Positions 1 through 64,000 of a stretch of DNA of 64,000 nt are shown piece after piece. Below the pieces are notes generated by a model. It searched no databases. It worked only from the letters and a program-made list of their open reading frames with translations, and had not been told where the DNA came from. The stretch covers positions 62,001 to 126,000 of the forward strand of contig JAAFIV010000005.1 in NCBI GenBank assembly GCA_013298775.1. Direction: 5' to 3'. The stretch is from Ignavibacteria bacterium (GTDB taxonomy: Bacteria > Bacteroidota > Ignavibacteria > Kapaibacteriales > UBA4661). The translations under genes were made by a program, and so were the position numbers. Numbering within the stretch: the stretch's first letter is position 1; each line of letters opens with the position of its first letter.

Positions 1-2
1 AA

Positions 3-1094
3 TTGCGCAGTTTGGGCTGCAATATTGAGTTTGTGGATATTGGCGGCGGCTTGGGTGTAGATTACGATGGCTCTGCCTCGCTTGCCTCGAACAGCATGAA
101 TTATTCCATGCAAGAATACGCCGACGATGCCGTGTATATGCTGGCTGAGGCTTGCACGAAGTACAATTTGCCGCATCCGAACTTGATTACCGAATCCGGA
201 CGCGCACTCACGGCGCACCATTCCGTGCTGGTTCTGAACGTGCTGGAAGCAACGAGTTTGCCGAATTGGAACGATGAGCATGATACTATCCACGCCGAAG
301 ACCACCAAATTGTGCAGGATATGTACTCCATGTACAAAAGTCTTTCGCCGCGCAACATGGTCGAAAGCTGGCACGACGCGCAGCAACTGAAGGAAGAAGC
401 ACTAAATCTCTTTAGTTTAGGTATTCTGGACTTGCCAACCCGCGCAAAAACCGAAAAACTTTTTTGGACAATTGCCCGCGCTGCCCGTAAGCTATCTGTA
501 AAAATGAAAAACGTTCCCGATGAATTTGAGCAACTCGACAAAGTGCTTGCAGACAAGTATTTTTGCAATTTCTCGCTCTTTCAATCGCTACCCGATGCAT
601 GGGCGATTGACCAGCTTTTCCCCATCATGCCCATTCACCGCTTGAACGAGCGTCCTACCCAGCAAGCCACGCTGCAAGACGTTACCTGCGACTCGGATGG
701 GAAAATTGAAAAGTATATCGGGATGTACGATTATCCGTCGTCGCTGCCCGTGCATCCGCTCCGTGAGGGCGACCAATACTGTATTGCAGTCTTTTTGGTC
801 GGCGCGTATCAGGAAATTTTGGGCGATTTGCACAATCTTTTTGGCGACACGAATGCCGTTCACGTTGTGGCAAAAGGCGATGGCGGCGGCTACGAAATAG
901 AGCAAATTATCGAAGGCGAGACCGTGGCTGATGTGTTGGAATATGTGCAGTTCAATCCGAAAGATTTGGTACGCACAATGGAAAAATGGGTAAGTACGTC
1001 GGTGAAGGAAGGAAAAATTACGCTTGCGCAGGGCAAGGAATTTTTGGCAATGTACCGCTCTGGCTTGTACGGATACACGTACTTGGAGGAATAA
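3..1094 (+). CDS. speA: Biosynthetic arginine decarboxylase, C-terminal part (5' end outside window)
   Basis: PLP-dependent fold III enzyme that decarboxylates arginine to agmatine, the first step of one route to putrescine/spermidine. The visible 363 residues begin inside the barrel domain: a glycine-rich phosphate-binding loop (VDIGGGLGVDYDGS) lies near the left edge, followed by an ESGRA motif near residue 63 and the typical SpeA C-terminal stretch FLVGAYQEILGDLHNLFGD near residue 265. SpeA proteins are about 630 residues, so roughly 270 N-terminal residues are missing because the window starts here; the frame is open to the edge and nothing looks broken. The first codon shown is TTG and is internal. 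It stands alone, followed by a palindromic repeat and a hairpin. Confidence 0.93.
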   Translation: MRSLGCNIEFVDIGGGLGVDYDGSASLASNSMNYSMQEYADDAVYMLAEACTKYNLPHPNLITESGRALTAHHSVLVLNVLEATSLPNWNDEHDTIHAEDHQIVQDMYSMYKSLSPRNMVESWHDAQQLKEEALNLFSLGILDLPTRAKTEKLFWTIARAARKLSVKMKNVPDEFEQLDKVLADKYFCNFSLFQSLPDAWAIDQLFPIMPIHRLNERPTQQATLQDVTCDSDGKIEKYIGMYDYPSSLPVHPLREGDQYCIAVFLVGAYQEILGDLHNLFGDTNAVHVVAKGDGGGYEIEQIIEGETVADVLEYVQFNPKDLVRTMEKWVSTSVKEGKITLAQGKEFLAMYRSGLYGYTYLEE

Positions 1095-1102
1095 CACGAC
1101 GA

Positions 1103-1197
1103 TGGCGCAGACAAGAATGTTACGCGCTACGCAGGACGCTGGTGTAATTAGTCCCCAATATTGGGCTTCTCGGTAGTGCAGGCACTCTTGTCTGCAC
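1103..1197. repeat. Dispersed palindromic repeat, subfamily A'
   Basis: Inverted arms tggcgcagacaagaatgt and its partner gcactcttgtctgca enclose a loop with tacgcgctacg. The same arm occurs at about 10423, 11448, 20281, 51021 and 62790. It lies directly after the speA stop and encodes nothing recognisable. Confidence 0.75.
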
Positions 1198-1221
1198 CTC
1201 TTCTACGCCTCATTAAGACTC

Positions 1222-1256
1222 GCAAACAAGCTGAGGAGAACCCTCAGCTTGTTTCG
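1222..1256 (+). terminator. Strong hairpin downstream of speA, possible terminator
   Basis: aaacaagctgagg pairs with cctcagcttgttt around an AGAA-type loop, about 12 perfect base pairs. No T-run follows, so a Rho-independent terminator is only possible; it could also be an mRNA 3'-end stabiliser or part of the neighbouring repeat. Confidence 0.4.
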
Positions 1257-1338
1257 CTACCAATAGACCCTCACCTACAATGGAGAGCCTCACAAATCCC
1301 ACCAAATCTTGTGTTGCCGCTCTTCCCCTCAAAACCGC

Positions 1339-3168
1339 ATGAATACTGATACCGTCGCCGTCGTCCCAACCTTTATTACCAATCCGCCTTCTTCCACCTT
1401 CGACCCTTCAGATATTCACATTTCTGAGGTGCCGTTTTTGGTGGTGGATGTGGAAACAACGGGACCAAGCGGCAGAGACAACCGTATCACCGAGATTGCG
1501 TGCATTGTCGTACGCGATGGCGAGATTGTGGAGGAATTTTCTTCCCTTGTGAATCCGCGTCAGCATATTCCGGGTTCCATTACGCACATCACGGGCATCA
1601 ACGATGCAATGGTCTTCAATGCGCCCGAAACCCAAGAAGTGATGCGGCGTGTGCGTCCGTTGTTTGCCCAGCCGTATGCGGTGTTTGTGGCGCATAACGT
1701 GGCGTTTGATTGGTCGTTTGTGTCCAATTCTTTTGTGCGCAGCAATCTTCCCATTGCCGATATTCCCCGCCTTTGTACCTACAAAATCAGCAAACGCCTT
1801 TTTCCCAAGCGCACGAAACTGAATCTCGGCGCACTTTCCTCGTACTTCGATATTTCCATCAAAAATCGCCACCGCGCACACGGCGACGCATTCGCTACCG
1901 CGCACGTACTGGTGCGGATGCTGGAGATTTTGCAAGAACAATTCAACGTGCAAACGCTTGAAGAATTGCTGTCCTTCCAAAACAAACGCTTGGAGCAATT
2001 CAAAAAACCACCGAAATCCATCCAAGCCCTGCAAGAACGCCTCCGCGAGCTGCCCAATGAGCCAGGAGTCTATTACTTCCGCGACGAACACGACACGCTC
2101 TTGTACATCGGCAAAGCAAAGTCGCTGAAATCCCGCGTTGGCTCGTATTTCCTTGCGTCGGCGCAGCATACGGCGAAAATTAAGGAACTCGTCAAGCAAG
2201 TCCGCGATGTGCAATGGCAAACCACAGGCACGGAGCTATCGGCATTGCTGCTGGAATCGAAGGAAATAAAGGCGCACACACCGCGCTACAACACGCTTAT
2301 CAAGAAATATCGCCGTTATCCATTTTTGCGCTTAGGCGCACCCGTGTCGGCGCGGCGCGAGGACGGCAGCTTTAGCGATAATCTCATACGTCTCGATTTA
2401 TGCTTTGAAATTGACGACGATGGCGCGGAATACTTCGGTCCCTTCGGCTCGCGCGGTTCGGCGGAAGCAATTATTGAAATGGTCAATCGCACCTTCAAAC
2501 TTCGTAAATGCGCCGAGCCGATAGCAATTAGTCCAGATTTTTCACCGTGTTTTTATCACCAAATTGATAGGTGTGGTGCGCCCTGTGCGGAATTACAAAC
2601 CATCGAAAGCTACGAACAAGAAGTAGCAACGGTACGGAGATTTTTAAGTGGCGAGCAGCTTGGCGTAGTGGCTGCCTTGAAAGTGGCAATGCAGGAAAGT
2701 TCGCAACGTTTGGAATTTGAGGACGCGGCACTTTTGCGCAATCGCATGAAAGAACTTGAGCGCGTCTTTTTCCGCCAACGGCAAATTTCCTCATCCATCA
2801 ACGAAAATAATGTGATTATCGTGCTTCCAACGCAAGATTTCGATAAAAAAGTGGAAGTGTTTTTTATTCGGCACGGGCGTTTGAAATTTCAACGTTTGAT
2901 AGGAAAAAAGCTGCCCGTGAAGGAATTAGCAAAAATGCTGGAACAGGTTTATACGGACGCAAGCGCAGCACCCAAGCACTGTGCAAAGGAAGAGATTGAC
3001 GAAATCCGCATCATTGCTAGTTGGGTGTATCAGCATCGCACATCGGGAATGTTTTTGTACGTAGAAAAGCAGGAAATAAGCGCGGTACAGGAAAAACTCG
3101 AAACAATGCTCTACGAAGCCCTTTCCACGCCACCGCGCAGCTATGAAGCGGCAGAAGAAGCAGCGTGA
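1339..3168 (+). CDS. DnaQ-like exonuclease fused to UvrC-type GIY-YIG nuclease and UVR motif
   Basis: Likely DNA-repair nuclease, 609 residues. Residues about 33-205 form a DEDDh 3'-5' exonuclease like the DNA polymerase III epsilon subunit: VVDVETTG (Exo I, Asp37/Glu39), HNVAFDWSF (Exo II) and HRAHGDAFAT (Exo III His and Asp). A UvrC-like GIY-YIG domain follows (GVYYFRDE, then LLYIGKAKSLKSRVGSYF, about 248-276), with a cysteine-rich stretch (CFYHQIDRCGAPC) and a UVR motif near 455-490 (FEDAALLRNRMKELE) that in UvrC contacts UvrB. The RNase H-like second nuclease and helix-hairpin-helix domains of true UvrC are absent. Similar exonuclease/GIY-YIG fusions are known in Bacteroidota and Actinobacteria, so Cho-like incision with end trimming is an inference. 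I chose ATG 1339 over upstream TTG 1309, which would add ten unconserved residues. Confidence 0.85.
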   Translation: MNTDTVAVVPTFITNPPSSTFDPSDIHISEVPFLVVDVETTGPSGRDNRITEIACIVVRDGEIVEEFSSLVNPRQHIPGSITHITGINDAMVFNAPETQEVMRRVRPLFAQPYAVFVAHNVAFDWSFVSNSFVRSNLPIADIPRLCTYKISKRLFPKRTKLNLGALSSYFDISIKNRHRAHGDAFATAHVLVRMLEILQEQFNVQTLEELLSFQNKRLEQFKKPPKSIQALQERLRELPNEPGVYYFRDEHDTLLYIGKAKSLKSRVGSYFLASAQHTAKIKELVKQVRDVQWQTTGTELSALLLESKEIKAHTPRYNTLIKKYRRYPFLRLGAPVSARREDGSFSDNLIRLDLCFEIDDDGAEYFGPFGSRGSAEAIIEMVNRTFKLRKCAEPIAISPDFSPCFYHQIDRCGAPCAELQTIESYEQEVATVRRFLSGEQLGVVAALKVAMQESSQRLEFEDAALLRNRMKELERVFFRQRQISSSINENNVIIVLPTQDFDKKVEVFFIRHGRLKFQRLIGKKLPVKELAKMLEQVYTDASAAPKHCAKEEIDEIRIIASWVYQHRTSGMFLYVEKQEISAVQEKLETMLYEALSTPPRSYEAAEEAA

Positions 3169-3221
3169 AGAAAAGGATGAAGGTTGAAATCTGAAGGTTG
3201 AAGGTTGAAATTTGAGGTATG

Positions 3222-3366
3222 AACTCACCTTACGCACACCCTCGCGCTGCCCTCACCCCTCGCTGCGCGAGACCCTCTCCCAGTGGGCGAGGGTTATGGA
3301 GACCAGTTCTGAAGCCCTCTCCCTCTGGGAGAGGGTTGGGTGAGGGTCTTGTGCGTAAGATGAGTT
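3222..3366. repeat. Dispersed GC-rich palindrome, family C
   Basis: Outer arms aactcaccttacgcaca and tgtgcgtaagatgagtt enclose two further complementary stretches of the ccctctccctctgggagaggg type. A near-identical copy is at 62900-63045 and partial relatives at 8956-9076 and 58900-58990. It fills most of the gap between two convergent genes. On each side lie ggttgaaatttgagg / catccctcatatttc stretches, another short dispersed motif. Confidence 0.8.
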
Positions 3367-3462
3367 GTTAAAGCTCAAAGACCAGCAAGCAAGCTAGTAT
3401 TTATACGGCTTTGCAGCTTTCATCCCTCATATTTCAACCTTCATCCCTTGAATTCAAGTCCT

Positions 3463-5241
3463 TTAGTTCAGCTCTTTTCCACCCAAACCGTCGTCAGTAG
3501 CGGTAGAATCAAGCGGCGCGGTGGATTCTTTTGAGCCAAAATACGAGAAGTTCGCAAGCATTTCGCAGAGCTTGTTTTCAAGCCCTTTGTAGAGCCAAAC
3601 GGCATTGCCATTAAACATGAAAGAAAATGCCAAACGCTCGCCGTCGAGTGTTTTTACGTAGCCCGCAAGTGCGCTTACGTTCTTGTGTGTACCAGTTTTT
3701 GCGCGGGCATTGTATTCTGCGCTTGTGCCGCGCATCCGATATTGCAAGGTGCCGTCTAAGCCGCCAATGGCGAGAGAATTGTAGTATTCATTGCTAAAGG
3801 GTGTGTCCTGTACGCGGTCGAGTAAGCGTACAAGCGTGCTGGGGGAAATTTTATTCCGCCGCGACAAACCAGAACCATCATAAATTGACACGCTACTTGT
3901 CGTTGTTACAATGCCGTGTTCCCTCAGTGCGCCTTGAATTTGCTCAATCGAAGCCTGTACGGTATGATTATCTTTCGCAGCAATTTCTGGTGAGGGATTA
4001 TCCAGCGTTGAGCCGCCAAGCATCTTGAAGACGTGTTCGGCAGCAAAATTATCACTCTTTTTATTCACCACATTGATAATATCGGTAATCGGACGCTGCA
4101 CTGTTGCAAGCTCGGAAACCGTTGGTGGTGCTTGCTTCAAGAGCGTTCCGCCATCAATCTGAATACCAGAGGCTTGGAGGCGTTTGCGGAACATATCTGC
4201 GGCAGCAAATGCAGGATTTTCAATAAAAAAGAGCTTGGAAACGGTTGTGCCGGGAGCCATTGCGCCCCGAATCACGAAACGTTGTTTTCCGCCCGCCTGA
4301 CCGTATTGCTCTGAAATAGAAACACCAAATCGTGGTGCTGCTGCGCCACGCTTTTTCTTCTTGGCTACTTTTTTGGGTGGTGCTTGGACAGTAGCTTCCA
4401 CGTCGAAACTAAAGGCATCGCTGCTCGTTGGAAAGGTCTGAACTGCCACACGCGAACCCACGCCGCCACTTGCGCTGACAATCACGGTTATCAAATTACG
4501 TTGAATGCTGAGTGCGCTAATGGGCGCAGTTGGCTGTACTTCCTCGTCGTCGCCGCTATATTCTCGGCGATTAGTAACGCGGTCGAAAAAACTATCATCG
4601 CCACAGATATTTCCCGTAACGTGCTTTATTCCTGCATGCGCAACTTGGTCGGCAAGCCGCTCCAAATCTGCCACCGAGAGAAGCGGGTCGCCTCGTCCGA
4701 CAAGATAGACATTGCCTTCCAACACGCCTTCACGCACTTCGGTTGCTTCGGTGAGAACACTTGTTTCCACAAAATGTGCTGCGCCAAATTTATCCAATGC
4801 ACCAAAGGTTGAAAAGAGTTTTGTGGTGGAAGCGGGCGTAAATGCGAGTTGTGCATTGGTGCTGTACAAATCTTTTCCGCGCGAAAGCGAATGCACGTAC
4901 ACGCCAAAATGTGTTTTGCTTTGGGTAAATGTTTTTTGATGCTCGCTGAGAAGCCCGCCAATACTTGCGCGAAGCTGTTCTAACGCAGTTATGCTGTCCT
5001 GCGTCGTCAGTTTCACTCCGGTTGGATTATTTTGACCAGTAATAGGTTTGGGAATATCGGATGTCAGGCGATTTTGCGCATTGCGCATGGAGGGAACTTG
5101 TGCATGGCTTGTTTCGGTAGAACACACAATCGCGAATCCCACAACGGCAACAACAATAGCGGCAGCAACAATCCGCACGAAGAGAGGTACTACTCGCGCA
5201 GTGCTGCGTGGCGGAGAATAATTATTGGTAATAAAGTGCAT
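3463..5241 (-). CDS. dacB: PBP4-type D-alanyl-D-alanine carboxypeptidase/endopeptidase
   Basis: Periplasmic low-molecular-mass class C penicillin-binding protein that cuts D-Ala-D-Ala or cross-bridges in peptidoglycan. All three active-site motifs are visible: SxxK in TPASTTKLFSTFG (Ser138/Lys141 with the chosen start), SxN in KKSDNFAAEHVF, and KTG in RAKTGTHKNVSALAGY. A hydrophobic export segment (VVPLFVRIVAAAIVVAVVGFA) occupies residues about 17-37. I prefer ATG 5241, preceded by a weak GAGAGA, because it puts the signal at the N-terminus. An upstream start at 5391 would add 50 residues that overlap a pseudogene remnant on the other strand. A lysine-rich insertion (KKVAKKKKRGAAAPR) sits mid-protein. 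With the MltB-like gene at 5783 it forms a cell-wall-hydrolase pair separated by a mobile element. Confidence 0.9.
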   Translation of the reverse strand: MHFITNNYSPPRSTARVVPLFVRIVAAAIVVAVVGFAIVCSTETSHAQVPSMRNAQNRLTSDIPKPITGQNNPTGVKLTTQDSITALEQLRASIGGLLSEHQKTFTQSKTHFGVYVHSLSRGKDLYSTNAQLAFTPASTTKLFSTFGALDKFGAAHFVETSVLTEATEVREGVLEGNVYLVGRGDPLLSVADLERLADQVAHAGIKHVTGNICGDDSFFDRVTNRREYSGDDEEVQPTAPISALSIQRNLITVIVSASGGVGSRVAVQTFPTSSDAFSFDVEATVQAPPKKVAKKKKRGAAAPRFGVSISEQYGQAGGKQRFVIRGAMAPGTTVSKLFFIENPAFAAADMFRKRLQASGIQIDGGTLLKQAPPTVSELATVQRPITDIINVVNKKSDNFAAEHVFKMLGGSTLDNPSPEIAAKDNHTVQASIEQIQGALREHGIVTTTSSVSIYDGSGLSRRNKISPSTLVRLLDRVQDTPFSNEYYNSLAIGGLDGTLQYRMRGTSAEYNARAKTGTHKNVSALAGYVKTLDGERLAFSFMFNGNAVWLYKGLENKLCEMLANFSYFGSKESTAPLDSTATDDGLGGKELN

Positions 5242-5413
5242 AATTCTCTCAGATATTTGCTCGGTGAAATCCCTGCAATGAAGGACAAAATCTTGCGTCA
5301 GCGGCAATGATGATTCTCGCAATGACCGTTGGAAAGCCCCTTGGAAAGCCTTGAGCCTACCCGTGAGTACATCTGTCAAAATCTGTGCCAAAGCCTATTG
5401 GATGCAGGATAAT

Positions 5414-5551
5414 AGTGGTTTGATGGTCAATGCAGATGTGCAGGTTATAGATGCAGAAGGCGCACCGATTCAGGATTTGTACATTGCCAAAGAAATTCTC
5501 GGTGCTGCGGCAATAAGTGAGAAAGTGAGAATGCGTTCTGCGGTGGAATAG
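5414..5551 (+). pseudogene. Decayed C-terminal remnant of an FAD-dependent fumarate reductase/ketosteroid dehydrogenase-type flavoprotein
   Basis: The plus-strand translation GLMVNADVQVIDAEGAPI followed by QDLYIAKEILGAAAIS resembles the end of FAD-binding fumarate reductase/succinate dehydrogenase-type flavoproteins (family pattern GLxxDxxxxVLDxxGxPIPGLYAAGEILGA). The expected continuation (GNAF and the last helix) is missing and the reading ends in unrelated residues. Nothing upstream restores the FAD domain; the 5' part lies under dacB. I therefore call it a gene scrap. It is a pattern match from memory, not a search. A family B mobile element lies 78 bp downstream. Confidence 0.5.
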
Positions 5552-5628
5552 CTGATTACGCCGACGCTCAAGTTTTAGGCGTTTGCTCGTGATAAACTCT
5601 TAGAAGCCTCACAAATCCTTGATGTATC

Positions 5629-5774
5629 GTAACTCGTCAGGTATTTCCCCGTCGGGCGGCTGAAGAGTGCGTAAACGCTGCTTTACGGCGGGTGCGTCGC
5701 TTGCGTACCACTCGCCGTAAGGGCTACTGCACTTGTGATAACAGCCGCTTGGGCGAGAAGACCTGACCAGTCAC
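5629..5774. mobile_element. MITE-like element, family B, with 8-bp flanking direct repeats
   Basis: Non-coding element of about 146 bp. Its ends are imperfect inverted repeats: GTAACTCGTCAGGT on the left and ACCTGACCAGTCAC on the right, 12 of 14 pairing. GATGTATC occurs exactly at 5621-5628 and again at 5775-5782, as a target-site duplication would. The interior carries cgtcgggcggctg, acggcgggtgcgtcgcttg and gtgataacagccgcttgggcg, shared with copies at 29812, 31901, 35873 and, partially, 23811. The right duplication abuts the stop codon of the minus-strand mltB-like gene. No transposase is encoded, so movement in trans is inferred. Confidence 0.75.
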
Positions 5775-5782
5775 GATGTATC

Positions 5783-6967
5783 TTAATTTTTCTCTGCCGA
5801 GCGATTCACTGCCATTTTAGCGAGTTCTTTTGCTAACTGTGGCGACTTTTTCTCCAAGCGTGTACACAAGCCTAAAACCGCATTTACGTAATCTTCGCTG
5901 TGATTGTAGTTGTACACGGCGCGGTGGCGTGCTTTCTTGCTTGTTCCCCAACCAGCAGTGCTGAGATAATGCCCCACACTATGCGCCGCATCGCGCACAT
6001 CGAACAGATTGATTTTCCCATCGCCATTACCATCTACCGCAAGTTTCACGTAGCTTGAAGGAATGAATTGCGACAAGCCAAACGCACCTGCCCACGAACC
6101 GCGCAATTGCTGGATAGGAATCGGTGAAACCTTCCGCATTTGCTGAAGAGCGAGCAATTCGCCAATTGCCCACGAAGCCTTTTTTTGCGCCTTTTCCATC
6201 ATTTTTTCTTCAATCGTTGCCCATTTGGTGAGAACGTCGGCGGTATCTTGCGCGGTGAGTTCTTTTCCTTTTTCAGCTTTTGCTTGCATCAATTTTTCAT
6301 GATACGCCGAAAAGTCAGCTTTTAAGCGGTCTTTGTTCTTTTGGAGAAAGTTTGGTTGCGTTGCCATTGCATAGCTCATGTACACGCTAGGAACGTGGTA
6401 ATTGCCCAAGAAATCACCAAAGCGCGTTTCAATCCACATGATAGACGTAATCGCTTCTTTCGGAACATGATACATTTGCTCTGCTGCACTCAGCAAGGAA
6501 TCATTTGCAAGCAAGAACTCGCTTGCTTTCTTCATTGCAAGGTCGTTTTGAGCATAATCGTATGGATTCACTGGCTTTTTCACGGGAGCTGGTTTCGGCT
6601 CTGGCGGGCGCACGGCGACATTAATTTTCGTGAGTTTTTCGTAAAAAGCAAGACCGCTATCGCTGAGTAATTGTTTCACAAAACCAGCATCTGCGCCTTG
6701 TGCAAGTAATTGTTCCGCGACAGGCAGGAAGAATTTTTGCTGTTTGCCGAGTTTTGCTGTATCGCCCAAAATACTGGTACTTGTTCCAGTGCCTCGCGTA
6801 GAAGCTACTGTTGGTGCGGAGTTCCAGCCTTGCTGCACGAGAACTACCATGCCACACAATGCAGCAAAAGCACCAAGAATCACGATTTTATGCGATGTGC
6901 TTGCTGGCTCGCGGAGGAATTGTTGCACGAGTTTTTTCATATTTTGTATGTTCAAGGTATTTCTCAT
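5783..6967 (-). CDS. MltB-family lytic murein transglycosylase
   Basis: Probable periplasmic or membrane-anchored enzyme that cleaves the MurNAc-GlcNAc bond, leaving 1,6-anhydro ends. Residues about 26-47 are a membrane/signal segment (IVILGAFAALCGMVVLVQQ). The MltB/SLT_2 fold appears as KEAITSIMWIETRFGDFLGN, containing the catalytic-type Glu in IETRFG, then GSWAGAFGLSQFIPSSY and GDGKINLFDVRDAAHSVGHYL, a calcium-binding-like loop followed by the conserved DAxxSxAxYL pattern. A proline/lysine linker (PPEPKPAPVKKPVNP) precedes the domain. AGGAAGG lies about 11 nt upstream of ATG 6967, supporting that start over the internal ATG at 6940. At 394 residues its length is normal for the family. Confidence 0.88.
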   Translation of the reverse strand: MRNTLNIQNMKKLVQQFLREPASTSHKIVILGAFAALCGMVVLVQQGWNSAPTVASTRGTGTSTSILGDTAKLGKQQKFFLPVAEQLLAQGADAGFVKQLLSDSGLAFYEKLTKINVAVRPPEPKPAPVKKPVNPYDYAQNDLAMKKASEFLLANDSLLSAAEQMYHVPKEAITSIMWIETRFGDFLGNYHVPSVYMSYAMATQPNFLQKNKDRLKADFSAYHEKLMQAKAEKGKELTAQDTADVLTKWATIEEKMMEKAQKKASWAIGELLALQQMRKVSPIPIQQLRGSWAGAFGLSQFIPSSYVKLAVDGNGDGKINLFDVRDAAHSVGHYLSTAGWGTSKKARHRAVYNYNHSEDYVNAVLGLCTRLEKKSPQLAKELAKMAVNRSAEKN

Positions 6968-7049
6968 GGTTTTACGCGCCTTCCTGTTCGATTTTGTGCG
7001 GTGTTGGAGACAAATAGTTGTTTTACTATTGTTCCATTATTGCCGAAAT

Positions 7050-7706
7050 CTACAAAGTTCCGCGAGTAATTTCAAGAGATTTTTGATGAAGGGTTTCGGG
7101 GTAAAGTTGATGTTCCCATTCCAGCACCCGTGCGGCAAGCGCGTCGGGCGTGTCGTTGGGAAACACCTGCACAACTTTTTGAGCAATAATCGTGCCAGTA
7201 TCGTATTCATGTTCTACTTCATGGACGGTACAGCCGCTTTCCTGTTCGCCCGCCGCCAAAACCGCCTCGTGAACACGCTTCCCGTACATTCCTTCGCCAC
7301 CAAACTTTGGCAAGAGCGCGGGATGGATATTGAAAATTCTTGCTGAGGAATAACGTGAATATTCCGCAATAACCTCTGTTGGAAGCCGCTTCATATAGCC
7401 CGCCAGCGCAATCATACCGATATTCTGCGCCCGTAATGCCTCACAAAGAACACGACTGTATTCTTTCGGGTCAGGATGCGTGAGTGTGCTGATGTGAAGC
7501 GTTGGAATTTCAAACATCGTTGCAAGCTGCATCGCGCCGCACTGCGAGTTATTGCTCACAAGCAAATTTACACTATATTTTGTGCTGCTACGAAAAGCGT
7601 AATGGATAATCGCTTCAGCATTAGAGCCACCTCCAGAGGCGAAAATCGCTAAGGGAACGCGACCATCAAGGAATAAGGAATGTGCTGCGGGAGACATATT
7701 TTTCAT
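7050..7706 (-). CDS. purN: Phosphoribosylglycinamide formyltransferase (GART)
   Basis: Transfers a formyl group from 10-formyl-THF to GAR in step three of purine synthesis. The P-loop ASGGGSNAEAI (about residues 23-33) binds the GAR phosphate. The FNIHPALLPKFGG segment carries the catalytic Asn/His pair and HEVEHEYDTGTIIAQ carries the essential Asp. The usual C-terminal ending follows (TPDALAARVLEWEHQLYPETL). I start at ATG 7706 (MKNMSPAAH), giving 218 residues, which fits the family; ATG 7697 is an alternative. Longer in-frame extensions run through a dispersed repeat at 7725-7792 and into the neighbouring gene, and are not protein-like. The repeat therefore lies immediately before the start. 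purC is far away at 28909. Confidence 0.93.
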   Translation of the reverse strand: MKNMSPAAHSLFLDGRVPLAIFASGGGSNAEAIIHYAFRSSTKYSVNLLVSNNSQCGAMQLATMFEIPTLHISTLTHPDPKEYSRVLCEALRAQNIGMIALAGYMKRLPTEVIAEYSRYSSARIFNIHPALLPKFGGEGMYGKRVHEAVLAAGEQESGCTVHEVEHEYDTGTIIAQKVVQVFPNDTPDALAARVLEWEHQLYPETLHQKSLEITRGTL

Positions 7707-7724
7707 GGAAAAATGATGAACCAA

Positions 7725-7792
7725 CAGTGGCACAGACATTCTTGTCTGTGAGCGTTGGTGAAGGATGTAGGAAGAATCAATTGTCTGTGCTG
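7725..7792. repeat. Degenerate family A palindrome
   Basis: The left arm agtggcacagacattcttgt matches the arms at 31051 and 53137. The right arm is reduced to ttgtctgtgctgc. It occupies the gap between purN and the oxidoreductase upstream of it. Confidence 0.6.
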
Positions 7793-7806
7793 CTTTACAA
7801 TGTCTA

Positions 7807-8919
7807 TTACTTTGCTCGTGCAATCTGCTCGGTAATCCGCTCCGCAACACGCAAGGCAGCAAGCGCATCAGCAGCAGTAGCGGAGTAATGTTCGCTCACT
7901 CGCTCTCGCACAGCCCGCACAAATGCTTGCTGTTCGGCAGCAATGGCGTTGGATGGCACAAGCGTAGGCTTTTCGTACCAAAGCTGCTTGTGAGCGTTTC
8001 TGTGAGAATCGGTGCGGGTGCTGGCGTTGTTCGTTTGCCGAACGGGAGCGTGAATATCGCCGAGCATTGTTGCTGGAAGCATTGTAGAATCTGGCATTTG
8101 AGGGAATTGACCATTACTTGCATGGAAAATTTCCAAACTTGGCGCGGCAAAATCCAGCGAATAGCACGTAGTTTCCTCAAAGACCAACATTGACCGTGTT
8201 TGGCTCGGTGCAAGACGTGATGCCGCAAGCACAGCAACCGCCCCGTTTTGGAACTGCAAGCGTGCATGAGCAATATCACACGAATCCGTGAGAACCGCAG
8301 CACCACTGGCTTGTACGCCAAGTTCAGATTCCACAAGCGGTGAATTGATGAGCCAAAGCGCGAGGTCGAGGTCGTGAATCATCAAATCCAGAATCACAGA
8401 AACATCCGTCGCGCGAGGCGTGAACGGGGCGAGTCGGCGTGCTTCGAGAAATTGCGGATTCTGATTTTCTGTGCGCAAACGCCCAGACATAGCTTGGAAA
8501 GCGGGGTTGTAACGTTCTACGTGTCCGACATGGATAATCAAATTTCGCTCTAGCGCAGTATTCATCAGCATTTCTGCTTCTCTGCTCGTCGTCGTCATTG
8601 GCTTTTCTATAAAGCAATGTTTGCCTGCAAGCAAGCATTGACGAGCTATTGCGAAGTGCGTCGAGGTTGGGGAAACTATTGTAACGGCATCTACAATTTC
8701 CAGCATTTCCTCCAAACTCAAGCAAATATGCGGTGCGTAGCCAAGTGTTTTTTGTACATCTTGCTCGTGTGCGCATTCTGCGGCTCGCTCGGTATGAATG
8801 TCGTACAAGGCGCGTAATTGCACGGTTTCTGGCGAAGTCTGCGCAAAATCTCGCCACAGTTTTGTATGAATTTTTCCTAAATGACCAGCACCAACAACAG
8901 CGATACGGAGAGGTTTCAT
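7807..8919 (-). CDS. Gfo/Idh/MocA-family NAD(P)-dependent oxidoreductase
   Basis: Sugar or inositol dehydrogenase-type protein, 370 residues. The N-terminal Rossmann fold has IAVVGAGHLGKIH (residues 6-18, GxGxxG). The signature CFIEKPMTTTSREAEML supplies the EKP lysine, and VGHVERYNPAF begins the substrate domain. LAPFTPRATDVSVILDLMIHDLDLALWL is the usual central region with a conserved IHDLD. The GHVERYNPAF signature resembles the subgroup acting on UDP-HexNAc sugars (WlbA/GnnA-like), so a role in lipid A or surface sugars is possible but unproven. No partner aminotransferase is adjacent. The stop lies in front of the repeat before purN. Start ATG 8919. Confidence 0.85.
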   Translation of the reverse strand: MKPLRIAVVGAGHLGKIHTKLWRDFAQTSPETVQLRALYDIHTERAAECAHEQDVQKTLGYAPHICLSLEEMLEIVDAVTIVSPTSTHFAIARQCLLAGKHCFIEKPMTTTSREAEMLMNTALERNLIIHVGHVERYNPAFQAMSGRLRTENQNPQFLEARRLAPFTPRATDVSVILDLMIHDLDLALWLINSPLVESELGVQASGAAVLTDSCDIAHARLQFQNGAVAVLAASRLAPSQTRSMLVFEETTCYSLDFAAPSLEIFHASNGQFPQMPDSTMLPATMLGDIHAPVRQTNNASTRTDSHRNAHKQLWYEKPTLVPSNAIAAEQQAFVRAVRERVSEHYSATAADALAALRVAERITEQIARAK

Positions 8920-8955
8920 GCGGACTTGAAGGTAATTGCAAAGATGGAATGTTTG

Positions 8956-9076
8956 CCCTCACCCCTCGCTCCGCGAGACCCTCTCCCACGCGAAGCGCGG
9001 GGCAAGGGTACATGGAAGCATTTTTCCTAAAGCCCTCGCCCTCTGGGAGAGGGTCTCGCGGAGCGAGGGGTGAGGG
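8956..9076. repeat. Family C GC-rich palindrome, long perfect arms
   Basis: ccctcacccctcgctccgcg and its continuation gagaccctctccca are perfectly complementary to tgggagagggtctcgcggag plus cgaggggtgaggg, more than 30 bp in total. It separates the divergent oxidoreductase and rplM genes and produces spurious long Pro/Arg-rich ORFs. Confidence 0.8.
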
Positions 9077-9314
9077 TATTCCCCATAAAATTACGGAAAA
9101 TGTCCACGCCACAGTACGATTTTTCGCCGAAAAAACGAGCGTGCAAAAAATAGATGTGCGAATATTTTGGAATATTGCATTCAGAATGATATTTTTGTAG
9201 GCTATGGCAAAAATTCAGTAAACGCTCACGGGTATTGAGCAAATGCGAACATTTTCACCATACAAAAAGCTAACAAATCATTATCGTTTCACAGTTTACA
9301 GGTTGGGTGTAGCA

Positions 9315-9782
9315 ATGACACCGTACACAACATCTACCAAGTCGGCAAACGCAAAGACGGTTGAGCAAAAATGGCTCATCGTTGATGCGGCAGGTCAAAA
9401 CGTTGGTCGTTTGGCTTCGCAAATCGCTCGGCTGCTTCGCGGCAAACATAAGCCGTATTACACACCGCACGTAGATTGCGGAGATTACGTAATTGTTATC
9501 AATGCTTCAAAGATGACAATGGCGCAAAAACGCGCAGAAAACAAAGAATACTACCGCAATACCCTTTATCCGGGCGGTGCGCGTTTTACTTCTTTCAAAG
9601 ATGTAATGGCAACAAAGCCTGAATTCGCGCTTCAACACGCGGTTCGCGGTATGCTGCCCAAAAATACGTTGGGCGAGCAAATGTCGAAAAAACTCCGCGT
9701 TTATGCTGGTACAGAGCATGAACACGCTGCACAACAGCCGGTTGTTTATCCCTTGCCGTATAACTTTATTTCTGGCAAGTAA
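9315..9782 (+). CDS. rplM: 50S ribosomal protein L13
   Basis: Early-assembling large-subunit protein, 155 residues. Recognised by KWLIVDAAGQNVGRLASQIA, GKHKPYYTPHVDCGDYVIVI, the YYRNTLYPGGARFTSFKDVM segment and the HAVRGMLPKNTLGEQMSKKL motif with YAGTEHEH close behind. ATG 9315 gives a short STKSANAK-type leader; the in-frame upstream start at 9243 would add residues not seen in L13. It heads the conserved rplM-rpsI pair, with rpsI 49 bp later, then rpsB and tsf. A sigma70-like TTGCAT-N17-TAGGCT lies about 115 bp upstream, which I rate as weak evidence for the promoter. Confidence 0.97.
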   Translation: MTPYTTSTKSANAKTVEQKWLIVDAAGQNVGRLASQIARLLRGKHKPYYTPHVDCGDYVIVINASKMTMAQKRAENKEYYRNTLYPGGARFTSFKDVMATKPEFALQHAVRGMLPKNTLGEQMSKKLRVYAGTEHEHAAQQPVVYPLPYNFISGK

Positions 9783-9831
9783 TCTTCTTAATTCTAGACT
9801 TTTCCTTTGAAGTTTTTATTCCTCATTCTCT

Positions 9832-10227
9832 ATGGCAGCTACAGTTTATTACGCAACCGGCAAGCGTAAAACAGCAATCGCAAAAGTACGCCTCATCCCA
9901 GGCAATGGTAAAGTTACCATCAATGGTGATGAAAATCTTGAAAGCTACTTCCCCTCTGAGTTCCAACGCCAAGACGTATTGAAGCCGCTTACCGTAACTG
10001 GTACCATCGGCACATTCGACGTTCATGTGGACGCGCTCGGCGGCGGTAAAAGCGGTCAAGCTGGTGCTATGCGCTTGGGTGTTGCTCGTGCGCTTGTTAC
10101 CTACAATGAAGAATTGCGCTCAACGCTTCGTATTGCCGACCTTATGACACGCGACCCCCGTATGGTGGAGCGCAAAAAATATGGTCGCAAAAAAGCCCGC
10201 AAACGCTTCCAGTTCTCCAAGCGTTAA
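9832..10227 (+). CDS. rpsI: 30S ribosomal protein S9
   Basis: Small-subunit head protein, 131 residues, whose C-terminal tail reaches the P-site tRNA. Diagnostic stretches are YYATGKRKTAIAKVRLIPGN, DVHVDALGGGKSGQAGAMRLG, the RSTLRIADLMTRDPRMVERK segment and the invariant basic end KKARKRFQFSKR. It is the second gene of the rplM operon, and is followed by a hairpin and about 330 bp without genes before rpsB. Confidence 0.98.
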   Translation: MAATVYYATGKRKTAIAKVRLIPGNGKVTINGDENLESYFPSEFQRQDVLKPLTVTGTIGTFDVHVDALGGGKSGQAGAMRLGVARALVTYNEELRSTLRIADLMTRDPRMVERKKYGRKKARKRFQFSKR

Positions 10228-10261
10228 TCCGCTTCGATTACTGTCGTATTTTGCACTTTTG

Positions 10262-10301
10262 GGAACGGCTGCGGGGGATATTTTCTCTCGCAGCCGCTTC
10301 C
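10262..10301 (+). terminator. Hairpin downstream of rpsI
   Basis: ggaacggctgcg pairs with cgcagccgcttcc across a 15-nt loop, with eight perfect GC-rich pairs. There is no T-run, so attenuator, processing site or weak terminator are all possible. The rest of the 10228-10555 gap holds a single A'-type repeat arm and an atttcatccctcaaatttcatcc stretch; I see no gene in it. Confidence 0.45.
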
Positions 10302-10422
10302 ACTTTGTATCCTTTAATTCATTCAATCATGCGCTTGGGATTGAGCAGCGTGTGGCAAGAAATGCGGCGTAAAAGCCATTTGAAAATGAGGTCATTGAAC
10401 ATGAGACTTTTAGCGTCTCGTG

Positions 10423-10455
10423 ACGCAGACAGGAGTGTCTGCGCTACCGCTTCGG
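10423..10455. repeat. Single arm of the A' repeat
   Basis: gacgcagacaggagtgtctg followed by cgctaccgcttcgg matches the arm and loop edge of the copies at 51021 and 20281, but no complementary arm follows. It appears to be a truncated copy upstream of rpsB. Confidence 0.55.
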
Positions 10456-10555
10456 TTTCATATTTCATCCCTCAAATTTCATCCTTTCTCTTGTTCTCTG
10501 CTCAAGTTGAACAGCGCAGTTGTACAACACATTTTTTGTTTTTTGGAGTTTATCC

Positions 10556-11413
10556 ATGCCTAAAGTTAGTATTGAGCAATTGCTCGAAGCAGGTGCGCAC
10601 TTTGGACACCTTACCCGCCGTTGGAATCCGCAAATGCGTCGTTTTATCTTCGCAGAGCGCAACGGTATTCACGTCATTGACCTTCGTAAAACCCAGCTTC
10701 TTGTTGATGTTGCGCACGATGCAGCACTCGAAGTAGCAAGCAAAGGCGGACGCTTTATGTTCGTCGGTACGAAGAAACAAGCAAAAGAAGTCATTGCCCG
10801 CGAAGCGGCTCGTTGCGGCGCGTATTACGCTGCCGACCGTTGGTTGGGCGGAATGCTCACCAACTTTGCGACCATTCGCAAGAGCATTCGCCGTATGGAA
10901 GCCATTGAGAAAATGCAATCCGACGGAACGTATGACAAATTGAAGAAAAAAGAACGCCTCGTGCTTTCCCGCGAAAAAGAGAAATTAGACCGCGTATTGG
11001 GTGGTATTCGTGATATGAACCGCCTTCCAAGCGCACTCTTTATCGTGGACATCAAAAAAGAGCATATTGCGATTGACGAAGCACACAAACTCGGTATTCC
11101 GATTTTTGCTATCGTGGACACAAATTGCGACCCGAACACGGTTGATTATCCAATCCCAGCAAACGACGATTCCGTGCGTACTGTCGAGCTTATTGCGAAA
11201 GTAATGGCGGAAGCGGTGTTGGAAGGCAAAGAATACGCAAAAATTCACAACATCGACACCAGCGCAGACGACAAAGACGCATTTGGTGATGGCGACCAAG
11301 AAGACGGCAAAAAACGCCGTAATACCCGTCCACGCAAGCCACGTCCGGGCGGTGGACAAGATGCAGCTCCAGTAGCAGAAGCGCAAGCTAGCACCGAAGC
11401 GGTTGCTGAGTAA
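10556..11413 (+). CDS. rpsB: 30S ribosomal protein S2
   Basis: Small-subunit protein needed for S1 binding, 285 residues. Clear matches: [68 protein letters not shown] and the [20 protein letters not shown] segment. The core ends near residue 235. An extra charged tail of about 45 residues follows, first acidic ([16 protein letters not shown]), then Arg/Pro ([14 protein letters not shown]), then Ala/Glu-rich. ATG 10556 is preceded by TTGGAG and agrees with S2 N-termini; the upstream TTG at 10520 is not needed. tsf follows, separated by a palindromic repeat. Confidence 0.97.
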
Positions 11414-11424
11414 TTTTCTTAGGG

Positions 11425-11538
11425 CTTTCGCAAAATAGTAGTTTTTATGGAGCAGACAAGTTGAGGGAAGCCCTCAGGTCTGCTCTACCTAAAGCCCAAT
11501 GGTAGTGCAGAAACTCTTGTCTGCGCCGTTTGCGAAAG
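11425..11538. repeat. A' palindrome with locus-specific outer arms between rpsB and tsf
   Basis: The outer pair ctttcgcaaa (11425-11434) and tttgcgaaag (11529-11538) is perfect over 10 bp. Inside, gagcagac pairs with gtctgctc around ttgagggaagccctcag (11450-11485), and a second cttgtctgcgcc arm lies at the right. Nested hairpins here could act as an mRNA-processing or attenuation site between two co-transcribed genes. Confidence 0.7.
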
Positions 11539-11591
11539 TTCTATTACCTTGAATTTTCTCCCATTTCACTTTTATAGATACACCTATCACT

Positions 11592-12461
11592 ATGGCTGTA
11601 ACTCTTGACCAAGTAAAGGACTTGCGCGAACAAACTGGCGCAGGTATGGCAGATTGCAAAAAGGCTCTCGACGAGTCTAATGGCGATATGCAAGGCGCAA
11701 TTGAGTTTTTGCGCAAACGTGGTGCCGCTTCGGCAGCAAAACGCTCCGACCGCACAACGAATGAAGGTATGATTATCACCAAATCTTCTGCAGATGGCAA
11801 AAAAGCTGTTATCGTGGAAATTAACTGCGAAACAGACTTCGTTGCTCGCAATGAAGAATTTGTAAACTTCGCTGAAACGATTGCTTCCACTGTTCTTTCG
11901 CACAATCCCGCTTCGGAAGAAGCACTTTTGTCGGTGGATATTGGCGGCAAGAAATTGGGCGATTTGATGAACGAAATGCTCGCAAAATTCAGCGAGCGCA
12001 TCATTTTGAAGCGATACGAACTCTTGGAAGCAAAGAGTGGTGCGGTTGTGGAGTACATCCACACAGGCAGCAAACTCGGCGTTCTCTTGGAAGTAACGTC
12101 TGCACCAACAACCGACGCACTTCGCGCTCAAATGCGTGATGTTGCAATGCAAGTTGCGGCAATGAGTCCGAGCTTTGTTCGCCGCGAAGAAGTTGATAAT
12201 GCAACGCTTGAAAAAGAAAAAGAAATCTATATGCAGCAAGCAATTCAACAAGGCAAAAACCCAGAAATCGCAGCAAAAGTTGCGCAAGGTCGCGTTGAAA
12301 AATACTACCAAGAATTCTGCTTGGTTGAGCAAACCTACGTGAAAGATTCTGGCAAAACCGTACAAGATGTATTGAAAGAAATGAGTACGGTAGCAGGAGC
12401 AACCATAGATGTGGTGCGCTTCCGTCGCTATTTCTTAGGTGAAGGCGCGAGCAATAACTAA
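11592..12461 (+). CDS. tsf: Translation elongation factor Ts
   Basis: Nucleotide exchange factor for EF-Tu, 289 residues. The N-terminal UBA-like domain contains LREQTGAGMADCKKALDES, followed by the core motifs NCETDFVARNEEFVNFAETI and GVLLEVT. The later LVEQTYVKDSGKTVQDVL is the usual C-terminal motif. ATG 11592 begins MAVTLDQVKDLREQTG, as expected. It is the last gene of the rplM-rpsI-rpsB-tsf group and ends at a strong intrinsic terminator. Confidence 0.97.
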   Translation: MAVTLDQVKDLREQTGAGMADCKKALDESNGDMQGAIEFLRKRGAASAAKRSDRTTNEGMIITKSSADGKKAVIVEINCETDFVARNEEFVNFAETIASTVLSHNPASEEALLSVDIGGKKLGDLMNEMLAKFSERIILKRYELLEAKSGAVVEYIHTGSKLGVLLEVTSAPTTDALRAQMRDVAMQVAAMSPSFVRREEVDNATLEKEKEIYMQQAIQQGKNPEIAAKVAQGRVEKYYQEFCLVEQTYVKDSGKTVQDVLKEMSTVAGATIDVVRFRRYFLGEGASNN

Positions 12462-12491
12462 TTGCTGTACGTGCAGATGATGCTATTTTAC

Positions 12492-12525
12492 AAGGCTCGG
12501 AAAGATATTCTTTTCGAGCCTTTTT
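12492..12525 (+). terminator. Intrinsic terminator of the tsf operon
   Basis: aaggctcggaaag pairs with cttttcgagcctt around atatt, 13 pairs with one G-T wobble, followed by TTTTT. It lies 30 bp after the tsf stop. Confidence 0.88.
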
Positions 12526-12591
12526 GTATGTGATGAATCTTGAATTCAAGAATATTTTTTTCTCATTTTTTCTCACTTTTCTCTGTCCAAC

Positions 12592-15561
12592 ATGATTCTA
12601 TCCCGCACGCAGCACTTCCTCTGCTGCTTTGTCCTTGTGTGCGCTTGCGCTTTGACGAGCCTTTCTGCACAGCCGGCAAAACCTGTCCAATCTAGCACTC
12701 AAGCTACGCAGAGTGCGCAACAAACCGCTCCGCAAGACCCTCGCGTCCGTATGATGGCAATGCTGAACGCACAAATGCTGCCTATTGACCCCAGCATCCG
12801 CACAGGAACGCTCGCAAATGGTCTTCGTTACTACATTCGTGCAAATAAAAAACCCGAAAAACGTGCAGAATTGCGCCTTGTGGTGAATGCAGGTTCTATG
12901 CAAGAAGATGATGACCAGCAAGGACTTGCACACTTCGCCGAACATATGGCATTCAACGGCACAAAAAACTTCGCCAAGCAAGATTTGGTCAATTATCTGG
13001 AGCGTATTGGTTTACGTTTTGGTCCTGATTTGAATGCCTACACCAGTTTCGACGAAACCGTGTATATGCTGCAAATCCCGACCGATAGTGCTTCGATTGT
13101 TACCAAAGCCTTGCAGGTACTTGAAGATTGGGCGCATAACGTCAGCTTTGAAGGTGCGGAAATTGACAAAGAGCGCGGCGTTGTTGCTGAAGAATGGCGG
13201 CTTGGGCGCGGCGCAATGATGCGCACCATCAACAAGCAACTGCCTGTTGCCTACAAGGGTTCGCGCTATGCAGACCGCATTCCAATTGGTCAAAAAGCGG
13301 TGCTGGACACCTTCAAACACGAGACCATACGTCGTTTCTACCGTGATTGGTATCGTCCGAATTTGATGGCAGTAATTGTTGTGGGCGATATTGACCCTGC
13401 GCAGATGGAAGAGCGCGTAAAAGCTCAGTTTGGCGGATTAACAAATCCTACAAATCCTAAAACACGCACCGTTGCTGATGTGCCGAATCACAAAGAAACC
13501 TACGTAAGCGCGGTAAGCGATGCAGAAACGCCTGTGTCCGTTGTCCAGATTTTTAGCCAAGAAACCAAGCCTTCACGCGGCTCTGCGGGTGATTATCGCC
13601 GAAATATCGTGCAATCGCTCGCCTTTGGTATGATTTCCGAACGCCTCAGCGAAATTGCGCAGAAACCCAATCCGCCCTTTGGTGGCGCGTATTGTGGCAA
13701 CGTGGGACAGCTTCCGGTGCGCGTGAAAGATGCTCACGGCGTAATGGCGTATTTTATCAAGGACAACAACATTCCACGCGCCTTGGAGACAATTTTAACC
13801 GAAGCAGAACGCGCAAAGCGTCATGGATTCACGCTTGCAGAGCTTGACCGTCAAAAAATCTCCGCTCTGCGCCGCATGGAACAAGGTTTCTTGGAGCGCG
13901 AAAAAACGGAATCGGAAGCCTTTGCAAGCGAATATGTGCGCAATTTCCTTGAGCAGGAATCCATTCCAGGCATTGAAACCGAGTATAATTTGTACAAAGC
14001 CTTTGTGCCAACAATTACGCTGGATGAGGTAAATGCTATTGCGGCAGCACTTCTGCCCGACAGCAACCGCGTCATTCTTGCTTCGTTGCCGAAAAAAGAT
14101 GGTGCGGCAATGCCAAAAGACGCAGAATTCCTCGCGCTTGTGGAAAGTATCAAACAAAAAACGATTGAGCCGTATAAAGAAACCGTTTCCGCAGAGCCGC
14201 TTATTGAATCCGCCAAAGAGCCGAAACCCGCACAAATCCTTACAGAAAAGACAATAAAAGGTGCAGACGCAACTGAAATTACCTTTGCAAACGGTGTAAA
14301 AGCAGTGGTGAAATATACCGAGTTCAAAAATGACGAAGTAATTATCAAATCCTTCAGCCCAGGCGGTCATTCGCTCGTGCCGACAGAAGATTTTGCTTCG
14401 GCAGCCAACACCACAGGAATCATGCAACAAAGCGGTGTTGGGGCGTTTGATGCGGTTGCATTGCAGAAGAAATTAGCAGGGAAAGTGGTTTCGGTTTCGC
14501 CATATATCAGCGAATTGTATGAAGGCTTCAATGGCTCATGTTCGCCGAAAGACTTGGAAACCGCATTGCAGCTTGTGTATTTGAACTTCACTGCGCCGCG
14601 CAAGGATTCTGCGGGCTTTCTATCATACAAACAACGTATTCAAGCGGTGTTGGAGAATTTGAGCCGCTCACCAGAATATAATTTCCAAGACACCGTGCAA
14701 CGCACACTTTCTGGCTATCACCCGCGTCGTCCCTCGTTTACAAAGGAATTTTTGGACAAAGCAACCTTGGATAAAGCCTTCAGCATTTACCAAAATCGCT
14801 TTGCCGATGCGAGCGACTTCACCTTTTTCTTTGTCGGAAAGTACGACAGCGTAGCAATCAAGCCACTTTTGGCGAAATATCTTGGCGGACTACCATCAAT
14901 CAAACGCAAAGAAACATGGAAAGATGTCGGTGTGAAGCCGCCAACGGGCTTGATTGAAAAAACGGTAAAAAAAGGTGTGGAACCGAAGAGCCTTGTTAAT
15001 ATCAGCTTTGGCGGGAATTTTGTCTGGAACGACGACAACCGTTTTGCGCTCGGAACGCTTATGGAAGCCCTCAGAATCAAGCTCCGCGAGGTAATGCGTG
15101 AGGATAAAGGCGGAGTCTATGGCGTTGGGGTAAATGCTCAAATGAGTCGTATTCCAAAGCAAGAATATCTCATTCGCGTCCAGTTCGGATGCGCTCCCGA
15201 CCGCGTTGATGAACTCGTCAAGACGGTCTATGAGCAGATTGACAGCGTGAAAAAAGTGGGCTTAGGCGAGGATTATGTGAATAAAGTGAGGGAAGCACGC
15301 CGCCGCCAGCACGAGGTGAATCTAAAAGAAAATGGCTATTGGATAGGTGTTTTGGAAAATATGTACTACAACAACGAAACGGCAGAAAAACAACTGGATG
15401 TTGTGAAAGCCGCAGAAAAGCTCACTCTAAAGCTCTTGAAAGAATCGGCAAACAAATATTTTGGTACAAAAAATCAAGTAAAAGTGGTGCTTGTGCCAGA
15501 GAAAATTGTAAAACCAGAAGGCAGCGAAACAAAAGACGTACCAGCCACCAAGCCTCAATAA
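12592..15561 (+). CDS. M16 (pitrilysin-like) zinc metallopeptidase, exported
   Basis: Two-lobed clamshell protease, 989 residues. Residues 1-26 are a signal peptide (FLCCFVLVCACALTSLSA then QP). The inverted zinc motif HFAEH is at 114-118 (QGLAHFAEHMAFNGTKNF), with a downstream EIDKERGVVAEEWRLG segment supplying the distal glutamate. Four M16 repeats follow; the C-terminal half (from about residue 560) lacks the HxxEH motif, as in the inactive lobe of the family. It is periplasmic or outer-membrane associated, probably degrading peptides; the substrate is unknown. It is monocistronic, between two clear terminators. Start ATG 12592 gives an ideal signal peptide. Confidence 0.92.
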   Translation: MILSRTQHFLCCFVLVCACALTSLSAQPAKPVQSSTQATQSAQQTAPQDPRVRMMAMLNAQMLPIDPSIRTGTLANGLRYYIRANKKPEKRAELRLVVNAGSMQEDDDQQGLAHFAEHMAFNGTKNFAKQDLVNYLERIGLRFGPDLNAYTSFDETVYMLQIPTDSASIVTKALQVLEDWAHNVSFEGAEIDKERGVVAEEWRLGRGAMMRTINKQLPVAYKGSRYADRIPIGQKAVLDTFKHETIRRFYRDWYRPNLMAVIVVGDIDPAQMEERVKAQFGGLTNPTNPKTRTVADVPNHKETYVSAVSDAETPVSVVQIFSQETKPSRGSAGDYRRNIVQSLAFGMISERLSEIAQKPNPPFGGAYCGNVGQLPVRVKDAHGVMAYFIKDNNIPRALETILTEAERAKRHGFTLAELDRQKISALRRMEQGFLEREKTESEAFASEYVRNFLEQESIPGIETEYNLYKAFVPTITLDEVNAIAAALLPDSNRVILASLPKKDGAAMPKDAEFLALVESIKQKTIEPYKETVSAEPLIESAKEPKPAQILTEKTIKGADATEITFANGVKAVVKYTEFKNDEVIIKSFSPGGHSLVPTEDFASAANTTGIMQQSGVGAFDAVALQKKLAGKVVSVSPYISELYEGFNGSCSPKDLETALQLVYLNFTAPRKDSAGFLSYKQRIQAVLENLSRSPEYNFQDTVQRTLSGYHPRRPSFTKEFLDKATLDKAFSIYQNRFADASDFTFFFVGKYDSVAIKPLLAKYLGGLPSIKRKETWKDVGVKPPTGLIEKTVKKGVEPKSLVNISFGGNFVWNDDNRFALGTLMEALRIKLREVMREDKGGVYGVGVNAQMSRIPKQEYLIRVQFGCAPDRVDELVKTVYEQIDSVKKVGLGEDYVNKVREARRRQHEVNLKENGYWIGVLENMYYNNETAEKQLDVVKAAEKLTLKLLKESANKYFGTKNQVKVVLVPEKIVKPEGSETKDVPATKPQ

Positions 15562-15596
15562 TACTTGTGTGTAGGGTGATTGTTTAGTGAATAATG

Positions 15597-15639
15597 AAAA
15601 GCGCAGTTTGCTTAAAAAGCAGACTGCGCTTTGTTTTTG
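15597..15639 (+). terminator. Intrinsic terminator of the M16 protease gene
   Basis: aaaagcgcagtttgc pairs with gcagactgcgcttt around ttaaaaa, 14 pairs with a wobble, then GTTTTTG. It lies 35 bp after the stop codon. Confidence 0.85.
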
Positions 15640-15653
15640 ATACTCGTTACAAA

Positions 15654-15824
15654 TAGACATTATACAGATTAGTGATTTTTGCTCTTCAATAGTGGCTTGA
15701 GACTTCTTGTCTGTGAGTGTTGGTGCGGGTTTCAGGCGGCAAACACAGACAAGAAGTCTCAAGCCACTGAAGCCAGTATTTACGCCATTTCTGGACTTTC
15801 AGAGCTTAATCTGTATAATGTCTA
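15654..15824. repeat. Family A palindrome, arm type 2, with 18-bp locus-specific outer arms
   Basis: The core at 15691-15768 has 25-bp perfect arms that begin agtggcttgagacttcttgt. An outer pair, TAGACATTATACAGATTA at 15654-15671 and TAATCTGTATAATGTCTA at 15807-15824, is perfectly complementary over 18 bp. These outer arms do not occur in the other copies. The loop contains gggtttcaggcgg as in the 53137 copy. It fills the gap between the M16 and HmuY-like genes. Confidence 0.85.
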
Positions 15825-15872
15825 ATGTGTTATCAAAGCAAGACAGAATCTCGCTTTTGGGGCAATAAAAGT

Positions 15873-16493
15873 CTATTCAAATGCACGAGTATTGCCTGTG
15901 GTAAGTTGATAGCGAAAAGTGTAGAAGCGTGTCGCTGCAAGGGCATCGGGGGCAACGGCATCTTTGTAATAGCTGAGAATTTGAATTTTCGCGGTAGATT
16001 GCCCATCACCACAGCGCACAACAAGGCACACGTTCTCAATTGGGCGAATGACTGTTGCTTCGTAATTGTACCAGCTTTGCCCTGTACGCGGCGTAAAGGC
16101 GAGATTTTCCTCGCTGTCGTCGGTACGGAAGCCTGTGGTGGGAATCGTGCGGAGCGTCTCAAATGCTTGTGCGGTGAGGCGGAGTCCCGCGCCTTTGCCT
16201 GTGCGGATTGTCCCACCATTCACGATAATACTAGTTTTCCGAAAGCCAACGTCCCACGTGCTGGTGGCAGAATCGCGGTTCGGGACGATTGCGCCCGTGC
16301 GAAGATTGAACAGCGTGAAACGGTCTTCAGAGCTTGCGTTCAGGTTTTTTGCTTCCGTAATATTCCCTGTTTTGGTAATCGTGGGCGGTTGTATATCTGT
16401 TTGAACGGGATTGCATGATTGCAAAAAGCCGCCGCATAGCGTGATGCAGACAAGCGCGGCGAGTGTTTTTTGTGAGCAAAAAGTGGTATTCAT
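15873..16493 (-). CDS. HmuY-family lipoprotein (putative haem-binding)
   Basis: 206-residue surface or periplasmic lipoprotein. ATG 16493 gives a short n-region, a hydrophobic stretch and the lipobox FLQSC with Cys27 as the lipidated residue. The HmuY-like pattern is DRFTLFNLRTGAIVPNRDSA, then STWDVGFRKTSIIVNGGTI, SWYNYEATVIRPIENVCLVV and KIQILSYYKDAVAPDALAAT with RFYTFRYQ at the end. In Porphyromonas, HmuY captures haem and hands it to the TonB receptor HmuR. No TonB-dependent receptor or haem enzyme is adjacent here, and the axial histidines cannot be assigned from reading alone, so haem binding is family inference. It is transcribed divergently from pyrG. Confidence 0.82.
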   Translation of the reverse strand: MNTTFCSQKTLAALVCITLCGGFLQSCNPVQTDIQPPTITKTGNITEAKNLNASSEDRFTLFNLRTGAIVPNRDSATSTWDVGFRKTSIIVNGGTIRTGKGAGLRLTAQAFETLRTIPTTGFRTDDSEENLAFTPRTGQSWYNYEATVIRPIENVCLVVRCGDGQSTAKIQILSYYKDAVAPDALAATRFYTFRYQLTTGNTRAFE

Positions 16494-16746
16494 AGAGCGA
16501 AAGCAATATGCGGTAAATGGTGATACAAACGATTGACTGTTGTAAATGTGTTTATACAAATATAGGAAAAAATATTTTGTGTAAAAACATTGAGTGAGGA
16601 AAAACGCGCCTTTTTAGGACTTGTGTATATTTTACTCCGCTTCAATGGGAATTCTTCCTTTCCGAAACCAAAAAATTTGCTATTTTTACGCCCTTGTGTT
16701 TGACTATCTGTCTTTCATTTCAACAGATTTAACATAAGGATTCGTC

Positions 16747-18384
16747 ATGGCGCGAAGCGTGAGTAAAACTATCACCAAAACAAAGTACATTTTCATCACG
16801 GGTGGCGTATTGTCCTCGCTGGGAAAGGGCATCACATCTGCATCGCTGGGCTTATTGTTGAAAGAGCGGGGCTTATCGGTAACGATAATGAAGTTCGACC
16901 CGTACATCAACGTGGACCCAGGCACGATGAATCCCTACCAACACGGCGAAGTCTATGTTACCGACGACGGTGCAGAAACCGACCTCGATTTGGGGCATTA
17001 TGAACGCTTTGTGCAAGCTCCCGTAACGCGCAGCAACAGCGTCAGCACGGGGCAAATTTATTTCGAGGTGATTCAGCGCGAGCGGCAAGGCAAATACTTG
17101 GGCAAAACGGTTCAAGTTGTGCCGCATATCACGGACGAAATCAAGCGTCGTATGGTGACATATGATAAAAAGTTCGATATTGTGCTGATTGAATTGGGTG
17201 GAACCGTTGGCGATATTGAATCTATGCCGTTTCTGGAAGCCGCACGACAACTGAGCTTGGAAAAAGGTCGCACCAACGCTATTTTTATTCACCTTACTTA
17301 CGTGCCGTTTATTAAATCGGCAGGTGAATTTAAGACGAAACCCACGCAACACTCCGTCAGAATGCTGATGGAATATGGGATTCAGCCCGATATTTTGGTG
17401 TGCCGTTGCGAAGAAGATTTGGAAAAAGATATAAAATCGAAAATTGCGCTGTTCTGCAATGTGGATGAAGATTCCGTCGTTCTCGCGCTTGATGCCGAGA
17501 CGATTTACGAAGTACCGATGCTCTACGCGAAAGCAAAATTGGATGATACGGTTATCAAAAAGCTCAACATCAGCCGCACGCAAAAGCCTACCTTGAATGA
17601 TTGGACGAAGTTTGTTCAGCGCGTAAAAAAGCCGAAATCCGCCGTAACCATCGGCTTTGTCGGCAAATACGTGCAGCATCAAGACGCATACAAAAGTATT
17701 TTGGAAGCACTCACCCACGCTGGAGCCGTGAACAATGCTCGTGTTACGGTGAAGTATATTGATTCCGAAAAAATCACCACCGCCGAAGAAGCAATGAACG
17801 CGCTCGAAGATACCGACGGTATTATCGTGGCTCCGGGCTTTGGTTCGCGCGGGATTGAAGGGAAAATTTTGGCAATTCAGCAAGTTCGCGAGCGCGGCAT
17901 TCCTTTTTTCGGAATTTGCTTGGGAATGCAGTGCGCGGTGATAGAGTTTGCGCGGAATGTAGCGGGTTTGGCGGGTTCAAATTCAGCAGAATTTAAGAAA
18001 GTGAAAAACAACGTCATTGACCTGATGCCCGACCAACGCGGCATCACCAACAAGGGCGGAACGATGCGGCTTGGGTCGTATCCGTGCGTGTTGAAAGAAG
18101 GCACAAAATCGCTCGAAGCGTATAAATCGCAGATTATCCGCGAGCGGCACCGCCATCGCTACGAATTCAATAACGATTTCCGCGTAGAATTGGAATCAAA
18201 CGGCTTAGTCATTAGCGGCGTTTCGCCCGATGGACGCTTGGTGGAAATGGTTGAATTGCCGAACCACCCTTGGTTTGTAGGCTGCCAGTTTCATCCCGAA
18301 TTTAAGTCGGTTGCTGTCGGCGGACATCCGCTTTTTGTTGGCTTTGTTGGCGCGGCGTTGCAACGGCATGAAATGGCACAGTAA
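16747..18384 (+). CDS. pyrG: CTP synthase
   Basis: Converts UTP, ATP and glutamine to CTP in pyrimidine synthesis. Full length at 545 residues. The synthetase domain has the P-loop [20 protein letters not shown] (about 16-35), [20 protein letters not shown] and the [17 protein letters not shown] motif. The class I glutamine amidotransferase domain from about 300 has [14 protein letters not shown], the Cys nucleophile in [18 protein letters not shown], and the His/Glu dyad in [12 protein letters not shown]. Start ATG 16747 is close to the AT-rich region between divergent genes. The next gene is separated by an inverted repeat. Confidence 0.98.
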
Positions 18385-18403
18385 ATCAAACAATTGTGAA
18401 GGT

Positions 18404-18528
18404 GTGAGGGTCTCACTTCCTCGTGAGGCTCTCACTTTGACACAAGTAACCAGCGCACAAGTAACCGATACAAGCATTACCGAAACATTACCGAAAGTGA
18501 GACCCTCACGAGGAAGTGAGAGCCTCAC
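18404..18528. repeat. Inverted repeat of gtgagaccctcac type
   Basis: The left arm gtgagggtctcacttcctcg and the right arm cgaggaagtgagagcctcac are complementary with GGGTCT/GGCTCT exchanges, so each arm is itself built of small palindromes. The loop holds two direct copies of acaagtaacc and of cattaccgaaa. A half-size relative is at 37387-37418. Confidence 0.75.
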
Positions 18529-18590
18529 GTGAAGCGAAGAGCATAACACACCCTCTCTCAATGTTTAATCTTTTTTGCAAAGTATAAAGT

Positions 18591-18935
18591 ATGGAAACCA
18601 TCAAAACCCCAAGCGGACTCATGTACACCGACCTTGAAGAAGGCACAGGCGCAGTTGCCACAGCTGGACAGCGCGTAACGGTGCATTACACAGGCACCTT
18701 TGAAAATGGCGTGAAGTTCGACAGCTCACGCGACCGCAACGAACCTTTTGCATTCAAACTCGGTGGCGGACAAGTCATTGCTGGCTGGGACGAAGGCGTA
18801 GCGGGCATGAAAGTAGGTGGCAAGCGACAATTGACCATTCCTGGACACTTAGGCTATGGCGAGCGCGGCTACCCAGGCGCGATTCCACCGAATGCGACCT
18901 TACTTTTTGATGTGGAATTAGTAAAAGTTTCGTAA
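18591..18935 (+). CDS. FKBP-type peptidyl-prolyl cis-trans isomerase
   Basis: Single-domain FKBP, 114 residues, with no signal peptide, so probably a cytoplasmic folding catalyst. The fold is clear: [20 protein letters not shown] then [60 protein letters not shown] and FDVELVKV. The active-site aromatic and acidic positions (Y in HYTG, the D of KFDSS, F in FAFKLG, VI and W in GQVIAGW) are present. No insert-in-flap domain is visible, so it is FKBP12-like rather than SlyD-like. Start ATG 18591. Confidence 0.95.
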
Positions 18936-19032
18936 TGTAAGTATATCGGACAAACCGCCAGGACGAAGCAATCATCAGCTCTGCAAGGCTTTCGCTTCAT
19001 CCTTCATCTCTCAGATTTCATCCTTTCCCCTT

Positions 19033-19443
19033 ATGCGTTTATTACCTGAAGCACTGCTCGAACAACTGCACGAAGCAACAGCCGATTTGCTTTATCCAAG
19101 CGAGACCGATGCTCATTTTGAGCCATTTCTGTGGCAAAATATCAAAGATAGTTCGTTCAGTATCGAAAAACTTTTGCTCGTAACGCGCCACAGAAAAGAT
19201 ACGCCCGTTGATGGGCTGGAACTCACAGAATTCTTTGCTCCCGTTGTGCAGGAAGAAGAATGGATGGACGATTCCGAGCGCGAGACCGTCGCACGTTTTC
19301 GCGCCTTGCAGGAAACGCTTGAGAATCTCCTTGCGGATATTTCCGTGTACCGCGTTGGCGTTGTCAAGGTAGATGTGTACATCGTCGGTAAAACCGATGA
19401 CGGCTACTATGCGGGCGTTTCCACACGACTTGTAGAAACCTGA
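19033..19443 (+). CDS. NuiA-like nuclease A inhibitor family protein
   Basis: Soluble 136-residue protein resembling NuiA, the Anabaena polypeptide inhibitor of the sugar-non-specific nuclease NucA. Matching features are ATADLLYPSETDAHFEPFLW near the start, a central DGLELTEFFAP, a helix (ETVARFRALQETLENLLADI) and the typical end SVYRVGVVKVDVYIVGKTDD with GYYAGVSTRLVET. No NucA-type nuclease is adjacent; a ββα-metal nuclease elsewhere or host nucleases could be targets. Some NuiA-domain proteins have no proven inhibitor role, so function is family inference. Acidic overall, with no membrane segment. It lies between tttcatcc-type repeat stretches. Confidence 0.75.
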   Translation: MRLLPEALLEQLHEATADLLYPSETDAHFEPFLWQNIKDSSFSIEKLLLVTRHRKDTPVDGLELTEFFAPVVQEEEWMDDSERETVARFRALQETLENLLADISVYRVGVVKVDVYIVGKTDDGYYAGVSTRLVET

Positions 19444-19575
19444 AGAAAAGGATGAAGTCTGAGGAATGAGGGCTGAAAGGACGTTACTCAAGTTTTTCAT
19501 CCCCCAGCCCTCTTGAGCGTTGCGCTCATATTTTATCCTTGAGTTTTTTTATCCCTCAGATTTCATACTTCAGCT
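19443..19575. repeat. Imperfect inverted repeat with atttcatcc-type units (family D)
   Basis: gaaaaggatgaagtctgagg at 19445 and gagggctg shortly after face cagccctc at 19506 and ccctcagatttcatactt at about 19556 in inverted orientation. Similar ggatgaaatctgagg / tttcatccctcagatttcat units occur near 3172-3220, 3420-3447, 10460-10490 and 18998-19030. Confidence 0.5.
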
Positions 19576-19583
19576 CTCTCTTT

Positions 19584-20264
19584 ATGCCCTTTGTAGAACT
19601 TCATAACGTAGAAAAGCACTTGCGGACGGGAACACAAACGTTTTCCGTGCGTGTGCCACAGTTTTGCGTGGAAGCGGGGCAGCATCTTGCACTCGTGGGG
19701 GCGAGCGGTTCGGGAAAAACAACGTTGTTGCATTTACTTTCAGGAATTATTCGCCCTGATGCGGGGTCAATACTGGTTTCTGGGACGGATATTGCGCAAT
19801 TGGCAGAATCAAAACTCGACCGTTTTCGCGCAACGACGATTGGCATTGTGCATCAGACGTTTAATTTGCTACAAGGCTTGTCGGCGCGAGAAAATGTGCT
19901 GGTGGCAACAATGTTTGCTGATACATCATCAATAAGCGCAGAAAGCCCCGAAGCAAGAACGGACGCGCTTTTGGAGCGTTTAGGTTTGTCAGCAAAAAAG
20001 AACAATAAACCCCGTGAACTCTCCGTCGGCGAGCAGCAGCGCGTCGCCATTGCACGAGCATTAGTAAATAAGCCCGCTCTTATTCTCGCCGACGAGCCAA
20101 CCGCTAGTGTTGATGCGGCAAATGCGGCACGAGTGATTGATGAAATGCGAACCTTAGCCCAAGAATACGGCGCAACTATTCTCGCTATCACCCACGATGC
20201 GGCTGTACAGGCGATGTTTCCTGAGTTTGTTCGTATTCAGGATATTGTGCGGGATGCAGAGTAG
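19584..20264 (+). CDS. ABC transporter ATP-binding protein (LolD/MacB-like)
   Basis: 226-residue ATPase subunit. Walker A is VGASGSGKTTLLHLLSG (about 38-54), the Q-loop is IVHQTFNLLQGLSARENV, the signature is LSVGEQQRVAIARAL, Walker B is ALILADEPTASVD and the H-loop is ILAITHDAAV. The short length and the LLQGLSARENV wording point to the LolD/MacB/FtsE group, which release lipoproteins or drive extracytoplasmic substrates. No permease gene (LolC/E or MacB type) is adjacent, so the partner must be elsewhere and the substrate is unknown. I start at ATG 19584, MPFVELHNVEK. Confidence 0.9.
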   Translation: MPFVELHNVEKHLRTGTQTFSVRVPQFCVEAGQHLALVGASGSGKTTLLHLLSGIIRPDAGSILVSGTDIAQLAESKLDRFRATTIGIVHQTFNLLQGLSARENVLVATMFADTSSISAESPEARTDALLERLGLSAKKNNKPRELSVGEQQRVAIARALVNKPALILADEPTASVDAANAARVIDEMRTLAQEYGATILAITHDAAVQAMFPEFVRIQDIVRDAE

Positions 20265-20280
20265 CGGTCTGAAACTCCTG

Positions 20281-20357
20281 TGGCGCAGACAAGAGTGTTA
20301 CGCGCTATCTTCGGCAAACACTGGCTTCGGTAGCGCAGACTACTCTTGTCTGCGCCA
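20281..20357. repeat. A' palindrome, intact
   Basis: tggcgcagacaagagt at 20281 is perfectly complementary to actcttgtctgcgcca ending at 20357. The loop contains tacgcgctatcttcgg and cttcggtagcgcagac. It occupies the gap between the ATPase and glycosyltransferase genes. Confidence 0.85.
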
Positions 20358-20418
20358 AAAGATGCCAAATTATTTATGAATCTTACAACCCACACCGCAA
20401 AAGCCTTCCCTTCCGCGC

Positions 20419-21270
20419 ATGAACGAGCTTGTAAGCATTATCATTCCCAATTACAACAGTGAAAAGTACATTGCTGAAACGCTGGAAAGCGTCCTTCGGC
20501 AATCGTATTCCGCATGGGAACTGCTTGTGGTGGATGATTGCTCTAGCGACGGCTCTCCTGCTATAATCCAAGATTTTACTGCACGGGACAAGCGAATTCG
20601 CCTCATTCGCCTCGAACAACCAAGCGGCGGACCCGCGCACCCGCGCAATATCGGCTTGGATAATGCTCAAGGAACATACGTGGCGTTTTTGGATTCCGAC
20701 GACGTGTGGCATCCGCAAAAGCTGGAATTGCAGCTTGGTGCAATGGCGCAGCACCGCGCCGCATTTTGTTCGACCGCCATGACGCGCTTCCACACTTCCG
20801 AAGAACTTCTCGCTCCATTGCAAACGAGCTTCAACATCGCACAGACACTTGCTTCGTTGCAGGTGCAGGAAATTCCGCATCGTGTTCTTATTCGCAAGAA
20901 TATTATCCCAAACTCCAGTGTTCTTGCCGAGCGACGGCTTTTTGAAGGCATTCGTTTTCACGAAGCGGCACGCTACAAAGCCATTGAAGACTTTCATTGC
21001 TGGTTGATGGTGCATCAAAGTAGCATTGAGCGGAGTATTAAAATTAGCCCGCGCCTATTGTTGTATCGCATGAGCGAAACCTCCATTTCCCGCTTCAAGA
21101 CCCAAATGGTGCGCAAACACTGGATGCTCTACCAAGAATACCGCTTCAACGGCAAACCACTTGGACTGGAAAAATTGCTGTACATGGGGACGTATGCCTT
21201 CAGTGCAATCACGAATTTACTGGGCTTGCGCGTCGTTCACACGCTCGACCATGTAACGCCGACGAAGTAG
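20419..21270 (+). CDS. Family 2 glycosyltransferase
   Basis: GT-A fold transferase, 283 residues. NDP-sugar binding is shown by LVSIIIPNYNSEKYIAETLE at the start, then LLVVDDCSSDGS, and the metal-binding AFLDSDDVWHPQKLELQ (DxD region). A mid-region TAMTRFHTSEELLAPLQTSF and a basic C-terminal part follow, without an obvious transmembrane pass. Likely cytoplasmic-face enzyme for lipopolysaccharide or exopolysaccharide side chains; the sugar and acceptor are not readable. No other glycan genes adjoin it, so it is an isolated GT. Start ATG 20419. Confidence 0.9.
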   Translation: MNELVSIIIPNYNSEKYIAETLESVLRQSYSAWELLVVDDCSSDGSPAIIQDFTARDKRIRLIRLEQPSGGPAHPRNIGLDNAQGTYVAFLDSDDVWHPQKLELQLGAMAQHRAAFCSTAMTRFHTSEELLAPLQTSFNIAQTLASLQVQEIPHRVLIRKNIIPNSSVLAERRLFEGIRFHEAARYKAIEDFHCWLMVHQSSIERSIKISPRLLLYRMSETSISRFKTQMVRKHWMLYQEYRFNGKPLGLEKLLYMGTYAFSAITNLLGLRVVHTLDHVTPTK

Positions 21271-21313
21271 ATTTGTTCATTCACCAATTTCTCCACACTT
21301 TTCACAAAATCGT

Positions 21314-21658
21314 ATGCAAGATTCTATTTTCTTGAAAATCATCCGCCGTGAAATTCCCGCCACGATTGAGTTTGAGGACGATGAGGTGATTGCCATTCAC
21401 GACATCAATCCCGTCGCGCCCATTCACATTCTTATCATTCCCAAAAAACTTATTCCCACAGCAAACGATATTCAGCCAGAAGACGCGCCACTTGTGGGCA
21501 AAATGTTTTTGGTGGCAAAGCAAATCGCTGCCGCGAAAGGTTTGTCGGAGCGTGGGTATCGGCTTGTGATGAATGTTGGCAAGGATGGCGGACAGACGGT
21601 GTATCACATTCACTTGCACTTGATTGGCGGAAAAGCTCTGCCTTTTGCGACGGCGTAA
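21314..21658 (+). CDS. HIT-family (HINT-like) nucleotide hydrolase
   Basis: 114-residue histidine-triad protein, probably a purine nucleoside phosphoramidase. IFLKIIRREIPATIEFEDDE then VIAIHDINPVAPIHILIIPK is the typical N-terminal half, and the catalytic HIHLHLIGG (HφHφHφφ) is at about residues 98-106. Length and sequence match bacterial HinT. It is a housekeeping gene with no clear operon partner; the outer-membrane protein gene begins 98 bp later. Start ATG 21314. Confidence 0.95.
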   Translation: MQDSIFLKIIRREIPATIEFEDDEVIAIHDINPVAPIHILIIPKKLIPTANDIQPEDAPLVGKMFLVAKQIAAAKGLSERGYRLVMNVGKDGGQTVYHIHLHLIGGKALPFATA

Positions 21659-21755
21659 ACACGAGTATTGATGCGGTGTTAAACTTTGTCGCCGCCTTGT
21701 TCGTCTGACAGAAAAACGAATGTCGTTCATATTTACTTTTCTGGAAAATATTGCT

Positions 21756-22658
21756 ATGAAAACCTTTTCGCGTCTGTTTTTACATCGCATGACAAGTCTG
21801 AGTGCTGCATGTTTGCTTGCTTTCGCGCTTCCTGCTGTTGCTCAAGATAGCTATGTGATAAATAATCGTTTGGAAATTCATGGCGGTGTGAGCGCACCAA
21901 TAGCGAACTTTAGCGCACTCCCTTCCACCTTGCAAGACCTCATTCCACAGCAAGGCAAAGTGCCGCTTGGTGCCGCAAATTTGGGCTTTACGCTGGGTTT
22001 GACGGATATTATTCGCCTTACACCGAATCTTGGTTTAATTTTCTCGCTGGATGGCGCGTACAACCCCTACAACACCGTTGAAGCTGAACGCCAACTCCGT
22101 TCTGGCATTGGAAATTTGAGCGTCAGTGGCGTGAATCTCAGCGTCATTTCGGCATTACTACAAACAAACGTCACCTATACCGCACAACCCTACATCAACG
22201 GCAGACTTATGGGCGGTTTGCGATATGAATTGCCAATTCTTGCCAATGTATTCAGCATCTATGCAACAGCGCAAGGTGGCGTATTTTATGGCGTTTTACC
22301 AGCAACCGATGCAAAATTGAGTATTGCTGTTCCCCTTGTCAATATCCGCGCTGAAGGCAGTATTTCGCAAGCCGCCGCACAAGCTGGTGCGCTCGCATAC
22401 GGTGTTGGTGCTGGTATAGTGCTGTTCGACCGCGTTACTCTGGGTGCGCGGTACACGGGTGCTTCGCCGGAATTTTCCACGGATATTAAGCCTGTTATTT
22501 CAACGACAGGTGTTCCGGGCAATGTGGCAGTACCAGGTTTGGGGCAAGTAAATATCCAATCGCTGCTAAACGCCGCGCTTGGTATTTTGCCGCAGACCGC
22601 TACACGCTTTGCTTTTCCCGTCAGCACGGTGCAAGTAACCGTGGGCGTGATTTTGTAA
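21756..22658 (+). CDS. Putative outer-membrane beta-barrel protein, function unknown
   Basis: 300-residue exported protein that I do not recognise at family level. ATG 21756 gives a signal peptide (MKTFSRLFLHRMTSLSAACL, then LAFALPAVA|QD). The mature part is rich in Gly, Ser, Asn and alternating hydrophobics: RLEIHGGVSAPIANFSALPS, IIRLTPNLGLIFSLDGAYNP, ARYTGASPEF and a terminal beta-strand VSTVQVTVGVIL with no C-terminal Phe. The pattern fits an OmpA-like or PorT-like eight- to twelve-strand barrel. There is no sorting domain. A strong terminator follows, so it is probably transcribed alone or with the HIT gene. Confidence 0.65.
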   Translation: MKTFSRLFLHRMTSLSAACLLAFALPAVAQDSYVINNRLEIHGGVSAPIANFSALPSTLQDLIPQQGKVPLGAANLGFTLGLTDIIRLTPNLGLIFSLDGAYNPYNTVEAERQLRSGIGNLSVSGVNLSVISALLQTNVTYTAQPYINGRLMGGLRYELPILANVFSIYATAQGGVFYGVLPATDAKLSIAVPLVNIRAEGSISQAAAQAGALAYGVGAGIVLFDRVTLGARYTGASPEFSTDIKPVISTTGVPGNVAVPGLGQVNIQSLLNAALGILPQTATRFAFPVSTVQVTVGVIL

Positions 22659-22699
22659 ACATTCCGCTATAAAACGTCCTATTTGCTCGACAGTTCTTA

Positions 22700-22757
22700 C
22701 CCGCTCAACAGTTTGCAGACCGCGCAAAATCTGACTGTTGGGCGGGTTTCTTGTTTT
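22700..22757 (+). terminator. Intrinsic terminator after the barrel protein gene
   Basis: cccgctcaacagt pairs with actgttgggcggg (13 positions with one wobble) around a 20-nt loop, followed by tttcttgtttt. It lies 41 bp after the stop. Confidence 0.75.
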
Positions 22758-22794
22758 ACAATTTTTATTCATATTGCCCCAAAACTATTTCCCC

Positions 22795-23724
22795 ATGAAT
22801 GATACCAATGAAAAAATCTGGACAATCCTTGAACTTATCAACTGGGGAAAAGGCTTTTTTGAAGAGAAGGGCGTGGATAGCCCGCGCCTGACGATAGAAC
22901 TCATGCTGGCTCATACGCTTAAAATGCCGCGCATCCAGCTTTACACCGCGTTTGACCGACCGTTGTTGGCAACGGAGCTTGCGGCACTGCGCGGAATGGT
23001 GCGTCGCCGCGCAAAACGTGAACCGCTTCAATATATCTTGGGCGAGGCGCATTTTTACGATATTGTGCTGGAAGTCGCGCCGAATGTGCTTATTCCACGC
23101 CCTGAAACCGAAACGTTGGTGGAATACGCAATCAAGAATATTCGTGAAAAATTTACCCCTGAAAAGCTCGCCTCTGAAAAGCTCATCAATACTAGCTCCG
23201 CGCTCCATATTCTTGATATTGGCACTGGTTCTGGCTGCATTGCGCTCTCGCTTGCAAAATCTTTCCCCAATGCGCACGTTCAAGCACTCGACCTCTCCGA
23301 AAGCGCAGTAATACTTGCCCGTAAGAATGCACTGCGTTTGGGGCTAGAAAACATCACCATTTCACGAGCAGATATTTTTTCAAGTAATGCTCTGGAAACC
23401 TCACCAAAAGCCGTGTTTGATGTGATTGTTTCCAATCCGCCCTATATCGCCAGCGCAGAAATGGCGGAACTGGAAGCGGAAGTACGCGACTACGAACCCC
23501 ATACCGCCCTCACCGACACCGGCGACGGACTCAGCTTTTATCGGCACTTTGCCGAACTCTTTCCGAAAATTCTCGCTCCCAATGGCTTTTTCGCTGTGGA
23601 AATTGGCTTTGGGCAAAGCGCAGAGGTGGTGCGTCTATTTCAGCAAAGCGGCTTCACGACACATCTTCAGAACGACCTTGCTGGAATACCGAGAGTGTGC
23701 GCGGGCTGGCGGGCGGAGAAATGA
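22795..23724 (+). CDS. prmC: Peptide chain release factor N5-glutamine methyltransferase
   Basis: SAM-dependent enzyme that methylates the Gln of the GGQ motif of RF1/RF2. 309 residues from ATG 22795. The N-terminal helical bundle covers residues 1-90, ending RREPLQYILGEAHFY-like (here KREPLQYILGEAHFYDIVLE), then PRPETETLVEYA. SAM motif I is HILDIGTGSGCIALSLAKSF and the catalytic NPPY is FDVIVSNPPYIASAEMAELE. ALTDTGDGLSFYRHF is the usual post-NPPY element. Short insertions (EKFTPEKLASEKLINTSS) lengthen the linker before motif I. RF1 (prfA), a frequent partner, is not in the window. Confidence 0.95.
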   Translation: MNDTNEKIWTILELINWGKGFFEEKGVDSPRLTIELMLAHTLKMPRIQLYTAFDRPLLATELAALRGMVRRRAKREPLQYILGEAHFYDIVLEVAPNVLIPRPETETLVEYAIKNIREKFTPEKLASEKLINTSSALHILDIGTGSGCIALSLAKSFPNAHVQALDLSESAVILARKNALRLGLENITISRADIFSSNALETSPKAVFDVIVSNPPYIASAEMAELEAEVRDYEPHTALTDTGDGLSFYRHFAELFPKILAPNGFFAVEIGFGQSAEVVRLFQQSGFTTHLQNDLAGIPRVCAGWRAEK

Positions 23725-23810
23725 AGTTGAGAGCAGTTTGTTTCACCTTTCTTCGCTTCTTTCATTGAAGCTCTTTCCTGCTCTATACTCAACAAGGGTA
23801 GAATGCTTTT

Positions 23811-23854
23811 CTCGTCCGGCGGCTGAGGAGTGCATCAACGCTACCGTAGGGCGA
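23811..23854. repeat. Partial family B element
   Basis: ctcgtccggcggctgaggag and tgcatcaacgctaccgtag match one half of the family B copies at 5629 and 29812; the terminal CTGGTCAGGT ends are missing. Confidence 0.55.
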
Positions 23855-23895
23855 TTTTGATGTATGCAGTTTTCACTCATTTCCAGTATATTTCT

Positions 23896-23943
23896 TGTTC
23901 TCCTTCCTGTTCTCCTTTGTGTTCTCCTTTCTGTTCCATTTCC
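23896..23943. repeat. Four 12-bp tandem units upstream of the ABC operon
   Basis: tgttctccttcc, tgttctcctttg, tgttctcctttc and tgttccatttcc run in tandem. The gap 23725-24042 otherwise holds the partial family B element and an AT-rich stretch that may carry the operon promoter; I see no gene there. Confidence 0.7.
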
Positions 23944-24042
23944 TGTATTCGCAGACAAAATCCCCCCATTTGCAGAGTATATTTTCCTGTTCCCATTGAA
24001 TTCCGTTTCTTTGCGATACATCGTGTAAGCACGATTTCATCA

Positions 24043-25020
24043 ATGCTTCAGCCAATTCATACCAACGCTATGCTCTACTCCGTCGAAACAGAAAATCTCT
24101 CTTACCGCTTTCCGCGTGGTGTGGGAAGCAGCGTGCTTCCATTCCCCCCCAGTGCTAGTGCGCCGCAGATTCTGCACAACGTGAACCTCCGTGTCCCTGA
24201 GGGCAGTATTTACGGCTTCTTAGGGCAAAATGGTGCCGGAAAAACGACCACGCTCCGCCTCATTCTTGGTTTGCTTACCAAACAGCAAGGAATCATACGT
24301 GTTCTGGGCAAATCCTTCGAGGAGAACCGCATCGCTGGGTTGCGTGAAATCGGCTCACTCATTGAATCGCCTTCGCTGTACAGCCATCTCACCGCTTCGG
24401 AAAACTTGACAATTTACCAGAAAATTCATGGCGTTCCGAAAGGGCGGATTGCTGAGGTGCTAGATTTGGTCGGGCTTGCGCGTACTGGTACGAAAAAAGC
24501 TGCTGAGTTTTCGCTGGGAATGAAGCAGCGTCTGGGGCTTGCCATCGCGCTTCTGCACAAGCCTAGCCTCCTCATTTTGGACGAACCCACCAACGGTCTC
24601 GACCCCAACGGCATTATCGAAATGCGCGAACTCTTGAAGCAACTCCAACGCGAACAAGGCATCACTATTCTGATTTCAAGCCATTTACTGTCGGAAATTG
24701 AAAAACTAGTAACGCACGTCGGCATCATTCATGGGGGCAAGTTGCTGTTTCAAGGAACGCTGGAGGAACTCCTGCAAAAGCGTGAAAAAAGCTCGCAAAT
24801 TATTCTCGAAACAAGCGACGCACGGCGTACAATGAGCGTTCTGGAGCAATTCCACATCACAGGTCGTGTGGAATCAAGCAGCGTCATTCTCCCGTTTTTG
24901 GAGCGGGAAACCATTGCCAACATCGCACGGGAGCTTGTTCGTGAGGATATTTCTCTCTACGGCATTCGCGCACAAAATGATGATTTGGAAACAATTTTTA
25001 TGAATCTTGTCAAGGACTAG
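24043..25020 (+). CDS. ABC transporter ATP-binding protein (BcrA/lantibiotic-immunity type)
   Basis: 325-residue ATPase of the bacitracin/lantibiotic efflux class. Walker A is YGFLGQNGAGKTTTLRLILG, the Q-loop region ends in SLIESPSLYSHLTASENL, the signature is FSLGMKQRLGLAIALLHKPS, Walker B is LLILDEPTNGLDPNGI and the H-loop is ILISSHLLSEIEKL. The IESPSLYSHLTASENL phrase is typical of BcrA/NisF/MutF-type proteins. About 30 extra N-terminal residues (QILHNVNLRVPEGS preceded by a Pro/Ser loop) come from either ATG 24043 or ATG 24070; neither has a Shine-Dalgarno, and further upstream lies tandem repeat. It is the first gene of a four-gene operon; the permease starts 5 bp after the stop. Confidence 0.88.
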   Translation: MLQPIHTNAMLYSVETENLSYRFPRGVGSSVLPFPPSASAPQILHNVNLRVPEGSIYGFLGQNGAGKTTTLRLILGLLTKQQGIIRVLGKSFEENRIAGLREIGSLIESPSLYSHLTASENLTIYQKIHGVPKGRIAEVLDLVGLARTGTKKAAEFSLGMKQRLGLAIALLHKPSLLILDEPTNGLDPNGIIEMRELLKQLQREQGITILISSHLLSEIEKLVTHVGIIHGGKLLFQGTLEELLQKREKSSQIILETSDARRTMSVLEQFHITGRVESSSVILPFLERETIANIARELVREDISLYGIRAQNDDLETIFMNLVKD

Positions 25021-25025
25021 CACCC

Positions 25026-25805
25026 ATGCGCTTTCTCACACTTTTTTACAGTGAATACCTAAAAACACGCCGCAGCACCGCCATCTGGCTCATCATTGCG
25101 GGTTCGCTTTTCACGCCGAGCATTATTTTCGCTGCGCGGATGTATCGCCAGAAAGTCATTGCGCCAATGTATCTTTCGCCGAATTTCTGGCAAACCGCAT
25201 GGAATCAGGCGTGGGAGGCAACTGCCTTCTTTGTACTGCCAATGGGAATTATCATGGCAACGGGACTTATCACGCAACTTGAATGGCGTAACAATGCCTG
25301 GAAGCAGCTTCACACAACGCCGCAACGCCTGACGACGATTTTTTTTACCAAATTTTTCGTCATTGCGTTTCTGCTTCTGCAATTTTTTCTGCTGTTTAAT
25401 TGCTGCTTGTATGGCTTGGCGGTGCTGCCTGCGCTGCTCTTGCCTCATGTCGCTTTTCCACCCGCGCCGTACCCATTTGCACAATTTTTGCAAGGAAATA
25501 TTAACTTTTTTCTGGATTGTCTGCCTATTGTAGGGCTTCAGTACGCGCTTAGTCTGCACTTCCGCAATTTCCTGGTGCCGCTTGGCATCGGTTTTCTACT
25601 GTGGATATTGTCCATCGGCATATTGTCGTGGGAACATAGCTACACGCTGCCGTATATTTACTGCGCTTTCGAGCAGGTTCGCAACACTAGCCGCGCACTC
25701 AAACTCACAAGTCCGATTGATATTCATCTTCTGTCAGTGGCGTATTTCCTTGTATTTCTCAGCATTGGCTATGTGGTGTATGTGAACAAACCAGAAAAAG
25801 GCTAA
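25026..25805 (+). CDS. ABC-2 type transporter permease
   Basis: 259-residue integral membrane protein with about six hydrophobic spans: AIWLIIAGSLFTPSIIFAA, AFFVLPMGIIMATGLI, FFVIAFLLLQFFLLFNCCLY, LDCLPIVGLQYALSL, LGIGFLLWILSIGIL and LLSVAYFLVFLSIGYVVYV. The N-terminal YSEYLKTRRSTAIWL is the cytoplasmic helix common to bacitracin/lantibiotic-type permeases (MutE/BcrB-like). It pairs with the ATPase 5 bp upstream and is followed 14 bp later by the sensor kinase, so transport and sensing are probably linked. Substrate unknown; cell-wall-active peptides are the best guess. Confidence 0.85.
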   Translation: MRFLTLFYSEYLKTRRSTAIWLIIAGSLFTPSIIFAARMYRQKVIAPMYLSPNFWQTAWNQAWEATAFFVLPMGIIMATGLITQLEWRNNAWKQLHTTPQRLTTIFFTKFFVIAFLLLQFFLLFNCCLYGLAVLPALLLPHVAFPPAPYPFAQFLQGNINFFLDCLPIVGLQYALSLHFRNFLVPLGIGFLLWILSIGILSWEHSYTLPYIYCAFEQVRNTSRALKLTSPIDIHLLSVAYFLVFLSIGYVVYVNKPEKG

Positions 25806-25819
25806 AAAAAGGAGAAGCT

Positions 25820-26899
25820 ATGAACCGCATCGTTATCGCGTTGCTGCATTGTGTCTATTGGGCAAGCTACGGGCTGTTGCTTGCTGTACTTTTCGGACTT
25901 ATGCTCAATATTATTTCGCGGAATGTCAGTATGCCGATATCAGTGATGAGATTTTCGCCCCAGTTTAAGATGGTAATTTTGCTGATGAGCGTTACGGCGG
26001 TTATTCCAGCAATCGGCGCGTTTTATTCCTCGTACACGTTTCTGACAACGCGGTTTTTACAGAAGCATCGCTACGCGTTTCTTGTCTGTATTGGAGCAAG
26101 TATTTATGCTGCTTTGACGATATTTACGTTGTTGATTCTTCAGCTTTTGGGCTTGATTGATTCCACGCAACTTTTCAAGGGTGCGCACTGGGAAATGCCC
26201 TTCATGCTGTTTCTGCTTGCGGCGGGGCATGGAATCTTGGGTTTGTTCATGCGCGGCTTCATAGCATGGTTCGAGGAATCCCGCATGAAAGCTGAGTTGC
26301 AGGAGAAAAATACACGCATGGAATTGGACTTCATCAAAGCACAACTCGACCCGCATTTTTTGTTCAATACGCTGAACAACATTGATGTTTTGATTGAGCG
26401 AGATTCCGTGCGAGCTTCCGCCTATTTGCAACAACTCTCAGCAATGATGCGCTTTCTTCTTTACGAAACCAAAGTAGCAACCATGCCGCTTTCCACCGAG
26501 ATTGCGTATATTGAGCAATATCTTGATTTGCAAAAAATCCGCACCATAAACCGTGATTTTGTGCGCTTTGAAGTTCTTGGCGATGCAAGCGCGTGGAATC
26601 TGGCACCAATGCTCTTTTTGCCGTTTATTGAAAATGCGTTCAAGTTTGCACCGCGCACCAAGCAGGAAACCGCGATTACGATTACGTTCCAGATTGAACA
26701 GCACGAAGTGGTATTTGAATGTACAAACCTTACGAGCAAGATGCAGAGCGATGTTCAGTCAAATTACACAACGCACAGTGGCTTGGGAAAAAGCCTGATA
26801 GAACGCCGTTTGCAGCTTCTCTATCCCGAAACACATAGCTTGCGAATAACGACAGAAGCAGAAAAATATCATGTTTATCTGAGGCTGGAAAAACCATGA
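25820..26899 (+). CDS. LytS/YehU-type sensor histidine kinase
   Basis: 359-residue membrane kinase. Four hydrophobic spans fill residues 1-150 (LLLAVLFGLMLNIISR, VILLMSVTAVIPAIGAFY, FLVCIGASIYAALTIFTLLI, LFLLAAGHGILGLFM). A short coiled coil (MKAELQEKNTRMELDFIKAQ) leads into the His_kinase domain LDPHFLFNTLNNIDVLIERD, whose His is the phosphorylation site, then an ATPase domain with FLPFIENAFKF (N-box) and a C-terminal GLGKSLIERRLQLLYP (G-box). aaaaaaggagaagct before ATG 25820 is a good Shine-Dalgarno. No extracytoplasmic sensor domain is visible, so it may sense through the membrane or the adjacent transporter. Confidence 0.92.
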   Translation: MNRIVIALLHCVYWASYGLLLAVLFGLMLNIISRNVSMPISVMRFSPQFKMVILLMSVTAVIPAIGAFYSSYTFLTTRFLQKHRYAFLVCIGASIYAALTIFTLLILQLLGLIDSTQLFKGAHWEMPFMLFLLAAGHGILGLFMRGFIAWFEESRMKAELQEKNTRMELDFIKAQLDPHFLFNTLNNIDVLIERDSVRASAYLQQLSAMMRFLLYETKVATMPLSTEIAYIEQYLDLQKIRTINRDFVRFEVLGDASAWNLAPMLFLPFIENAFKFAPRTKQETAITITFQIEQHEVVFECTNLTSKMQSDVQSNYTTHSGLGKSLIERRLQLLYPETHSLRITTEAEKYHVYLRLEKP

Positions 26900-27603
26900 A
26901 TTGTGTCATCATCGAAGACGAACCCCTCGCAATGGAGCGCACTGTGGGGTATGTGCGCCGCTTACCCGCACTGAACCTTGTCGCCACCTTTGATAATGCG
27001 CTGGAAGCATTGCCAATCCTACAATCTGGCACAGTTGATATTCTCTTTTTGGATATTCACTTGGGCGAATTTTCTGGCATTCAACTTCTGGAAACCTCTT
27101 CGGTACAGGCGCACGTCATTCTCACGACCGCTTACCCTGAGTATGCCTTGCGTGGCTACGAATTGAGTGTGCGGGATTATCTCGTCAAACCCTTTAGCTT
27201 TGAACGCTTTGTGCAAGCCGTCGGCAAAGTGCAAGCCATCTCGCAACATAAGGCGCAGAGCGACTTTGCAGGAATACCACCATCACAAAAAACATTCTTT
27301 TTTGTCAAAACTGAGCATCGTTTAGAAAAAATTCTCTTCAGCGAACTTGTCTATATCGAAGGAATGCGGGATTATCGGAAAATTCATTGCGTGGGAAAAA
27401 CGATTATGACGCTGCAAACCTTTGGGGAATTAGAGCAGGAAATTCCGTCGCACGTCGCTTGCAGGGTGCATAAATCCTATATGGTCGCGCTGGAAAAAAT
27501 TGAAAGCATTGAACGCGAGCGCATCACGCTAAAACACGCTGGGAGCGTGATTATTCCTATCTCGGAGGGCTATAAGCGGCAGTTTTTTGAGCGAATACGG
27601 TGA
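26896..27603 (+). CDS. LytTR-family response regulator
   Basis: 235 residues; its ATG overlaps the kinase stop by 4 bp, so the pair is translationally coupled. The receiver domain has CVIIEDEPLAMERTVGYVRR (acidic pocket), the phosphoacceptor in DILFLDIHLGEFSGIQLLE, a switch Thr in VILTTAYPEYALRGYE and the Lys in VRDYLVKPFSFERF. The DNA-binding LytTR domain occupies about residues 133-235: FVKTEHRLEKILFSELVYIE, GMRDYRKIHC, SHVACRVHKSYMVALEKIES. It probably controls its own ABC operon. It ends 12 bp before a convergent gene. Confidence 0.94.
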   Translation: MNCVIIEDEPLAMERTVGYVRRLPALNLVATFDNALEALPILQSGTVDILFLDIHLGEFSGIQLLETSSVQAHVILTTAYPEYALRGYELSVRDYLVKPFSFERFVQAVGKVQAISQHKAQSDFAGIPPSQKTFFFVKTEHRLEKILFSELVYIEGMRDYRKIHCVGKTIMTLQTFGELEQEIPSHVACRVHKSYMVALEKIESIERERITLKHAGSVIIPISEGYKRQFFERIR

Positions 27604-27615
27604 AGAACAAACTCA

Positions 27616-28536
27616 CTATTGCTCCATCAACCGCGCCACCTGCCGCTCGCTCTGCAAACCGCATTCCTGCGCGATTTGCGCCTTCGTAATGTCTGGATTT
27701 TTTAGCAATTTTTGAATACGTTCTTTGCGCAGAAGCGTGATGTAGTCGTTAATCGTGATGCCCGTTTCTTTTTTGAAAATGCGCGTTAAATTGCGCGTAC
27801 TCATGCAGGCAATTTCTGATAAATCCTCCAACGTGGCTTTGGTGCGAATATTATCCTGAATCCAATCTTGTACGTTGTGAATGCCCGAATGAATGTGATT
27901 GCGGTACGATAGAAACACGCTTTGCTGCGATTGCTGTGCAGGGCGGCGCGTATAGACAACAAGCTCCCGTGCAACTTGGAAGGAAAAATAATCATCCGTA
28001 AGATTGCCCAAAATATGCAGTGCCAAGTCAATTCCCGAAGCCACACCCGCGCTCGTGAGAATACGCTCATCTTCGGTGAACAGCACGTTTTCTTGTACTT
28101 TCGCGCTCAGGTACCGCGCTTGCAGCTCGTGAACCCGCTTCCAATGCGTTGTGCATTCGCGCCCTTCGAGCAGTCCCGCCTCGCCCAAAAAAAACGCTCC
28201 CGTACACACCGAGCAGATACGCGCTCCCCGCGAATATGCCTCTTGAACCCAGCGAAAAAGCGGCTTTTGCCCCATAAACTCCCGCGAAGTGAGGTAGTGA
28301 ATATCTGCACCCGGAACGATGACGTAATCGCCATCCTGCGGCTCTATCGCGCTAAAATGCTGCATTTTCCCGAAAGGCAAATGCGCAGAAGTTTGTACGT
28401 CGTCGGTGAAGGAACAATAGGAAATGTCAATGTTCGCGCCGAAATCTTTTGCTTCAAAAAATACTTGGTCGGGTCCCGCTAAATCCAAAAGATGGACATG
28501 TGGAAGGATAAGAAAAATAATATGAGTGGGGCGCAT
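27616..28536 (-). CDS. GlxA-family transcriptional regulator (DJ-1/PfpI domain + AraC HTH)
   Basis: 306 residues. The N-terminal DJ-1/PfpI amidotransferase-like domain covers about residues 5-165: HIIFLILPHVHLLDLAGPDQ, DYVIVPGADIHYL and the nucleophile-elbow ARICSVCTGAFFLGEAGLL then RECTTHW. A two-helix-turn-helix AraC domain covers about 210-305: LEDLSEIACMSTRNLTRIFK, KETGITINDYITLLRKERI, DITKAQIAQECGLQSERQVA. Such proteins activate catabolic genes; the ligand is unknown here. ATG 28536 fits family N-termini better than the upstream start at 28566. It faces the LytTR gene and is divergent from purC. Confidence 0.92.
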   Translation of the reverse strand: MRPTHIIFLILPHVHLLDLAGPDQVFFEAKDFGANIDISYCSFTDDVQTSAHLPFGKMQHFSAIEPQDGDYVIVPGADIHYLTSREFMGQKPLFRWVQEAYSRGARICSVCTGAFFLGEAGLLEGRECTTHWKRVHELQARYLSAKVQENVLFTEDERILTSAGVASGIDLALHILGNLTDDYFSFQVARELVVYTRRPAQQSQQSVFLSYRNHIHSGIHNVQDWIQDNIRTKATLEDLSEIACMSTRNLTRIFKKETGITINDYITLLRKERIQKLLKNPDITKAQIAQECGLQSERQVARLMEQ

Positions 28537-28640
28537 AAACAATTTCTGGAATGGTCTTGAAATCAAGGATTATTCCTCAAAAATACAAGAACCATTCTAG
28601 CGAGCAAAGACAGAAATTGGACATTTTGAGCCACTACATA

Positions 28641-28715
28641 TCTGTACTCTACATGTCTGTACTCTACATATCTGTACTCTACATATCTGTACTCTACATA
28701 TCTGTACTCTATAAG
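28641..28715. repeat. Five 15-bp tandem repeats between glxA-like gene and purC
   Basis: The unit tctgtactctacata is repeated five times (second position variant tctgtactctacatg first, ataag last). The gap 28537-28908 contains nothing else I recognise and should carry two divergent promoters. The unit is a multiple of three and translates without stops, which makes misleading ORFs on both strands. Confidence 0.9.
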
Positions 28716-28908
28716 ATAGGTTATGCTTTTCATTACACAACCCACTATACTGCGTCATCGTTCCTTCGTTGCTTTCTCCTGCCCTACGACGAATCATTCT
28801 CCAAATCATCTTGGGTACAAGCGAATCTCTGCGTATTTTGGGCATTGCCAGTACAATTTTTGCACGTGCTGCGATACTTTCAATCTCATCTCAAGCCCCG
28901 CTTACACT

Positions 28909-29784
28909 ATGCTTTTATACCAATCTAATTTTCCGACGCTCACACTCTTCCGACGCGGCAAAGTGCGCGATGTCTATGACCTCGGCGACAAGCTGCTCAT
29001 GGTTGCCAGCGACCGCATTTCTGCCTTCGATGTGATTATGGCAGAGCCTGTACCAGACAAAGGCGAGCTTCTCACGGCTATTTCCCTCTTTTGGTTCGAG
29101 CGCACACGCGACCTTGTACGCAATCACCTCATCACGGCAGACGTTGAAAAATATCCCGAAGAATGCCAGGCGTACCGCGACATCTTGCGCGGACGCTCTA
29201 TGCTGGTTGAAAAAACACAGCCCTTGCCCATTGAATGCGTCGTGCGCGGCTACATTGCGGGTTCGGCGTGGAAGGAATATCAGCAATCGGAAACTATTTG
29301 TGGAATCAAGATTCCAAGCGGCTTACAGGAATCATCGCGTTTGCAAGAACCTATTTTTACGCCCGCAACAAAAGCCGAAGAAGGACACGACGAAAATATT
29401 TCCTTTGAGCAAGCAGCAAACATTATTGGCGCGGAACAAGCAATGACCGTGCGGATTCTGAGTATCAATCTCTACAAGACCGCCGCGCTCTATGCCTTGC
29501 AACGCGGTATTCTTCTTGCCGACACAAAGTTTGAATTTGGCATAGATTCACACGGACAAATTATTTTGATTGATGAAGCCCTCACGCCTGATTCTTCGCG
29601 CTTTTGGCTCAAAGAAGAATGGCAACCAGGCAAAGCGCAGATGAATTTCGACAAACAAGTTCTGCGGGATTACTTGGAAACGCTGGATTGGAACAAGCAA
29701 TATCCGCCCCCAACGCTGCCACAAGAAGTGTTGAATAATACCGCAGCAAAGTACAAAGAAGCATTGATGCGGCTTGTAGGCTGA
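28909..29784 (+). CDS. purC: Phosphoribosylaminoimidazole-succinocarboxamide synthase (SAICAR synthetase)
   Basis: ATP-dependent ligase joining CAIR and aspartate in purine synthesis. 291 residues from ATG 28909. The N-terminal RRGKVRDVYDLGDKLLMVAS then DRISAFDVIMAEPVPDKGEL is the ATP-binding signature; VVRGYIAGSAWKEYQQSETI, PIFTPATKAEEGHDENISFE, LADTKFEFG and IDEALTPDSSRFW complete the family motifs. The lengthened N-terminus and the WKEYQ region are of the yeast Ade1-like long subfamily rather than the 237-residue E. coli type. Upstream in-frame codons to 28723 are not protein-like. A family B element follows the stop. Confidence 0.96.
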   Translation: MLLYQSNFPTLTLFRRGKVRDVYDLGDKLLMVASDRISAFDVIMAEPVPDKGELLTAISLFWFERTRDLVRNHLITADVEKYPEECQAYRDILRGRSMLVEKTQPLPIECVVRGYIAGSAWKEYQQSETICGIKIPSGLQESSRLQEPIFTPATKAEEGHDENISFEQAANIIGAEQAMTVRILSINLYKTAALYALQRGILLADTKFEFGIDSHGQIILIDEALTPDSSRFWLKEEWQPGKAQMNFDKQVLRDYLETLDWNKQYPPPTLPQEVLNNTAAKYKEALMRLVG

Positions 29785-29811
29785 GAAGCAGTTTTGAATG
29801 TTCAGTTTTGC

Positions 29812-29952
29812 TAACTGGGTAGGTCTTCCTGTCATGTGGCGGAGGAGTGCTTGAACGCTGCCGTCTGGCGGGTAGGTCGCTTGCACAGCACTCGCCGGAC
29901 GGCTACTGTGCTTGTGATAACAGCCGCCCGACGAGATAGTATCTGACCAGAG
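29812..29952. mobile_element. MITE-like element, family B
   Basis: Ends TAACTGGGTAGGT and ATCTGACCAG are degenerate versions of the terminal repeat. The interior has gtggcggaggagtgcttgaa, ctggcgggtaggtcgcttg and cttgtgataacagccgcccg in common with the 5629 copy. I find no clear target duplication at this copy. It lies between purC and hprK. Confidence 0.7.
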
Positions 29953-29993
29953 GTACAAGTTATTTATTTTGCAAATATTACCAATCGGCAACA

Positions 29994-31016
29994 ATGAATC
30001 TCAATCCACAACAACTGACGGCACCGCCGATAACGGTGGAAGAAATGATAGAGTCGCCAATGCTGCGTCTGCCGCTCACGCACGTCAATCCGAGTGTGGC
30101 TCTGACGCGCAGCATCAACGACAAGAACATTCACCGTCCGCAGCTCGCGCTGGCGGGCTATGTAGGCTTATTTACCTATCATCGCATTCAGGTTTTTGGT
30201 AATACGGAAATTCATTATTTGCAAAGCCTTAGTCCGAAAAAACGCCAGCAAGCCTTTCGCACCTTAGCGCAATTTGAAATTCCCGTTATTATCGTAACAA
30301 CCAATAACACGCTGGATGATGAACTCATTGCGATTGCAACCGAGCATAATATTCCCGTGCTAGCGACCGAGCTTGAAACAATGCGGGTTACGTACATTTT
30401 GTCGGAGTATTTGGACACGCATTTTGCTCCGCAAGTGGCTCTGCATGGTTCGTTTGTGGATGTGTATGGCGTTGGAATTATGTTCGTTGGCAAAAGTGGC
30501 ATTGGCAAAAGCGAAATCGCGCTCGACCTCATTGAACGCGGACACCGCCTCGTTGCTGATGATGTCGTGATTTTAACCCAAAAGCGCGACGATATTATCA
30601 TCGGTGCAGGAACGCGGCTCGTCCAGCACTTCATGGAAGTACGCGGCTTGGGGCTGATTGACATTCGCCAAATGTTTGGTATTCGCTCAATTCGTTTCCA
30701 AAAACGTTTGGAAATAATTGTGGAATTGGAGCATTGGGAAGAAGCGGGCAATTATACCAGAACTGGCTTAGATACTGAGACGGTCGAGGTTCTCGGTGCG
30801 CCCATTTCCTACGTGCGCTTGCCAATTTTGCCCGGAAAAAATATCACCGTTATTTCGGAAGTCATTGCGCTCAACTATCTCCAACGCGCCTACGGCTACG
30901 ATGCCGCACAAACCTTCTCCAAACGCCTTGAATCCGAGATTGTGAACCGTATGAAGAATGGAAAATCTGCCCGAATGGAACGGAATTTATCGCAATATCA
31001 CAACGATTTTGAATAA
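29994..31016 (+). CDS. hprK: HPr kinase/phosphorylase
   Basis: Bifunctional enzyme that phosphorylates HPr on Ser46 and removes the phosphate. 340 residues. The N-terminal MurF-like domain (residues 1-135) is followed by the kinase domain: DVYGVGIMFVGKSGIGKSEI (Walker A), LIERGHRLVADDVV (capping/catalytic Asp pair), the signature MEVRGLGLIDIRQMFGI, and the C-terminal region LPILPGKNITVISEVIALNY. In Firmicutes it governs catabolite repression; in many Gram-negatives it occurs with incomplete PTS. No ptsH or ptsI lies in the window, so its target is not visible. Start ATG 29994. Confidence 0.94.
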   Translation: MNLNPQQLTAPPITVEEMIESPMLRLPLTHVNPSVALTRSINDKNIHRPQLALAGYVGLFTYHRIQVFGNTEIHYLQSLSPKKRQQAFRTLAQFEIPVIIVTTNNTLDDELIAIATEHNIPVLATELETMRVTYILSEYLDTHFAPQVALHGSFVDVYGVGIMFVGKSGIGKSEIALDLIERGHRLVADDVVILTQKRDDIIIGAGTRLVQHFMEVRGLGLIDIRQMFGIRSIRFQKRLEIIVELEHWEEAGNYTRTGLDTETVEVLGAPISYVRLPILPGKNITVISEVIALNYLQRAYGYDAAQTFSKRLESEIVNRMKNGKSARMERNLSQYHNDFE

Positions 31017-31050
31017 CACCAGTCTAAGCAGACAGCAAAATTTCTTCATG

Positions 31051-31129
31051 AGTGGCACAGACATTCCTGTCTGTGAGTGTTAGCGCAGGGTTCAGGTAGA
31101 GAAACACAGACAGGAATGTCTGTGTCACT
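31051..31129. repeat. Family A palindrome, arm type 1
   Basis: 25-nt arms beginning agtggcacagacattcctgt pair with their partner ending gaatgtctgtgtcact, with a single mismatch. The loop has gcagggttcaggtagag. To the right is aagcctgattttatctgc, shared with the 53137 copy, then ttttattgtgtac, which resembles the outer arm of the 44004 copy. Confidence 0.85.
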
Positions 31130-31201
31130 GAAGCCTGATTTTATCTGCATTGCAGAGATTTTATTGTGTACCCAAGACATCACTACCAAACTTGCTTGAA
31201 T

Positions 31202-31894
31202 ATGAACACTACGCCAGAAACCAATCCCCCCGAAAGCGCATCATCACTGTCGGTTTATCCTGTGGAAGCGGGACCCGTTGCCACCTTTGGCTACATGATT
31301 ACCGATACCGCCAAAGGCGTAGCTGCGGTGATTGACGTGCCGCTTGAGAGCGCGGACTATTTTATGGAAATTGCCGAACAAGAGCAAGTCCGCATAGAAT
31401 CTATCTTTCTCACGCATTCGCACTGGGACCACACAGGCGACGTAGCAGCATTGTTGCGATTGTGTGCGGAGAAAAATCTTGACGCGCCGAAAGTCTATAT
31501 CCACCCCGACGATGAATACCGCATGGGCAAGCCAAACGACTATACCAGTGTGCCTCTGCCGTTTACGCTCGAACCCTGCAAAGCCGACGGTTTCATGCGT
31601 CATGGCGATATTATCAGTTGTGGCGGCTGGCATTGTGAAGTGCGCCACACGCCTGGGCATACCGAAGGCGGTGTGTGCTTTATTGACCATGCGCAAAAAA
31701 TCGCGTTTGTTGGTGATACCTTATTTGCGGGCAGTATTGGGCGGACGGACTTGCCGGGCGGTGATACCGAAACCTTGCTGAACGCCATTCGCACACAACT
31801 TTTTACACTGGATGACGCTTTTATCGCTCTCCCTGGACATGGCAATCACACAACAATAGGCGTAGAGCGGCGTAGCAACCCGTTTTTGATGTAA
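31202..31894 (+). CDS. MBL-fold metallo-hydrolase (glyoxalase II-like)
   Basis: 230-residue cytoplasmic beta-lactamase-fold hydrolase. The metal-binding motif HxHxDH is FLTHSHWDHTGDVAALLRLC; other ligands are VRHTPGHTEGGVCF and FVGDTLFAGSIGRTDLPGGD, and the last His is IALPGHGNHTTIG. The FAGSIGRTDLPGGD phrase is typical of the glyoxalase II / YcbL subgroup of thioester hydrolases or dioxygenases; the substrate is undetermined. I start at ATG 31202 (MNTTPETNPP) rather than the upstream frame at 31166. Its last codons overlap the left direct repeat of a family B element. Confidence 0.9.
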   Translation: MNTTPETNPPESASSLSVYPVEAGPVATFGYMITDTAKGVAAVIDVPLESADYFMEIAEQEQVRIESIFLTHSHWDHTGDVAALLRLCAEKNLDAPKVYIHPDDEYRMGKPNDYTSVPLPFTLEPCKADGFMRHGDIISCGGWHCEVRHTPGHTEGGVCFIDHAQKIAFVGDTLFAGSIGRTDLPGGDTETLLNAIRTQLFTLDDAFIALPGHGNHTTIGVERRSNPFLM

Positions 31895-31900
31895 TAATGT

Positions 31901-31995
31901 AACTCTTCTCGTCGGGCGGCTGTTATCACAAGCACAGTAGCCGTCCGGCGAGTACTGTACAAGCAAGCCGCTAGACAGCAGCGTAGATGCACGAG
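31901..31995. mobile_element. Short family B element with flanking direct repeats
   Basis: AATAATGT stands at 31893-31900 and again at 31996-32003. The last two bases could belong to the element end (GTAACT), which would leave a 6-bp duplication. Interior ctcgtcgggcggctgttatc, acaagcacagtagccgtccg and gcgagt match the 35873 copy, but about 50 bp are missing, including the CTGGTCAGGT end. The left repeat overlaps the stop codon of the MBL hydrolase. Confidence 0.65.
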
Positions 31996-32116
31996 AATAA
32001 TGTTGCGAAGAGCCAGAATTCATCGTATCTTGGGGAAGCAATGCGCGAAGATGTTGTCGGTTTTTTTCTTGTTTCTTTGCGCACCTTTCGTTCTCTCTTT
32101 TCATAAAATTGTCGAA

Positions 32117-32947
32117 ATGAAATCGTTGTCTCATTACGTTGTACGTTTTTACATTGTGGCTGTTTTTGTGAGCGGCATAGCGGCATTTATGTTGGAAACC
32201 GCTCCACTCCACGCGCAGCAAGCACAGGCAATTTTTGCCCTCCGCGATACGAGTGCGCAGCGCGGCTCCTTTGTGCGGATTCCGCTTGCTGTCTCCTTGC
32301 GTAATGTGCCAGCGCGTATAGATTCCATGCGGCTTGTCGTGCGTTATACACCGTCAGTTGTTCTGGTGGATTGTGTACGCGGCGGCGGTACGAATATCAT
32401 TGCTTGCCCTACGCCCCGCTTCACAACACAGTTTCAGAGCCTGAGCGAAGGCGTATTGACGCTCACGTGCAATCAAATTCGCCCAGTCGCCGCCAACAAT
32501 CAAGATACTACCGTTCTTTGCATGATTGATTTCCGCGTGTTAGCGTCCGCCGATTCGCTTGCCACGATACGTATTGAAAGCCTCACGCTCAATGCCACCG
32601 ATGCCGCGCTCGTAGGAATGCGGCGCAGCAGCACAATTCGCGTCTTTGGCGAACCCAGCATCACGACACGTTTCACCGATGCTATTGAACAAAATTATCC
32701 GAATCCGATTGCCAGCAGCGCGAGCGGCACAACATTCCCCTACACGCTCGCAGCCACCGACGAAGTGCAGTTCAGTGTCTATTCCTTGCGCGGCGAGGAA
32801 GTCTTTCGCTTTCCAGCAATGCGCCAAACGCAAGGACGCTATTTTCTTCGCTACGTGCCAGAGCCGAGTTTGCCCAATGGTCTGTATTCCTTGCGCATGC
32901 TTACGCGCAATGGTGCGTTTCGGCAGTCGTTTATGATGTTGCGGTAA
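32117..32947 (+). CDS. Secreted T9SS cargo protein with cohesin-like domain and C-terminal sorting domain
   Basis: 276 residues from ATG 32117, which gives a signal peptide (RFYIVAVFVSGIAAFMLE ... LHA|QQ). Residues about 38-170 are a beta-sandwich resembling cohesin/dockerin-partner folds: FALRDTSAQRGSFVRIPLAV, MRLVVRYTPSVVLVDCVRGG, TLTCNQIRPVAANNQDTTVL and MIDFRVLASADSLATIRIES. A sorting domain follows (EQNYPNPIASSASGTTFPYT, VQFSVYSLRGEEVFRFPAM, LPNGLYSLRMLTRNGAFRQS). The pattern predicts outer-membrane translocation by the Por secretion system and CTD processing. The ligand is unknown. Confidence 0.8.
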   Translation: MKSLSHYVVRFYIVAVFVSGIAAFMLETAPLHAQQAQAIFALRDTSAQRGSFVRIPLAVSLRNVPARIDSMRLVVRYTPSVVLVDCVRGGGTNIIACPTPRFTTQFQSLSEGVLTLTCNQIRPVAANNQDTTVLCMIDFRVLASADSLATIRIESLTLNATDAALVGMRRSSTIRVFGEPSITTRFTDAIEQNYPNPIASSASGTTFPYTLAATDEVQFSVYSLRGEEVFRFPAMRQTQGRYFLRYVPEPSLPNGLYSLRMLTRNGAFRQSFMMLR

Positions 32948-33013
32948 GACAGTTGTATTTTTCGTACAATTGAACAGAATCACGTAGTTTCGGATTTTGA
33001 AAAGGTATTGGTG

Positions 33014-33304
33014 ATGACCGTAGATGAAGGCGAATTTGAATGGAATGCTGAAAAGGCAGAATCAAATTGGATAAAGCATGGTGTATCCTTCAAAGAAGCA
33101 ATGACCATATTCAAAGATTTTGGTCTTATTTGCTACGATGATGTTGCCCATTCAATTACGGAAGAAAGGCAAATTGTTATTGGATATTCTGCACAAAACC
33201 GCTTACTGACGCTTTGTATGACCGAAACGAAGGATGGGAAAATTCGGATTATTTCTGCAAGAAAATCAACATCTATTGAAAGAAAACAATATGAACACAA
33301 CTGA
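33014..33304 (+). CDS. BrnT-family ribonuclease toxin
   Basis: 96-residue type II toxin, RelE-like RNase fold. The family pattern is complete: FEWNAEKAESNWIKHGVSFK, EAMTIFKDF, DVAHSITEERQIVIGYSAQN, RLLTLCMT and the terminal IRIISARKSTSIERKQYE, including the Arg/Lys and His-Ser residues used in BrnT. ATG 33014 is preceded by in-frame TTG and GTG codons; any of the three is possible. The antitoxin gene begins 14 bp before the toxin stop, so the two are translationally coupled. Surrounding genes are unrelated housekeeping genes, suggesting a small acquired module. Confidence 0.88.
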   Translation: MTVDEGEFEWNAEKAESNWIKHGVSFKEAMTIFKDFGLICYDDVAHSITEERQIVIGYSAQNRLLTLCMTETKDGKIRIISARKSTSIERKQYEHN

Positions 33305-33494
33305 GAAAACTCAGCCAACATTGGATGATGATGCAGCGGAAATGCTTGATGAATACGGGCATTTACCCTTCAAACGTGCAGGAAATCGGTTTGCAAAATA
33401 TCGCAATGCAAAAGCATATGTGATTGAAAACGACGGTACTCGATATGAGTTAAGCGAGTATGAACAAAAGGCAGTAAGTGAATCAGCCGAGTAA
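33291..33494 (+). CDS. Putative antitoxin of the BrnT pair (not classical BrnA)
   Basis: 67-residue acidic protein starting at ATG 33291, inside the end of the toxin gene. Order toxin-antitoxin with overlap is normal for brnTA. The sequence does not show the ribbon-helix-helix wording of classical BrnA. Instead it reads DDDAAEMLDEYGHLPFKRAG, then NRFAKYRNAKAYVIENDGTR, a pattern recalling the second antitoxin family seen beside BrnT (D[YF]..GxRGKY..), with the RGK motif changed to RAGNRFAKY. No DNA-binding helix is obvious, so autoregulation cannot be claimed. Confidence 0.7.
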   Translation: MNTTEKTQPTLDDDAAEMLDEYGHLPFKRAGNRFAKYRNAKAYVIENDGTRYELSEYEQKAVSESAE

Positions 33495-33650
33495 AATTTT
33501 GAGACTGTGCATGACAATTTGCTGCACAACAATTCCCTTCAAAGCACATCATTCCTCGCTTTCAGAGAGCGTTGGTATTCGTTTCATGTGATTCAACTAT
33601 TTGGTGTTAGTACGCCTAACTCCTTCTTCTCCAATTCATTCCTACGATGT

Positions 33651-34703
33651 ATGGCAAAACTAAATTTTGGTGGCGTTGAAGAAAACGTCGTTACGCGCGA
33701 AGAATTTCCGCTTGCAAAGGCGCAAGAAATCTTGAAAGATGAAGTCGTTGCCGTGATTGGCTACGGCGTTCAGGGTCCTGGACAGGCATTAAACCAAAAA
33801 GACAATGGCATCAACGTGATTGTCGGACAGCGTCCGAATTCCAAATCATGGGACAAAGCCGTTGCCGATGGTTTCGAGCCAGGCAAAACCTTGTTCACGC
33901 CCGAAGAAGCTGCCGCAAAAGGCACAATCATCTGCTATTTGCTGTCGGATGCGGCGCAAATTGAGATGTGGCCCAAGCTCAAGCCACATTTGACCAAAGG
34001 CAAAGCTCTGTATTTCTCGCACGGCTTTGGCATTACCTACAAAGAGCAGACGGGCATTATTCCGCCCGATGATATTGATGTGATTTTGGTCGCGCCGAAA
34101 GGCTCTGGCACGTCGCTTCGCCGCTTGTTTGTAGCTGGACGCGGCTTGAATTCGAGCTTTGCTATTTTCCAAGACGCAACGGGACGCGCCAAAGACCGCA
34201 CCATTGCTCTTGGTATCGCCGTTGGTTCGGGTTATTTGTTCGAGACCGATTTCAAAAAAGAAGTTTTCTCCGACCTCACGGGCGAACGCGGAACGCTTAT
34301 GGGCGCGATTCAAGGCATTTTCGAGGCGCAATACAACGTCCTCCGCAAGCGCGGACATACGCCATCGGAAGCATTCAACGAAACCGTTGAAGAACTCACC
34401 CAAAGCCTGATGCCGCTTGTGGCAGAAAACGGCATGGACTGGATGTACGCAAATTGCTCCACAACCGCACAGCGCGGCGCGTTGGACTGGAAAAATAAGT
34501 TCCGCGATGCTGTCGCGCCCGTCATGGAAGACTTGTACGAAAGCGTTGCCACAGGCAAAGAAGCTGCGCGGTCTATCGCTACCAACAGCCAACCAGATTA
34601 CCGCGAAAAACTGGAAGTGGAACTGACGGAATTGCGGAATTCCGAAATGTGGCAAGCTGGAAAGACTGTTCGCAGCTTGCGTCCAGAGAACAAAAAAGCA
34701 TAA
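33651..34703 (+). CDS. ilvC: Ketol-acid reductoisomerase
   Basis: Converts acetolactate/acetohydroxybutyrate in valine, leucine and isoleucine synthesis, using NAD(P)H and Mg. 350 residues from ATG 33651. The nucleotide loop is VAVIGYGVQGPGQALNQKDN followed by NVIVGQRPNSKSWDKA; LVAPKGSGTSLRRLF, SDLTGERGTLMGAIQGIFEA (metal-binding D and E) and NCSTTAQRGALDWKNKFRDA are conserved. A single C-terminal knotted domain indicates class I. Upstream in-frame codons from 33507 are not conserved. No other ilv gene is adjacent, and the gene ends at a clear terminator. Confidence 0.96.
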   Translation: MAKLNFGGVEENVVTREEFPLAKAQEILKDEVVAVIGYGVQGPGQALNQKDNGINVIVGQRPNSKSWDKAVADGFEPGKTLFTPEEAAAKGTIICYLLSDAAQIEMWPKLKPHLTKGKALYFSHGFGITYKEQTGIIPPDDIDVILVAPKGSGTSLRRLFVAGRGLNSSFAIFQDATGRAKDRTIALGIAVGSGYLFETDFKKEVFSDLTGERGTLMGAIQGIFEAQYNVLRKRGHTPSEAFNETVEELTQSLMPLVAENGMDWMYANCSTTAQRGALDWKNKFRDAVAPVMEDLYESVATGKEAARSIATNSQPDYREKLEVELTELRNSEMWQAGKTVRSLRPENKKA

Positions 34704-34728
34704 AACGTTGGAAACTGGAAGAAAAATA

Positions 34729-34777
34729 TGCCCGTACTGTGAGCGATTCAGACATTCACATTACGGGCATTTTTTTT
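34729..34777 (+). terminator. Intrinsic terminator after ilvC
   Basis: tgcccgta pairs with tacgggca, extended by tgtga with tcaca inside, and is followed by eight Ts. It starts 25 bp after the ilvC stop. Confidence 0.85.
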
Positions 34778-34817
34778 GAACGCGCAGTAGCAATCATTCC
34801 TCACAAAACCTCATATC

Positions 34818-35870
34818 ATGCAGCACATCGTTCTCACCTGTGGCGACCCCAACGGTATCGGCTTGGAAGTTGGAATCAAAGCATTGACGCGCTATGCAGA
34901 GCTTGTGCGCCAAAGCAATGCTGCACCCGTGCGCTTCTCGCTCATTGTTCATCCCGAAACATTTTGGCAATATGTTGGGCAAATACCAGCATTAAAAAGC
35001 CTTGTACAGCGCACGGAATCAGGTTTTCAACTTGGTGAAATACTGTGCGGAATTATTCATTGCACAAAGCAAGTGGACGTGGAATTTGGTAAGGAAACGC
35101 GAGATGCGGGAGAATTATCGTGGGAGGCATTACGCATTTCGGCAGAATTGCTGCGAAAAGGAGCAGAAGCGAGTGCTGATGCGGTTGTTACGCTACCCGT
35201 CTCGAAACGAGCATTGCATTTAGCAGCATTTCCTTTTCCGGGACAAACAGAATTTTACGCGCAGGAATTCGGCACCGACAAGCAAATGATGATTCTCGCC
35301 ACCGAAGCCGCCGAACTTGACCCCAAGCACGCGCCTGTGCGGGTTGGCTTGGCAACGGTGCATCTTCCGCTTCGTGAGGTTGTGTCGCGCCTCAGCGAGG
35401 AGCGTATTTTGGAGCGCATTATTGCTCTCAACAGTGCATTGCAACGGGATTTCGCCATTGCACAGCCGCGAATTGCCGTGCTGGGCGTGAATCCTCATGC
35501 GGGCGAGCAGGGCGATATTGGCTTGGAGGAAATTCACATTATTGAACCAGCCCTAAAAGCCGCACAAAATCTCGGTATTCACGCCGAAGGCGCATTCCCT
35601 GCCGATGGCTTTTTTGCGCACGGCGCGTTTCGCTCGTTTGATGGAATTTTGGCAATGTATCACGACCAAGGACTGATTCCCTTGAAACTCCTTGCTGGCA
35701 ATGGCGGTGTGAATTTTTCGGCGGGTTTGCCAATTATTCGCACCTCGCCTGACCACGGAACCGCATTCGCACTTGCGGGAAAGGGCATTGCCAATGAAGC
35801 CAGCACCTTCGATGCAATCCAAATGGCACTCAGTATTTGTAATAATCGTACAAAATTTATCACCCAATAA
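34818..35870 (+). CDS. pdxA: 4-hydroxythreonine-4-phosphate dehydrogenase
   Basis: NAD-dependent enzyme of the DXP-dependent pyridoxal phosphate pathway. 350 residues. The start HIVLTCGDPNGIGLEVGIKA is the glycine-rich substrate/NAD entry. Zn-ligand and active-site regions are ADAVVTLPVSKRALHLAAFP (K), GQTEFYAQEFG (H position replaced by the usual QTE context), ATVHLPLREVVSRLSEERIL and IAVLGVNPHAGEQGDIGLEE. Late conserved segments FFAHGAFRSFDGILAMYHDQ and PIIRTSPDHGTAFALAGKG are intact. No pdxJ is adjacent. A family B element follows 2 bp after the stop. Confidence 0.95.
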   Translation: MQHIVLTCGDPNGIGLEVGIKALTRYAELVRQSNAAPVRFSLIVHPETFWQYVGQIPALKSLVQRTESGFQLGEILCGIIHCTKQVDVEFGKETRDAGELSWEALRISAELLRKGAEASADAVVTLPVSKRALHLAAFPFPGQTEFYAQEFGTDKQMMILATEAAELDPKHAPVRVGLATVHLPLREVVSRLSEERILERIIALNSALQRDFAIAQPRIAVLGVNPHAGEQGDIGLEEIHIIEPALKAAQNLGIHAEGAFPADGFFAHGAFRSFDGILAMYHDQGLIPLKLLAGNGGVNFSAGLPIIRTSPDHGTAFALAGKGIANEASTFDAIQMALSICNNRTKFITQ

Positions 35871-35872
35871 CC

Positions 35873-36018
35873 TAACTGGTCAGGTAATCTTCTCGTCGGG
35901 CGGCTGTTATCACAAGAGCAGTAGCCGTCCGGCGAGTGATGTGCAAGCGACGCACCCGCCGGACGACTACTGCTCTTGCACTAACAGCCGCCCCCAGGCG
36001 GGATAACCTGACCAGTTA
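35873..36018. mobile_element. MITE-like element, family B, most complete copy
   Basis: TAACTGGTCAGGT at the left is perfectly complementary to ACCTGACCAGTTA at the right (13 bp). Inside, the two halves are again complementary: tcgtcgggcggctgttatca and the matching stretch with gcactaacagccgccc, each with agagcagtag-type stems. The flanks CCAATAAC and CAAATAAA agree at 6 of 8 positions and may be a decayed target duplication. It separates pdxA from the next gene by 12 bp. Confidence 0.8.
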
Positions 36019-36030
36019 CCAAATAAAACT

Positions 36031-37086
36031 ATGAAACTCTCCATCGGAACGTTCAACGTTCAAAACCTGACCCGTGCTGGCAAGCCCATTTACAACGAAT
36101 CGCGCCCCTTGTACACGACCGAAGAATATGCCCGCAAACGCGCATGGATTCAAGCGCAACTCGCAAAAATGGATGCCGATATTATTGGCTTTCAAGAGGT
36201 AATTGAAGGCGAAGCCCTGCGCGATTGTGTGCGCGGAACAGAGATGGAGGATTGGCACATTGCGGCAGCAAAGCCCAACGGGCAAACCCCTGTGAACGCC
36301 ATTTTAAGTCGCTTTCCGATTGTCAAAACCGAATGTATTTCTAAAATTCCCTTTGCTTTCGAGTTTTTTGATGACGATGCGCAGCGCGAACGCCTAAAAA
36401 GCGCGTCGGGACAGGCTCCGGCGGCTATTCCCTTGCAAATACAGGATTTCTCGCGTGATGTTTTGAAGGTAGAGCTTGAGATTATGAAAGGTTTATCTAT
36501 CGTGGTTGGCGTGGTGCATTTGAAATCGAAACGCCCTATTTTGCCCGACGGGCTTGACCGCGACGATGCGTCGCTCGTGGAATTAGCGCAAGGCAGTGTG
36601 CGTTCCCTCATTCGGCGCGGGGTTGAGGCGGCAGGTGTGCGGGCGATTTTGTCGCAGCACATCGAAGAACGCCCCAATACGCCTATTTTCCTCCTTGGTG
36701 ATTTGAATGACAGCGATACTGCGGTGACAAATCAAGCAATGCTTGGCGAGCCGCCTTTTCACCGCCTTAGCCCAGAGGAGAAAATTGCACGGTGGCGGTA
36801 CGTCCTGCAAAACAGCCGCGATGTACAGGCGCGGCGCAGCATGGAGAATTTTTACTACACCTACATCCACAACGGACATTACGAAAGTTTGGATAATATT
36901 TTCGTGAGCAATCACTTCGCAGACCGCAACACAGAACGCTTGGGGCGAATAATTGATGTGCGCCTTTTTAATGACCACCTTTTCGACCAAACGCTTTCGC
37001 ACGACCGCAAGCCGCGCCACGTCAGCGACCACGGGCAAGTTGTTACGAACATTGATATTTTTGACGATAGGCTGCACGGCGCGTAA
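36031..37086 (+). CDS. Endonuclease/exonuclease/phosphatase (EEP) family protein
   Basis: 351-residue metal-dependent phosphodiesterase-fold protein without a signal peptide. Motifs in order: LSIGTFNVQNLTRA (Asn), ADIIGFQEVIEGEALRD (Glu, metal ligand), LSIVVGVVHLKSKRPILPDG (His), IFLLGDLNDSDTAVTNQAML (Asp/Asn catalytic pair) and HVSDHGQVV (SDH, the terminal His). The substrate may be DNA, a phospholipid or a nucleotide; nothing nearby indicates which. Length and motif spacing resemble the ExeM/YafD-like branch. A small membrane protein gene follows after 36 bp. Confidence 0.85.
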   Translation: MKLSIGTFNVQNLTRAGKPIYNESRPLYTTEEYARKRAWIQAQLAKMDADIIGFQEVIEGEALRDCVRGTEMEDWHIAAAKPNGQTPVNAILSRFPIVKTECISKIPFAFEFFDDDAQRERLKSASGQAPAAIPLQIQDFSRDVLKVELEIMKGLSIVVGVVHLKSKRPILPDGLDRDDASLVELAQGSVRSLIRRGVEAAGVRAILSQHIEERPNTPIFLLGDLNDSDTAVTNQAMLGEPPFHRLSPEEKIARWRYVLQNSRDVQARRSMENFYYTYIHNGHYESLDNIFVSNHFADRNTERLGRIIDVRLFNDHLFDQTLSHDRKPRHVSDHGQVVTNIDIFDDRLHGA

Positions 37087-37122
37087 AATCAAGCATTCAG
37101 GACTATTTTTTAGGAGATACCA

Positions 37123-37365
37123 ATGAAAAATTCGACACAACAACAGTATCACACAAAATGGCGTATGTTCGCGCCTCTGGGGCTTGCGCTCGTTGGATGC
37201 GGTCTCAGCATTCTTGGTGAAGCAATTGGCATAAAAACAAGGAATGAAGCGGTTTTGAGCTGGTTCACGTGGGGAACGCTTGGGCTAATTGTTACCAATG
37301 CAGGGCTGGTATTCTTTGGTGAGGCGGTGAAATGTCGTGTGTTGTTGGAATTGCAGGAAAAGTAA
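37123..37365 (+). CDS. Small two-helix membrane protein, unknown function
   Basis: 80 residues, not recognised. Two hydrophobic segments are visible: FAPLGLALVGCGLSILGEAI (residues 15-34) and WFTWGTLGLIVTNAGLVFFG (47-66), with a short charged turn (GIKTRNEAVLS) and a C-terminal amphipathic helix (EAVKCRVLLELQEK). A good Shine-Dalgarno (TTTTTTAGGAGATACC before ATG 37123) supports translation. It may be co-transcribed with the EEP gene. Each helix has an L-G-E-A or F-G-E-A at its end, so the protein could be an internal duplication. Confidence 0.7.
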   Translation: MKNSTQQQYHTKWRMFAPLGLALVGCGLSILGEAIGIKTRNEAVLSWFTWGTLGLIVTNAGLVFFGEAVKCRVLLELQEK

Positions 37366-37386
37366 TTCTGATGAAGTGGGAGCGGA

Positions 37387-37418
37387 GTGAGAGCCTCAAT
37401 AAGAATTGAGACCCTCAC
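37387..37418. repeat. Short gtgag...ctcac hairpin
   Basis: gtgagagcctcaat pairs with attgagaccctcac across aaga with one mismatch. It is a half-size relative of the element at 18404 and sits between convergent genes, so it could act as a bidirectional terminator. Confidence 0.6.
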
Positions 37419-37490
37419 ATGAAGCCAAGTATTAACGGGTGTTGCGGGTTGTTTTTATTTGTCGTACAATGAGCAAAACTTTTGGAGAAT

Positions 37491-38768
37491 CTACCCCAAA
37501 CGCCGCACCGTTATTGCGTTCTTGTGCGCCATCAAACCCTCTGCTTCCGCCAAACGCTCTACGGCTGCGCCTAGCGAGGCAATGCCTTCTTGCGTAAGGT
37601 GCTGAAAGGTGATTTTTTTTACAAAACTATCCACCGAAACGCCGCTATATGCACGTGCGTAGCCGTTGTTCGGTAAGGTATGATTTGTACCAGAAGCGTA
37701 ATCCCCAGCCGCTTCGGGTGAATAATTCCCGAGAAACACTGAACCCGCATTCACGACTTTTTCTGCAAGCTCTTCTGCCTTCTCACAAGCAATAATCAGG
37801 TGTTCAGCCGCATATTCATTGGCAAAATCCATTGCTGTTTCCATGTCGTTAAAAACGAGGGCGCGGCTATTGTCCAGAGCTTCTGTTGCAATTCCTTCGC
37901 GGGGAAGAGTGCGTAATTGCGCGTGTATTTCCTCCAGAACCCGCTCCACGACCTGCGTTGAAGTCGTTATCAGAATGACTTGACTATCTTTTCCATGCTC
38001 GGCTTGCGAGAGCAAATCCGCCGCAACAAAGGCGGGTACGCAGCTTTCATCGGCAAGGACGGCTACTTCCGATGGTCCGGCGGGCATATCAATCGCAACG
38101 CCGCTTCGTTGGGCGATTTGCTTGGCAAGCGTTACATACTGATTTCCTGGACCAAAGATTTTATCAACCTTCGGAATGGTTTCTGTACCAAAGGTCATGG
38201 CGGCAATCGCTTGTGCGCCACCAGCTTTGAAGACCGTGCGAATGCCCACAGCCCGCGCCGTTACGAGGATTGCAGGATGCACCCCGCCACTACTATTCGG
38301 CGGCGTACACAACACACGTTCCGCGCAGCCAGCAATATCGGCTGGAACGCCGAGCATAATCACCGTCGAAAAGAGCGGAGCTGTGCCGCCTGGAATGTAC
38401 AATCCCACGCGCTGAATCGGCACCGATTTCCGCCAACAGCGTACACCTGCTTGTGTTTCAATGATGTCGGAATGCGTAAATTGTGGCTCGTGGAAGCGGC
38501 GTACATTCTGAATAGCCAGATGTATTGCGTCTTTCAGGTCGTGCGGGACTTCCTTTTCAGCCGCAAGAAATTCCTCCTCGCTTACCTGCAATGCGCGTAA
38601 CTGCGCCTTGTCGAAGCGTTCTGCGTATTCCAAAAGAGCAGTATCGCCGCGCTTGGAAACATCATCCATGATAGTAAGGACGCGGGCTTCGAGGTCGGCG
38701 AGCGGGATAGTTGGGCGCGTTGCGAGCGTGCGCCATTCTGCGCGGGACGGGTTGGTGAAAATGTTCAT
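37491..38768 (-). CDS. hisD: Histidinol dehydrogenase
   Basis: Zn-dependent enzyme that oxidises L-histidinol to histidine. Full length at 425 residues. Conserved stretches are RRFHEPQFTHSDIIETQAGV then RCWRKSVPIQRVGLYIPGGT, PSNSSGGV-like PNSSGGVHPAILVTARAVG, GGAQAIAAMTFGTETIPKVD, KIFGPGNQYVTLAKQIAQRS, MPAGPSEVAVLADES and the Zn site DLLSQAEHGKDSQVIL. The C-terminal YASGTNHTLPNNGYARAYSG is also typical. It lies alone with respect to other his genes; the cytidylyltransferase gene upstream is 14 bp away and could be co-transcribed. Start ATG 38768. Confidence 0.97.
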   Translation of the reverse strand: MNIFTNPSRAEWRTLATRPTIPLADLEARVLTIMDDVSKRGDTALLEYAERFDKAQLRALQVSEEEFLAAEKEVPHDLKDAIHLAIQNVRRFHEPQFTHSDIIETQAGVRCWRKSVPIQRVGLYIPGGTAPLFSTVIMLGVPADIAGCAERVLCTPPNSSGGVHPAILVTARAVGIRTVFKAGGAQAIAAMTFGTETIPKVDKIFGPGNQYVTLAKQIAQRSGVAIDMPAGPSEVAVLADESCVPAFVAADLLSQAEHGKDSQVILITTSTQVVERVLEEIHAQLRTLPREGIATEALDNSRALVFNDMETAMDFANEYAAEHLIIACEKAEELAEKVVNAGSVFLGNYSPEAAGDYASGTNHTLPNNGYARAYSGVSVDSFVKKITFQHLTQEGIASLGAAVERLAEAEGLMAHKNAITVRRLG

Positions 38769-38782
38769 AATAGGATGATGTT

Positions 38783-39574
38783 TTACAATCGCGCAACGTA
38801 ATCATGCGGAAGCGAGGAAAAATACCCTTCATTGCGTGTGGAATTGTTGTTGATTTCGAGCAAACTTTTGTCCTCGTTCAGCAATTCCAGCACGTCGCGC
38901 ATAGAGAATCGTGCGTCGGGTTGTTTGATATATTTCATTTCTAAGTTCTGGATAACGCGGTTCAAAAACTCGTAATCCTGCGGTGTATCAAGCGTCCAGC
39001 GCAATTTACTGTAATCGGCGGGCGCAGCGACATTTGCCATGCGAAAATTCTTGGAGAAATTATGAATAAATGCCGTTACGTGTTCGCGCTCGACGGGATG
39101 TGAAGCCTCTTTCCAAACGCGCTCCAAGACCTCAAAGCTAAAAACCTCAGTATCTAAGCCGTCGGGAAAGGTTGGCGGCACAATGTTTGAGCAATAATCG
39201 CAATCGCCCTGCATGTATCGCTCAATCACCACGTCCACAATTGCGGGGTCAATAAGCGGACAATCAGCCGTGATGCGCACCACAACGTCGGCTTTGTAGG
39301 CTTTCGCTGCTTGATAATAACGGTCAAGAACATCTTTCAAGCTCCCGCGCTCGCACTCTGTTTTATGCCGTTTTGCCCAGGAAACAAGCGGGTCGTCGGT
39401 CTGGTCGGTGCTTGTTACCAAGACCGATTTTGTCAGACGTTTTGACGCAGAAAGCTGGTGAAACACGTAACCAACGGCTGTTCTGCTGCCGAGTGGCTTC
39501 AGGACTTTTCCGGGCAAGCGCGTCGAAGTCATGCGAGCCTGTACAAAGGCGATAATTGTTGGGGTTGTTGGCAT
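38783..39574 (-). CDS. SpsF-like cytidylyltransferase/glycosyltransferase
   Basis: 263 residues, GT-A-like nucleotidyltransferase of the spore-coat-polysaccharide SpsF/NeuA class. The N-terminal IIAFVQARMTSTRLPGKVLK is the signature with a nucleotide-binding RMxSTRLPGK; VLVTSTDQTDDPLVSWAKRH, ERGSLKDVLDRYYQAAKAYK and ADVVVRITADCPLIDPAIVD follow, and FPDGLDTEVFSFEVLERVWK is the substrate region. Likely makes a CMP-activated sugar for surface glycans. ATG 39574 chosen; the frame also has TTG 39592. It lies between hisD (14 bp) and a membrane protein gene. Confidence 0.85.
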   Translation of the reverse strand: MPTTPTIIAFVQARMTSTRLPGKVLKPLGSRTAVGYVFHQLSASKRLTKSVLVTSTDQTDDPLVSWAKRHKTECERGSLKDVLDRYYQAAKAYKADVVVRITADCPLIDPAIVDVVIERYMQGDCDYCSNIVPPTFPDGLDTEVFSFEVLERVWKEASHPVEREHVTAFIHNFSKNFRMANVAAPADYSKLRWTLDTPQDYEFLNRVIQNLEMKYIKQPDARFSMRDVLELLNEDKSLLEINNNSTRNEGYFSSLPHDYVARL

Positions 39575-39616
39575 AATGGGAAGGGGAAACAATAATCTTT
39601 GTTCTGTGTAAAATCT

Positions 39617-40354
39617 CTATTGATTGCGCTGCTCTTGCACTTTTTCGCCAACCCATGAGCCACCAAAGGTTGCTGCAACACCAGCAATAATACCGCCAAC
39701 AACGCCTTCAAGCGGAAGCATTCCGAGCGAAAGGCAGAAAATATCCACGTTCAACACAACCGCCAAAAAGCCCGCCACGACTGCCTCTTTGACCGCAACG
39801 CCTGACGAGCGAATGCCAATCACAAAGCCCGCAACGAACAATCCAAACACAAATGCGAGTGCGTGGCTCACCAAATGATAGCCTAAAATTACCACCAGTG
39901 AACTGGAAAGCAGCATCGTTATTGTCGTGCCAAGCACTGCACCGCAGAGAACCCAGCTCCAATCAAGCGGGCTTTCGTCCGGAATGTCATCATCCAACGT
40001 ACCTTGTAGTTTTTCGCCAACCCAGCCGCCAAGCGCGGAGAGCAGTACGCCGTTCATCAATACGACAGAAAGTACGGTACTATCAAGGTTGCGGAAGCCT
40101 GGCGCGTTCATCAGGGGAACGATGACAAATAGCACCACTCCTACCAACATCGCACCAATAGCGGGTTCCAATATGGTTACGCCTTTGGAAAGAATTCCTT
40201 CTACAATGCCCGTAATCACGTAGCCACAGAGTATCGCAATAATCGGAAACGGCAATGCGGAAAACGACGACGCGCTGACGTACGCGAGAAACAATGTAAT
40301 CACGGAGCCGACAACGGCGGAAATAAGTGCGCTTTGGAAGTCGAGGGATTTCAC
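39617..40354 (-). CDS. Membrane protein with internal duplication, unknown function
   Basis: 245 residues, not recognised. Seven or so hydrophobic spans are seen, in two similar halves: about 1-125 ends LSALGGWVGEKLQGTLDDD and about 126-245 ends ATFGGSWVGEKVQEQRNQ, each preceded by similar helices (IISAVVGSVITLFLAY / VLCGAVLGTTITMLL and VITGIVEGILSKG / VIGIRSSGVAVKEAV). The GGxWVGEK motif at both half-ends is the clearest repeat. Start codon is GTG at 40354. No enzyme motif. A transporter-like or envelope protein is possible. Confidence 0.65.
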   Translation of the reverse strand: MKSLDFQSALISAVVGSVITLFLAYVSASSFSALPFPIIAILCGYVITGIVEGILSKGVTILEPAIGAMLVGVVLFVIVPLMNAPGFRNLDSTVLSVVLMNGVLLSALGGWVGEKLQGTLDDDIPDESPLDWSWVLCGAVLGTTITMLLSSSLVVILGYHLVSHALAFVFGLFVAGFVIGIRSSGVAVKEAVVAGFLAVVLNVDIFCLSLGMLPLEGVVGGIIAGVAATFGGSWVGEKVQEQRNQ

Positions 40355-40534
40355 GGAGACTCGTTGTTTGGATTCTTCAATACGCTTGAATGCTTGATTT
40401 TATCAGGGCTACACGCCTGTTTTTTCGGTTTCACACTTTAGAGCAGTATTCCCTACAAGCGTGGTGTAATCTGCGCTTCAAGCGTTTTGCATGAGCAGGG
40501 CAGTACACCATTGTTCAAACCCCTTTTGGATTGC

Positions 40535-42499
40535 TTACACAACGGGTAGATTCTTTTTGGTTGAAGCCTCACCATTACCTGTGCTGGAACTGTTTACGGC
40601 GGAATTGTTTATGGTAGAATTATTTGCACTGGAGCCATTTTTTGTACCATTCGCCATTGAATGCAGCAATTTTTCCAACTCCTGCGATTCTTCGGTGAAA
40701 GGCGGCTCTGCTGCGGACTGGATACGGAGCGGCTGCTCGCTTACAAGCGCGAGGTCTTTGATGTACAATTGTAAACTAATGCGGTTGTGGTGCAAGGTTT
40801 CTTCAATGGTATAGACAATCGAAAGTGGCTCACCGAGATTGCATAAATCCAGCTTTTCCCCAAGATTGAAGCCGATTGCTTCAAAAATTTGGTTGTCTTG
40901 CCGCGCCCGGAAACGCAGGTGATTTTTCCCAACAATGCTTGCACGCCCTGACACCACCACGTTTTGCGTGAGAAAACACGGTTTGGTATTGCCGTAACCA
41001 AAGGGGGAGAATTGCCGCAAAAGGCGCAAGAAATCAGGCGACATTTCGGAGAAATTGAGTTCGGTATCAATCACCACTTCTGGCACCAGCATTTCTTCCG
41101 ACAAGGCTGCACGGGCGATTGCGTCGAATTCATCGCGCAACGCCGCAATGTTCTTTTCTTCCAGCGACAAACCTGCCGCGTACTTGTGTCCACCGAATTG
41201 CCTGAGGAGTTTTTGCGATTTTTTGAGTGCCGCATGAACATCGAAATTCTTGATACTCCGTGCTGAACCCTTGGCGATATGGTCAATGCTGGTCAGCATA
41301 ATCGTCGGCAAATGGTATTTCTCCACAAGGCGCGAAGCCACGATATTGATGACTCCCACGTGCCAATGCGGGTTGTGCAGCACAAGCGAGCGGCGACCTT
41401 CGGCAATGAGGTCTTCGGCAACTTTTTGTGCTTCAGTGAAGGTTTGGTCGTCAATCACGCGGCGGCGGTAGTTCTTACTTTCGAGGTCCTGCGCGAGGCG
41501 AAAGGCTTGCAAATTCTCTTCGGCGAGCATGAGTTCAACGGCGCGAATCGCATCACCCATGCGCCCTGCGGCATTGATGAGCGGTGCGAGATTATAGACA
41601 ATCGTTGAGCTGGTAATCGTTCCGGGTTTGATATTCGTACATTCCATTAAACCGTGCAAGCCCGGACGCGGCTTTGCGTTCATTTGCTCCAAGCCGAAAT
41701 GCACCAAAATACGGTTTTCGCCCGTAAGCGGCACCATATCTGCTGTGGAGGCAATCGCAACTAAATCAAGGTATTCAAAGGCAATTTCAGGCTGTCCACG
41801 CCGCTCGGCAAGTGCTTGAATCATTTTGAAGGTAACGCCGCACGCGCACAAATACTTGAACGGATAGGGGCAATTTCCTTTAATTGGATTCAAAATTGCA
41901 TACGCATTCGGAAGCGAGTCGGATGGTTCGTGGTGGTCGCAGACGATAACGTCAATATCAAGGTCGCGGGCGGTTTGGATAGATTCGAGTGCAGTTACGC
42001 CCGTATCAACGGTAATAAGAAGGGAAATGCCGTCGTTGTAGCAGGATTCGACAGTTTCAACGGATAATCCGTAAAATTCGGTAAATCGTTCAGGTATGTA
42101 GTAGTCCACCTGCGCCCCAATGCGGCGCAGAAACATAGTTAGCATGGCTGTGGTCACCGTTCCATCCACATCATAATCCCCATAAATACGAATACGTTGC
42201 CCACGAGAGATAGCCTGCTCAATGCGCTCGGTAGCACGTTCCATATCACTCATAGTAAACGAGGAATGGAGCTGGCTAAGAGCTGGTGAAAGAAGGCTTT
42301 GTATCTCTTCCGAAGTGCTGATATTCCGAGAGCGAAGGATATTCGCTATCGGTTCGGGAAACGTTTCGTTTTGGGCTGTTGTTACATGGATGTTTGGGTT
42401 TTCACTTGCACGATTCAGTGTCCAGAGTGAGTTCAACGAAATATCTTTCTGTTTGTTGTTCAACTGGGTGTAAATTACATTTTTTTCATCGTTCCACAA
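40535..42499 (-). CDS. recJ: Single-stranded-DNA-specific exonuclease RecJ
   Basis: 5'-3' ssDNA exonuclease of recombination and mismatch repair; DHH/DHHA1 fold. Motifs include RIYGDYDVDGTVTTAMLTMF, LITVDTGVTALESI, VIVCDHHEPSDSLPNAYAIL, the LDLVAIASTADMVPL region, and DHHA1 GGHKYAAGLSLEEKNIAALR; the OB-type domain follows (FGYGNTKPCFLTQNVVVSGR). It ends with an unusual Asn/Ser-rich tail (NSTINNSAVNSSSTGNGEAS) of about 35 residues. The only N-terminal codons available are TTG (42499 and others further in), so the exact start is not settled; residues before about 50 are not conserved. Confidence 0.93.
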   Translation of the reverse strand: MWNDEKNVIYTQLNNKQKDISLNSLWTLNRASENPNIHVTTAQNETFPEPIANILRSRNISTSEEIQSLLSPALSQLHSSFTMSDMERATERIEQAISRGQRIRIYGDYDVDGTVTTAMLTMFLRRIGAQVDYYIPERFTEFYGLSVETVESCYNDGISLLITVDTGVTALESIQTARDLDIDVIVCDHHEPSDSLPNAYAILNPIKGNCPYPFKYLCACGVTFKMIQALAERRGQPEIAFEYLDLVAIASTADMVPLTGENRILVHFGLEQMNAKPRPGLHGLMECTNIKPGTITSSTIVYNLAPLINAAGRMGDAIRAVELMLAEENLQAFRLAQDLESKNYRRRVIDDQTFTEAQKVAEDLIAEGRRSLVLHNPHWHVGVINIVASRLVEKYHLPTIMLTSIDHIAKGSARSIKNFDVHAALKKSQKLLRQFGGHKYAAGLSLEEKNIAALRDEFDAIARAALSEEMLVPEVVIDTELNFSEMSPDFLRLLRQFSPFGYGNTKPCFLTQNVVVSGRASIVGKNHLRFRARQDNQIFEAIGFNLGEKLDLCNLGEPLSIVYTIEETLHHNRISLQLYIKDLALVSEQPLRIQSAAEPPFTEESQELEKLLHSMANGTKNGSSANNSTINNSAVNSSSTGNGEASTKKNLPVV

Positions 42500-42541
42500 A
42501 GTTTATTCGTAACTGCTTCGGTCTCGCGGCAATTTCACTCC

Positions 42542-42650
42542 TTCGCCCCCTTGACAAAGGGGGAACGGGGGATTTCTTTCGCGTCAAGAGCAGATTTGGA
42601 GAGGTGTTCAAGCATTTAATCCCCCGTTCCCCCTTTATCAAGGGGGCGAA
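42542..42650. repeat. Inverted repeat of cccccttga type
   Basis: ttcgcccccttgacaaaggg at the left and the complementary ccctttatcaagggggcgaa at the right are each 32-nt arms with two mismatches. It separates divergently transcribed recJ and rsgA. The same wording is common in many bacterial genomes as an intergenic repeat. Confidence 0.8.
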
Positions 42651-42733
42651 TTCGACCTCGTTATTTGTCGTCATTTTTCACCGAATGTTCCAAAGATTTG
42701 CCCTGATTTTTCGCACCGAATGAATCTAAGTTT

Positions 42734-43909
42734 ATGGGAAACAAACGTTACAAACCAAGTCAAGAAACGCTGTCAAAATCTCGACGGACAGCAAAATCGT
42801 GGTCGAAAGGCAGTTCGTCCAAGCAGATGTATGAAAAAAAACGCTCGTGGGACGAAGAAGAAGATGCCGTTCCCCTTCGAGCCGTTTCGATGAGTCCGCG
42901 TTTAAAAAACATCCAACACAAGGTTAATGCGCAATTTGCCGACGCGCTCGAAGGCTGGGTGATAGATTCGACGGGGCGTTCATGGATTACGGAATTTCAT
43001 CACCCCGACGGACGGCGCGAACTCTTTGATTGCGTTGTTTCCCGCAGCGTGATTACCGAAAATCCCGCATCAACACTGGTTGCGGTAGGTGATATTGTGC
43101 TTTTTCGCACCGAAGCAGAGTCTGGCGAAAGCGATTTGCTGCCAAGCGGTGTGATTGTCTGCGTGAAAGAGCGTGCCACCAAGCTCGCACGGGAATCGGC
43201 GGGCAAAGACGGCATTGAGCAGGTGATTGTGAGCAACATTGACCAAGTTATTATTCTCATGTCCGCCGCCGACCCGTTCTATAATCGCCGTCTTATTGAC
43301 CGCTACTTGATTGCGATTGAACTGGGCAATCTCGAACCCATCATTTGCATCAATAAAATTGACCTCATGGATGTTGGTTTTGTGCGCGGCGATTTAGCTG
43401 TCTATACCGAGCAGCTTGGTATCCCCGTGCTGCTTGTGAGCGCGGAAAAGAAGACGGGTTTAGGCGCATTAAAACAGCGTTTGGCGGGCAAAAAAACGGT
43501 GTTTTCAGGTCCGTCGGGCGTTGGAAAATCAACGCTTGTAAACTTGCTTTTGGGCGACGAGGTGCAGGACGTAACCGAAGTAAGCGCGAAAACGCAAAAA
43601 GGCTTACATACGACCACTTTTAGCGTCATTTTCCCGCTTCCCACCAAACAATTCCCCGAAGGTGGCTTCATTCTTGATACGCCAGGCATTCGAGAATTTG
43701 GAATGTGGAACGTTGATAAAGAAAATCTCCCCTTTTATTTTCACGATTTCGACGATTACCGCCTTGAATGCCGCTTCACGCCATGTACGCACACGCACGA
43801 GCCGTACTGCGCTGTGAAAGGCGCGGTGGAAGAAGGGGAAATTGATGCAGAACGCTACGAAAGTTATTGTTTAATTTTAGCGAGCATGGACGAAACGCGA
43901 GAGCGATAA
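42734..43909 (+). CDS. rsgA: Ribosome small-subunit-dependent GTPase A
   Basis: Circularly permuted GTPase that checks late 30S maturation. 391 residues. Residues 1-60 form a Lys/Arg/Ser-rich extension (KRYKPSQETLSKSRRTAKSW), longer than in many RsgA. The OB fold (about 60-150) is followed by the permuted G motifs: G4 CINKIDLM, G1 VFSGPSGVGKSTLVNLLLG, G3 ILDTPGIREFGMW. The Zn finger is LECRFTPCTHTHEPYCAVKG. The G4-G5-G1-G3 order and the Cys-rich end confirm the family. Start ATG 42734. It is divergent from recJ. Confidence 0.95.
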   Translation: MGNKRYKPSQETLSKSRRTAKSWSKGSSSKQMYEKKRSWDEEEDAVPLRAVSMSPRLKNIQHKVNAQFADALEGWVIDSTGRSWITEFHHPDGRRELFDCVVSRSVITENPASTLVAVGDIVLFRTEAESGESDLLPSGVIVCVKERATKLARESAGKDGIEQVIVSNIDQVIILMSAADPFYNRRLIDRYLIAIELGNLEPIICINKIDLMDVGFVRGDLAVYTEQLGIPVLLVSAEKKTGLGALKQRLAGKKTVFSGPSGVGKSTLVNLLLGDEVQDVTEVSAKTQKGLHTTTFSVIFPLPTKQFPEGGFILDTPGIREFGMWNVDKENLPFYFHDFDDYRLECRFTPCTHTHEPYCAVKGAVEEGEIDAERYESYCLILASMDETRER

Positions 43910-44003
43910 CACAGTTTTGGAGAATGCTTGGAATCAATAATCTTGCTGCTTTTCCGTCATGCGATGTACAACAGATGTACATTCGTACTTTCCTCTCAAA
44001 AGC

Positions 44004-44154
44004 CTTTGTACACGACAAAACCTCTGAAAAGCTCGTAGAATCAGGCTTCAGTGGCTTGAGACTTCCTATCTGTGTTTCTCGCCTGAATCCCGCATTAACA
44101 CTCACAGACAAGAATGTCTGTGCCACTGCTGAAGAAATTTTGTCGTGTACAAAG
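44004..44154. repeat. Family A palindrome with hybrid arms and 17-bp outer arms
   Basis: The core at 44050-44127 has a type 2 left arm (agtggcttgagacttcctat) and a type 1 right arm (agaatgtctgtgccact), so the two arms no longer match over about ten positions. The outer arms CTTTGTACACGACAAAA at 44004-44020 and TTTTGTCGTGTACAAAG at 44138-44154 are perfect. It lies between rsgA and the M50 protease gene, in the opposite orientation to the 15654 copy. Confidence 0.85.
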
Positions 44155-44191
44155 CTCAAGAGCATTCATGTTTCATTTAATTTTTTGACCG

Positions 44192-45349
44192 ATGGGCTAC
44201 ACACGACTAAAATCTCCTCACGATAACGAAATACTTCTCCCACCTGGTTACGCCGAAGCACGGCGCAAAAGCGCGTGGCTACTGCCCGTGGGCTTGTTTT
44301 TACTCACTGTCGTTTCGACCACGATGGCGGGCGCGGGCTGGGCTGGGAAAAATCCGCTTGAAGTGAATAATTGGGGCTATGGCATTCAGTATGCAAGCCT
44401 GATTCTGACCTTTCTTGCCATGCACGAATTTGGGCATTATTTCGCAGCAAAATATCACGGTGTGGATGCCACGTTGCCGTATTTTATCCCCGTTCCACCA
44501 ATTTTTATGCCGTTTGGCACTGCCGGCGCGGTGATACGAACACGCAGCGTGATAATGAGCCGTAAGGCATTGTTTGATATTGGCGTGGCCGGTCCGATAG
44601 CAGGTTTCGTCGCGTGTGTGGCATTTTTGCTGATTGGCTTTGCAAATTTGCCCAGCATCGAATATCTCTACCAAATTCATCCCGAATATCGGATGTTTGG
44701 CGGCGCGGTGCCAGAATACGGCTTGCGCTTCGGCGATACGCTTCTGTACTCGTTTCTTCGCAATGTTATTCCCACCAATCCCGATGCGTTCATTCCACCC
44801 ATGAACGAGATGTATCATTACCCGTTCTTGTGTGTGGGCTGGTTTGGCTTGTTTGTGACCTCGCTCAATCTCCTCCCGCTTGGGCAGCTCGACGGCGGGC
44901 ATATTGCTCATGCAATGTTTGGTGAGAAGCAAGCTCTCATCGGACGTGTAACGTGGTGGATTGTTGTCTTTCTTGCGTTTGGTTCGCTTCTCAGCTATGT
45001 TCACAGCAAAATTCTCTTCGATTCGCCCGACGGCTTGTATATGTTTTTTCAATCGCTCCTCTTGCCCGCTCTGAACGCGCTTCATAGCTCCATTCCTTGG
45101 TACTATCAGGCATGGGGCGGCTGGGTGGTGTGGAGCTTGCTCTTGCGCATTTTTATTGGCATTGAGCATCCGCCCATTGACGACCCTGAACCACTGAACA
45201 CTGGACGAATGCTGGTTGGCTGGCTTGCAGCAGTGATTTTGATTGTGAGCTTTTCCTACAACGGTATTTTTGATATTGAACCCACAGAGGAAAATGCCAT
45301 TCCGAAGAGCAGGCAGTCGCGTGGGGATATGATTTTTTTGGGAAAATAA
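44192..45349 (+). CDS. Site-2 protease family (M50) membrane metallopeptidase
   Basis: 385 residues. Zn motif HExxH is LAMHEFGHYFAAKYHGVDAT in an early membrane helix and the second ligand lies in LNLLPLGQLDGGHIAHAMFG (NxxPxxxLDG pattern). Other helices are LLPVGLFLLTVVSTTM, PIAGFVACVAFLLIGF, WWIVVFLAFGSLLSY and LVGWLAAVILIVSFSY. GYGIQYASLILTFLAMHEFG resembles the Arabidopsis EGY/cyanobacterial-type group. Likely cleaves a transmembrane substrate such as an anti-sigma factor; no RseA-like gene or PDZ domain is visible. Start ATG 44192. Confidence 0.92.
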   Translation: MGYTRLKSPHDNEILLPPGYAEARRKSAWLLPVGLFLLTVVSTTMAGAGWAGKNPLEVNNWGYGIQYASLILTFLAMHEFGHYFAAKYHGVDATLPYFIPVPPIFMPFGTAGAVIRTRSVIMSRKALFDIGVAGPIAGFVACVAFLLIGFANLPSIEYLYQIHPEYRMFGGAVPEYGLRFGDTLLYSFLRNVIPTNPDAFIPPMNEMYHYPFLCVGWFGLFVTSLNLLPLGQLDGGHIAHAMFGEKQALIGRVTWWIVVFLAFGSLLSYVHSKILFDSPDGLYMFFQSLLLPALNALHSSIPWYYQAWGGWVVWSLLLRIFIGIEHPPIDDPEPLNTGRMLVGWLAAVILIVSFSYNGIFDIEPTEENAIPKSRQSRGDMIFLGK

Positions 45350-45379
45350 CGTATCATCATTGGTGAGGTCATTCGTCAT

Positions 45380-45475
45380 GGAACGCGGATGAAGCCCAGA
45401 TTGAGAGGATGTTGAGGATTTTTTCGTCATGTTTTTTATCCTTAAAATCCTCCCAAGTCCTCAAATCCGCGTTCC
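45380..45475. repeat. ggaacgcggat-type inverted repeat
   Basis: ggaacgcggat and its complement atccgcgttcc bound a region where gaggatgttgaggatttttt partly pairs with aaaatcctcccaagtcctca. It is intergenic, upstream of the histone-deacetylase-fold gene, and overlaps a potential upstream ATG at 45429. Confidence 0.65.
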
Positions 45476-45482
45476 CAAATCA

Positions 45483-46412
45483 ATGAGAAACTGGCTCCCA
45501 CTCTTCAACGATTCCGTGAAAGTTTTCTACTCCGACGTGTACGTTTTGCCGCTTCCCGAAGGGCATCGTTTTCCGATAACGAAATATCGCCTTGTGCGCA
45601 ATGGTCTCGTAGGACAAGGAATTGTGCGGGAGACAGAGCTTCATCTTTCGCGCCCCACTTCGCCCGATGTGGTCAAACTCGCCCACGCACCTCACTACGT
45701 CGAGGCAATACAAAACGGCACCGTCGAGCGTATGATTATGCGGCGCATCGGTTTTCCATGGACACCAGAATTAGTCGTGCGCTCTTTTACGATTGTCGGC
45801 GGGGCAATAATGAGCGCGGAAGAGGCGTTGCAGCACGGCATTGCGGGAAATCTTGCGGGCGGAACGCATCACGCTTTGTGGGATGCGGGCGAAGGTTTTT
45901 GCGTGTTCAATGATTTAGCAATCGTTACGATGTCGCTTTTAAGGCGAGGATTGGCGCGGCGTGTGGCAATTATTGATTTAGACGTGCATCAAGGCAACGG
46001 TAATTCCGCTATTCTCGGCGGACGCGACGATGTGTACATTTTGAGTCTGCACGGCGAGAAAAATTACCCCTTTCGCAAAGTTCCTTCCACCGTTGATATT
46101 GACCTGCCCGATAACACGAGCGATGCAGAATATTTGCCGATTGTGCAGCGAGAAGTAGCGCGGGTTATTGCGTGGAAACCCGATATTGTCTTGTATCAAG
46201 CAGGCGTGGACCCATTGCTGGAAGATTCGCTCGGGCGATTGTCGCTCACAATGGCGGGGCTTGCAGAGCGGGATAGAATCGTCTTTCATGCCTGTAAAGC
46301 CGCGCAGATTCCCGTTTCTGTGGCAATGGGCGGCGGCTACGCGAAGCCGATTGAGCGCACGGTGGAGGCGCATATCCAGACCTACAAGGTTTTACGCGAG
46401 GTGTACGGCTGA
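45483..46412 (+). CDS. Histone deacetylase/acetoin-utilisation-type (arginase/deacetylase fold) amidohydrolase
   Basis: 309 residues. Class II-like Zn deacetylase: HRFPITKYRLVRN, the active-site His pair in NLAGGTHHALWDAGEGFCVF, the Zn ligands in RRVAIIDLDVHQGNGNSAI (D and H) and AGVDPLLEDSLGRLSLTMAG (D), and the catalytic Tyr-like region GGGYAKPIERTVEAH. Bacterial members act on acetylated polyamines, acetoin-pathway or lysine-acetylated substrates; the target here is unknown. I start at ATG 45483 because the upstream ATG 45429 lies within an inverted repeat. Confidence 0.9.
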   Translation: MRNWLPLFNDSVKVFYSDVYVLPLPEGHRFPITKYRLVRNGLVGQGIVRETELHLSRPTSPDVVKLAHAPHYVEAIQNGTVERMIMRRIGFPWTPELVVRSFTIVGGAIMSAEEALQHGIAGNLAGGTHHALWDAGEGFCVFNDLAIVTMSLLRRGLARRVAIIDLDVHQGNGNSAILGGRDDVYILSLHGEKNYPFRKVPSTVDIDLPDNTSDAEYLPIVQREVARVIAWKPDIVLYQAGVDPLLEDSLGRLSLTMAGLAERDRIVFHACKAAQIPVSVAMGGGYAKPIERTVEAHIQTYKVLREVYG

Positions 46413-46455
46413 AGCTCCTGAGTTTTTTACTAAATTCACATCCGCTTACGTTTTC

Positions 46456-46515
46456 TCCGCTTGGTTGTTATCCGCTTGATTGCTCTCCGCTTAATTGCTC
46501 TCCGCTTGATTGCTC
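46456..46515. repeat. Four 15-bp tandem units covering the MFS stop codon
   Basis: Units tccgcttggttgtta, tccgcttgattgctc, tccgcttaattgctc and tccgcttgattgctc. Read on the minus strand each is a five-codon unit (S-N-Q-A-E type). The third unit has A for G, which turns CAA into TAA and makes the stop codon of the MFS gene. Without it, translation would run four more units. Confidence 0.85.
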
Positions 46516-47756
46516 ATTTGCTTTGCCATGCCTTCGGCATTCCACGCTCGAATTCGCGCATCATTGGGCAGAAAAACCGTCAAAACGCCAAAACACGGGA
46601 GAATGCAGCAACAGAGCATCATTGCATCTAGTCCAATAGTATCGGCGAGTTTGCCCAATGCCAGCGAACCCACTGCACCTAAGCCAAACGCTAAACCAAA
46701 CATCAAGCCAGAAACAAAGCCTGTTCTGCCTGGTAGCAAATCGAACATGTACATCAGCGCGACCGAAAAGCCAGAAAGAATTGCAAAACCGCTCGCCGCA
46801 AGCAGCATATATGCCCAAACACCGCTTGCAAAGGGGATTCCAAGTGCGAAGGGAGCGCATCCAAAAATAGAAAACATCAACACATTACGCTTACCAAAAC
46901 GTTCTGCAAGCGGTCCACCTAAGAGAATACCAATCGCGCCGAAGAGCATGAAAACAAACGTGTGTATTTGTGCGGCCTGCAAGCTGGCGTGCCAATGTTC
47001 CATTTGATAAAACGCATAAAAACTGCCCATTCCCGCAACAAACCACGCCCGCGCAAAACTTAAAAAAAATAATAAGACCATTGCGCGAGTAATGATGCGC
47101 TCTTGCATTGCTGTTCGTTGAATACGAGCCGATTCCGTGCGTCGTTTCAGGGCTGGAAGCTGCTCTTTGTACCATCCTGCTAGAAAATACAGCATCACGA
47201 GCGCAAGCCCCGCCACACCGACGAACCAGACCGCGCCAATTTGCCCAAGTGGTGCGAAAATAAGAATCGTCATAAGCGGTGCAAGCGATTGCCCTGCGTT
47301 TCCGCCCACTTGAAAAATGGATTGCCCCAAACCCAAGCGTCCACCTGCCGAGAGCATTACTATTCGCGAGCCTTCGGGATGAAATATCGCCGAACCCAAG
47401 CCGACCAACATCACCGCAAAAACAATCAACAACAGCGTATGCGCATAGCCCAGAACAAGCATCCCAACAAGCGTACAACTCATTCCAAAAACAAGCGAGT
47501 ACGGCTGCGGCTTACGGTCGGTGTACCAGCCCACAAGCGGCTGCATGAGCGAGGCGGTCATGTTGTTTGCAAAGGCGATAAAACCTAGCTCGGTGTAGGA
47601 AAAGCGCAGCGTTTGCTGCAAAATGGGGAAGATAGCAGGAATGACCGATTGCACAATATCGTTCAGCAAATGTGCAATGGTAATTGCTGCTAAAATGGGA
47701 ACAATAATTGCCTCAGAAGCCTGATGTTGCGTGCTTGTGGCGGGAGGAGTATTCAC
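46491..47756 (-). CDS. MFS exporter, fosmidomycin-resistance (Fsr)-like
   Basis: 421 residues with about twelve transmembrane segments. N-terminal IIVPILAAITIAHLLNDIVQ then SVIPAIFPILQQTLRFSYTE and LGFIAFANNMTASLMQPLVG with YTDRKPQPYSL are typical of Fsr/YfjS-type MFS efflux proteins. LVGLGSAIFHPEGSRIVMLS and the loop GLGQSIFQVGGNAGQSLAPL are the strongest family motifs. Possible drug or sugar-phosphate exporter. Start is uncertain: GTG 47756 preferred, GTG 47846 would overlap the upstream gene by 19 bp. The C-terminus MSNQAESN is encoded by part of a 15-bp tandem repeat. Confidence 0.88.
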   Translation of the reverse strand: MNTPPATSTQHQASEAIIVPILAAITIAHLLNDIVQSVIPAIFPILQQTLRFSYTELGFIAFANNMTASLMQPLVGWYTDRKPQPYSLVFGMSCTLVGMLVLGYAHTLLLIVFAVMLVGLGSAIFHPEGSRIVMLSAGGRLGLGQSIFQVGGNAGQSLAPLMTILIFAPLGQIGAVWFVGVAGLALVMLYFLAGWYKEQLPALKRRTESARIQRTAMQERIITRAMVLLFFLSFARAWFVAGMGSFYAFYQMEHWHASLQAAQIHTFVFMLFGAIGILLGGPLAERFGKRNVLMFSIFGCAPFALGIPFASGVWAYMLLAASGFAILSGFSVALMYMFDLLPGRTGFVSGLMFGLAFGLGAVGSLALGKLADTIGLDAMMLCCCILPCFGVLTVFLPNDARIRAWNAEGMAKQMSNQAESN

Positions 47757-47827
47757 AAAGGAAGAAATGGTGATGGAAAATCTTGCGGGTGCTTGGTAGA
47801 TGTATGCAGGAAAACAGTGAAAATGGC

Positions 47828-48976
47828 TTACCGAACCTGTTCCCACCAGGCTTCGTGCGGCAAGGCATGCGCACTATCTAAAAGCAATGTTTCACCAATA
47901 CGCGGCGTAGTGATTGGCATTCCACGCTCTTGTGCGGCTTTTGTTACGCGGCGAATCGGCTCGTCCCACGCATGAAGCGCGAGGGTGAATTTTCCCCAAT
48001 GAACAGGCACCAATACCTTTGCGCGTAGGTCTTGTGCGGCTTGTACGACTTCTTCTGGCATGAAGTGAATCAATTTCCAGCCAAGATTGTATTGCCCACA
48101 TTCCAAAAAAGCGAAGTCGAAGGGACCGTACTTCGCGCCAATTTCGGCGAAGTGCGTGTCGTAGCCAGAATCGCCACCCAGATACAGGCTGTGCGTTGCG
48201 GTTTTCACGATAAACGACGACCACAGCGTTTGCGCACCAATAACACCACGCCCAGAGAAATGTCGCGCCGGAGCAGCAATAATGCGGATTTCATTGTTTT
48301 CTTCTGCGCTAATTTTCCCTTCTTCCCACCAATCGTACTCCGAAATTTTCTCTGCCGCAATTCCCCAATGCTCCAAATGCTCACCCACACCCAGCGACGT
48401 GTGGAAATGCGCGGTTGTGGGAGCAAGTTTGAGAATAGTTTCGTAGTCTAAATGGTCGTAGTGGTCGTGCGTGATTATCACCGCATCAAGCAGAGGCATA
48501 TCGGAAGCCGCATAAATGCTTGTCCCTGCGTATGCCGCGCTTCCAGCGAAACTCACGGGCGAGGCGCGTTTGCTAAAAACAGGGTCAATGAGCAAGGTTT
48601 TTCCTGCAATGCGAATCAAATATGATGAATGTCCAAACCAGACTACAAGCGGTGTTGCGGGGTCTGCATTCGCCACAAGTGCCTTCAAATCTTGCTTTTG
48701 GCTTGGCAATGGCTTCGGCGGCTCAAGTTGTGCGCCATTGCCGAAAATGTATTGTTTCAATAAATCCACCGATGAAACATCGTCCGACATCATTGGCGTT
48801 TCCGACGTGTTTTGAAATTTCCCATCGCGGTACTGTTTTGATTTTTTCACCCGCTCCAAACGCGCACCGCTTGGATGCTTGCCGAAAACGGCTTGCTGCA
48901 AAAAGAGGAATGCTCCTGCGCCGACAATTGCTAGAAGTATCACGAATATCACCATAATTTTTTTAAAGAATTTCAT
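47828..48976 (-). CDS. Membrane-anchored MBL-fold hydrolase (NAPE-PLD/UlaG-like)
   Basis: 382 residues. Residues 8-29 are an uncleaved membrane anchor (IMVIFVILLAIVGAGAFLFL). The metallo-beta-lactamase domain contains VVWFGHSSYLIRIAGKTLLI, DAVIITHDHYDHLDYETILK (HxHxDH), SWLEID-like WSSFIVKTATHSLYLGGDSG (the GDSG metal region) and LVPVHWGKFTLALHAWDEPI. The SYLIRIxGKTLLIDPVFS opening and the WGKF..H.W.EP ending are characteristic of NAPE-hydrolysing phospholipase D/YtxM-like proteins acting on lipids or lactones. The MFS gene starts about 70 bp downstream. Start ATG 48976. Confidence 0.9.
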   Translation of the reverse strand: MKFFKKIMVIFVILLAIVGAGAFLFLQQAVFGKHPSGARLERVKKSKQYRDGKFQNTSETPMMSDDVSSVDLLKQYIFGNGAQLEPPKPLPSQKQDLKALVANADPATPLVVWFGHSSYLIRIAGKTLLIDPVFSKRASPVSFAGSAAYAGTSIYAASDMPLLDAVIITHDHYDHLDYETILKLAPTTAHFHTSLGVGEHLEHWGIAAEKISEYDWWEEGKISAEENNEIRIIAAPARHFSGRGVIGAQTLWSSFIVKTATHSLYLGGDSGYDTHFAEIGAKYGPFDFAFLECGQYNLGWKLIHFMPEEVVQAAQDLRAKVLVPVHWGKFTLALHAWDEPIRRVTKAAQERGMPITTPRIGETLLLDSAHALPHEAWWEQVR

Positions 48977-49044
48977 TCAATCTTCCCCTGTAATGAAGCT
49001 ATGTTCAGGCTTTTTGTTTAGATTTTCTATTTAGGCTTTGTAAC

Positions 49045-49203
49045 TTGGTCAGGTCATGATTTTTAGGACACAGATTACCATGATTTCCATGATTCGCACA
49101 GATAAAAACGGAAATAAGAAGGGGGGAATATTCCTCTCTGAAATCCTCTTCATCATGGGAATCATGGGAATCATGGGAATCTGCGTTCAAAAACCTGACT
49201 AAG
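49045..49203. repeat. Imperfect inverted repeat with atcatggga units
   Basis: ttggtcaggtcatgattttt and gacacagattaccatgattt on the left face aatctgcgttcaaaaacctg on the right in inverted sense. Three direct copies of atcatggga lie at 49153-49180. It separates the MBL hydrolase from dcd and resembles a common bacterial intergenic repeat. Confidence 0.65.
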
Positions 49204-49206
49204 CTA

Positions 49207-49752
49207 CTAGGCTTTTTTATCAAAATTCTTCCACATCATAGATTCTACGGGAAGCCCTGTGCGCCCGTTGTATTTCGCGCTTTGTTTGGTGTTGTACGGC
49301 GTGAGAATTTCTCCTTCGACCACAAAGTAAATAAGCTGTCCGACAGGCATTCCTGCATACACGCGCACGGGCTGTTTGACGGAGATTTCGAGCGTCCATG
49401 TGTTGCAAAAGCCCACGTCGCCTTTGCCAGCCGTTGCGTGGATGTCAATTCCCAAGCGTCCAACGCTCGATTTTCCTTCCAAAAACGGTACGTGTTCGTG
49501 CGTTTCTGTGTATTCTTCGGTTACGCCGAGATAGAATTTGTGCGGTTCCAAGACGTAGCCTTCATCGGGAATTTCAAAGGTGTCAATCAAATTATGCTTT
49601 TTTGCATCCAAGACGGTATCGCGGTAGCAGGCAAGCGTTTTTCCCAAATGCACATCGTAGCTGTTCGAGCCAAGCGATTCGCGGCGAAAGGGCGTAACGA
49701 CGATACTTCCACGTTCAATGTGGCGTAAAATTTCTGCGTCGGAGAGAATCAT
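49207..49752 (-). CDS. dcd: dCTP deaminase
   Basis: Trimeric enzyme that deaminates dCTP to dUTP, supplying dTTP synthesis; 181 residues. Family motifs: MILSDAEILRHIERGSIVVT, RESLGSNSYDVHLGKTLACY, FYLGVTEEYTETHEHVPFLE and the catalytic GKSSVGRLGIDIHATAGKGD, then VYAGMPVGQLIYFVVEG. The Tyr/Arg residues of the active site (SSxGR and the TAGxxD loop) are present. Start ATG 49752. It is next to the porin but unrelated in function. Confidence 0.96.
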   Translation of the reverse strand: MILSDAEILRHIERGSIVVTPFRRESLGSNSYDVHLGKTLACYRDTVLDAKKHNLIDTFEIPDEGYVLEPHKFYLGVTEEYTETHEHVPFLEGKSSVGRLGIDIHATAGKGDVGFCNTWTLEISVKQPVRVYAGMPVGQLIYFVVEGEILTPYNTKQSAKYNGRTGLPVESMMWKNFDKKA

Positions 49753-49793
49753 ATTTTTTTAGCGTTGAGTTTTAAGTGTTGAATATTGTATTC

Positions 49794-51074
49794 TTACAAT
49801 CCCAGCTCTACCTGTCCGCGCAGAATCCATGAACGCTGCTCGCCAAGCTGTGAATCGCGCAGAACATTGTAAGTGAGGTCGGTTTGGAGCTTCACCCGAT
49901 GTCCGTTCAGGAAATACGCCACGCACGCGGTGTATTGCGTTTGCCCTTGCTGATATTGCGCCACTGCTTGCTCAGGCTGAATGTTCGTATAGCGCAGTGA
50001 GACGCACCATTGCTTGGGAACAAGGAAATATCCTGCTTGCACGTTTAGTCCATCGCCCGTGAAAATGCTGCGGATGCTTGTTCCGTCGCGGGTTACGGGG
50101 TCTTGTGCGGTGCGGCGAGCATATTCAGCAAAGAGCGAAAAACCGTGATATTTGAAAAGTACATCAAGGAAATACGTGTCCATTGTTCGCTGGGCAAAAA
50201 GCGGCAAACCGAGCGTCCCGCCTACGCGGGTAGCATTTTCATTGTGCGAAAGTACCCCAGCAACAAAGAATTTGGGTGTTTCTTCAAAATGAATGTCGTC
50301 GGTTGTCATGTCGCCATTGTTTTTGAATGCGCCAAAAGGCAAGAATTCAAGCCGCGCCGTGCTAAGAAAACCTTGCACCGTGCGAAGGGGATTGCGTCCC
50401 TCGCCAGTGGATAATGCCAGACGCACAGTAAGCAATGGTGCGGTTTGTAAGGATTCGCCCAAAGGCTGCGTATATGCGGCTTGAAAGCCAACATCGCGGT
50501 CAAGCGTAAAGGTGCGATTGAGAATGGAGCGGTCAATAAATTGTAATTCTCCCGATGACACAACACGCTCACGATTGCCCGGAAGTTTCGACAAACCAAA
50601 GCCGATGGTGAGATTCGGCAATGCGCGATAATTCACCATTGCATCGCGCAAAACATTGACAAAACCTGCGGTCTCGAAATCCACATCATTCCGCGAAAAG
50701 CCAAGTTGGAGCGAGTAAGTAAGACGCGGGTCAATGACAAAACCCAGCATTCTAAGGCGCACGCGGCGAATGGTGAATTGAGCATCATTCACCGATAAAT
50801 CCTGCGCTGACGCGGTTTCTAGCGAAACTTGATTTTGCATACGAAAGCGCAAGGTCAGCGACATTGAGCTATCTGCCGCAATAAAATTGATGCCATTTTT
50901 TAAGCGTAAACGGTCGAGAAGCGTTGTATTTGCTTGCTCCTCCTGAGCGAAGGCATTGTAGAAGAAGCAACAGCAGAGATAAAGAAAAAATCCGAAACTA
51001 CATACCGAGCGTCCTCCAGTGCCGCAGACAGGAGTGTCCGCGCTACCGCATTGCGCCTTCGGTAGAGCAGACAC
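49794..51074 (-). CDS. Phosphate-selective porin O/P-like outer-membrane protein; start in a repeat
   Basis: Probable 16-strand porin. The mature part begins near EEQANTTLLDRLRLKNGINF; strands LRFRMQNQVSLETASAQDLS, FTIRRVRLRMLGFVIDPRLT, YSLQLGFSRNDVDFETA and IDRSILNRTFTLDRDVGFQA follow, and it ends LRDSQLGEQRSWILRGQVEL. FGFFLYLCCCFFYNAFA then QE looks like a signal peptide, but no ATG precedes it closely. The in-frame options are GTG 51074 (426 residues), which lies inside an A' palindromic repeat, or ATG 51140, overlapping queA by 44 bp. The start is therefore unsettled; the repeat may have replaced the original start region. Confidence 0.75.
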   Translation of the reverse strand: MSALPKAQCGSADTPVCGTGGRSVCSFGFFLYLCCCFFYNAFAQEEQANTTLLDRLRLKNGINFIAADSSMSLTLRFRMQNQVSLETASAQDLSVNDAQFTIRRVRLRMLGFVIDPRLTYSLQLGFSRNDVDFETAGFVNVLRDAMVNYRALPNLTIGFGLSKLPGNRERVVSSGELQFIDRSILNRTFTLDRDVGFQAAYTQPLGESLQTAPLLTVRLALSTGEGRNPLRTVQGFLSTARLEFLPFGAFKNNGDMTTDDIHFEETPKFFVAGVLSHNENATRVGGTLGLPLFAQRTMDTYFLDVLFKYHGFSLFAEYARRTAQDPVTRDGTSIRSIFTGDGLNVQAGYFLVPKQWCVSLRYTNIQPEQAVAQYQQGQTQYTACVAYFLNGHRVKLQTDLTYNVLRDSQLGEQRSWILRGQVELGL

Positions 51075-51086
51075 TCTTGTTTGCTC
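51021..51086. repeat. A' palindrome overlapping the porin start
   Basis: gccgcagacaggagtgtc and gacactcttgtttgctc form the arms with loop gcgctaccgcattgcgccttcggtag-like sequence split between them. Read on the minus strand it encodes the N-terminal VSALPKAQCGSADTPVCGT of the long porin ORF, which is not protein-like. Confidence 0.75.
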
Positions 51087-51096
51087 AGATTTCTCG

Positions 51097-52485
51097 TCAT
51101 TTCGGCATTTCTGCCCGCCAGAGAAGTGAAGAATCCCCATAGCTCAAAAAGCGATAATCATTGGAGAGAGCTGCATCATATACGGTGCGCCATGCTGAAG
51201 AGTGCGTGCTTGAAGGCAACGGCGAATGCTGTAAAAACGCGGCAACAAGAAGCATCAGCGTACTTTGCGGCTGATGAAAGTTCGTGATAAGCCCATGACA
51301 AATTTTGAAGGAATATCCAGGCGCAATCATAATTTGGGTGCCGCCAGTAAGTGTTTCCAAGTTGTGGTCGTGCATCCAGCCCAGAAGCCGCTTCATTGCT
51401 TGCGATGGCGATGGCAACTCTTCAAAGCGGCTGTCCAATTCTCCTGAAAAACCGTCCCATTGCCGTACATCCAGCTCCTGCGCCGTTGTCAAAGAAAAAC
51501 ACTGTAACGCCCACCAATACAGGGATTCCAGCGTCCGCATTGATGTTGTTCCAACAGCAATAACGGGCGCATTTCCTGTCTGTGCGTGACGGTCAAGTTG
51601 CTCGGCAAGAGCAGCAATGGTGCTGCGTTGCACGAAAATACGTTCTTCGTGCATTTCGTGGTCGGCAACTTTTTCGCTCGTCATCGGCTTGAACGTTCCC
51701 GCGCCAACGTGCAAGGTTACGCGCTCTTGGCGAATGCCTTTTGCGTGAAGTTCTTGCAGGACGCGGCTTGTGAAGTGCAGTCCAGCCGTCGGCGCAGCAA
51801 CCGAGCCATCGTGCGCGGCGTAAACGGTTTGGTAGCGTTCTTTATCGCTGGCTTCGTCGCTGCGTTTCAAGTATGGCGGCAGGGGAACGTGTCCTACAAA
51901 TGCTAAACACTCTGCGAAGCTCATATTTGCTGGTGTCCAGCGAAATTCTATATCTGCTTCCTGCCCTGCTTTGCGTAAAATCACCGCTTCCATGCGTAAT
52001 GTGCGTGGCTGTTTGCTCGGAAGCGACATCTCCAAAAAGAGCGTATCACCCGCTTGAATCCTGCGTCCGCCAATCATGCACCGCCATTGCACAGAACCTT
52101 CTTGCTGAAAGGCTTGAATGTAGTTCGGCGATTCGTGTGGAATAATGGAAATTGGCTGCAAACATAGCACTTCTGCACGTCCGCCAGAAAGTTTGTTCAT
52201 CTCAATTCGCGCTGCAATTACGCGGCTGTCATTCATCACAAGCAGCGCAGAGTTAGGCAATTCTTCAACGATATTGTGAAAATGCTGATGGCGAATTTCT
52301 GCACCCGCACGAGCATTGGTGCTAGCACTCGTGCTGCTTTTACGCATATCAGCAATGAGCAATTTACTCGCATCGCGCTCCGTGAGAGGATAAGCAGCAA
52401 TGCGGCTTTCGGGCAATTCGTAGGCGTACTCTTCCGAGCGAATGTCAGGCGGAATAAAACGCAATAATGATGAAATCTCTTGCAC
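51097..52485 (-). CDS. queA: S-adenosylmethionine:tRNA ribosyltransferase-isomerase (QueA), extended form
   Basis: Adds the epoxyqueuosine cyclopentene ring to preQ1-tRNA using SAM. 462 residues, versus about 350 in E. coli. Core motifs: EYAYELPESRIAAYPLTERD, ASKLLIAD, LVMNDSRVIAARI, the CLAFVGHVPLPPYLKR and YQTVYAAHDGSVAAPTAGLH segments, RQERVTLHVGAGTFKPMTSE, HEMHEERIFV, PVIAVGTTSMRTLES and GLITNFHQPQSTLMLLVAAF. Extra residues include a Ser/Thr-rich loop (SSTSASTNARAGA) and a long C-terminal part. Start is GTG 52485. The family tolerates such extensions in Bacteroidota, so this is likely active. Confidence 0.94.
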   Translation of the reverse strand: MQEISSLLRFIPPDIRSEEYAYELPESRIAAYPLTERDASKLLIADMRKSSTSASTNARAGAEIRHQHFHNIVEELPNSALLVMNDSRVIAARIEMNKLSGGRAEVLCLQPISIIPHESPNYIQAFQQEGSVQWRCMIGGRRIQAGDTLFLEMSLPSKQPRTLRMEAVILRKAGQEADIEFRWTPANMSFAECLAFVGHVPLPPYLKRSDEASDKERYQTVYAAHDGSVAAPTAGLHFTSRVLQELHAKGIRQERVTLHVGAGTFKPMTSEKVADHEMHEERIFVQRSTIAALAEQLDRHAQTGNAPVIAVGTTSMRTLESLYWWALQCFSLTTAQELDVRQWDGFSGELDSRFEELPSPSQAMKRLLGWMHDHNLETLTGGTQIMIAPGYSFKICHGLITNFHQPQSTLMLLVAAFLQHSPLPSSTHSSAWRTVYDAALSNDYRFLSYGDSSLLWRAEMPK

Positions 52486-52530
52486 AAACGCGGTAAATAG
52501 AATGAACAGAGGAAGTGAAAATCCGAATAG

Positions 52531-52567
52531 AAAAAACGCGATGAAAGCAAGGTTTCATCGCGTTTTT
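52531..52567 (-). terminator. Intrinsic terminator downstream of rplT
   Basis: aaaaacgcgatgaaa pairs perfectly with tttcatcgcgttttt around gcaagg, with A-run and T-run on either side, so it works in both directions. It lies 19 bp after the rplT stop and 46 bp upstream of the queA start. Confidence 0.9.
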
Positions 52568-52586
52568 AAGCGTCTTGGTTGTTGGT

Positions 52587-52934
52587 TTAGCTTTTCGCCA
52601 TTTCCACAACTTTTGCAAATGCTGCGGGTTCGTTCATTGCGAGGTCAGCAAGCATTTTGCGGTCAATTTCGATATTTTTCTGTATGAGAAGGTGCATGAG
52701 CTTCGAGTAGCTAAGACCATTCAAGCGAGCAGCCGCATTGATACGGGTAATCCAGAGGCTGCGGAATTCGCGTTTTTTCGCTTTACGGTCGCGGTACGCA
52801 TATTGCCAGCCTTTTTCGATGTGGTGCTTGGCAATCGTCCAGACTTTACTACGTGCGCCCCAGTACCCTTTTGCGTGTTTGAGCATCTTTCTGCGGCGTT
52901 CGCGCGATGCTACTTTATTTTTTGAACGTGGCAT
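52587..52934 (-). CDS. rplT: 50S ribosomal protein L20
   Basis: Essential early assembly protein, 115 residues: [40 protein letters not shown] and the [20 protein letters not shown] with [20 protein letters not shown] are typical. It normally follows infC-rpmI directly; here a family A palindrome separates it from rpmI by about 340 bp, so the operon is interrupted by the element. In other bacteria L20 binds its own leader to repress the operon; the leader-like region is not recognisable here. Confidence 0.98.
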
Positions 52935-53116
52935 TGTTCAATCTTCCTAGAAATGAAATGTTGGAAAGGCAGTGTTGGAGTTTTGAGCGAGAATTTTTAT
53001 TGATTATTGAATGCTGCTCAACATTTAGCTAGGCACTACAACACTGTGCTGCCGCCTAAAAGCGGCGTAGTATCTTGGTTCTCCGTCTTTCGAGCCTCAA
53101 GGCTTCGGTGACTTTG

Positions 53117-53255
53117 TATCATACAAAATCTTCAGTAGTGGCACAGACATTCTTGTCTGTGAATGTTAGTGCGAGTTTCAGGCGGGAAACACAGACAAGA
53201 ATGTCTGTGCCACTGAAGCCTGATTCCATGAGACTTCCAAGAGTTTTGTATGATA
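53117..53255. repeat. Family A palindrome (type 1 arms) inside the rpmI-rplT gap
   Basis: The core at 53137-53214 has perfect 25-bp arms starting agtggcacagacattcttgt. The outer pair tatcatacaaaa and ttttgtatgata adds 12 bp of locus-specific complementarity. The gap 52935-53273 holds nothing else recognisable apart from gccgcctaaaagcggcg, a small hairpin, at about 53051. Confidence 0.85.
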
Positions 53256-53273
53256 TGAAATACCTGCGACAGA

Positions 53274-53468
53274 TTAGAGATTCAACAGATACTTGATATT
53301 CGCCATATCGCTCTCAGCAACGAGGGTGGATTGACCCAAGCGGCGACGGCGTGTCGCGCTTTTGCCCATGAGAATATGACGATGAAAAGCGCGTTTACGC
53401 TTGATTTTACCAGAGCCGGTAACGGTGAAGCGTTTTTTCGCTGCGCTATTCGTTTTAATCTTTGGCAT
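53274..53468 (-). CDS. rpmI: 50S ribosomal protein L35
   Basis: 64 residues. MPKIKTNSAAKKRFTVTGSG and KIKRKRAFHRHILMGKSATR with RRRLGQSTLV match L35, which has the small basic fold. Placed between infC and rplT as expected. Start ATG 53468. Confidence 0.97.
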   Translation of the reverse strand: MPKIKTNSAAKKRFTVTGSGKIKRKRAFHRHILMGKSATRRRRLGQSTLVAESDMANIKYLLNL

Positions 53469-53526
53469 GATGACGAAAAAGTGAGTATAAAAGAAACGTG
53501 GTTTTGGCGATTACATTTGAGAACAA

Positions 53527-53563
53527 GTCTTATGCTTTGTCTTATGCTTTAGTCTTATGCTTT
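53527..53563. repeat. 12-bp tandem repeats at the infC stop codon
   Basis: gtcttatgcttt occurs three times (53527, 53539, 53552; one spacer base before the last). The third copy includes the TAA stop of infC on the minus strand (53555-53557). Confidence 0.8.
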
Positions 53564-54127
53564 TGCTGCTGGAGTGGCTACGGGAGCGGCTCCAGTGGTT
53601 GGTACTTTCTTCTCTGGTGTGAGAATCACCGTACAGTTGTTGCCTTCCATTTTAATTTCTTGGTCGAGCTTAGAAATGTCGGCAAGGGCAGCAACGAAGC
53701 GTTTGAGCATCTCAATACCGAGCGCGGAGTGAACAATTTCCCGACCGCGAAAGAAGACGCTGGCTTTTACTTTATCGCCGTCCAGCAAGAATTCGCGGGC
53801 GTGGCGGGTTTTGAAGTCGAAGTCGTGCGTATCGGTGGCAGCTTTGAAGCGGATTTCCTTCAGTTGTTGCTGATGCTGATTTTTCTTTTGCAACTTCTCG
53901 CGTTTTTGCTGCTCGTAGCGGTATTTCCCTAAGTCGATAATTTTACACACCGGCGGCTCTGCCTTCGGCGCGATTTCGATAAGGTCAATTCCTTGATCCA
54001 TTGCGATTCGCATCGCTTCTTGCGGCGACATAATGCCCAGCATTTGCCCGTCTTCGTCCACGACGCGGAGCTTTGGTGCATCAATTTCTTCGTTCACACG
54101 AACATTTAAGTCGTGTTTTTTGTTCAT
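53555..54127 (-). CDS. infC: Translation initiation factor IF-3
   Basis: 190 residues. N-terminal LNVRVNEEIDAPKLRVVDED then QMLGIMSPQEAMRIAMDQGI and DLIEIAPKAEPPVCKIIDLG with KYRYEQQKREK give the first domain and linker; the C-terminal domain reads LKEIRFKAATDTHDFDFKTR, HAREFLLDGDKVKASVFFRG and REIVHSALGIEMLKRFVAAL. ATG 54127 (MNKKHDLNV) is preferred over an in-frame TTG at 54166, although infC often uses rare starts. It ends with a short Ala/Pro tail (TGAAPVATPAAKA) and a tandem repeat on its stop codon. It is first in infC-rpmI-rplT. Confidence 0.96.
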   Translation of the reverse strand: MNKKHDLNVRVNEEIDAPKLRVVDEDGQMLGIMSPQEAMRIAMDQGIDLIEIAPKAEPPVCKIIDLGKYRYEQQKREKLQKKNQHQQQLKEIRFKAATDTHDFDFKTRHAREFLLDGDKVKASVFFRGREIVHSALGIEMLKRFVAALADISKLDQEIKMEGNNCTVILTPEKKVPTTGAAPVATPAAKA

Positions 54128-54332
54128 CGGCGGTCGCCGTGTGCTTCTAAATTTACCCAAGTACAATCTGCTCGATAATGAAAAAACATTGGTTTAGGAA
54201 CTTTTTTGACAAGCCTCAAATATCGGAGTTTTTTATGAATTTTTCAAACATTTTTTCTAAGAAATCTGTAATTTTGTACTGTGATTTTTAAGAAATTACA
54301 ACTGAGCGAGGAACTTCGGATGTTCTCCTCAT

Positions 54333-54511
54333 CTGGGATTTTGTGAGATGTATAGGATTACTGGGATTTTTGCCGTACTTGGGATGCAAAAGAGCATCAC
54401 CATTACAGCAATCACGAGCATTTCAAGCGTTTTTGTGAAATCATTTATTTTTTCAATACGACATGATTCGTAAAAAATCCCAGCAATTCCAATAATCCCC
54501 CCAAATCCCAG
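54333..54511. repeat. ctgggatt-type inverted repeat
   Basis: ctgggattttgtgagatgta and tactgggatttttgccg on the left face aaaaaatcccagcaattcca and aatccccccaaatcccag on the right. It lies in the 430-bp gap between divergent infC and lysS. A 78-codon ORF on the minus strand inside it reads like repeat-derived hydrophobic sequence. Confidence 0.6.
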
Positions 54512-54558
54512 TCCAGTCCAAACCACGCACTCAATCACCTTCCACCTTATCCCACACC

Positions 54559-56058
54559 ATGCCACAAGAACTCAACGACCTCGAACGCCGCCGCCGCGAA
54601 GAACTCCAGCATTTGCGCGAACTCGGCGTAAATCCGTACCCGTACTCTTTCGACAAAACCCACGATTCTACCGCCATTCTCAGCACGTTTACCGACGAAA
54701 CGGCAGAAAATTTCAAGAACGTCGCCGTTGCGGGGCGTATTATGGCGATTCGCCGCATGGGAAAAGCGAGTTTTTGCCATATTCAGGACGCGCAAGGGCG
54801 TATTCAGGTGTATTTGCGCACGGGCGACATTCCAAATTATGATGATTTCAAACTCTACGATATTGGCGATATTGTTGGCGTGAAAGGCTATGTGTTTCGC
54901 ACAAAAGTTGGGGAAATCAGCGTTCATGCGACGGAACTCGTGATGCTCTGCAAATCGCTTTCGCCCATTCCGATTGCTAAAGAAGTGGAAGATGAAGCGG
55001 GCAATAAAACCATGTATGATGCCTTCCAAGACAAGGAACTACGCTATCGCCAGCGTTATACCGACCTTGTTGTGAATCCGCAGGTGCGCGAGGTATTTGT
55101 CAAGCGAAGCCGCATCATTTCGACCATGCGTCGCTATTTCGATGAGCGCGGCTGGCTGGAAGTGGAAACGCCTGTGTTGCAGCCCTTGTACGGCGGTGCG
55201 TCGGCACGTCCTTTTATCACGCATCATAACACGCTCGACATGGAATTGTACTTGCGTATTGCAGACGAGCTTTACCTCAAACGCCTGATTGTTGGCGGTT
55301 TCGAGGGTGTATATGAAATTAGCAAAGATTTCCGCAATGAAGGCATGGACAGGACGCATAATCCCGAATTTACAATGATGGAAATTTACGTTGCCTACAA
55401 AGATGTGTATTGGATGATGGAAATGGTCGAAAACCTGCTTGAAACCATCACGCGCGAGGTGCATGGCGGAACGGAAATCACGGTCGGCGAACAACAAATT
55501 TCCATGAAAGCTCCGTTTCGCCGCGTAACGATGCTGGATGCAATCAAAGAACATACAGGCAAGGATTTACGCGGGGTTTCGCTGGAAGAAGCAAAGGCGA
55601 TTGCAAAAGAACTGCACGTGGACATTGACGGTAAAACCAGTGTTGGTGCGATTATTGGCGAAATTTTTGGCACAAAAGCCGAACCGAATCTCATTCAGCC
55701 AACCTATGTGATTGACCACCCGCTTGAAGTCTCGCCGCTTGCAAAGACACACCGCTCAGACCCAAGCGTTACCGAGCGTTTCGAGCTGTTCATCAACGGT
55801 GCGGAGTTTGGCAATGCGTATTCGGAATTGAACGACCCCATTGACCAACGCGAGCGTTTGGAAGCGCAATCCCGTCAACGCGCTGGCGGCGACGAAGAAG
55901 CAATGACGCTGGATGAAGACTTTTTACACGCACTGGAAATTGGAATGCCGCCCACAGCAGGGCTGGGCATCGGCATTGACCGTTTGGTGATGCTGCTCAC
56001 GAACCAAGATTCTATCCGTGATGTGTTGTTTTTTCCGCAGATGCGGCGTTTGGAATGA
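54559..56058 (+). CDS. lysS: Lysyl-tRNA synthetase, class II
   Basis: 499 residues, full length. The OB-fold anticodon-binding domain covers residues 1-140 ([40 protein letters not shown]). Motif 2 is [20 protein letters not shown] with MEIYVAY, and motif 3 [20 protein letters not shown] closes the core. [20 protein letters not shown] is the usual class II wording. It is monocistronic, ending at a strong terminator 42 bp downstream. Start ATG 54559. Confidence 0.98.
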
Positions 56059-56099
56059 TTCGACTGCCGTATTATTATATGACAATCTACACCTTAATG

Positions 56100-56141
56100 C
56101 GCCACACTCAGAAATCTTCATTTCTCTGTGTGGCGTTTTTT
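56100..56141 (+). terminator. Intrinsic terminator of lysS
   Basis: cgccacac plus tcagaaat pair with atttctctg and tgtggcg, giving a nearly continuous stem, followed by TTTTTT. It is 42 bp after the stop. Confidence 0.85.
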
Positions 56142-56304
56142 ATTAGAAAATTTTTGTTACAGTTTTTTTATTGTAGATTTGCACCATTCGGCTTTACATA
56201 TTTCTCATCATAGCTATACCCGTACAAGCCTCATCAATTCTTGCATTCACCATTATTGTTCACGTATCACTCAATCTATTGCTCATTCGACAAGGACTTG
56301 GTTT

Positions 56305-58872
56305 ATGAAGATTGTCGCCCAATACTACCAATACTATTACAAAGCTCATCGCTTCCTGATTGTATGCGCTCTTGCGAGTTTTTTGATTACAGTACATTTC
56401 TCTCCAAGCCTCGCCCAGCAACGCTTTCCCGATGATTTCTGGCAAGAAGTTCAGCTTACGCCGCCGCCCGACGGTGTGCCAGATTATTGGCTCGAAGCAT
56501 ATTTTTTACCTTCAAACCCGCAACTAGGCTGGGTTGTGGGCTTTTACCGTCGCTCTGTTTTTACCACCGATGGCGGAAAAACATGGACACGCGTCCAAAT
56601 GCCTGGTCGCATTTCCTATGACCGTACCGACGAGCGCAATCACTTAGAAGGCATTTGGTTTCCCGACCCGCAAGTGGGCTACTCCTCAGGTCCGGGAGGC
56701 GTGTTAAAATCTACCGATGGCGGTAGAACGTGGCTCGACATCACACCACTCCAGCTTGCAGGTGTTAAAACGCGGCTCTGGGGCTGCTATTTCACCCACC
56801 GCGACACAGGTATTGTACTGGGTGGCGGCTGTGGCGTGGGACCTGGAACTGTGAACCCAACAGATGCACAATACGTTTTTCGCACCACCGATGGCGGAAG
56901 TACGTGGTCGGTCTTTGTAGGCACGGAACCAAATACGGGCATGACCGATGCAATCCTGTATTCTTCGCGGGGTTTGGGCTATGCTTCGAGTAGCGGTTAC
57001 ATTTGGCGGACGCAAAATGGCGGCATTTCATGGAATATTTTTGCCTCTACTCAAGCCCCAACATCGCGGCAGCACAGGGTTTGGCAAGAAGATTTATCTA
57101 TCAGTAATAATTCTTTCATGGTGCCTCTTTCGGGGGTGATATGCTCTGGCGGTGGCATAAATACTGGCGGCGTGCGCTTTTCGCGTGATGGCTGCAGAAC
57201 GTGGTTGGAGCATAATTCTGGCACAGTCATGTACGGGACATTTTTGCTCAATGACTCCACAGGATGGGCTGTGGGCGATAACGCAACCGTCATAAAAACA
57301 AGCGATTACGGCGAAACTTGGAAAACTATTAACTGTGGCATTCCAACCGAGCGCAACATTGATGATTTATGGTTTATCAACGATACACTTGGTTTCGTGG
57401 TCGGTGAAGGCATTTTTCGCTATATTCCACCAGCAAAACGGGTACTGCAAATCAGCCAGAACCCGCCGAGAAACGTGTATTGTCAGGGGGATAGCGTTAT
57501 ACTGAGCGTGTCGGACGCATTTACTGAATATCTGTGGTCGAATGGTAGCTCGACGGCAACAACCACCGTAAAAGAATCTGGCACATACCGAGTGCGGGTG
57601 CGAGTTCCAACGTGTGTCGAGGGTATTGATTCTGTGCAAATTACCTTTTTACCACGCCCTGAGGCTCGTATTCTTCTTAGCGGTCCGCCTTTTTTCTGCG
57701 AAGGAGAAACGCGGCGTTTGACAGCAGCGAGTGTTCAAGCGGAGTTTGGCTATCAATGGACGGAAGGACGCAATATCCTTTCAACGAGCGGCGTTTTGAA
57801 CGTTTCGCGCTCTGGCACCTACACGCTCCGCGTGCGTGGCTCAAGCGGCTGCGAAGCGGTCTCCACGCAAACCGTTACCGTTCTTCCACGCCCGAACACG
57901 CGTATTACCGCGCTGCGCAATCAGAAGTTTTGCTTAGGCGACAGTACGATTTTACAAGCTCCGGCGGGCTTTGTGGAGGTACGCTGGGCGCGGAATACAC
58001 CGCAAAATCAAGAGCGCAATATTGCTCGTGGGCAAACGCTCGTTACGCGCACCTCAGGCGATTATTTTGCTGAAATGACCGATGGAAACGGCTGCGTGTG
58101 GACTTCCAACACGGTTTCCGTTTTCGCGCTCAATCTCCGCAAGCAGCTTTTTATCACACTCGACCAGCCCATTTTTCTCATGGATTCAACGGGCGTGGGA
58201 CGTATTACCTGCGCGACGATAACGCTCTTCAATGAAGATACGGTGCGCTCGGTGGTCATGCCCAATATTCCGCTTGTGCGCAATATTGAATTTTCGTTGC
58301 CACCGAGCCAATTGCCGTTTGTTCTGCCGCCGCTCACGCGTAAACGTCTGACGGTGTGCTTCTCGCCGAGCAGCATTGGTGTTTTACGCGATACACTTTT
58401 TGTTGAGGATTCCTGCGGCGTAACGCCAATTGCACTCGAAGCAGTCGCCGTTTCAAACGATTACGCTGGCATTTCTCGCTGTAATGCACGCGTTCTCTTA
58501 CGCAATGTTGGCAATGGCAATAGTGGAAACGCGCTTGCTGTCGAGGCATTGCGTCTGGCGCAGCCCGCACCAAATCCTGCTTCTACAAGTATTTCGTTGC
58601 TGATTGAGCGATTGATAGAAAACGCAAACAGTGGGCAAAACCTTGACGGACAGGCAATTTCAGCAAAATGCGTTGTAAAAGATATTCTCGGAAATACGCT
58701 TGCCGAAGCAGAATACGCAGCACTGGAGCGGTTTACCGACGAGCGCACCACACGAAACTATGAACGAGGCACATTCACCGTTTCTACGCAATATCTCCCC
58801 AATGGCGCGTATATGCTTGTTGTGCAAACTGCGCACGGCAGTACGGCGTTGCCCGTCTTGGTGCAGCGATAG
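56305..58872 (+). CDS. Secreted T9SS protein: Asp-box (YCF48-like) propeller, Ig-like repeats, sorting domain
   Basis: 855 residues from ATG 56305, which gives a signal peptide (HRFLIVCALASFLITVHF ... SLA|QQ). The first half holds Asp-box repeats typical of photosystem II stability factor-like propellers: FTTDGGKTWTRV, KSTDGGRTWLDI, RTTDGGSTWSVF, WRTQNGGISWNIF, FSRDGCRTWLEH and KTSDYGETWKTI. Residues about 385-590 contain three similar Ig-like modules (YCQGDSVILSVSD, FCEGETRRLTAAS, FCLGDSTILQAPAG). A C-terminal sorting domain begins near LRLAQPAPNPASTSISLLIE and ends MLVVQTAHGSTALPVLVQR. Such proteins are exported cell-surface molecules of unknown substrate. Upstream codons from 56128 are not protein-like. 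Confidence 0.88.
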   Translation: MKIVAQYYQYYYKAHRFLIVCALASFLITVHFSPSLAQQRFPDDFWQEVQLTPPPDGVPDYWLEAYFLPSNPQLGWVVGFYRRSVFTTDGGKTWTRVQMPGRISYDRTDERNHLEGIWFPDPQVGYSSGPGGVLKSTDGGRTWLDITPLQLAGVKTRLWGCYFTHRDTGIVLGGGCGVGPGTVNPTDAQYVFRTTDGGSTWSVFVGTEPNTGMTDAILYSSRGLGYASSSGYIWRTQNGGISWNIFASTQAPTSRQHRVWQEDLSISNNSFMVPLSGVICSGGGINTGGVRFSRDGCRTWLEHNSGTVMYGTFLLNDSTGWAVGDNATVIKTSDYGETWKTINCGIPTERNIDDLWFINDTLGFVVGEGIFRYIPPAKRVLQISQNPPRNVYCQGDSVILSVSDAFTEYLWSNGSSTATTTVKESGTYRVRVRVPTCVEGIDSVQITFLPRPEARILLSGPPFFCEGETRRLTAASVQAEFGYQWTEGRNILSTSGVLNVSRSGTYTLRVRGSSGCEAVSTQTVTVLPRPNTRITALRNQKFCLGDSTILQAPAGFVEVRWARNTPQNQERNIARGQTLVTRTSGDYFAEMTDGNGCVWTSNTVSVFALNLRKQLFITLDQPIFLMDSTGVGRITCATITLFNEDTVRSVVMPNIPLVRNIEFSLPPSQLPFVLPPLTRKRLTVCFSPSSIGVLRDTLFVEDSCGVTPIALEAVAVSNDYAGISRCNARVLLRNVGNGNSGNALAVEALRLAQPAPNPASTSISLLIERLIENANSGQNLDGQAISAKCVVKDILGNTLAEAEYAALERFTDERTTRNYERGTFTVSTQYLPNGAYMLVVQTAHGSTALPVLVQR

Positions 58873-58899
58873 GGGCATTAAACCTGACTCTGCACTAAG

Positions 58900-58990
58900 C
58901 CCTCACCCAACCCTCTCCCAAAGGGCGAGGGCTTCAGAACCCGCATAGAATCTTGCCCTTCTCCCTCTGGGAGAAGGGTTGGGATGAGGG
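58900..58990. repeat. Family C palindrome
   Basis: ccctcacccaaccctctccc pairs with gggagaagggttgggatgag near the right end, with mismatches; inside, cccaaagggcgaggg and ccctctgggagaaggg add smaller stems. It follows the T9SS gene. Confidence 0.75.
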
Positions 58991-59103
58991 GACGCAAGAG
59001 TGTATCTAAACTTCAATCTAGGGCATGATTGGTGTATCATTGGGCATCAGTAGCAATCCCGCACAATGCCTTCGCGCTCTGTAAAATCTATAAAAAGCGA
59101 TGA

Positions 59104-59400
59104 GTGACTGAAACACTCTTCGCTTCCTTGAAATTACGCGGGTTTCATCTTGAGGCAACCCACTTAAACGACCCTGCACGGCTGTGGCGGCTGTTCGCCT
59201 TACTTGCCGTTGCGCTCGTCTTAGCGTACAAATGTGGACTCTTTTTGATAGAGAAAAAATCCATTCTTATCAAAAAACACGAGTAACTTGCGTATTCTCT
59301 TACCGCAGATGTACTTCTTGAACTTCAGCATTCTTTGCTCAACCTAAAGTTCTTCGGACGAGAAATTATCAGCGTCCTAGGACTTTTATCCTATACATAG
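59104..59400 (+). pseudogene. Remnant of an IS4-family transposase (C-terminal end)
   Basis: A single frame over 99 codons reads TETLFASLKLRGFHLEATHL, NDPARLWRLFALLAVALVLA, YKCGLF and LIEKKSILIKKHE, then, after an in-frame TAA at 59284-59286, DVLLELQHSLLNLKFFGREI ... LSYT and a natural stop. The wording ETLFxxLKxRGFxxExTHLxDP and the late KKH...LSYT match the C-terminus of IS4-type DDE transposases. The DDE core and both inverted ends are missing, and the frame has an internal stop, so it is a dead fragment. Codons before 59104 read into stops. Confidence 0.7.
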
Positions 59401-59430
59401 GCTTTTCCCACCCACCTTTCAAACACGCTC

Positions 59431-60804
59431 GTGGACATTTCCCAACGTGATATTTCCCAACCCAACATTTTACAACGCCTTCTTGATGAACTCTATGCCC
59501 TGCGCCGCTCCGATGCTACGCCTGGCTTGGAACGCGCACGGGAACTTGCTGCGCAGCTTGGCAATCCGCACACGAAATTTCCGTGCATCCACATTGCGGG
59601 AACAAACGGCAAAGGGACGGTTTCGTCGGTGGTGGCTTCGGTACTGAAGGAAGCGGGCTTGAAGGTGGGCTTGTACACGTCGCCGCATATTTTGCGCTTC
59701 AATGAGCGGATTCGGGTCAATGGCGTGGAGATAAGCAATGATGCGCTTTTGGAGCGAGTGCAGGAAATCATGCCGCTTGTACGCCAGCACAACGCTATTT
59801 TCTTTGAAGCCGCCACCGTTATGGCGTTTCAGCATTTTGCGGCGGAACAGGTTGATATTGCCGTCATCGAAACAGGCTTGGGTGGACGCTTGGACGCGAC
59901 GAATATCCTCGCACCGAAAAATGTACTCATAACGGCAATTACCTCGATTGACTACGACCACACCGAGTTTTTAGGGGAAACGCTGCCCGAAATTGCGGGC
60001 GAAAAAGCGGGCATTATGAAAGAGAACGTGCCGTGTATTATTGCTGAATCGCGGGCTGAACTATTGCTAACGTTTATGGAGCATTCCGCCGAAAAGCAAG
60101 CTCCTATCTGCCTTCTGGACGATGCGTATCGTGTAGAGATTGCTAAATTTCATCCCGATTTCTCCATGACCGCCACGCTTCGTGCGCCAAAACTGACGCT
60201 CGAAAACGCTCGCATCCCGCTCTGCGGCTCGCATCAAGCGCGGAATGTCTTGACAGCATTTGCAATCATTCACCAAGTGCGGAAACGCCTACCGAAGAAA
60301 AAAAACAGTACGGAAGAACGTATTGCGGAGGAAGTAATTGAGCGAGGTTTGAGGAATATTACGCAGAATAGCGGCTTGCGGGGGAGAATCGAACTCTTGC
60401 GGGCTTCGAGCGGCACAACACCGCCAATCGTGCTGGATGTGGCGCACAATCCCGCCGGTGTGCAAATGCTCGTCGAAACGCTCCGCGCCTGTGGATACGC
60501 AGACACGAAGTGGCATCTCATCTTTGGGGCAATGCAGGATAAACACATTGACCAAATGCTCATGGCTTTGGAGCCTATCACAGAAAAACTCTACGCCCCC
60601 CAGCTTGAATTTGACCGCGCCCGCACCAATACAAGCGTTGTGGAACTTGCAGAAAAATACGGTTTCCAAGCTCACGCTTTTGATTCTGTGCTGGCAGCGT
60701 GTCGTGCCGCACTTGCAGAGCGTGTTCCCATGCTGCTTGCGGGGTCATTTCATCTTGCTGAAGAAGTGTTAATGCTTGGGGAAATGTTTGGAGAGCGTCA
60801 TTGA
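59431..60804 (+). CDS. folC: Bifunctional folylpolyglutamate/dihydrofolate synthase
   Basis: Mur-ligase-fold enzyme that adds glutamate to folates and joins dihydropteroate to glutamate. 457 residues. P-loop is CIHIAGTNGKGTVSSVVASV; YTSPHILRFNERIRVNGVEI, EAATVMAFQHFAAEQVDIAV and ETGLGGRLDATNI, TSIDYDHTEFLGETLPEIAG with EKAGIMK, and GSHQARNVLTAFAI follow, then VLDVAHNPAGVQMLVETLRA. The usual start codon appears to be GTG 59431; no ATG precedes the conserved region. It ends 6 bp before the convergent YigZ gene. Confidence 0.95.
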   Translation: MDISQRDISQPNILQRLLDELYALRRSDATPGLERARELAAQLGNPHTKFPCIHIAGTNGKGTVSSVVASVLKEAGLKVGLYTSPHILRFNERIRVNGVEISNDALLERVQEIMPLVRQHNAIFFEAATVMAFQHFAAEQVDIAVIETGLGGRLDATNILAPKNVLITAITSIDYDHTEFLGETLPEIAGEKAGIMKENVPCIIAESRAELLLTFMEHSAEKQAPICLLDDAYRVEIAKFHPDFSMTATLRAPKLTLENARIPLCGSHQARNVLTAFAIIHQVRKRLPKKKNSTEERIAEEVIERGLRNITQNSGLRGRIELLRASSGTTPPIVLDVAHNPAGVQMLVETLRACGYADTKWHLIFGAMQDKHIDQMLMALEPITEKLYAPQLEFDRARTNTSVVELAEKYGFQAHAFDSVLAACRAALAERVPMLLAGSFHLAEEVLMLGEMFGERH

Positions 60805-60810
60805 CAAATG

Positions 60811-61437
60811 TTATGGTAATTCCTCTAAAACCTGCACCACACCTGCCCGTGCGGAGGTCATCTCGGTAACGGCACGGCTAAATTCTTCTCCTTTCGAGAG
60901 CGGCACATGCGCAACAAATTCGACCGCATCTCCGTATGTCTCCTCGTACCGCGCTGCGTATTGGTGCAAGAGCCGTTTGATGATGTTTACATCTTCGTAA
61001 ACACAGAAAACGCGGAGGGATTTTGTTTGGATAACATCTAGTTTTGTGCAAAGTTTGAGAGCTTCTTCGGCAGCACCCGAATACGCTCGCGCCAAGCCGC
61101 CCACGCCGAGTTTTGTTCCGCCGTAATAGCGCGTTACGACCATCACCACATCGCTAACATCAGCTTTTTGCAATTCAAACAGAATGGGCTTACCCGCACT
61201 GCCATTGGGTTCGCCGTCGTCTGCGGTGCGGAAATTCAGCCCTTGTGCGCCTAAGCGGTACGCAAAGCAATTATGCGTCGCATCGTAAAATTCTTTGCGA
61301 ATATCATCAATGTACAGCATTGCCTCCTCCTTCGATTTTGCAGGAGCCAGCGAGCCGATAAAGCGCGATGATTTCACGACAATCTCCGCACGCTCACGCG
61401 AGGCGATGGTACAATAAGAATCGGGTTGATGTGTCAT
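60811..61437 (-). CDS. YigZ/IMPACT-family protein
   Basis: 208-residue two-domain protein. The N-terminal UPF0029 (IMPACT) domain reads IVVKSSRFIGSLAPAKSKEE, HNCFAYRLG with FRTADDGEPNGSAGKPILFE and VVMVVTRYYGGTKLGVGGLA with RAYSGAAEEAL; a C-terminal ferredoxin-like domain follows. Exact function is unknown; the yeast relative Yih1 binds Gcn1. It is conserved across bacteria. Start ATG 61437. It converges on folC and is divergent from bshA. Confidence 0.94.
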   Translation of the reverse strand: MTHQPDSYCTIASRERAEIVVKSSRFIGSLAPAKSKEEAMLYIDDIRKEFYDATHNCFAYRLGAQGLNFRTADDGEPNGSAGKPILFELQKADVSDVVMVVTRYYGGTKLGVGGLARAYSGAAEEALKLCTKLDVIQTKSLRVFCVYEDVNIIKRLLHQYAARYEETYGDAVEFVAHVPLSKGEEFSRAVTEMTSARAGVVQVLEELP

Positions 61438-61549
61438 ACCACAAAGATACGCTATTTCTCACACTTTGCGCGGAAACTTTCGCACGTTTTTGTTTCCCGT
61501 GTATTCAAAATATCCGAACATTTCTCCAGATTTATCAAGGACAATGAGC

Positions 61550-62740
61550 ATGAAAATCGGTATTGTTTGCTACCCGACCTACGGTGGTAGCGGCGTAGTA
61601 GCAACAGAACTCGGTAAATCCCTCGCCGAGCGCGGTCATCAGGTGCATTTCATCACCTACGCTATGCCTTTTCGCTTGGATGGTTATCACAACAACGTTT
61701 TTTATCACGAAGTGGAAATGCCGAATTATCCGCTTTTTGAATTTCAACTCTACACGCTCGCTCTCGCCAGCAAAATGGTGGATGTTATTCGCTACGAGAA
61801 TTTGGACATTCTCCACGTGCATTATGCCATTCCCCACGCCACGAGTGCGTATCTGGCAAAGCAAATTATCCGCAAAGAGCGCGACATCAAGGTTGTAACG
61901 ACGCTGCACGGCACGGATATTACGCTCATTGGCTTGGAGCCGAGCTTTCTACCGCTCGTGAAATTTGCCATTGAAGAATCCGATGCAGTTACGTCCGTTT
62001 CACGCTTTTTGCGCGAAAAAACCTTGTCGAATTTCAACATCAAAAACAAAGAAATTGATGTTATTCCGAACTTCATTGATACGAACTTTTACAAGCGTTG
62101 CGTGGATTGCGACGTGCGCAAGCAATACGCTCCCAACGGCGAGAAAATCTTGATGCACGTCTCGAATTTCCGCCCCGTCAAGCGCGTAACCGATACAGTG
62201 CGCGTGCTGCATGAAGTCTTGAAAAGCGTTCCGGCGAAGCTCATTTTGGTGGGCGACGGTCCTGAACGTTCCGACGCGGAACGCCTCAGCCGCGAACTAG
62301 GAATTGCCGAACATGTGCGCTTTTTGGGTAAACAAACGGGCTTGCCGCAAATCCTCTCGGCGGCAGATGTTTTCTTGCTTCCCAGCCAATCAGAGAGTTT
62401 TGGCTTAGCGGCACTGGAAGCGATGAGCTGCCACGTACCAGTGGTAGCAACAAGCGCGGGCGGGATTCCCGAAGTCGTTGCACACGGCGAAACGGGCTAC
62501 GTTGCTGAGGTTGGCGATACCGAGCGCATGGCAAAATATACCGTCGAACTGCTCACCAACGAGAAAAAACACACCCGCTTTGCTAATGCCTCTCGCAAAC
62601 GTGCGGTGGAAGAATTTGAAACGAAATTGCTTTTGCCTGATTACGAAAAACTCTACGAACGCGTCCTCGCAGCACCGCCAACTGCACAAGAAACAAACGG
62701 CACGGCGTATAGCAATGGTGCGCTTTCGTATGTGATTTAG
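61550..62740 (+). CDS. bshA: N-acetyl-alpha-D-glucosaminyl L-malate synthase
   Basis: First enzyme of bacillithiol biosynthesis, a GT4 retaining transferase joining GlcNAc from UDP-GlcNAc to L-malate. 396 residues. The start MKIGIVCYPTYGGSGVVATE is typical of BshA, followed by FHEVEM-like FYHEVEMPNYPLFEFQLYTL, DILHVHYAIPHATSAYLAKQ, TTLHGTDITLIG and SVSRFLREKTL; the C-terminal EX7E region is PSQSESFGLAALEAMSCHVP. ATG 61550 lies 9 bp after AAGG; ATG 61544 is another option. BshB and BshC are not in the window, so the complete pathway is not shown. Confidence 0.93.
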   Translation: MKIGIVCYPTYGGSGVVATELGKSLAERGHQVHFITYAMPFRLDGYHNNVFYHEVEMPNYPLFEFQLYTLALASKMVDVIRYENLDILHVHYAIPHATSAYLAKQIIRKERDIKVVTTLHGTDITLIGLEPSFLPLVKFAIEESDAVTSVSRFLREKTLSNFNIKNKEIDVIPNFIDTNFYKRCVDCDVRKQYAPNGEKILMHVSNFRPVKRVTDTVRVLHEVLKSVPAKLILVGDGPERSDAERLSRELGIAEHVRFLGKQTGLPQILSAADVFLLPSQSESFGLAALEAMSCHVPVVATSAGGIPEVVAHGETGYVAEVGDTERMAKYTVELLTNEKKHTRFANASRKRAVEEFETKLLLPDYEKLYERVLAAPPTAQETNGTAYSNGALSYVI

Positions 62741-62760
62741 CAGAATTGTAGTTCGTGAAT

Positions 62761-62892
62761 AAGGTTGTGGACATAATTATGTTCAATTGGGCAGACAAGA
62801 GTGTCTGCTTGTGCCGAAGCCAGTTTTTATGCGGTAGCGCGTAACACTCTTGTCTGCGCCACGAGATGCCAAATTATTGTGTCCACAACCTT
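62761..62892. repeat. A' palindrome with 13-bp locus-specific outer arms
   Basis: The core at about 62790-62863 has gggcagacaagagtgt and acactcttgtctgcgcc. The outer pair aaggttgtggaca at the left and tgtccacaacctt at the right is perfect and is not found at other copies. The neighbouring family C element begins 8 bp later, so two unrelated palindromes stand side by side between bshA and the last gene. Confidence 0.85.
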
Positions 62893-62899
62893 AGTTCTT

Positions 62900-63045
62900 A
62901 ACTCACCTTACGCACACCCTCGCGCTGCCCTCACCCCTCGCTGCGCGAGACCCTCTCCCAGAGGGCGAGGGTTGATGGAGACCAGCTCTGAAGCCCTCTC
63001 CCTCTGGGAGAGGGTTGGGTGAGGGGCTTGTGCGTAAGGTGAGTT
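62900..63045. repeat. Family C palindrome, complete copy
   Basis: aactcaccttacgcaca and tgtgcgtaaggtgagtt are perfect 17-bp terminal arms. Inside, ctcgctgcgcgagaccctct is one stem and ccctctccctctgggagagg another. Nearly identical to 3222-3366; the spacing is also conserved. The rest of the 62741-63082 gap is the A' copy; I see no gene there. Confidence 0.85.
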
Positions 63046-63082
63046 CTTAAATACACTTCTTGAATGCAAGGTCTGCGTCTTC

Positions 63083-64000
63083 TCAATACGGCAATAAACG
63101 TTGTGCCGGAAGGCTGCCCACCTTGATTAAACCTAGCTGCTCGGTCATTGCAAAGACAAGATTGTTTTGCACATCCACGCCTGGAATCAAGCAAAGAAGC
63201 GGGGCATCGCTGAGGGAAATGACCTGTTGAAATACACCGTCTTTCCGCATGATATACACACCGACGGCATCGCCTTTGGTACCAACAAAGGCGATATTTT
63301 CTTCACCAATCATAGGCGCACCAATGACGGCGAGGTCGTAACTAAGCCGCCACAATTCCTTACCGCTCTGGTCGAAACCGTAGAGAAGAGTAAGCGGCTC
63401 GCCAACTCCGACACGGTATCCTGCTACCACTATCAAAGGCTCATTACTACTTGCTTGCGAGCCAATGCTCATACCTTGCGGCGCGAAAGTAAGGGGTTTT
63501 TCCCAAAGCGTTTTTCCTGTTTGCGCATCTAAAGCAAGAAGAATGTCCGTGCGTTCGCCGTTGCGTTCACGTATGCCCGCAAGCAGTACGATTCCTGCGC
63601 CAGAAGCTCCTCCACTGGAAACTCCACCGCCGAGAACAGGTGATTTTGTAATGCGCGTTTCGGCAAGCTGCACCGCCCAGCGCACGCTCCCATTTGGTGC
63701 GAGCGAGAGAACCGAATCGCTTTTACCGCTTTCATTGTGCGATAATCCCATAACAATATTTTCCTGCTCATCAGCAGCAATGGTGCGGGTTGGGGCTAAT
63801 GTGTACTCTTTGCGCCATTCTGTTTTGCCGTCCGCATCTAGTTTTATGAGTGTTCCATTTGTACCATTCGCGCTGAAGGCAGTAATGATGCCGTTTTTCA
63901 GCAACAGAAGGTCAGAAAAGAAGGACTGTGCGCTTGGTGTGAATAATGCTTGTTTTGAGCGGCGTTTGCCTGTTTTATCGAAGCTATACAGTGCGCCATC
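63083..64000 (-). CDS. PQQ-like beta-propeller repeat protein, C-terminal part (5' end outside window)
   Basis: 306 codons are open to the right edge, so only the end of the gene is present. Repeats of about 45-50 residues with the W-motif A-x-D-x-x-T/S-G-K-x-x-W are seen: LYSFDKTGK at the edge, LIKLDADGKTEWRKEY, LALDAQTGKTLWEKPL and LYGFDQSGKELWRLSY. Each has a GxxxV-type strand before it. PQQ-binding-like propellers include BamB and alcohol dehydrogenases, but no catalytic residues or signal are visible in this portion, so the function is not assigned. Gly/Ser-rich loop (GGGVSSGGASGAG) interrupts one blade. Confidence 0.78.
   Translation of the reverse strand, partial: DGALYSFDKTGKRRSKQALFTPSAQSFFSDLLLLKNGIITAFSANGTNGTLIKLDADGKTEWRKEYTLAPTRTIAADEQENIVMGLSHNESGKSDSVLSLAPNGSVRWAVQLAETRITKSPVLGGGVSSGGASGAGIVLLAGIRERNGERTDILLALDAQTGKTLWEKPLTFAPQGMSIGSQASSNEPLIVVAGYRVGVGEPLTLLYGFDQSGKELWRLSYDLAVIGAPMIGEENIAFVGTKGDAVGVYIMRKDGVFQQVISLSDAPLLCLIPGVDVQNNLVFAMTEQLGLIKVGSLPAQRLLPY

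What the first reader, a model, noticed from the sequence alone, without database searches (positions are those of the whole stretch)
5621..5782. MITE-like family B with an 8-bp target duplication
GATGTATC flanks the element exactly on both sides and the ends are inverted (GTAACTCGTCAGGT and ACCTGACCAGTCAC). This is the signature of a DNA transposon derivative. No transposase in the window has such ends, so the driver lies elsewhere or is lost.
Basis: partly seen in the sequence, partly recalled or inferred. Interest (0 to 1): 0.58.

Follow-up and report, generated by a model that had tools for sequence, protein, structure and literature searches.

The report
IS66-derived MITE family in Kapaibacterium genomes
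The sequence is a 146-base non-coding jumping element, one of a large family in this bacterium; its most likely source of transposase, an IS66-type insertion sequence, was found in sister species, and a second insertion sequence uses these elements as landing sites.

Summary
A 146-bp element (5629-5774) sits between perfect 8-bp repeats GATGTATC; its ends match in 12 of 14 positions. It belongs to a large family: its own genome has 210 end motifs (GTAACTNGTCAGGT, <=1 mismatch) against 5 for the reversed control. Of 76 two-ended pairs examined, 57 have 7/8 or 8/8 flanking duplications; shuffled pairing gives 1.2. A syntenic sister contig lacks all three window copies that could be tested there.
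In sister genomes the IS66 transposase ends directly at this terminus in 15 of 18 matches. In one sister genome the left end carries the same 14 bp, and two left/right flank pairs share an exact 8-mer. A published IS66/ISBst12 element, ISDge4, has similar ends and an 8-bp repeat (PMC12898284). No IS66 transposase was found in the window's own genome, so the family looks orphaned there.
Extra result: an IS110-family element has inserted at the same subterminal site (CCCGTC) at 14 of 14 left junctions in this genome, mostly inside recognisable copies. The element itself is a new member of a known kind.

The parts
5621..5628 (.). left copy of the 8-bp target duplication GATGTATC
   Evidence: sequence
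5629..5774 (+). MITE, 146 bp, non-coding
   Evidence: similarity to family
5629..5642 (+). left terminal inverted repeat GTAACTCGTCAGGT (family: GTAACTGGTCAGGT)
   Evidence: same motif ends the IS66 elements
5761..5774 (-). right terminal inverted repeat (reverse complement GTGACTGGTCAGGT)
5775..5782 (.). right copy of the target duplication GATGTATC
5648..5659 (+). CCCGTCGGGCGG, the subterminal site at which an IS110-family element has inserted in other copies of this genome; intact here
   Evidence: junctions
5683..5720 (.). inner inverted repeat (arms 5683-5694 and 5709-5720), part of a palindromic interior
29812..29950 (+). second, degraded copy; absent in the syntenic sister contig
35872..36019 (-). 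third copy, 148 bp, flanks match 6 of 8; sister contig has a clean empty site
31899..31988 (.). truncated copy; absent in the syntenic sister contig
23807..23853 (+). fragment of a copy (47 bp, 79% identity)

Best explanation
The element is a miniature inverted-repeat element mobilised in trans by an IS66-family transposase, most likely of the single-ORF ISBst12 kind. The transposase recognises the 14-bp ends GTAACTGGTCAGGT and inserts with an 8-bp target duplication, mostly between genes. Shown: the ends, the duplications, the copy number, empty sites for other copies, and the same ends plus 8-bp duplications on IS66 elements of sister species. Inferred: that this transposase actually moved the MITE, and that the driver has been lost from this genome or is missing from its assembly, which would leave the copies immobile now.
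For: Ends and duplications. IS66 link: of 18 matches to the transposase C-terminus in 123 genomes of the order, 15 are followed directly by the motif, 10 of them exactly; the G001 reading frame covers IS66 profile positions up to 385 of 387 and stops inside the motif. Left ends of the G002 IS66 carry the same 14 bp; two of its 8 left flanks equal one of 9 right flanks over exactly 8 bp (0 of 20,000 simulations gave two). Empty sites: 3 of 3 testable window copies absent from the syntenic G005 contig, one of them a clean single-copy target. Insertions avoid long frames: 5 of 68 sites against 49 of 61 control points. Literature passages: ISDge4 (IS66/ISBst12) has ends GTGACTACTCAGCA/GTAACTGCTCAGCA and the 8-bp repeat CCTCGATG (PMC12898284); the family TIR agrees with the second at 11 of 14 positions.
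Against: No IS66 transposase was found in the window's own genome (PF03050; C-terminus), so no driver is seen to co-reside today. No complete IS66 element with both ends on one contig was recovered; G001 and G005 copies are broken and the G002 and G004 copies are cut by contig ends. Beyond about 15 bp the MITE interior does not resemble the IS66 ends seen (by eye). Two of 18 transposase matches (G007) lack the motif and one (G074) is ambiguous.
Confidence: 0.93

Rival explanations
1. The repeat is kept because its hairpin works as an RNA or DNA signal (terminator, mRNA stabiliser, regulatory RNA), and transposition is only its past.
For: The element folds better than shuffles (z -3.4 as DNA, -4.8 as RNA) and copies sit between genes; the focal copy abuts the stop codon of a lytic transglycosylase gene.
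Against: Covariation is weak: 5 of 33 consensus pairs have any two-sided change, covariation term -0.68, and one inner stem pair (columns 65-120) is broken in 11 of 49 copies. No Rfam family (best hit is outside the element and far below cut-off); no terminator-like site inside the element. A palindrome is also expected of a MITE.
Confidence: 0.1
2. The copies are moved by another transposase family that happens to share the ends and duplication length.
For: No IS66 gene is in the own assembly.
Against: The same 14-bp end sits directly at IS66 transposase stops in several species, and that IS66 shows 8-bp duplications too.
Confidence: 0.04
3. A REP-type palindrome spread by a RAYT (IS200/IS605-like) enzyme.
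For: Short, palindromic, intergenic, high copy number.
Against: Those enzymes make no target duplication (recalled); here 44 of 76 pairs show perfect 8-bp duplications.
Confidence: 0.01

Closest known systems
ISBst12 group of the IS66 family (ISDge4 of Deinococcus geothermalis, PMC12898284)
   Same: GTAACTG-type ends (11 of 14 positions), 8-bp duplication, IS66 transposase; single ORF would fit the lack of a TnpB_IS66 match in 8 genus genomes
   Different: The window element has no gene; its own genome shows no driver; the collapsed IS66 copies could not be read in full
MITEAba12 (PMC6382973, passages)
   Same: Short non-coding element sharing ends and duplication length with an IS; AT-rich targets
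   Different: 9-bp duplications, driven by resident ISAba12; here 8-bp, IS66, and no resident driver found
Insertion sequences that target REP palindromes (ISPpu9, ISPpu10, ISPa11: PMC1525189 abstract; IS621: recalled)
   Same: An IS110-family element repeatedly enters one site of an abundant genomic palindrome, with a putative guide in its 5' non-coding region
   Different: The target here is the subterminal part of a transposon-derived MITE, not a REP

Membership tests
MITE | Short, no coding capacity, terminal inverted repeats | tested here: met
   146 bp; no reading frame of 80 aa or more lies in it; ends 12/14
MITE | Many copies with target duplications | tested here: met
MITE | Empty sites in relatives | tested here: met
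   3 of 3 testable window copies, not the focal one
MITE | Autonomous relative with the same ends in the same genome (needed for present mobility, not for being a MITE) | tested here: not met
   0 matches in own genome; present in sister genomes
IS66-derived | IS66 ends beginning GTAA | tested here: met
   family consensus GTAACTGGTCAGGT; GTAA as the family mark is recalled, and matches ISDge4
IS66-derived | 8-bp target duplication | tested here: met
   MITE; G002 IS66
IS66-derived | Ends shared with an IS66 transposase element | tested here: met
   15 of 18 matches
ISBst12 group of IS66 | Single ORF, no tnpB | tested here: inconclusive
   No PF05717 match in 8 genus genomes, but element interiors are missing from the assemblies
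IS110 family (the element that enters the MITEs) | DEDD transposase related to IS621 | tested here: met
   For G002 element L138: PF01548 5e-22, NF033542 171 bits over the 140 cut-off, IS621 chain 1e-26. The own-genome element is known only by its ends (83% and 96% identity)
IS110 family (the element that enters the MITEs) | Guide RNA matching the target | tested here: inconclusive
   8 of 9 left-target match in the own element (13-23 of 4000 shuffles) but no significant match for G002 C262

The most novel reading that the evidence does not exclude
A two-tier system: IS66-made MITEs, spread between genes, serve as landing pads for an IS110-family element whose bridge RNA is matched to the MITE's subterminal CCCGTC/GGGCGG site, so that one mobile element's debris gives an RNA-guided one of the order of a hundred harmless sites.
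Probability: 0.7. Interest if true: 0.55.

Novelty: new member of a known kind. Interest (0 to 1): 0.4.

Why it matters
It ties an abundant orphan repeat of Kapaibacterium genomes to the IS66 family, which is little described as a source of MITEs: a full-text search for IS66 with 'miniature inverted-repeat' and 'bacteria' gave 8 papers, and in the two of them that I opened (PMC3189936, PMC9769881; passages only) I saw no IS66-driven MITE. The IS110 insertions suggest that RNA-guided elements can home to other elements' remains, as some do to REPs. The IS110 copies inside MITEs also explain a number of contig breaks in this assembly.

Tried and rejected
IS66 transposase in the own genome: none; TnpB_IS66 in the genus: none. 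Strict empty site for the focal copy: not possible, because the sister genome has other DNA beyond the stop codon. RNA-structure selection: weak, Rfam nothing, no terminator-like site in the element. No tRNA in the window. Paper searches with all terms gave nothing for IS66+MITE+target site duplication+8 bp, IS110+bridge RNA+REP+MITE, Kapabacteria+insertion sequence; Kapabacteria+transpos gave 8 papers, of which I saw the listing only; IS110+MITE+inserted gave 10, listing only apart from PMC3189936. The bridge-RNA guide test failed for one of the three elements tried (G002 C262: 3605 of 4000 shuffles as good for the 9-base target).

Rows dropped: one search kept pairs of 60-400 bp only and skipped identical elements; one search used the 58 of 76 of 140-156 bp and kept 49 that align to the focal copy (9 share only the ends); one search used 68 of 76 (pairs over 210 bp or with short flanks left out).

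Full report
What is there. The window holds a 146-bp non-coding element at 5629-5774 between perfect GATGTATC repeats. It lies between two genes on the - strand: a lytic transglycosylase-like gene (5783-6967, MltB models E 4e-30 but below cut-off) whose stop codon directly follows the right repeat, and a PBP4-type carboxypeptidase gene (3463-5391). The nearest named relative is a MAG called Candidatus Kapaibacterium (89% protein identity).

It is one of a large family. The end motif GTAACTNGTCAGGT with <=1 mismatch occurs 210 times in the genome (G000), against 5 for the reversed control. In the stretches I fetched I found 76 two-ended pairs; one is an alternative pairing of the same copy (L019) and a few long ones look like nested or composite copies. 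Most are 142-156 bp. The 8-bp flanks agree fully in 44 and at 7/8 in 13; shuffled pairing gives 1.2 on average. The perfect duplications are 72% A+T. The 49 aligned copies are 70-98% identical to one another. Nine of 58 copies of similar length share the ends but not the interior. The interior is palindromic, but compensatory change is scarce.

Empty sites. A contig of sister genome G005 matches window 28.8-37.4 kb in six pieces at 88-95% identity. All three copies in that stretch are missing there: 29812-29950, the truncated one near 31.9 kb, and 35872-36019. The last is the cleanest: the sister has a single target where the window has the element and two related 8-mers. The focal copy cannot be tested this way, since other DNA follows the gene's stop codon in G005 and in the named MAG, which look the same there. 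In both, no copy lies at the gene's end.

The driver. IS66 has GTAA ends and 8-bp duplications (recalled), so I searched for it. The own genome has no PF03050 match; two of 8 genus genomes do. In one, G001, the transposase frame ends inside GTAACTAGTCAGGT. With that C-terminus as query, 6 of 123 genomes of the order gave 18 matches. In 15 of 18 the motif follows directly: exact in nine of G002 and one of G004, one mismatch in G001 C491 and G005, two in three other G001 copies. Two G007 copies lack it, and G074 is ambiguous. Most G002 copies sit at contig ends, as collapsed repeats do. Eight G002 contigs end in the other side of the element, with the same 14 bp followed by CTAAAAAAAATGG. Of 8 left and 9 right flanks, two pairs share an exact 8-mer; 0 of 20,000 simulations gave two. 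A recent paper (passages read) reports ISDge4, IS66 family, ISBst12 group, with ends GTGACTACTCAGCA and GTAACTGCTCAGCA and the repeat CCTCGATG (PMC12898284). No TnpB_IS66 was found in 8 genus genomes, which fits that single-ORF group but may reflect missing interiors.

Is the driver gone? The same C-terminus search that found fragments of 32-33 aa at G002 contig ends found nothing in G000. That argues for loss, though the G000 assembly also lacks the interior of its IS110 elements, so a missed copy is not excluded.

A second element uses the MITEs. Several G000 contigs end inside MITE copies. The inserted sequence begins TATTAGGTTTGTATTG and ends CCATAGAAA; both ends match an IS110-family element in G002 (83% over 120 bp, 96% over 26 bp), whose 419-aa protein is related to IS621. 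A search with 118 bp of its left end found 14 junctions in G000; all 14 follow CCCGTC, and 10 of 14 have a recognisable MITE end (<=3 mismatches) 23-29 bp further out; an eleventh (L208) has one with a missing base, read by eye; the other three show no clear MITE end. The three right junctions seen continue TCGGGCGG, so TC appears on both sides, as a core dinucleotide would (passages of PMC11208160). The own element's 5' region contains TTTCCCGTC, 8 of 9 to the target (13-23 of 4000 shuffles), and a G002 contig end with a similar start (C402) has 8 of 9 too (22 of 4000). For G002 C262 there is no significant left match, though CGCCCGA there would pair with the MITE's right half (7 of 7; no shuffle test). 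So guidance by a bridge RNA is likely, not shown.

Verdict. The element is a new member of a known kind: an IS66-derived MITE family, apparently without its driver in this genome. The IS110 insertions are the more unusual part.

Noticed in passing
L206, L208, L210-L221 (G000 left junctions); L054, L056, L123 (right junctions); L138 (G002): IS110-family element inserted at one subterminal site (CCCGTC) at 14 of 14 left junctions in the own genome; its transposase is absent from the assembly.
   Followed up: partly
window 31036-31171: A second, unrelated repeat family of about 135 bp (CCTGTCTGTG palindrome) with many matches in G000 and G005; the syntenic G005 site lacks it.
   Followed up: partly
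window 5370-5550: A short open stretch on the + strand that reads like the C-terminal end of a flavoprotein (by eye, not searched), next to the focal element: possible gene fragment at a synteny break.
   Followed up: no
G000 contig ends (C4, C9, C12, C28, C32, C36, C39, C41): Contigs end about 125-230 bp past a MITE end, which suggests collapsed IS110 copies broke the assembly.
   Followed up: partly
L028 and L112 (G000 C27), L059 (C2), L128 (C56): Two-ended pairs of 305-352 bp with the family ends, three of the four with 7/8 or 8/8 duplications; possibly nested or composite MITEs.
   Followed up: no
L081, L083, L086 (G001): A second IS66 subfamily with GTAACTGTTTAGGT ends.
   Followed up: no
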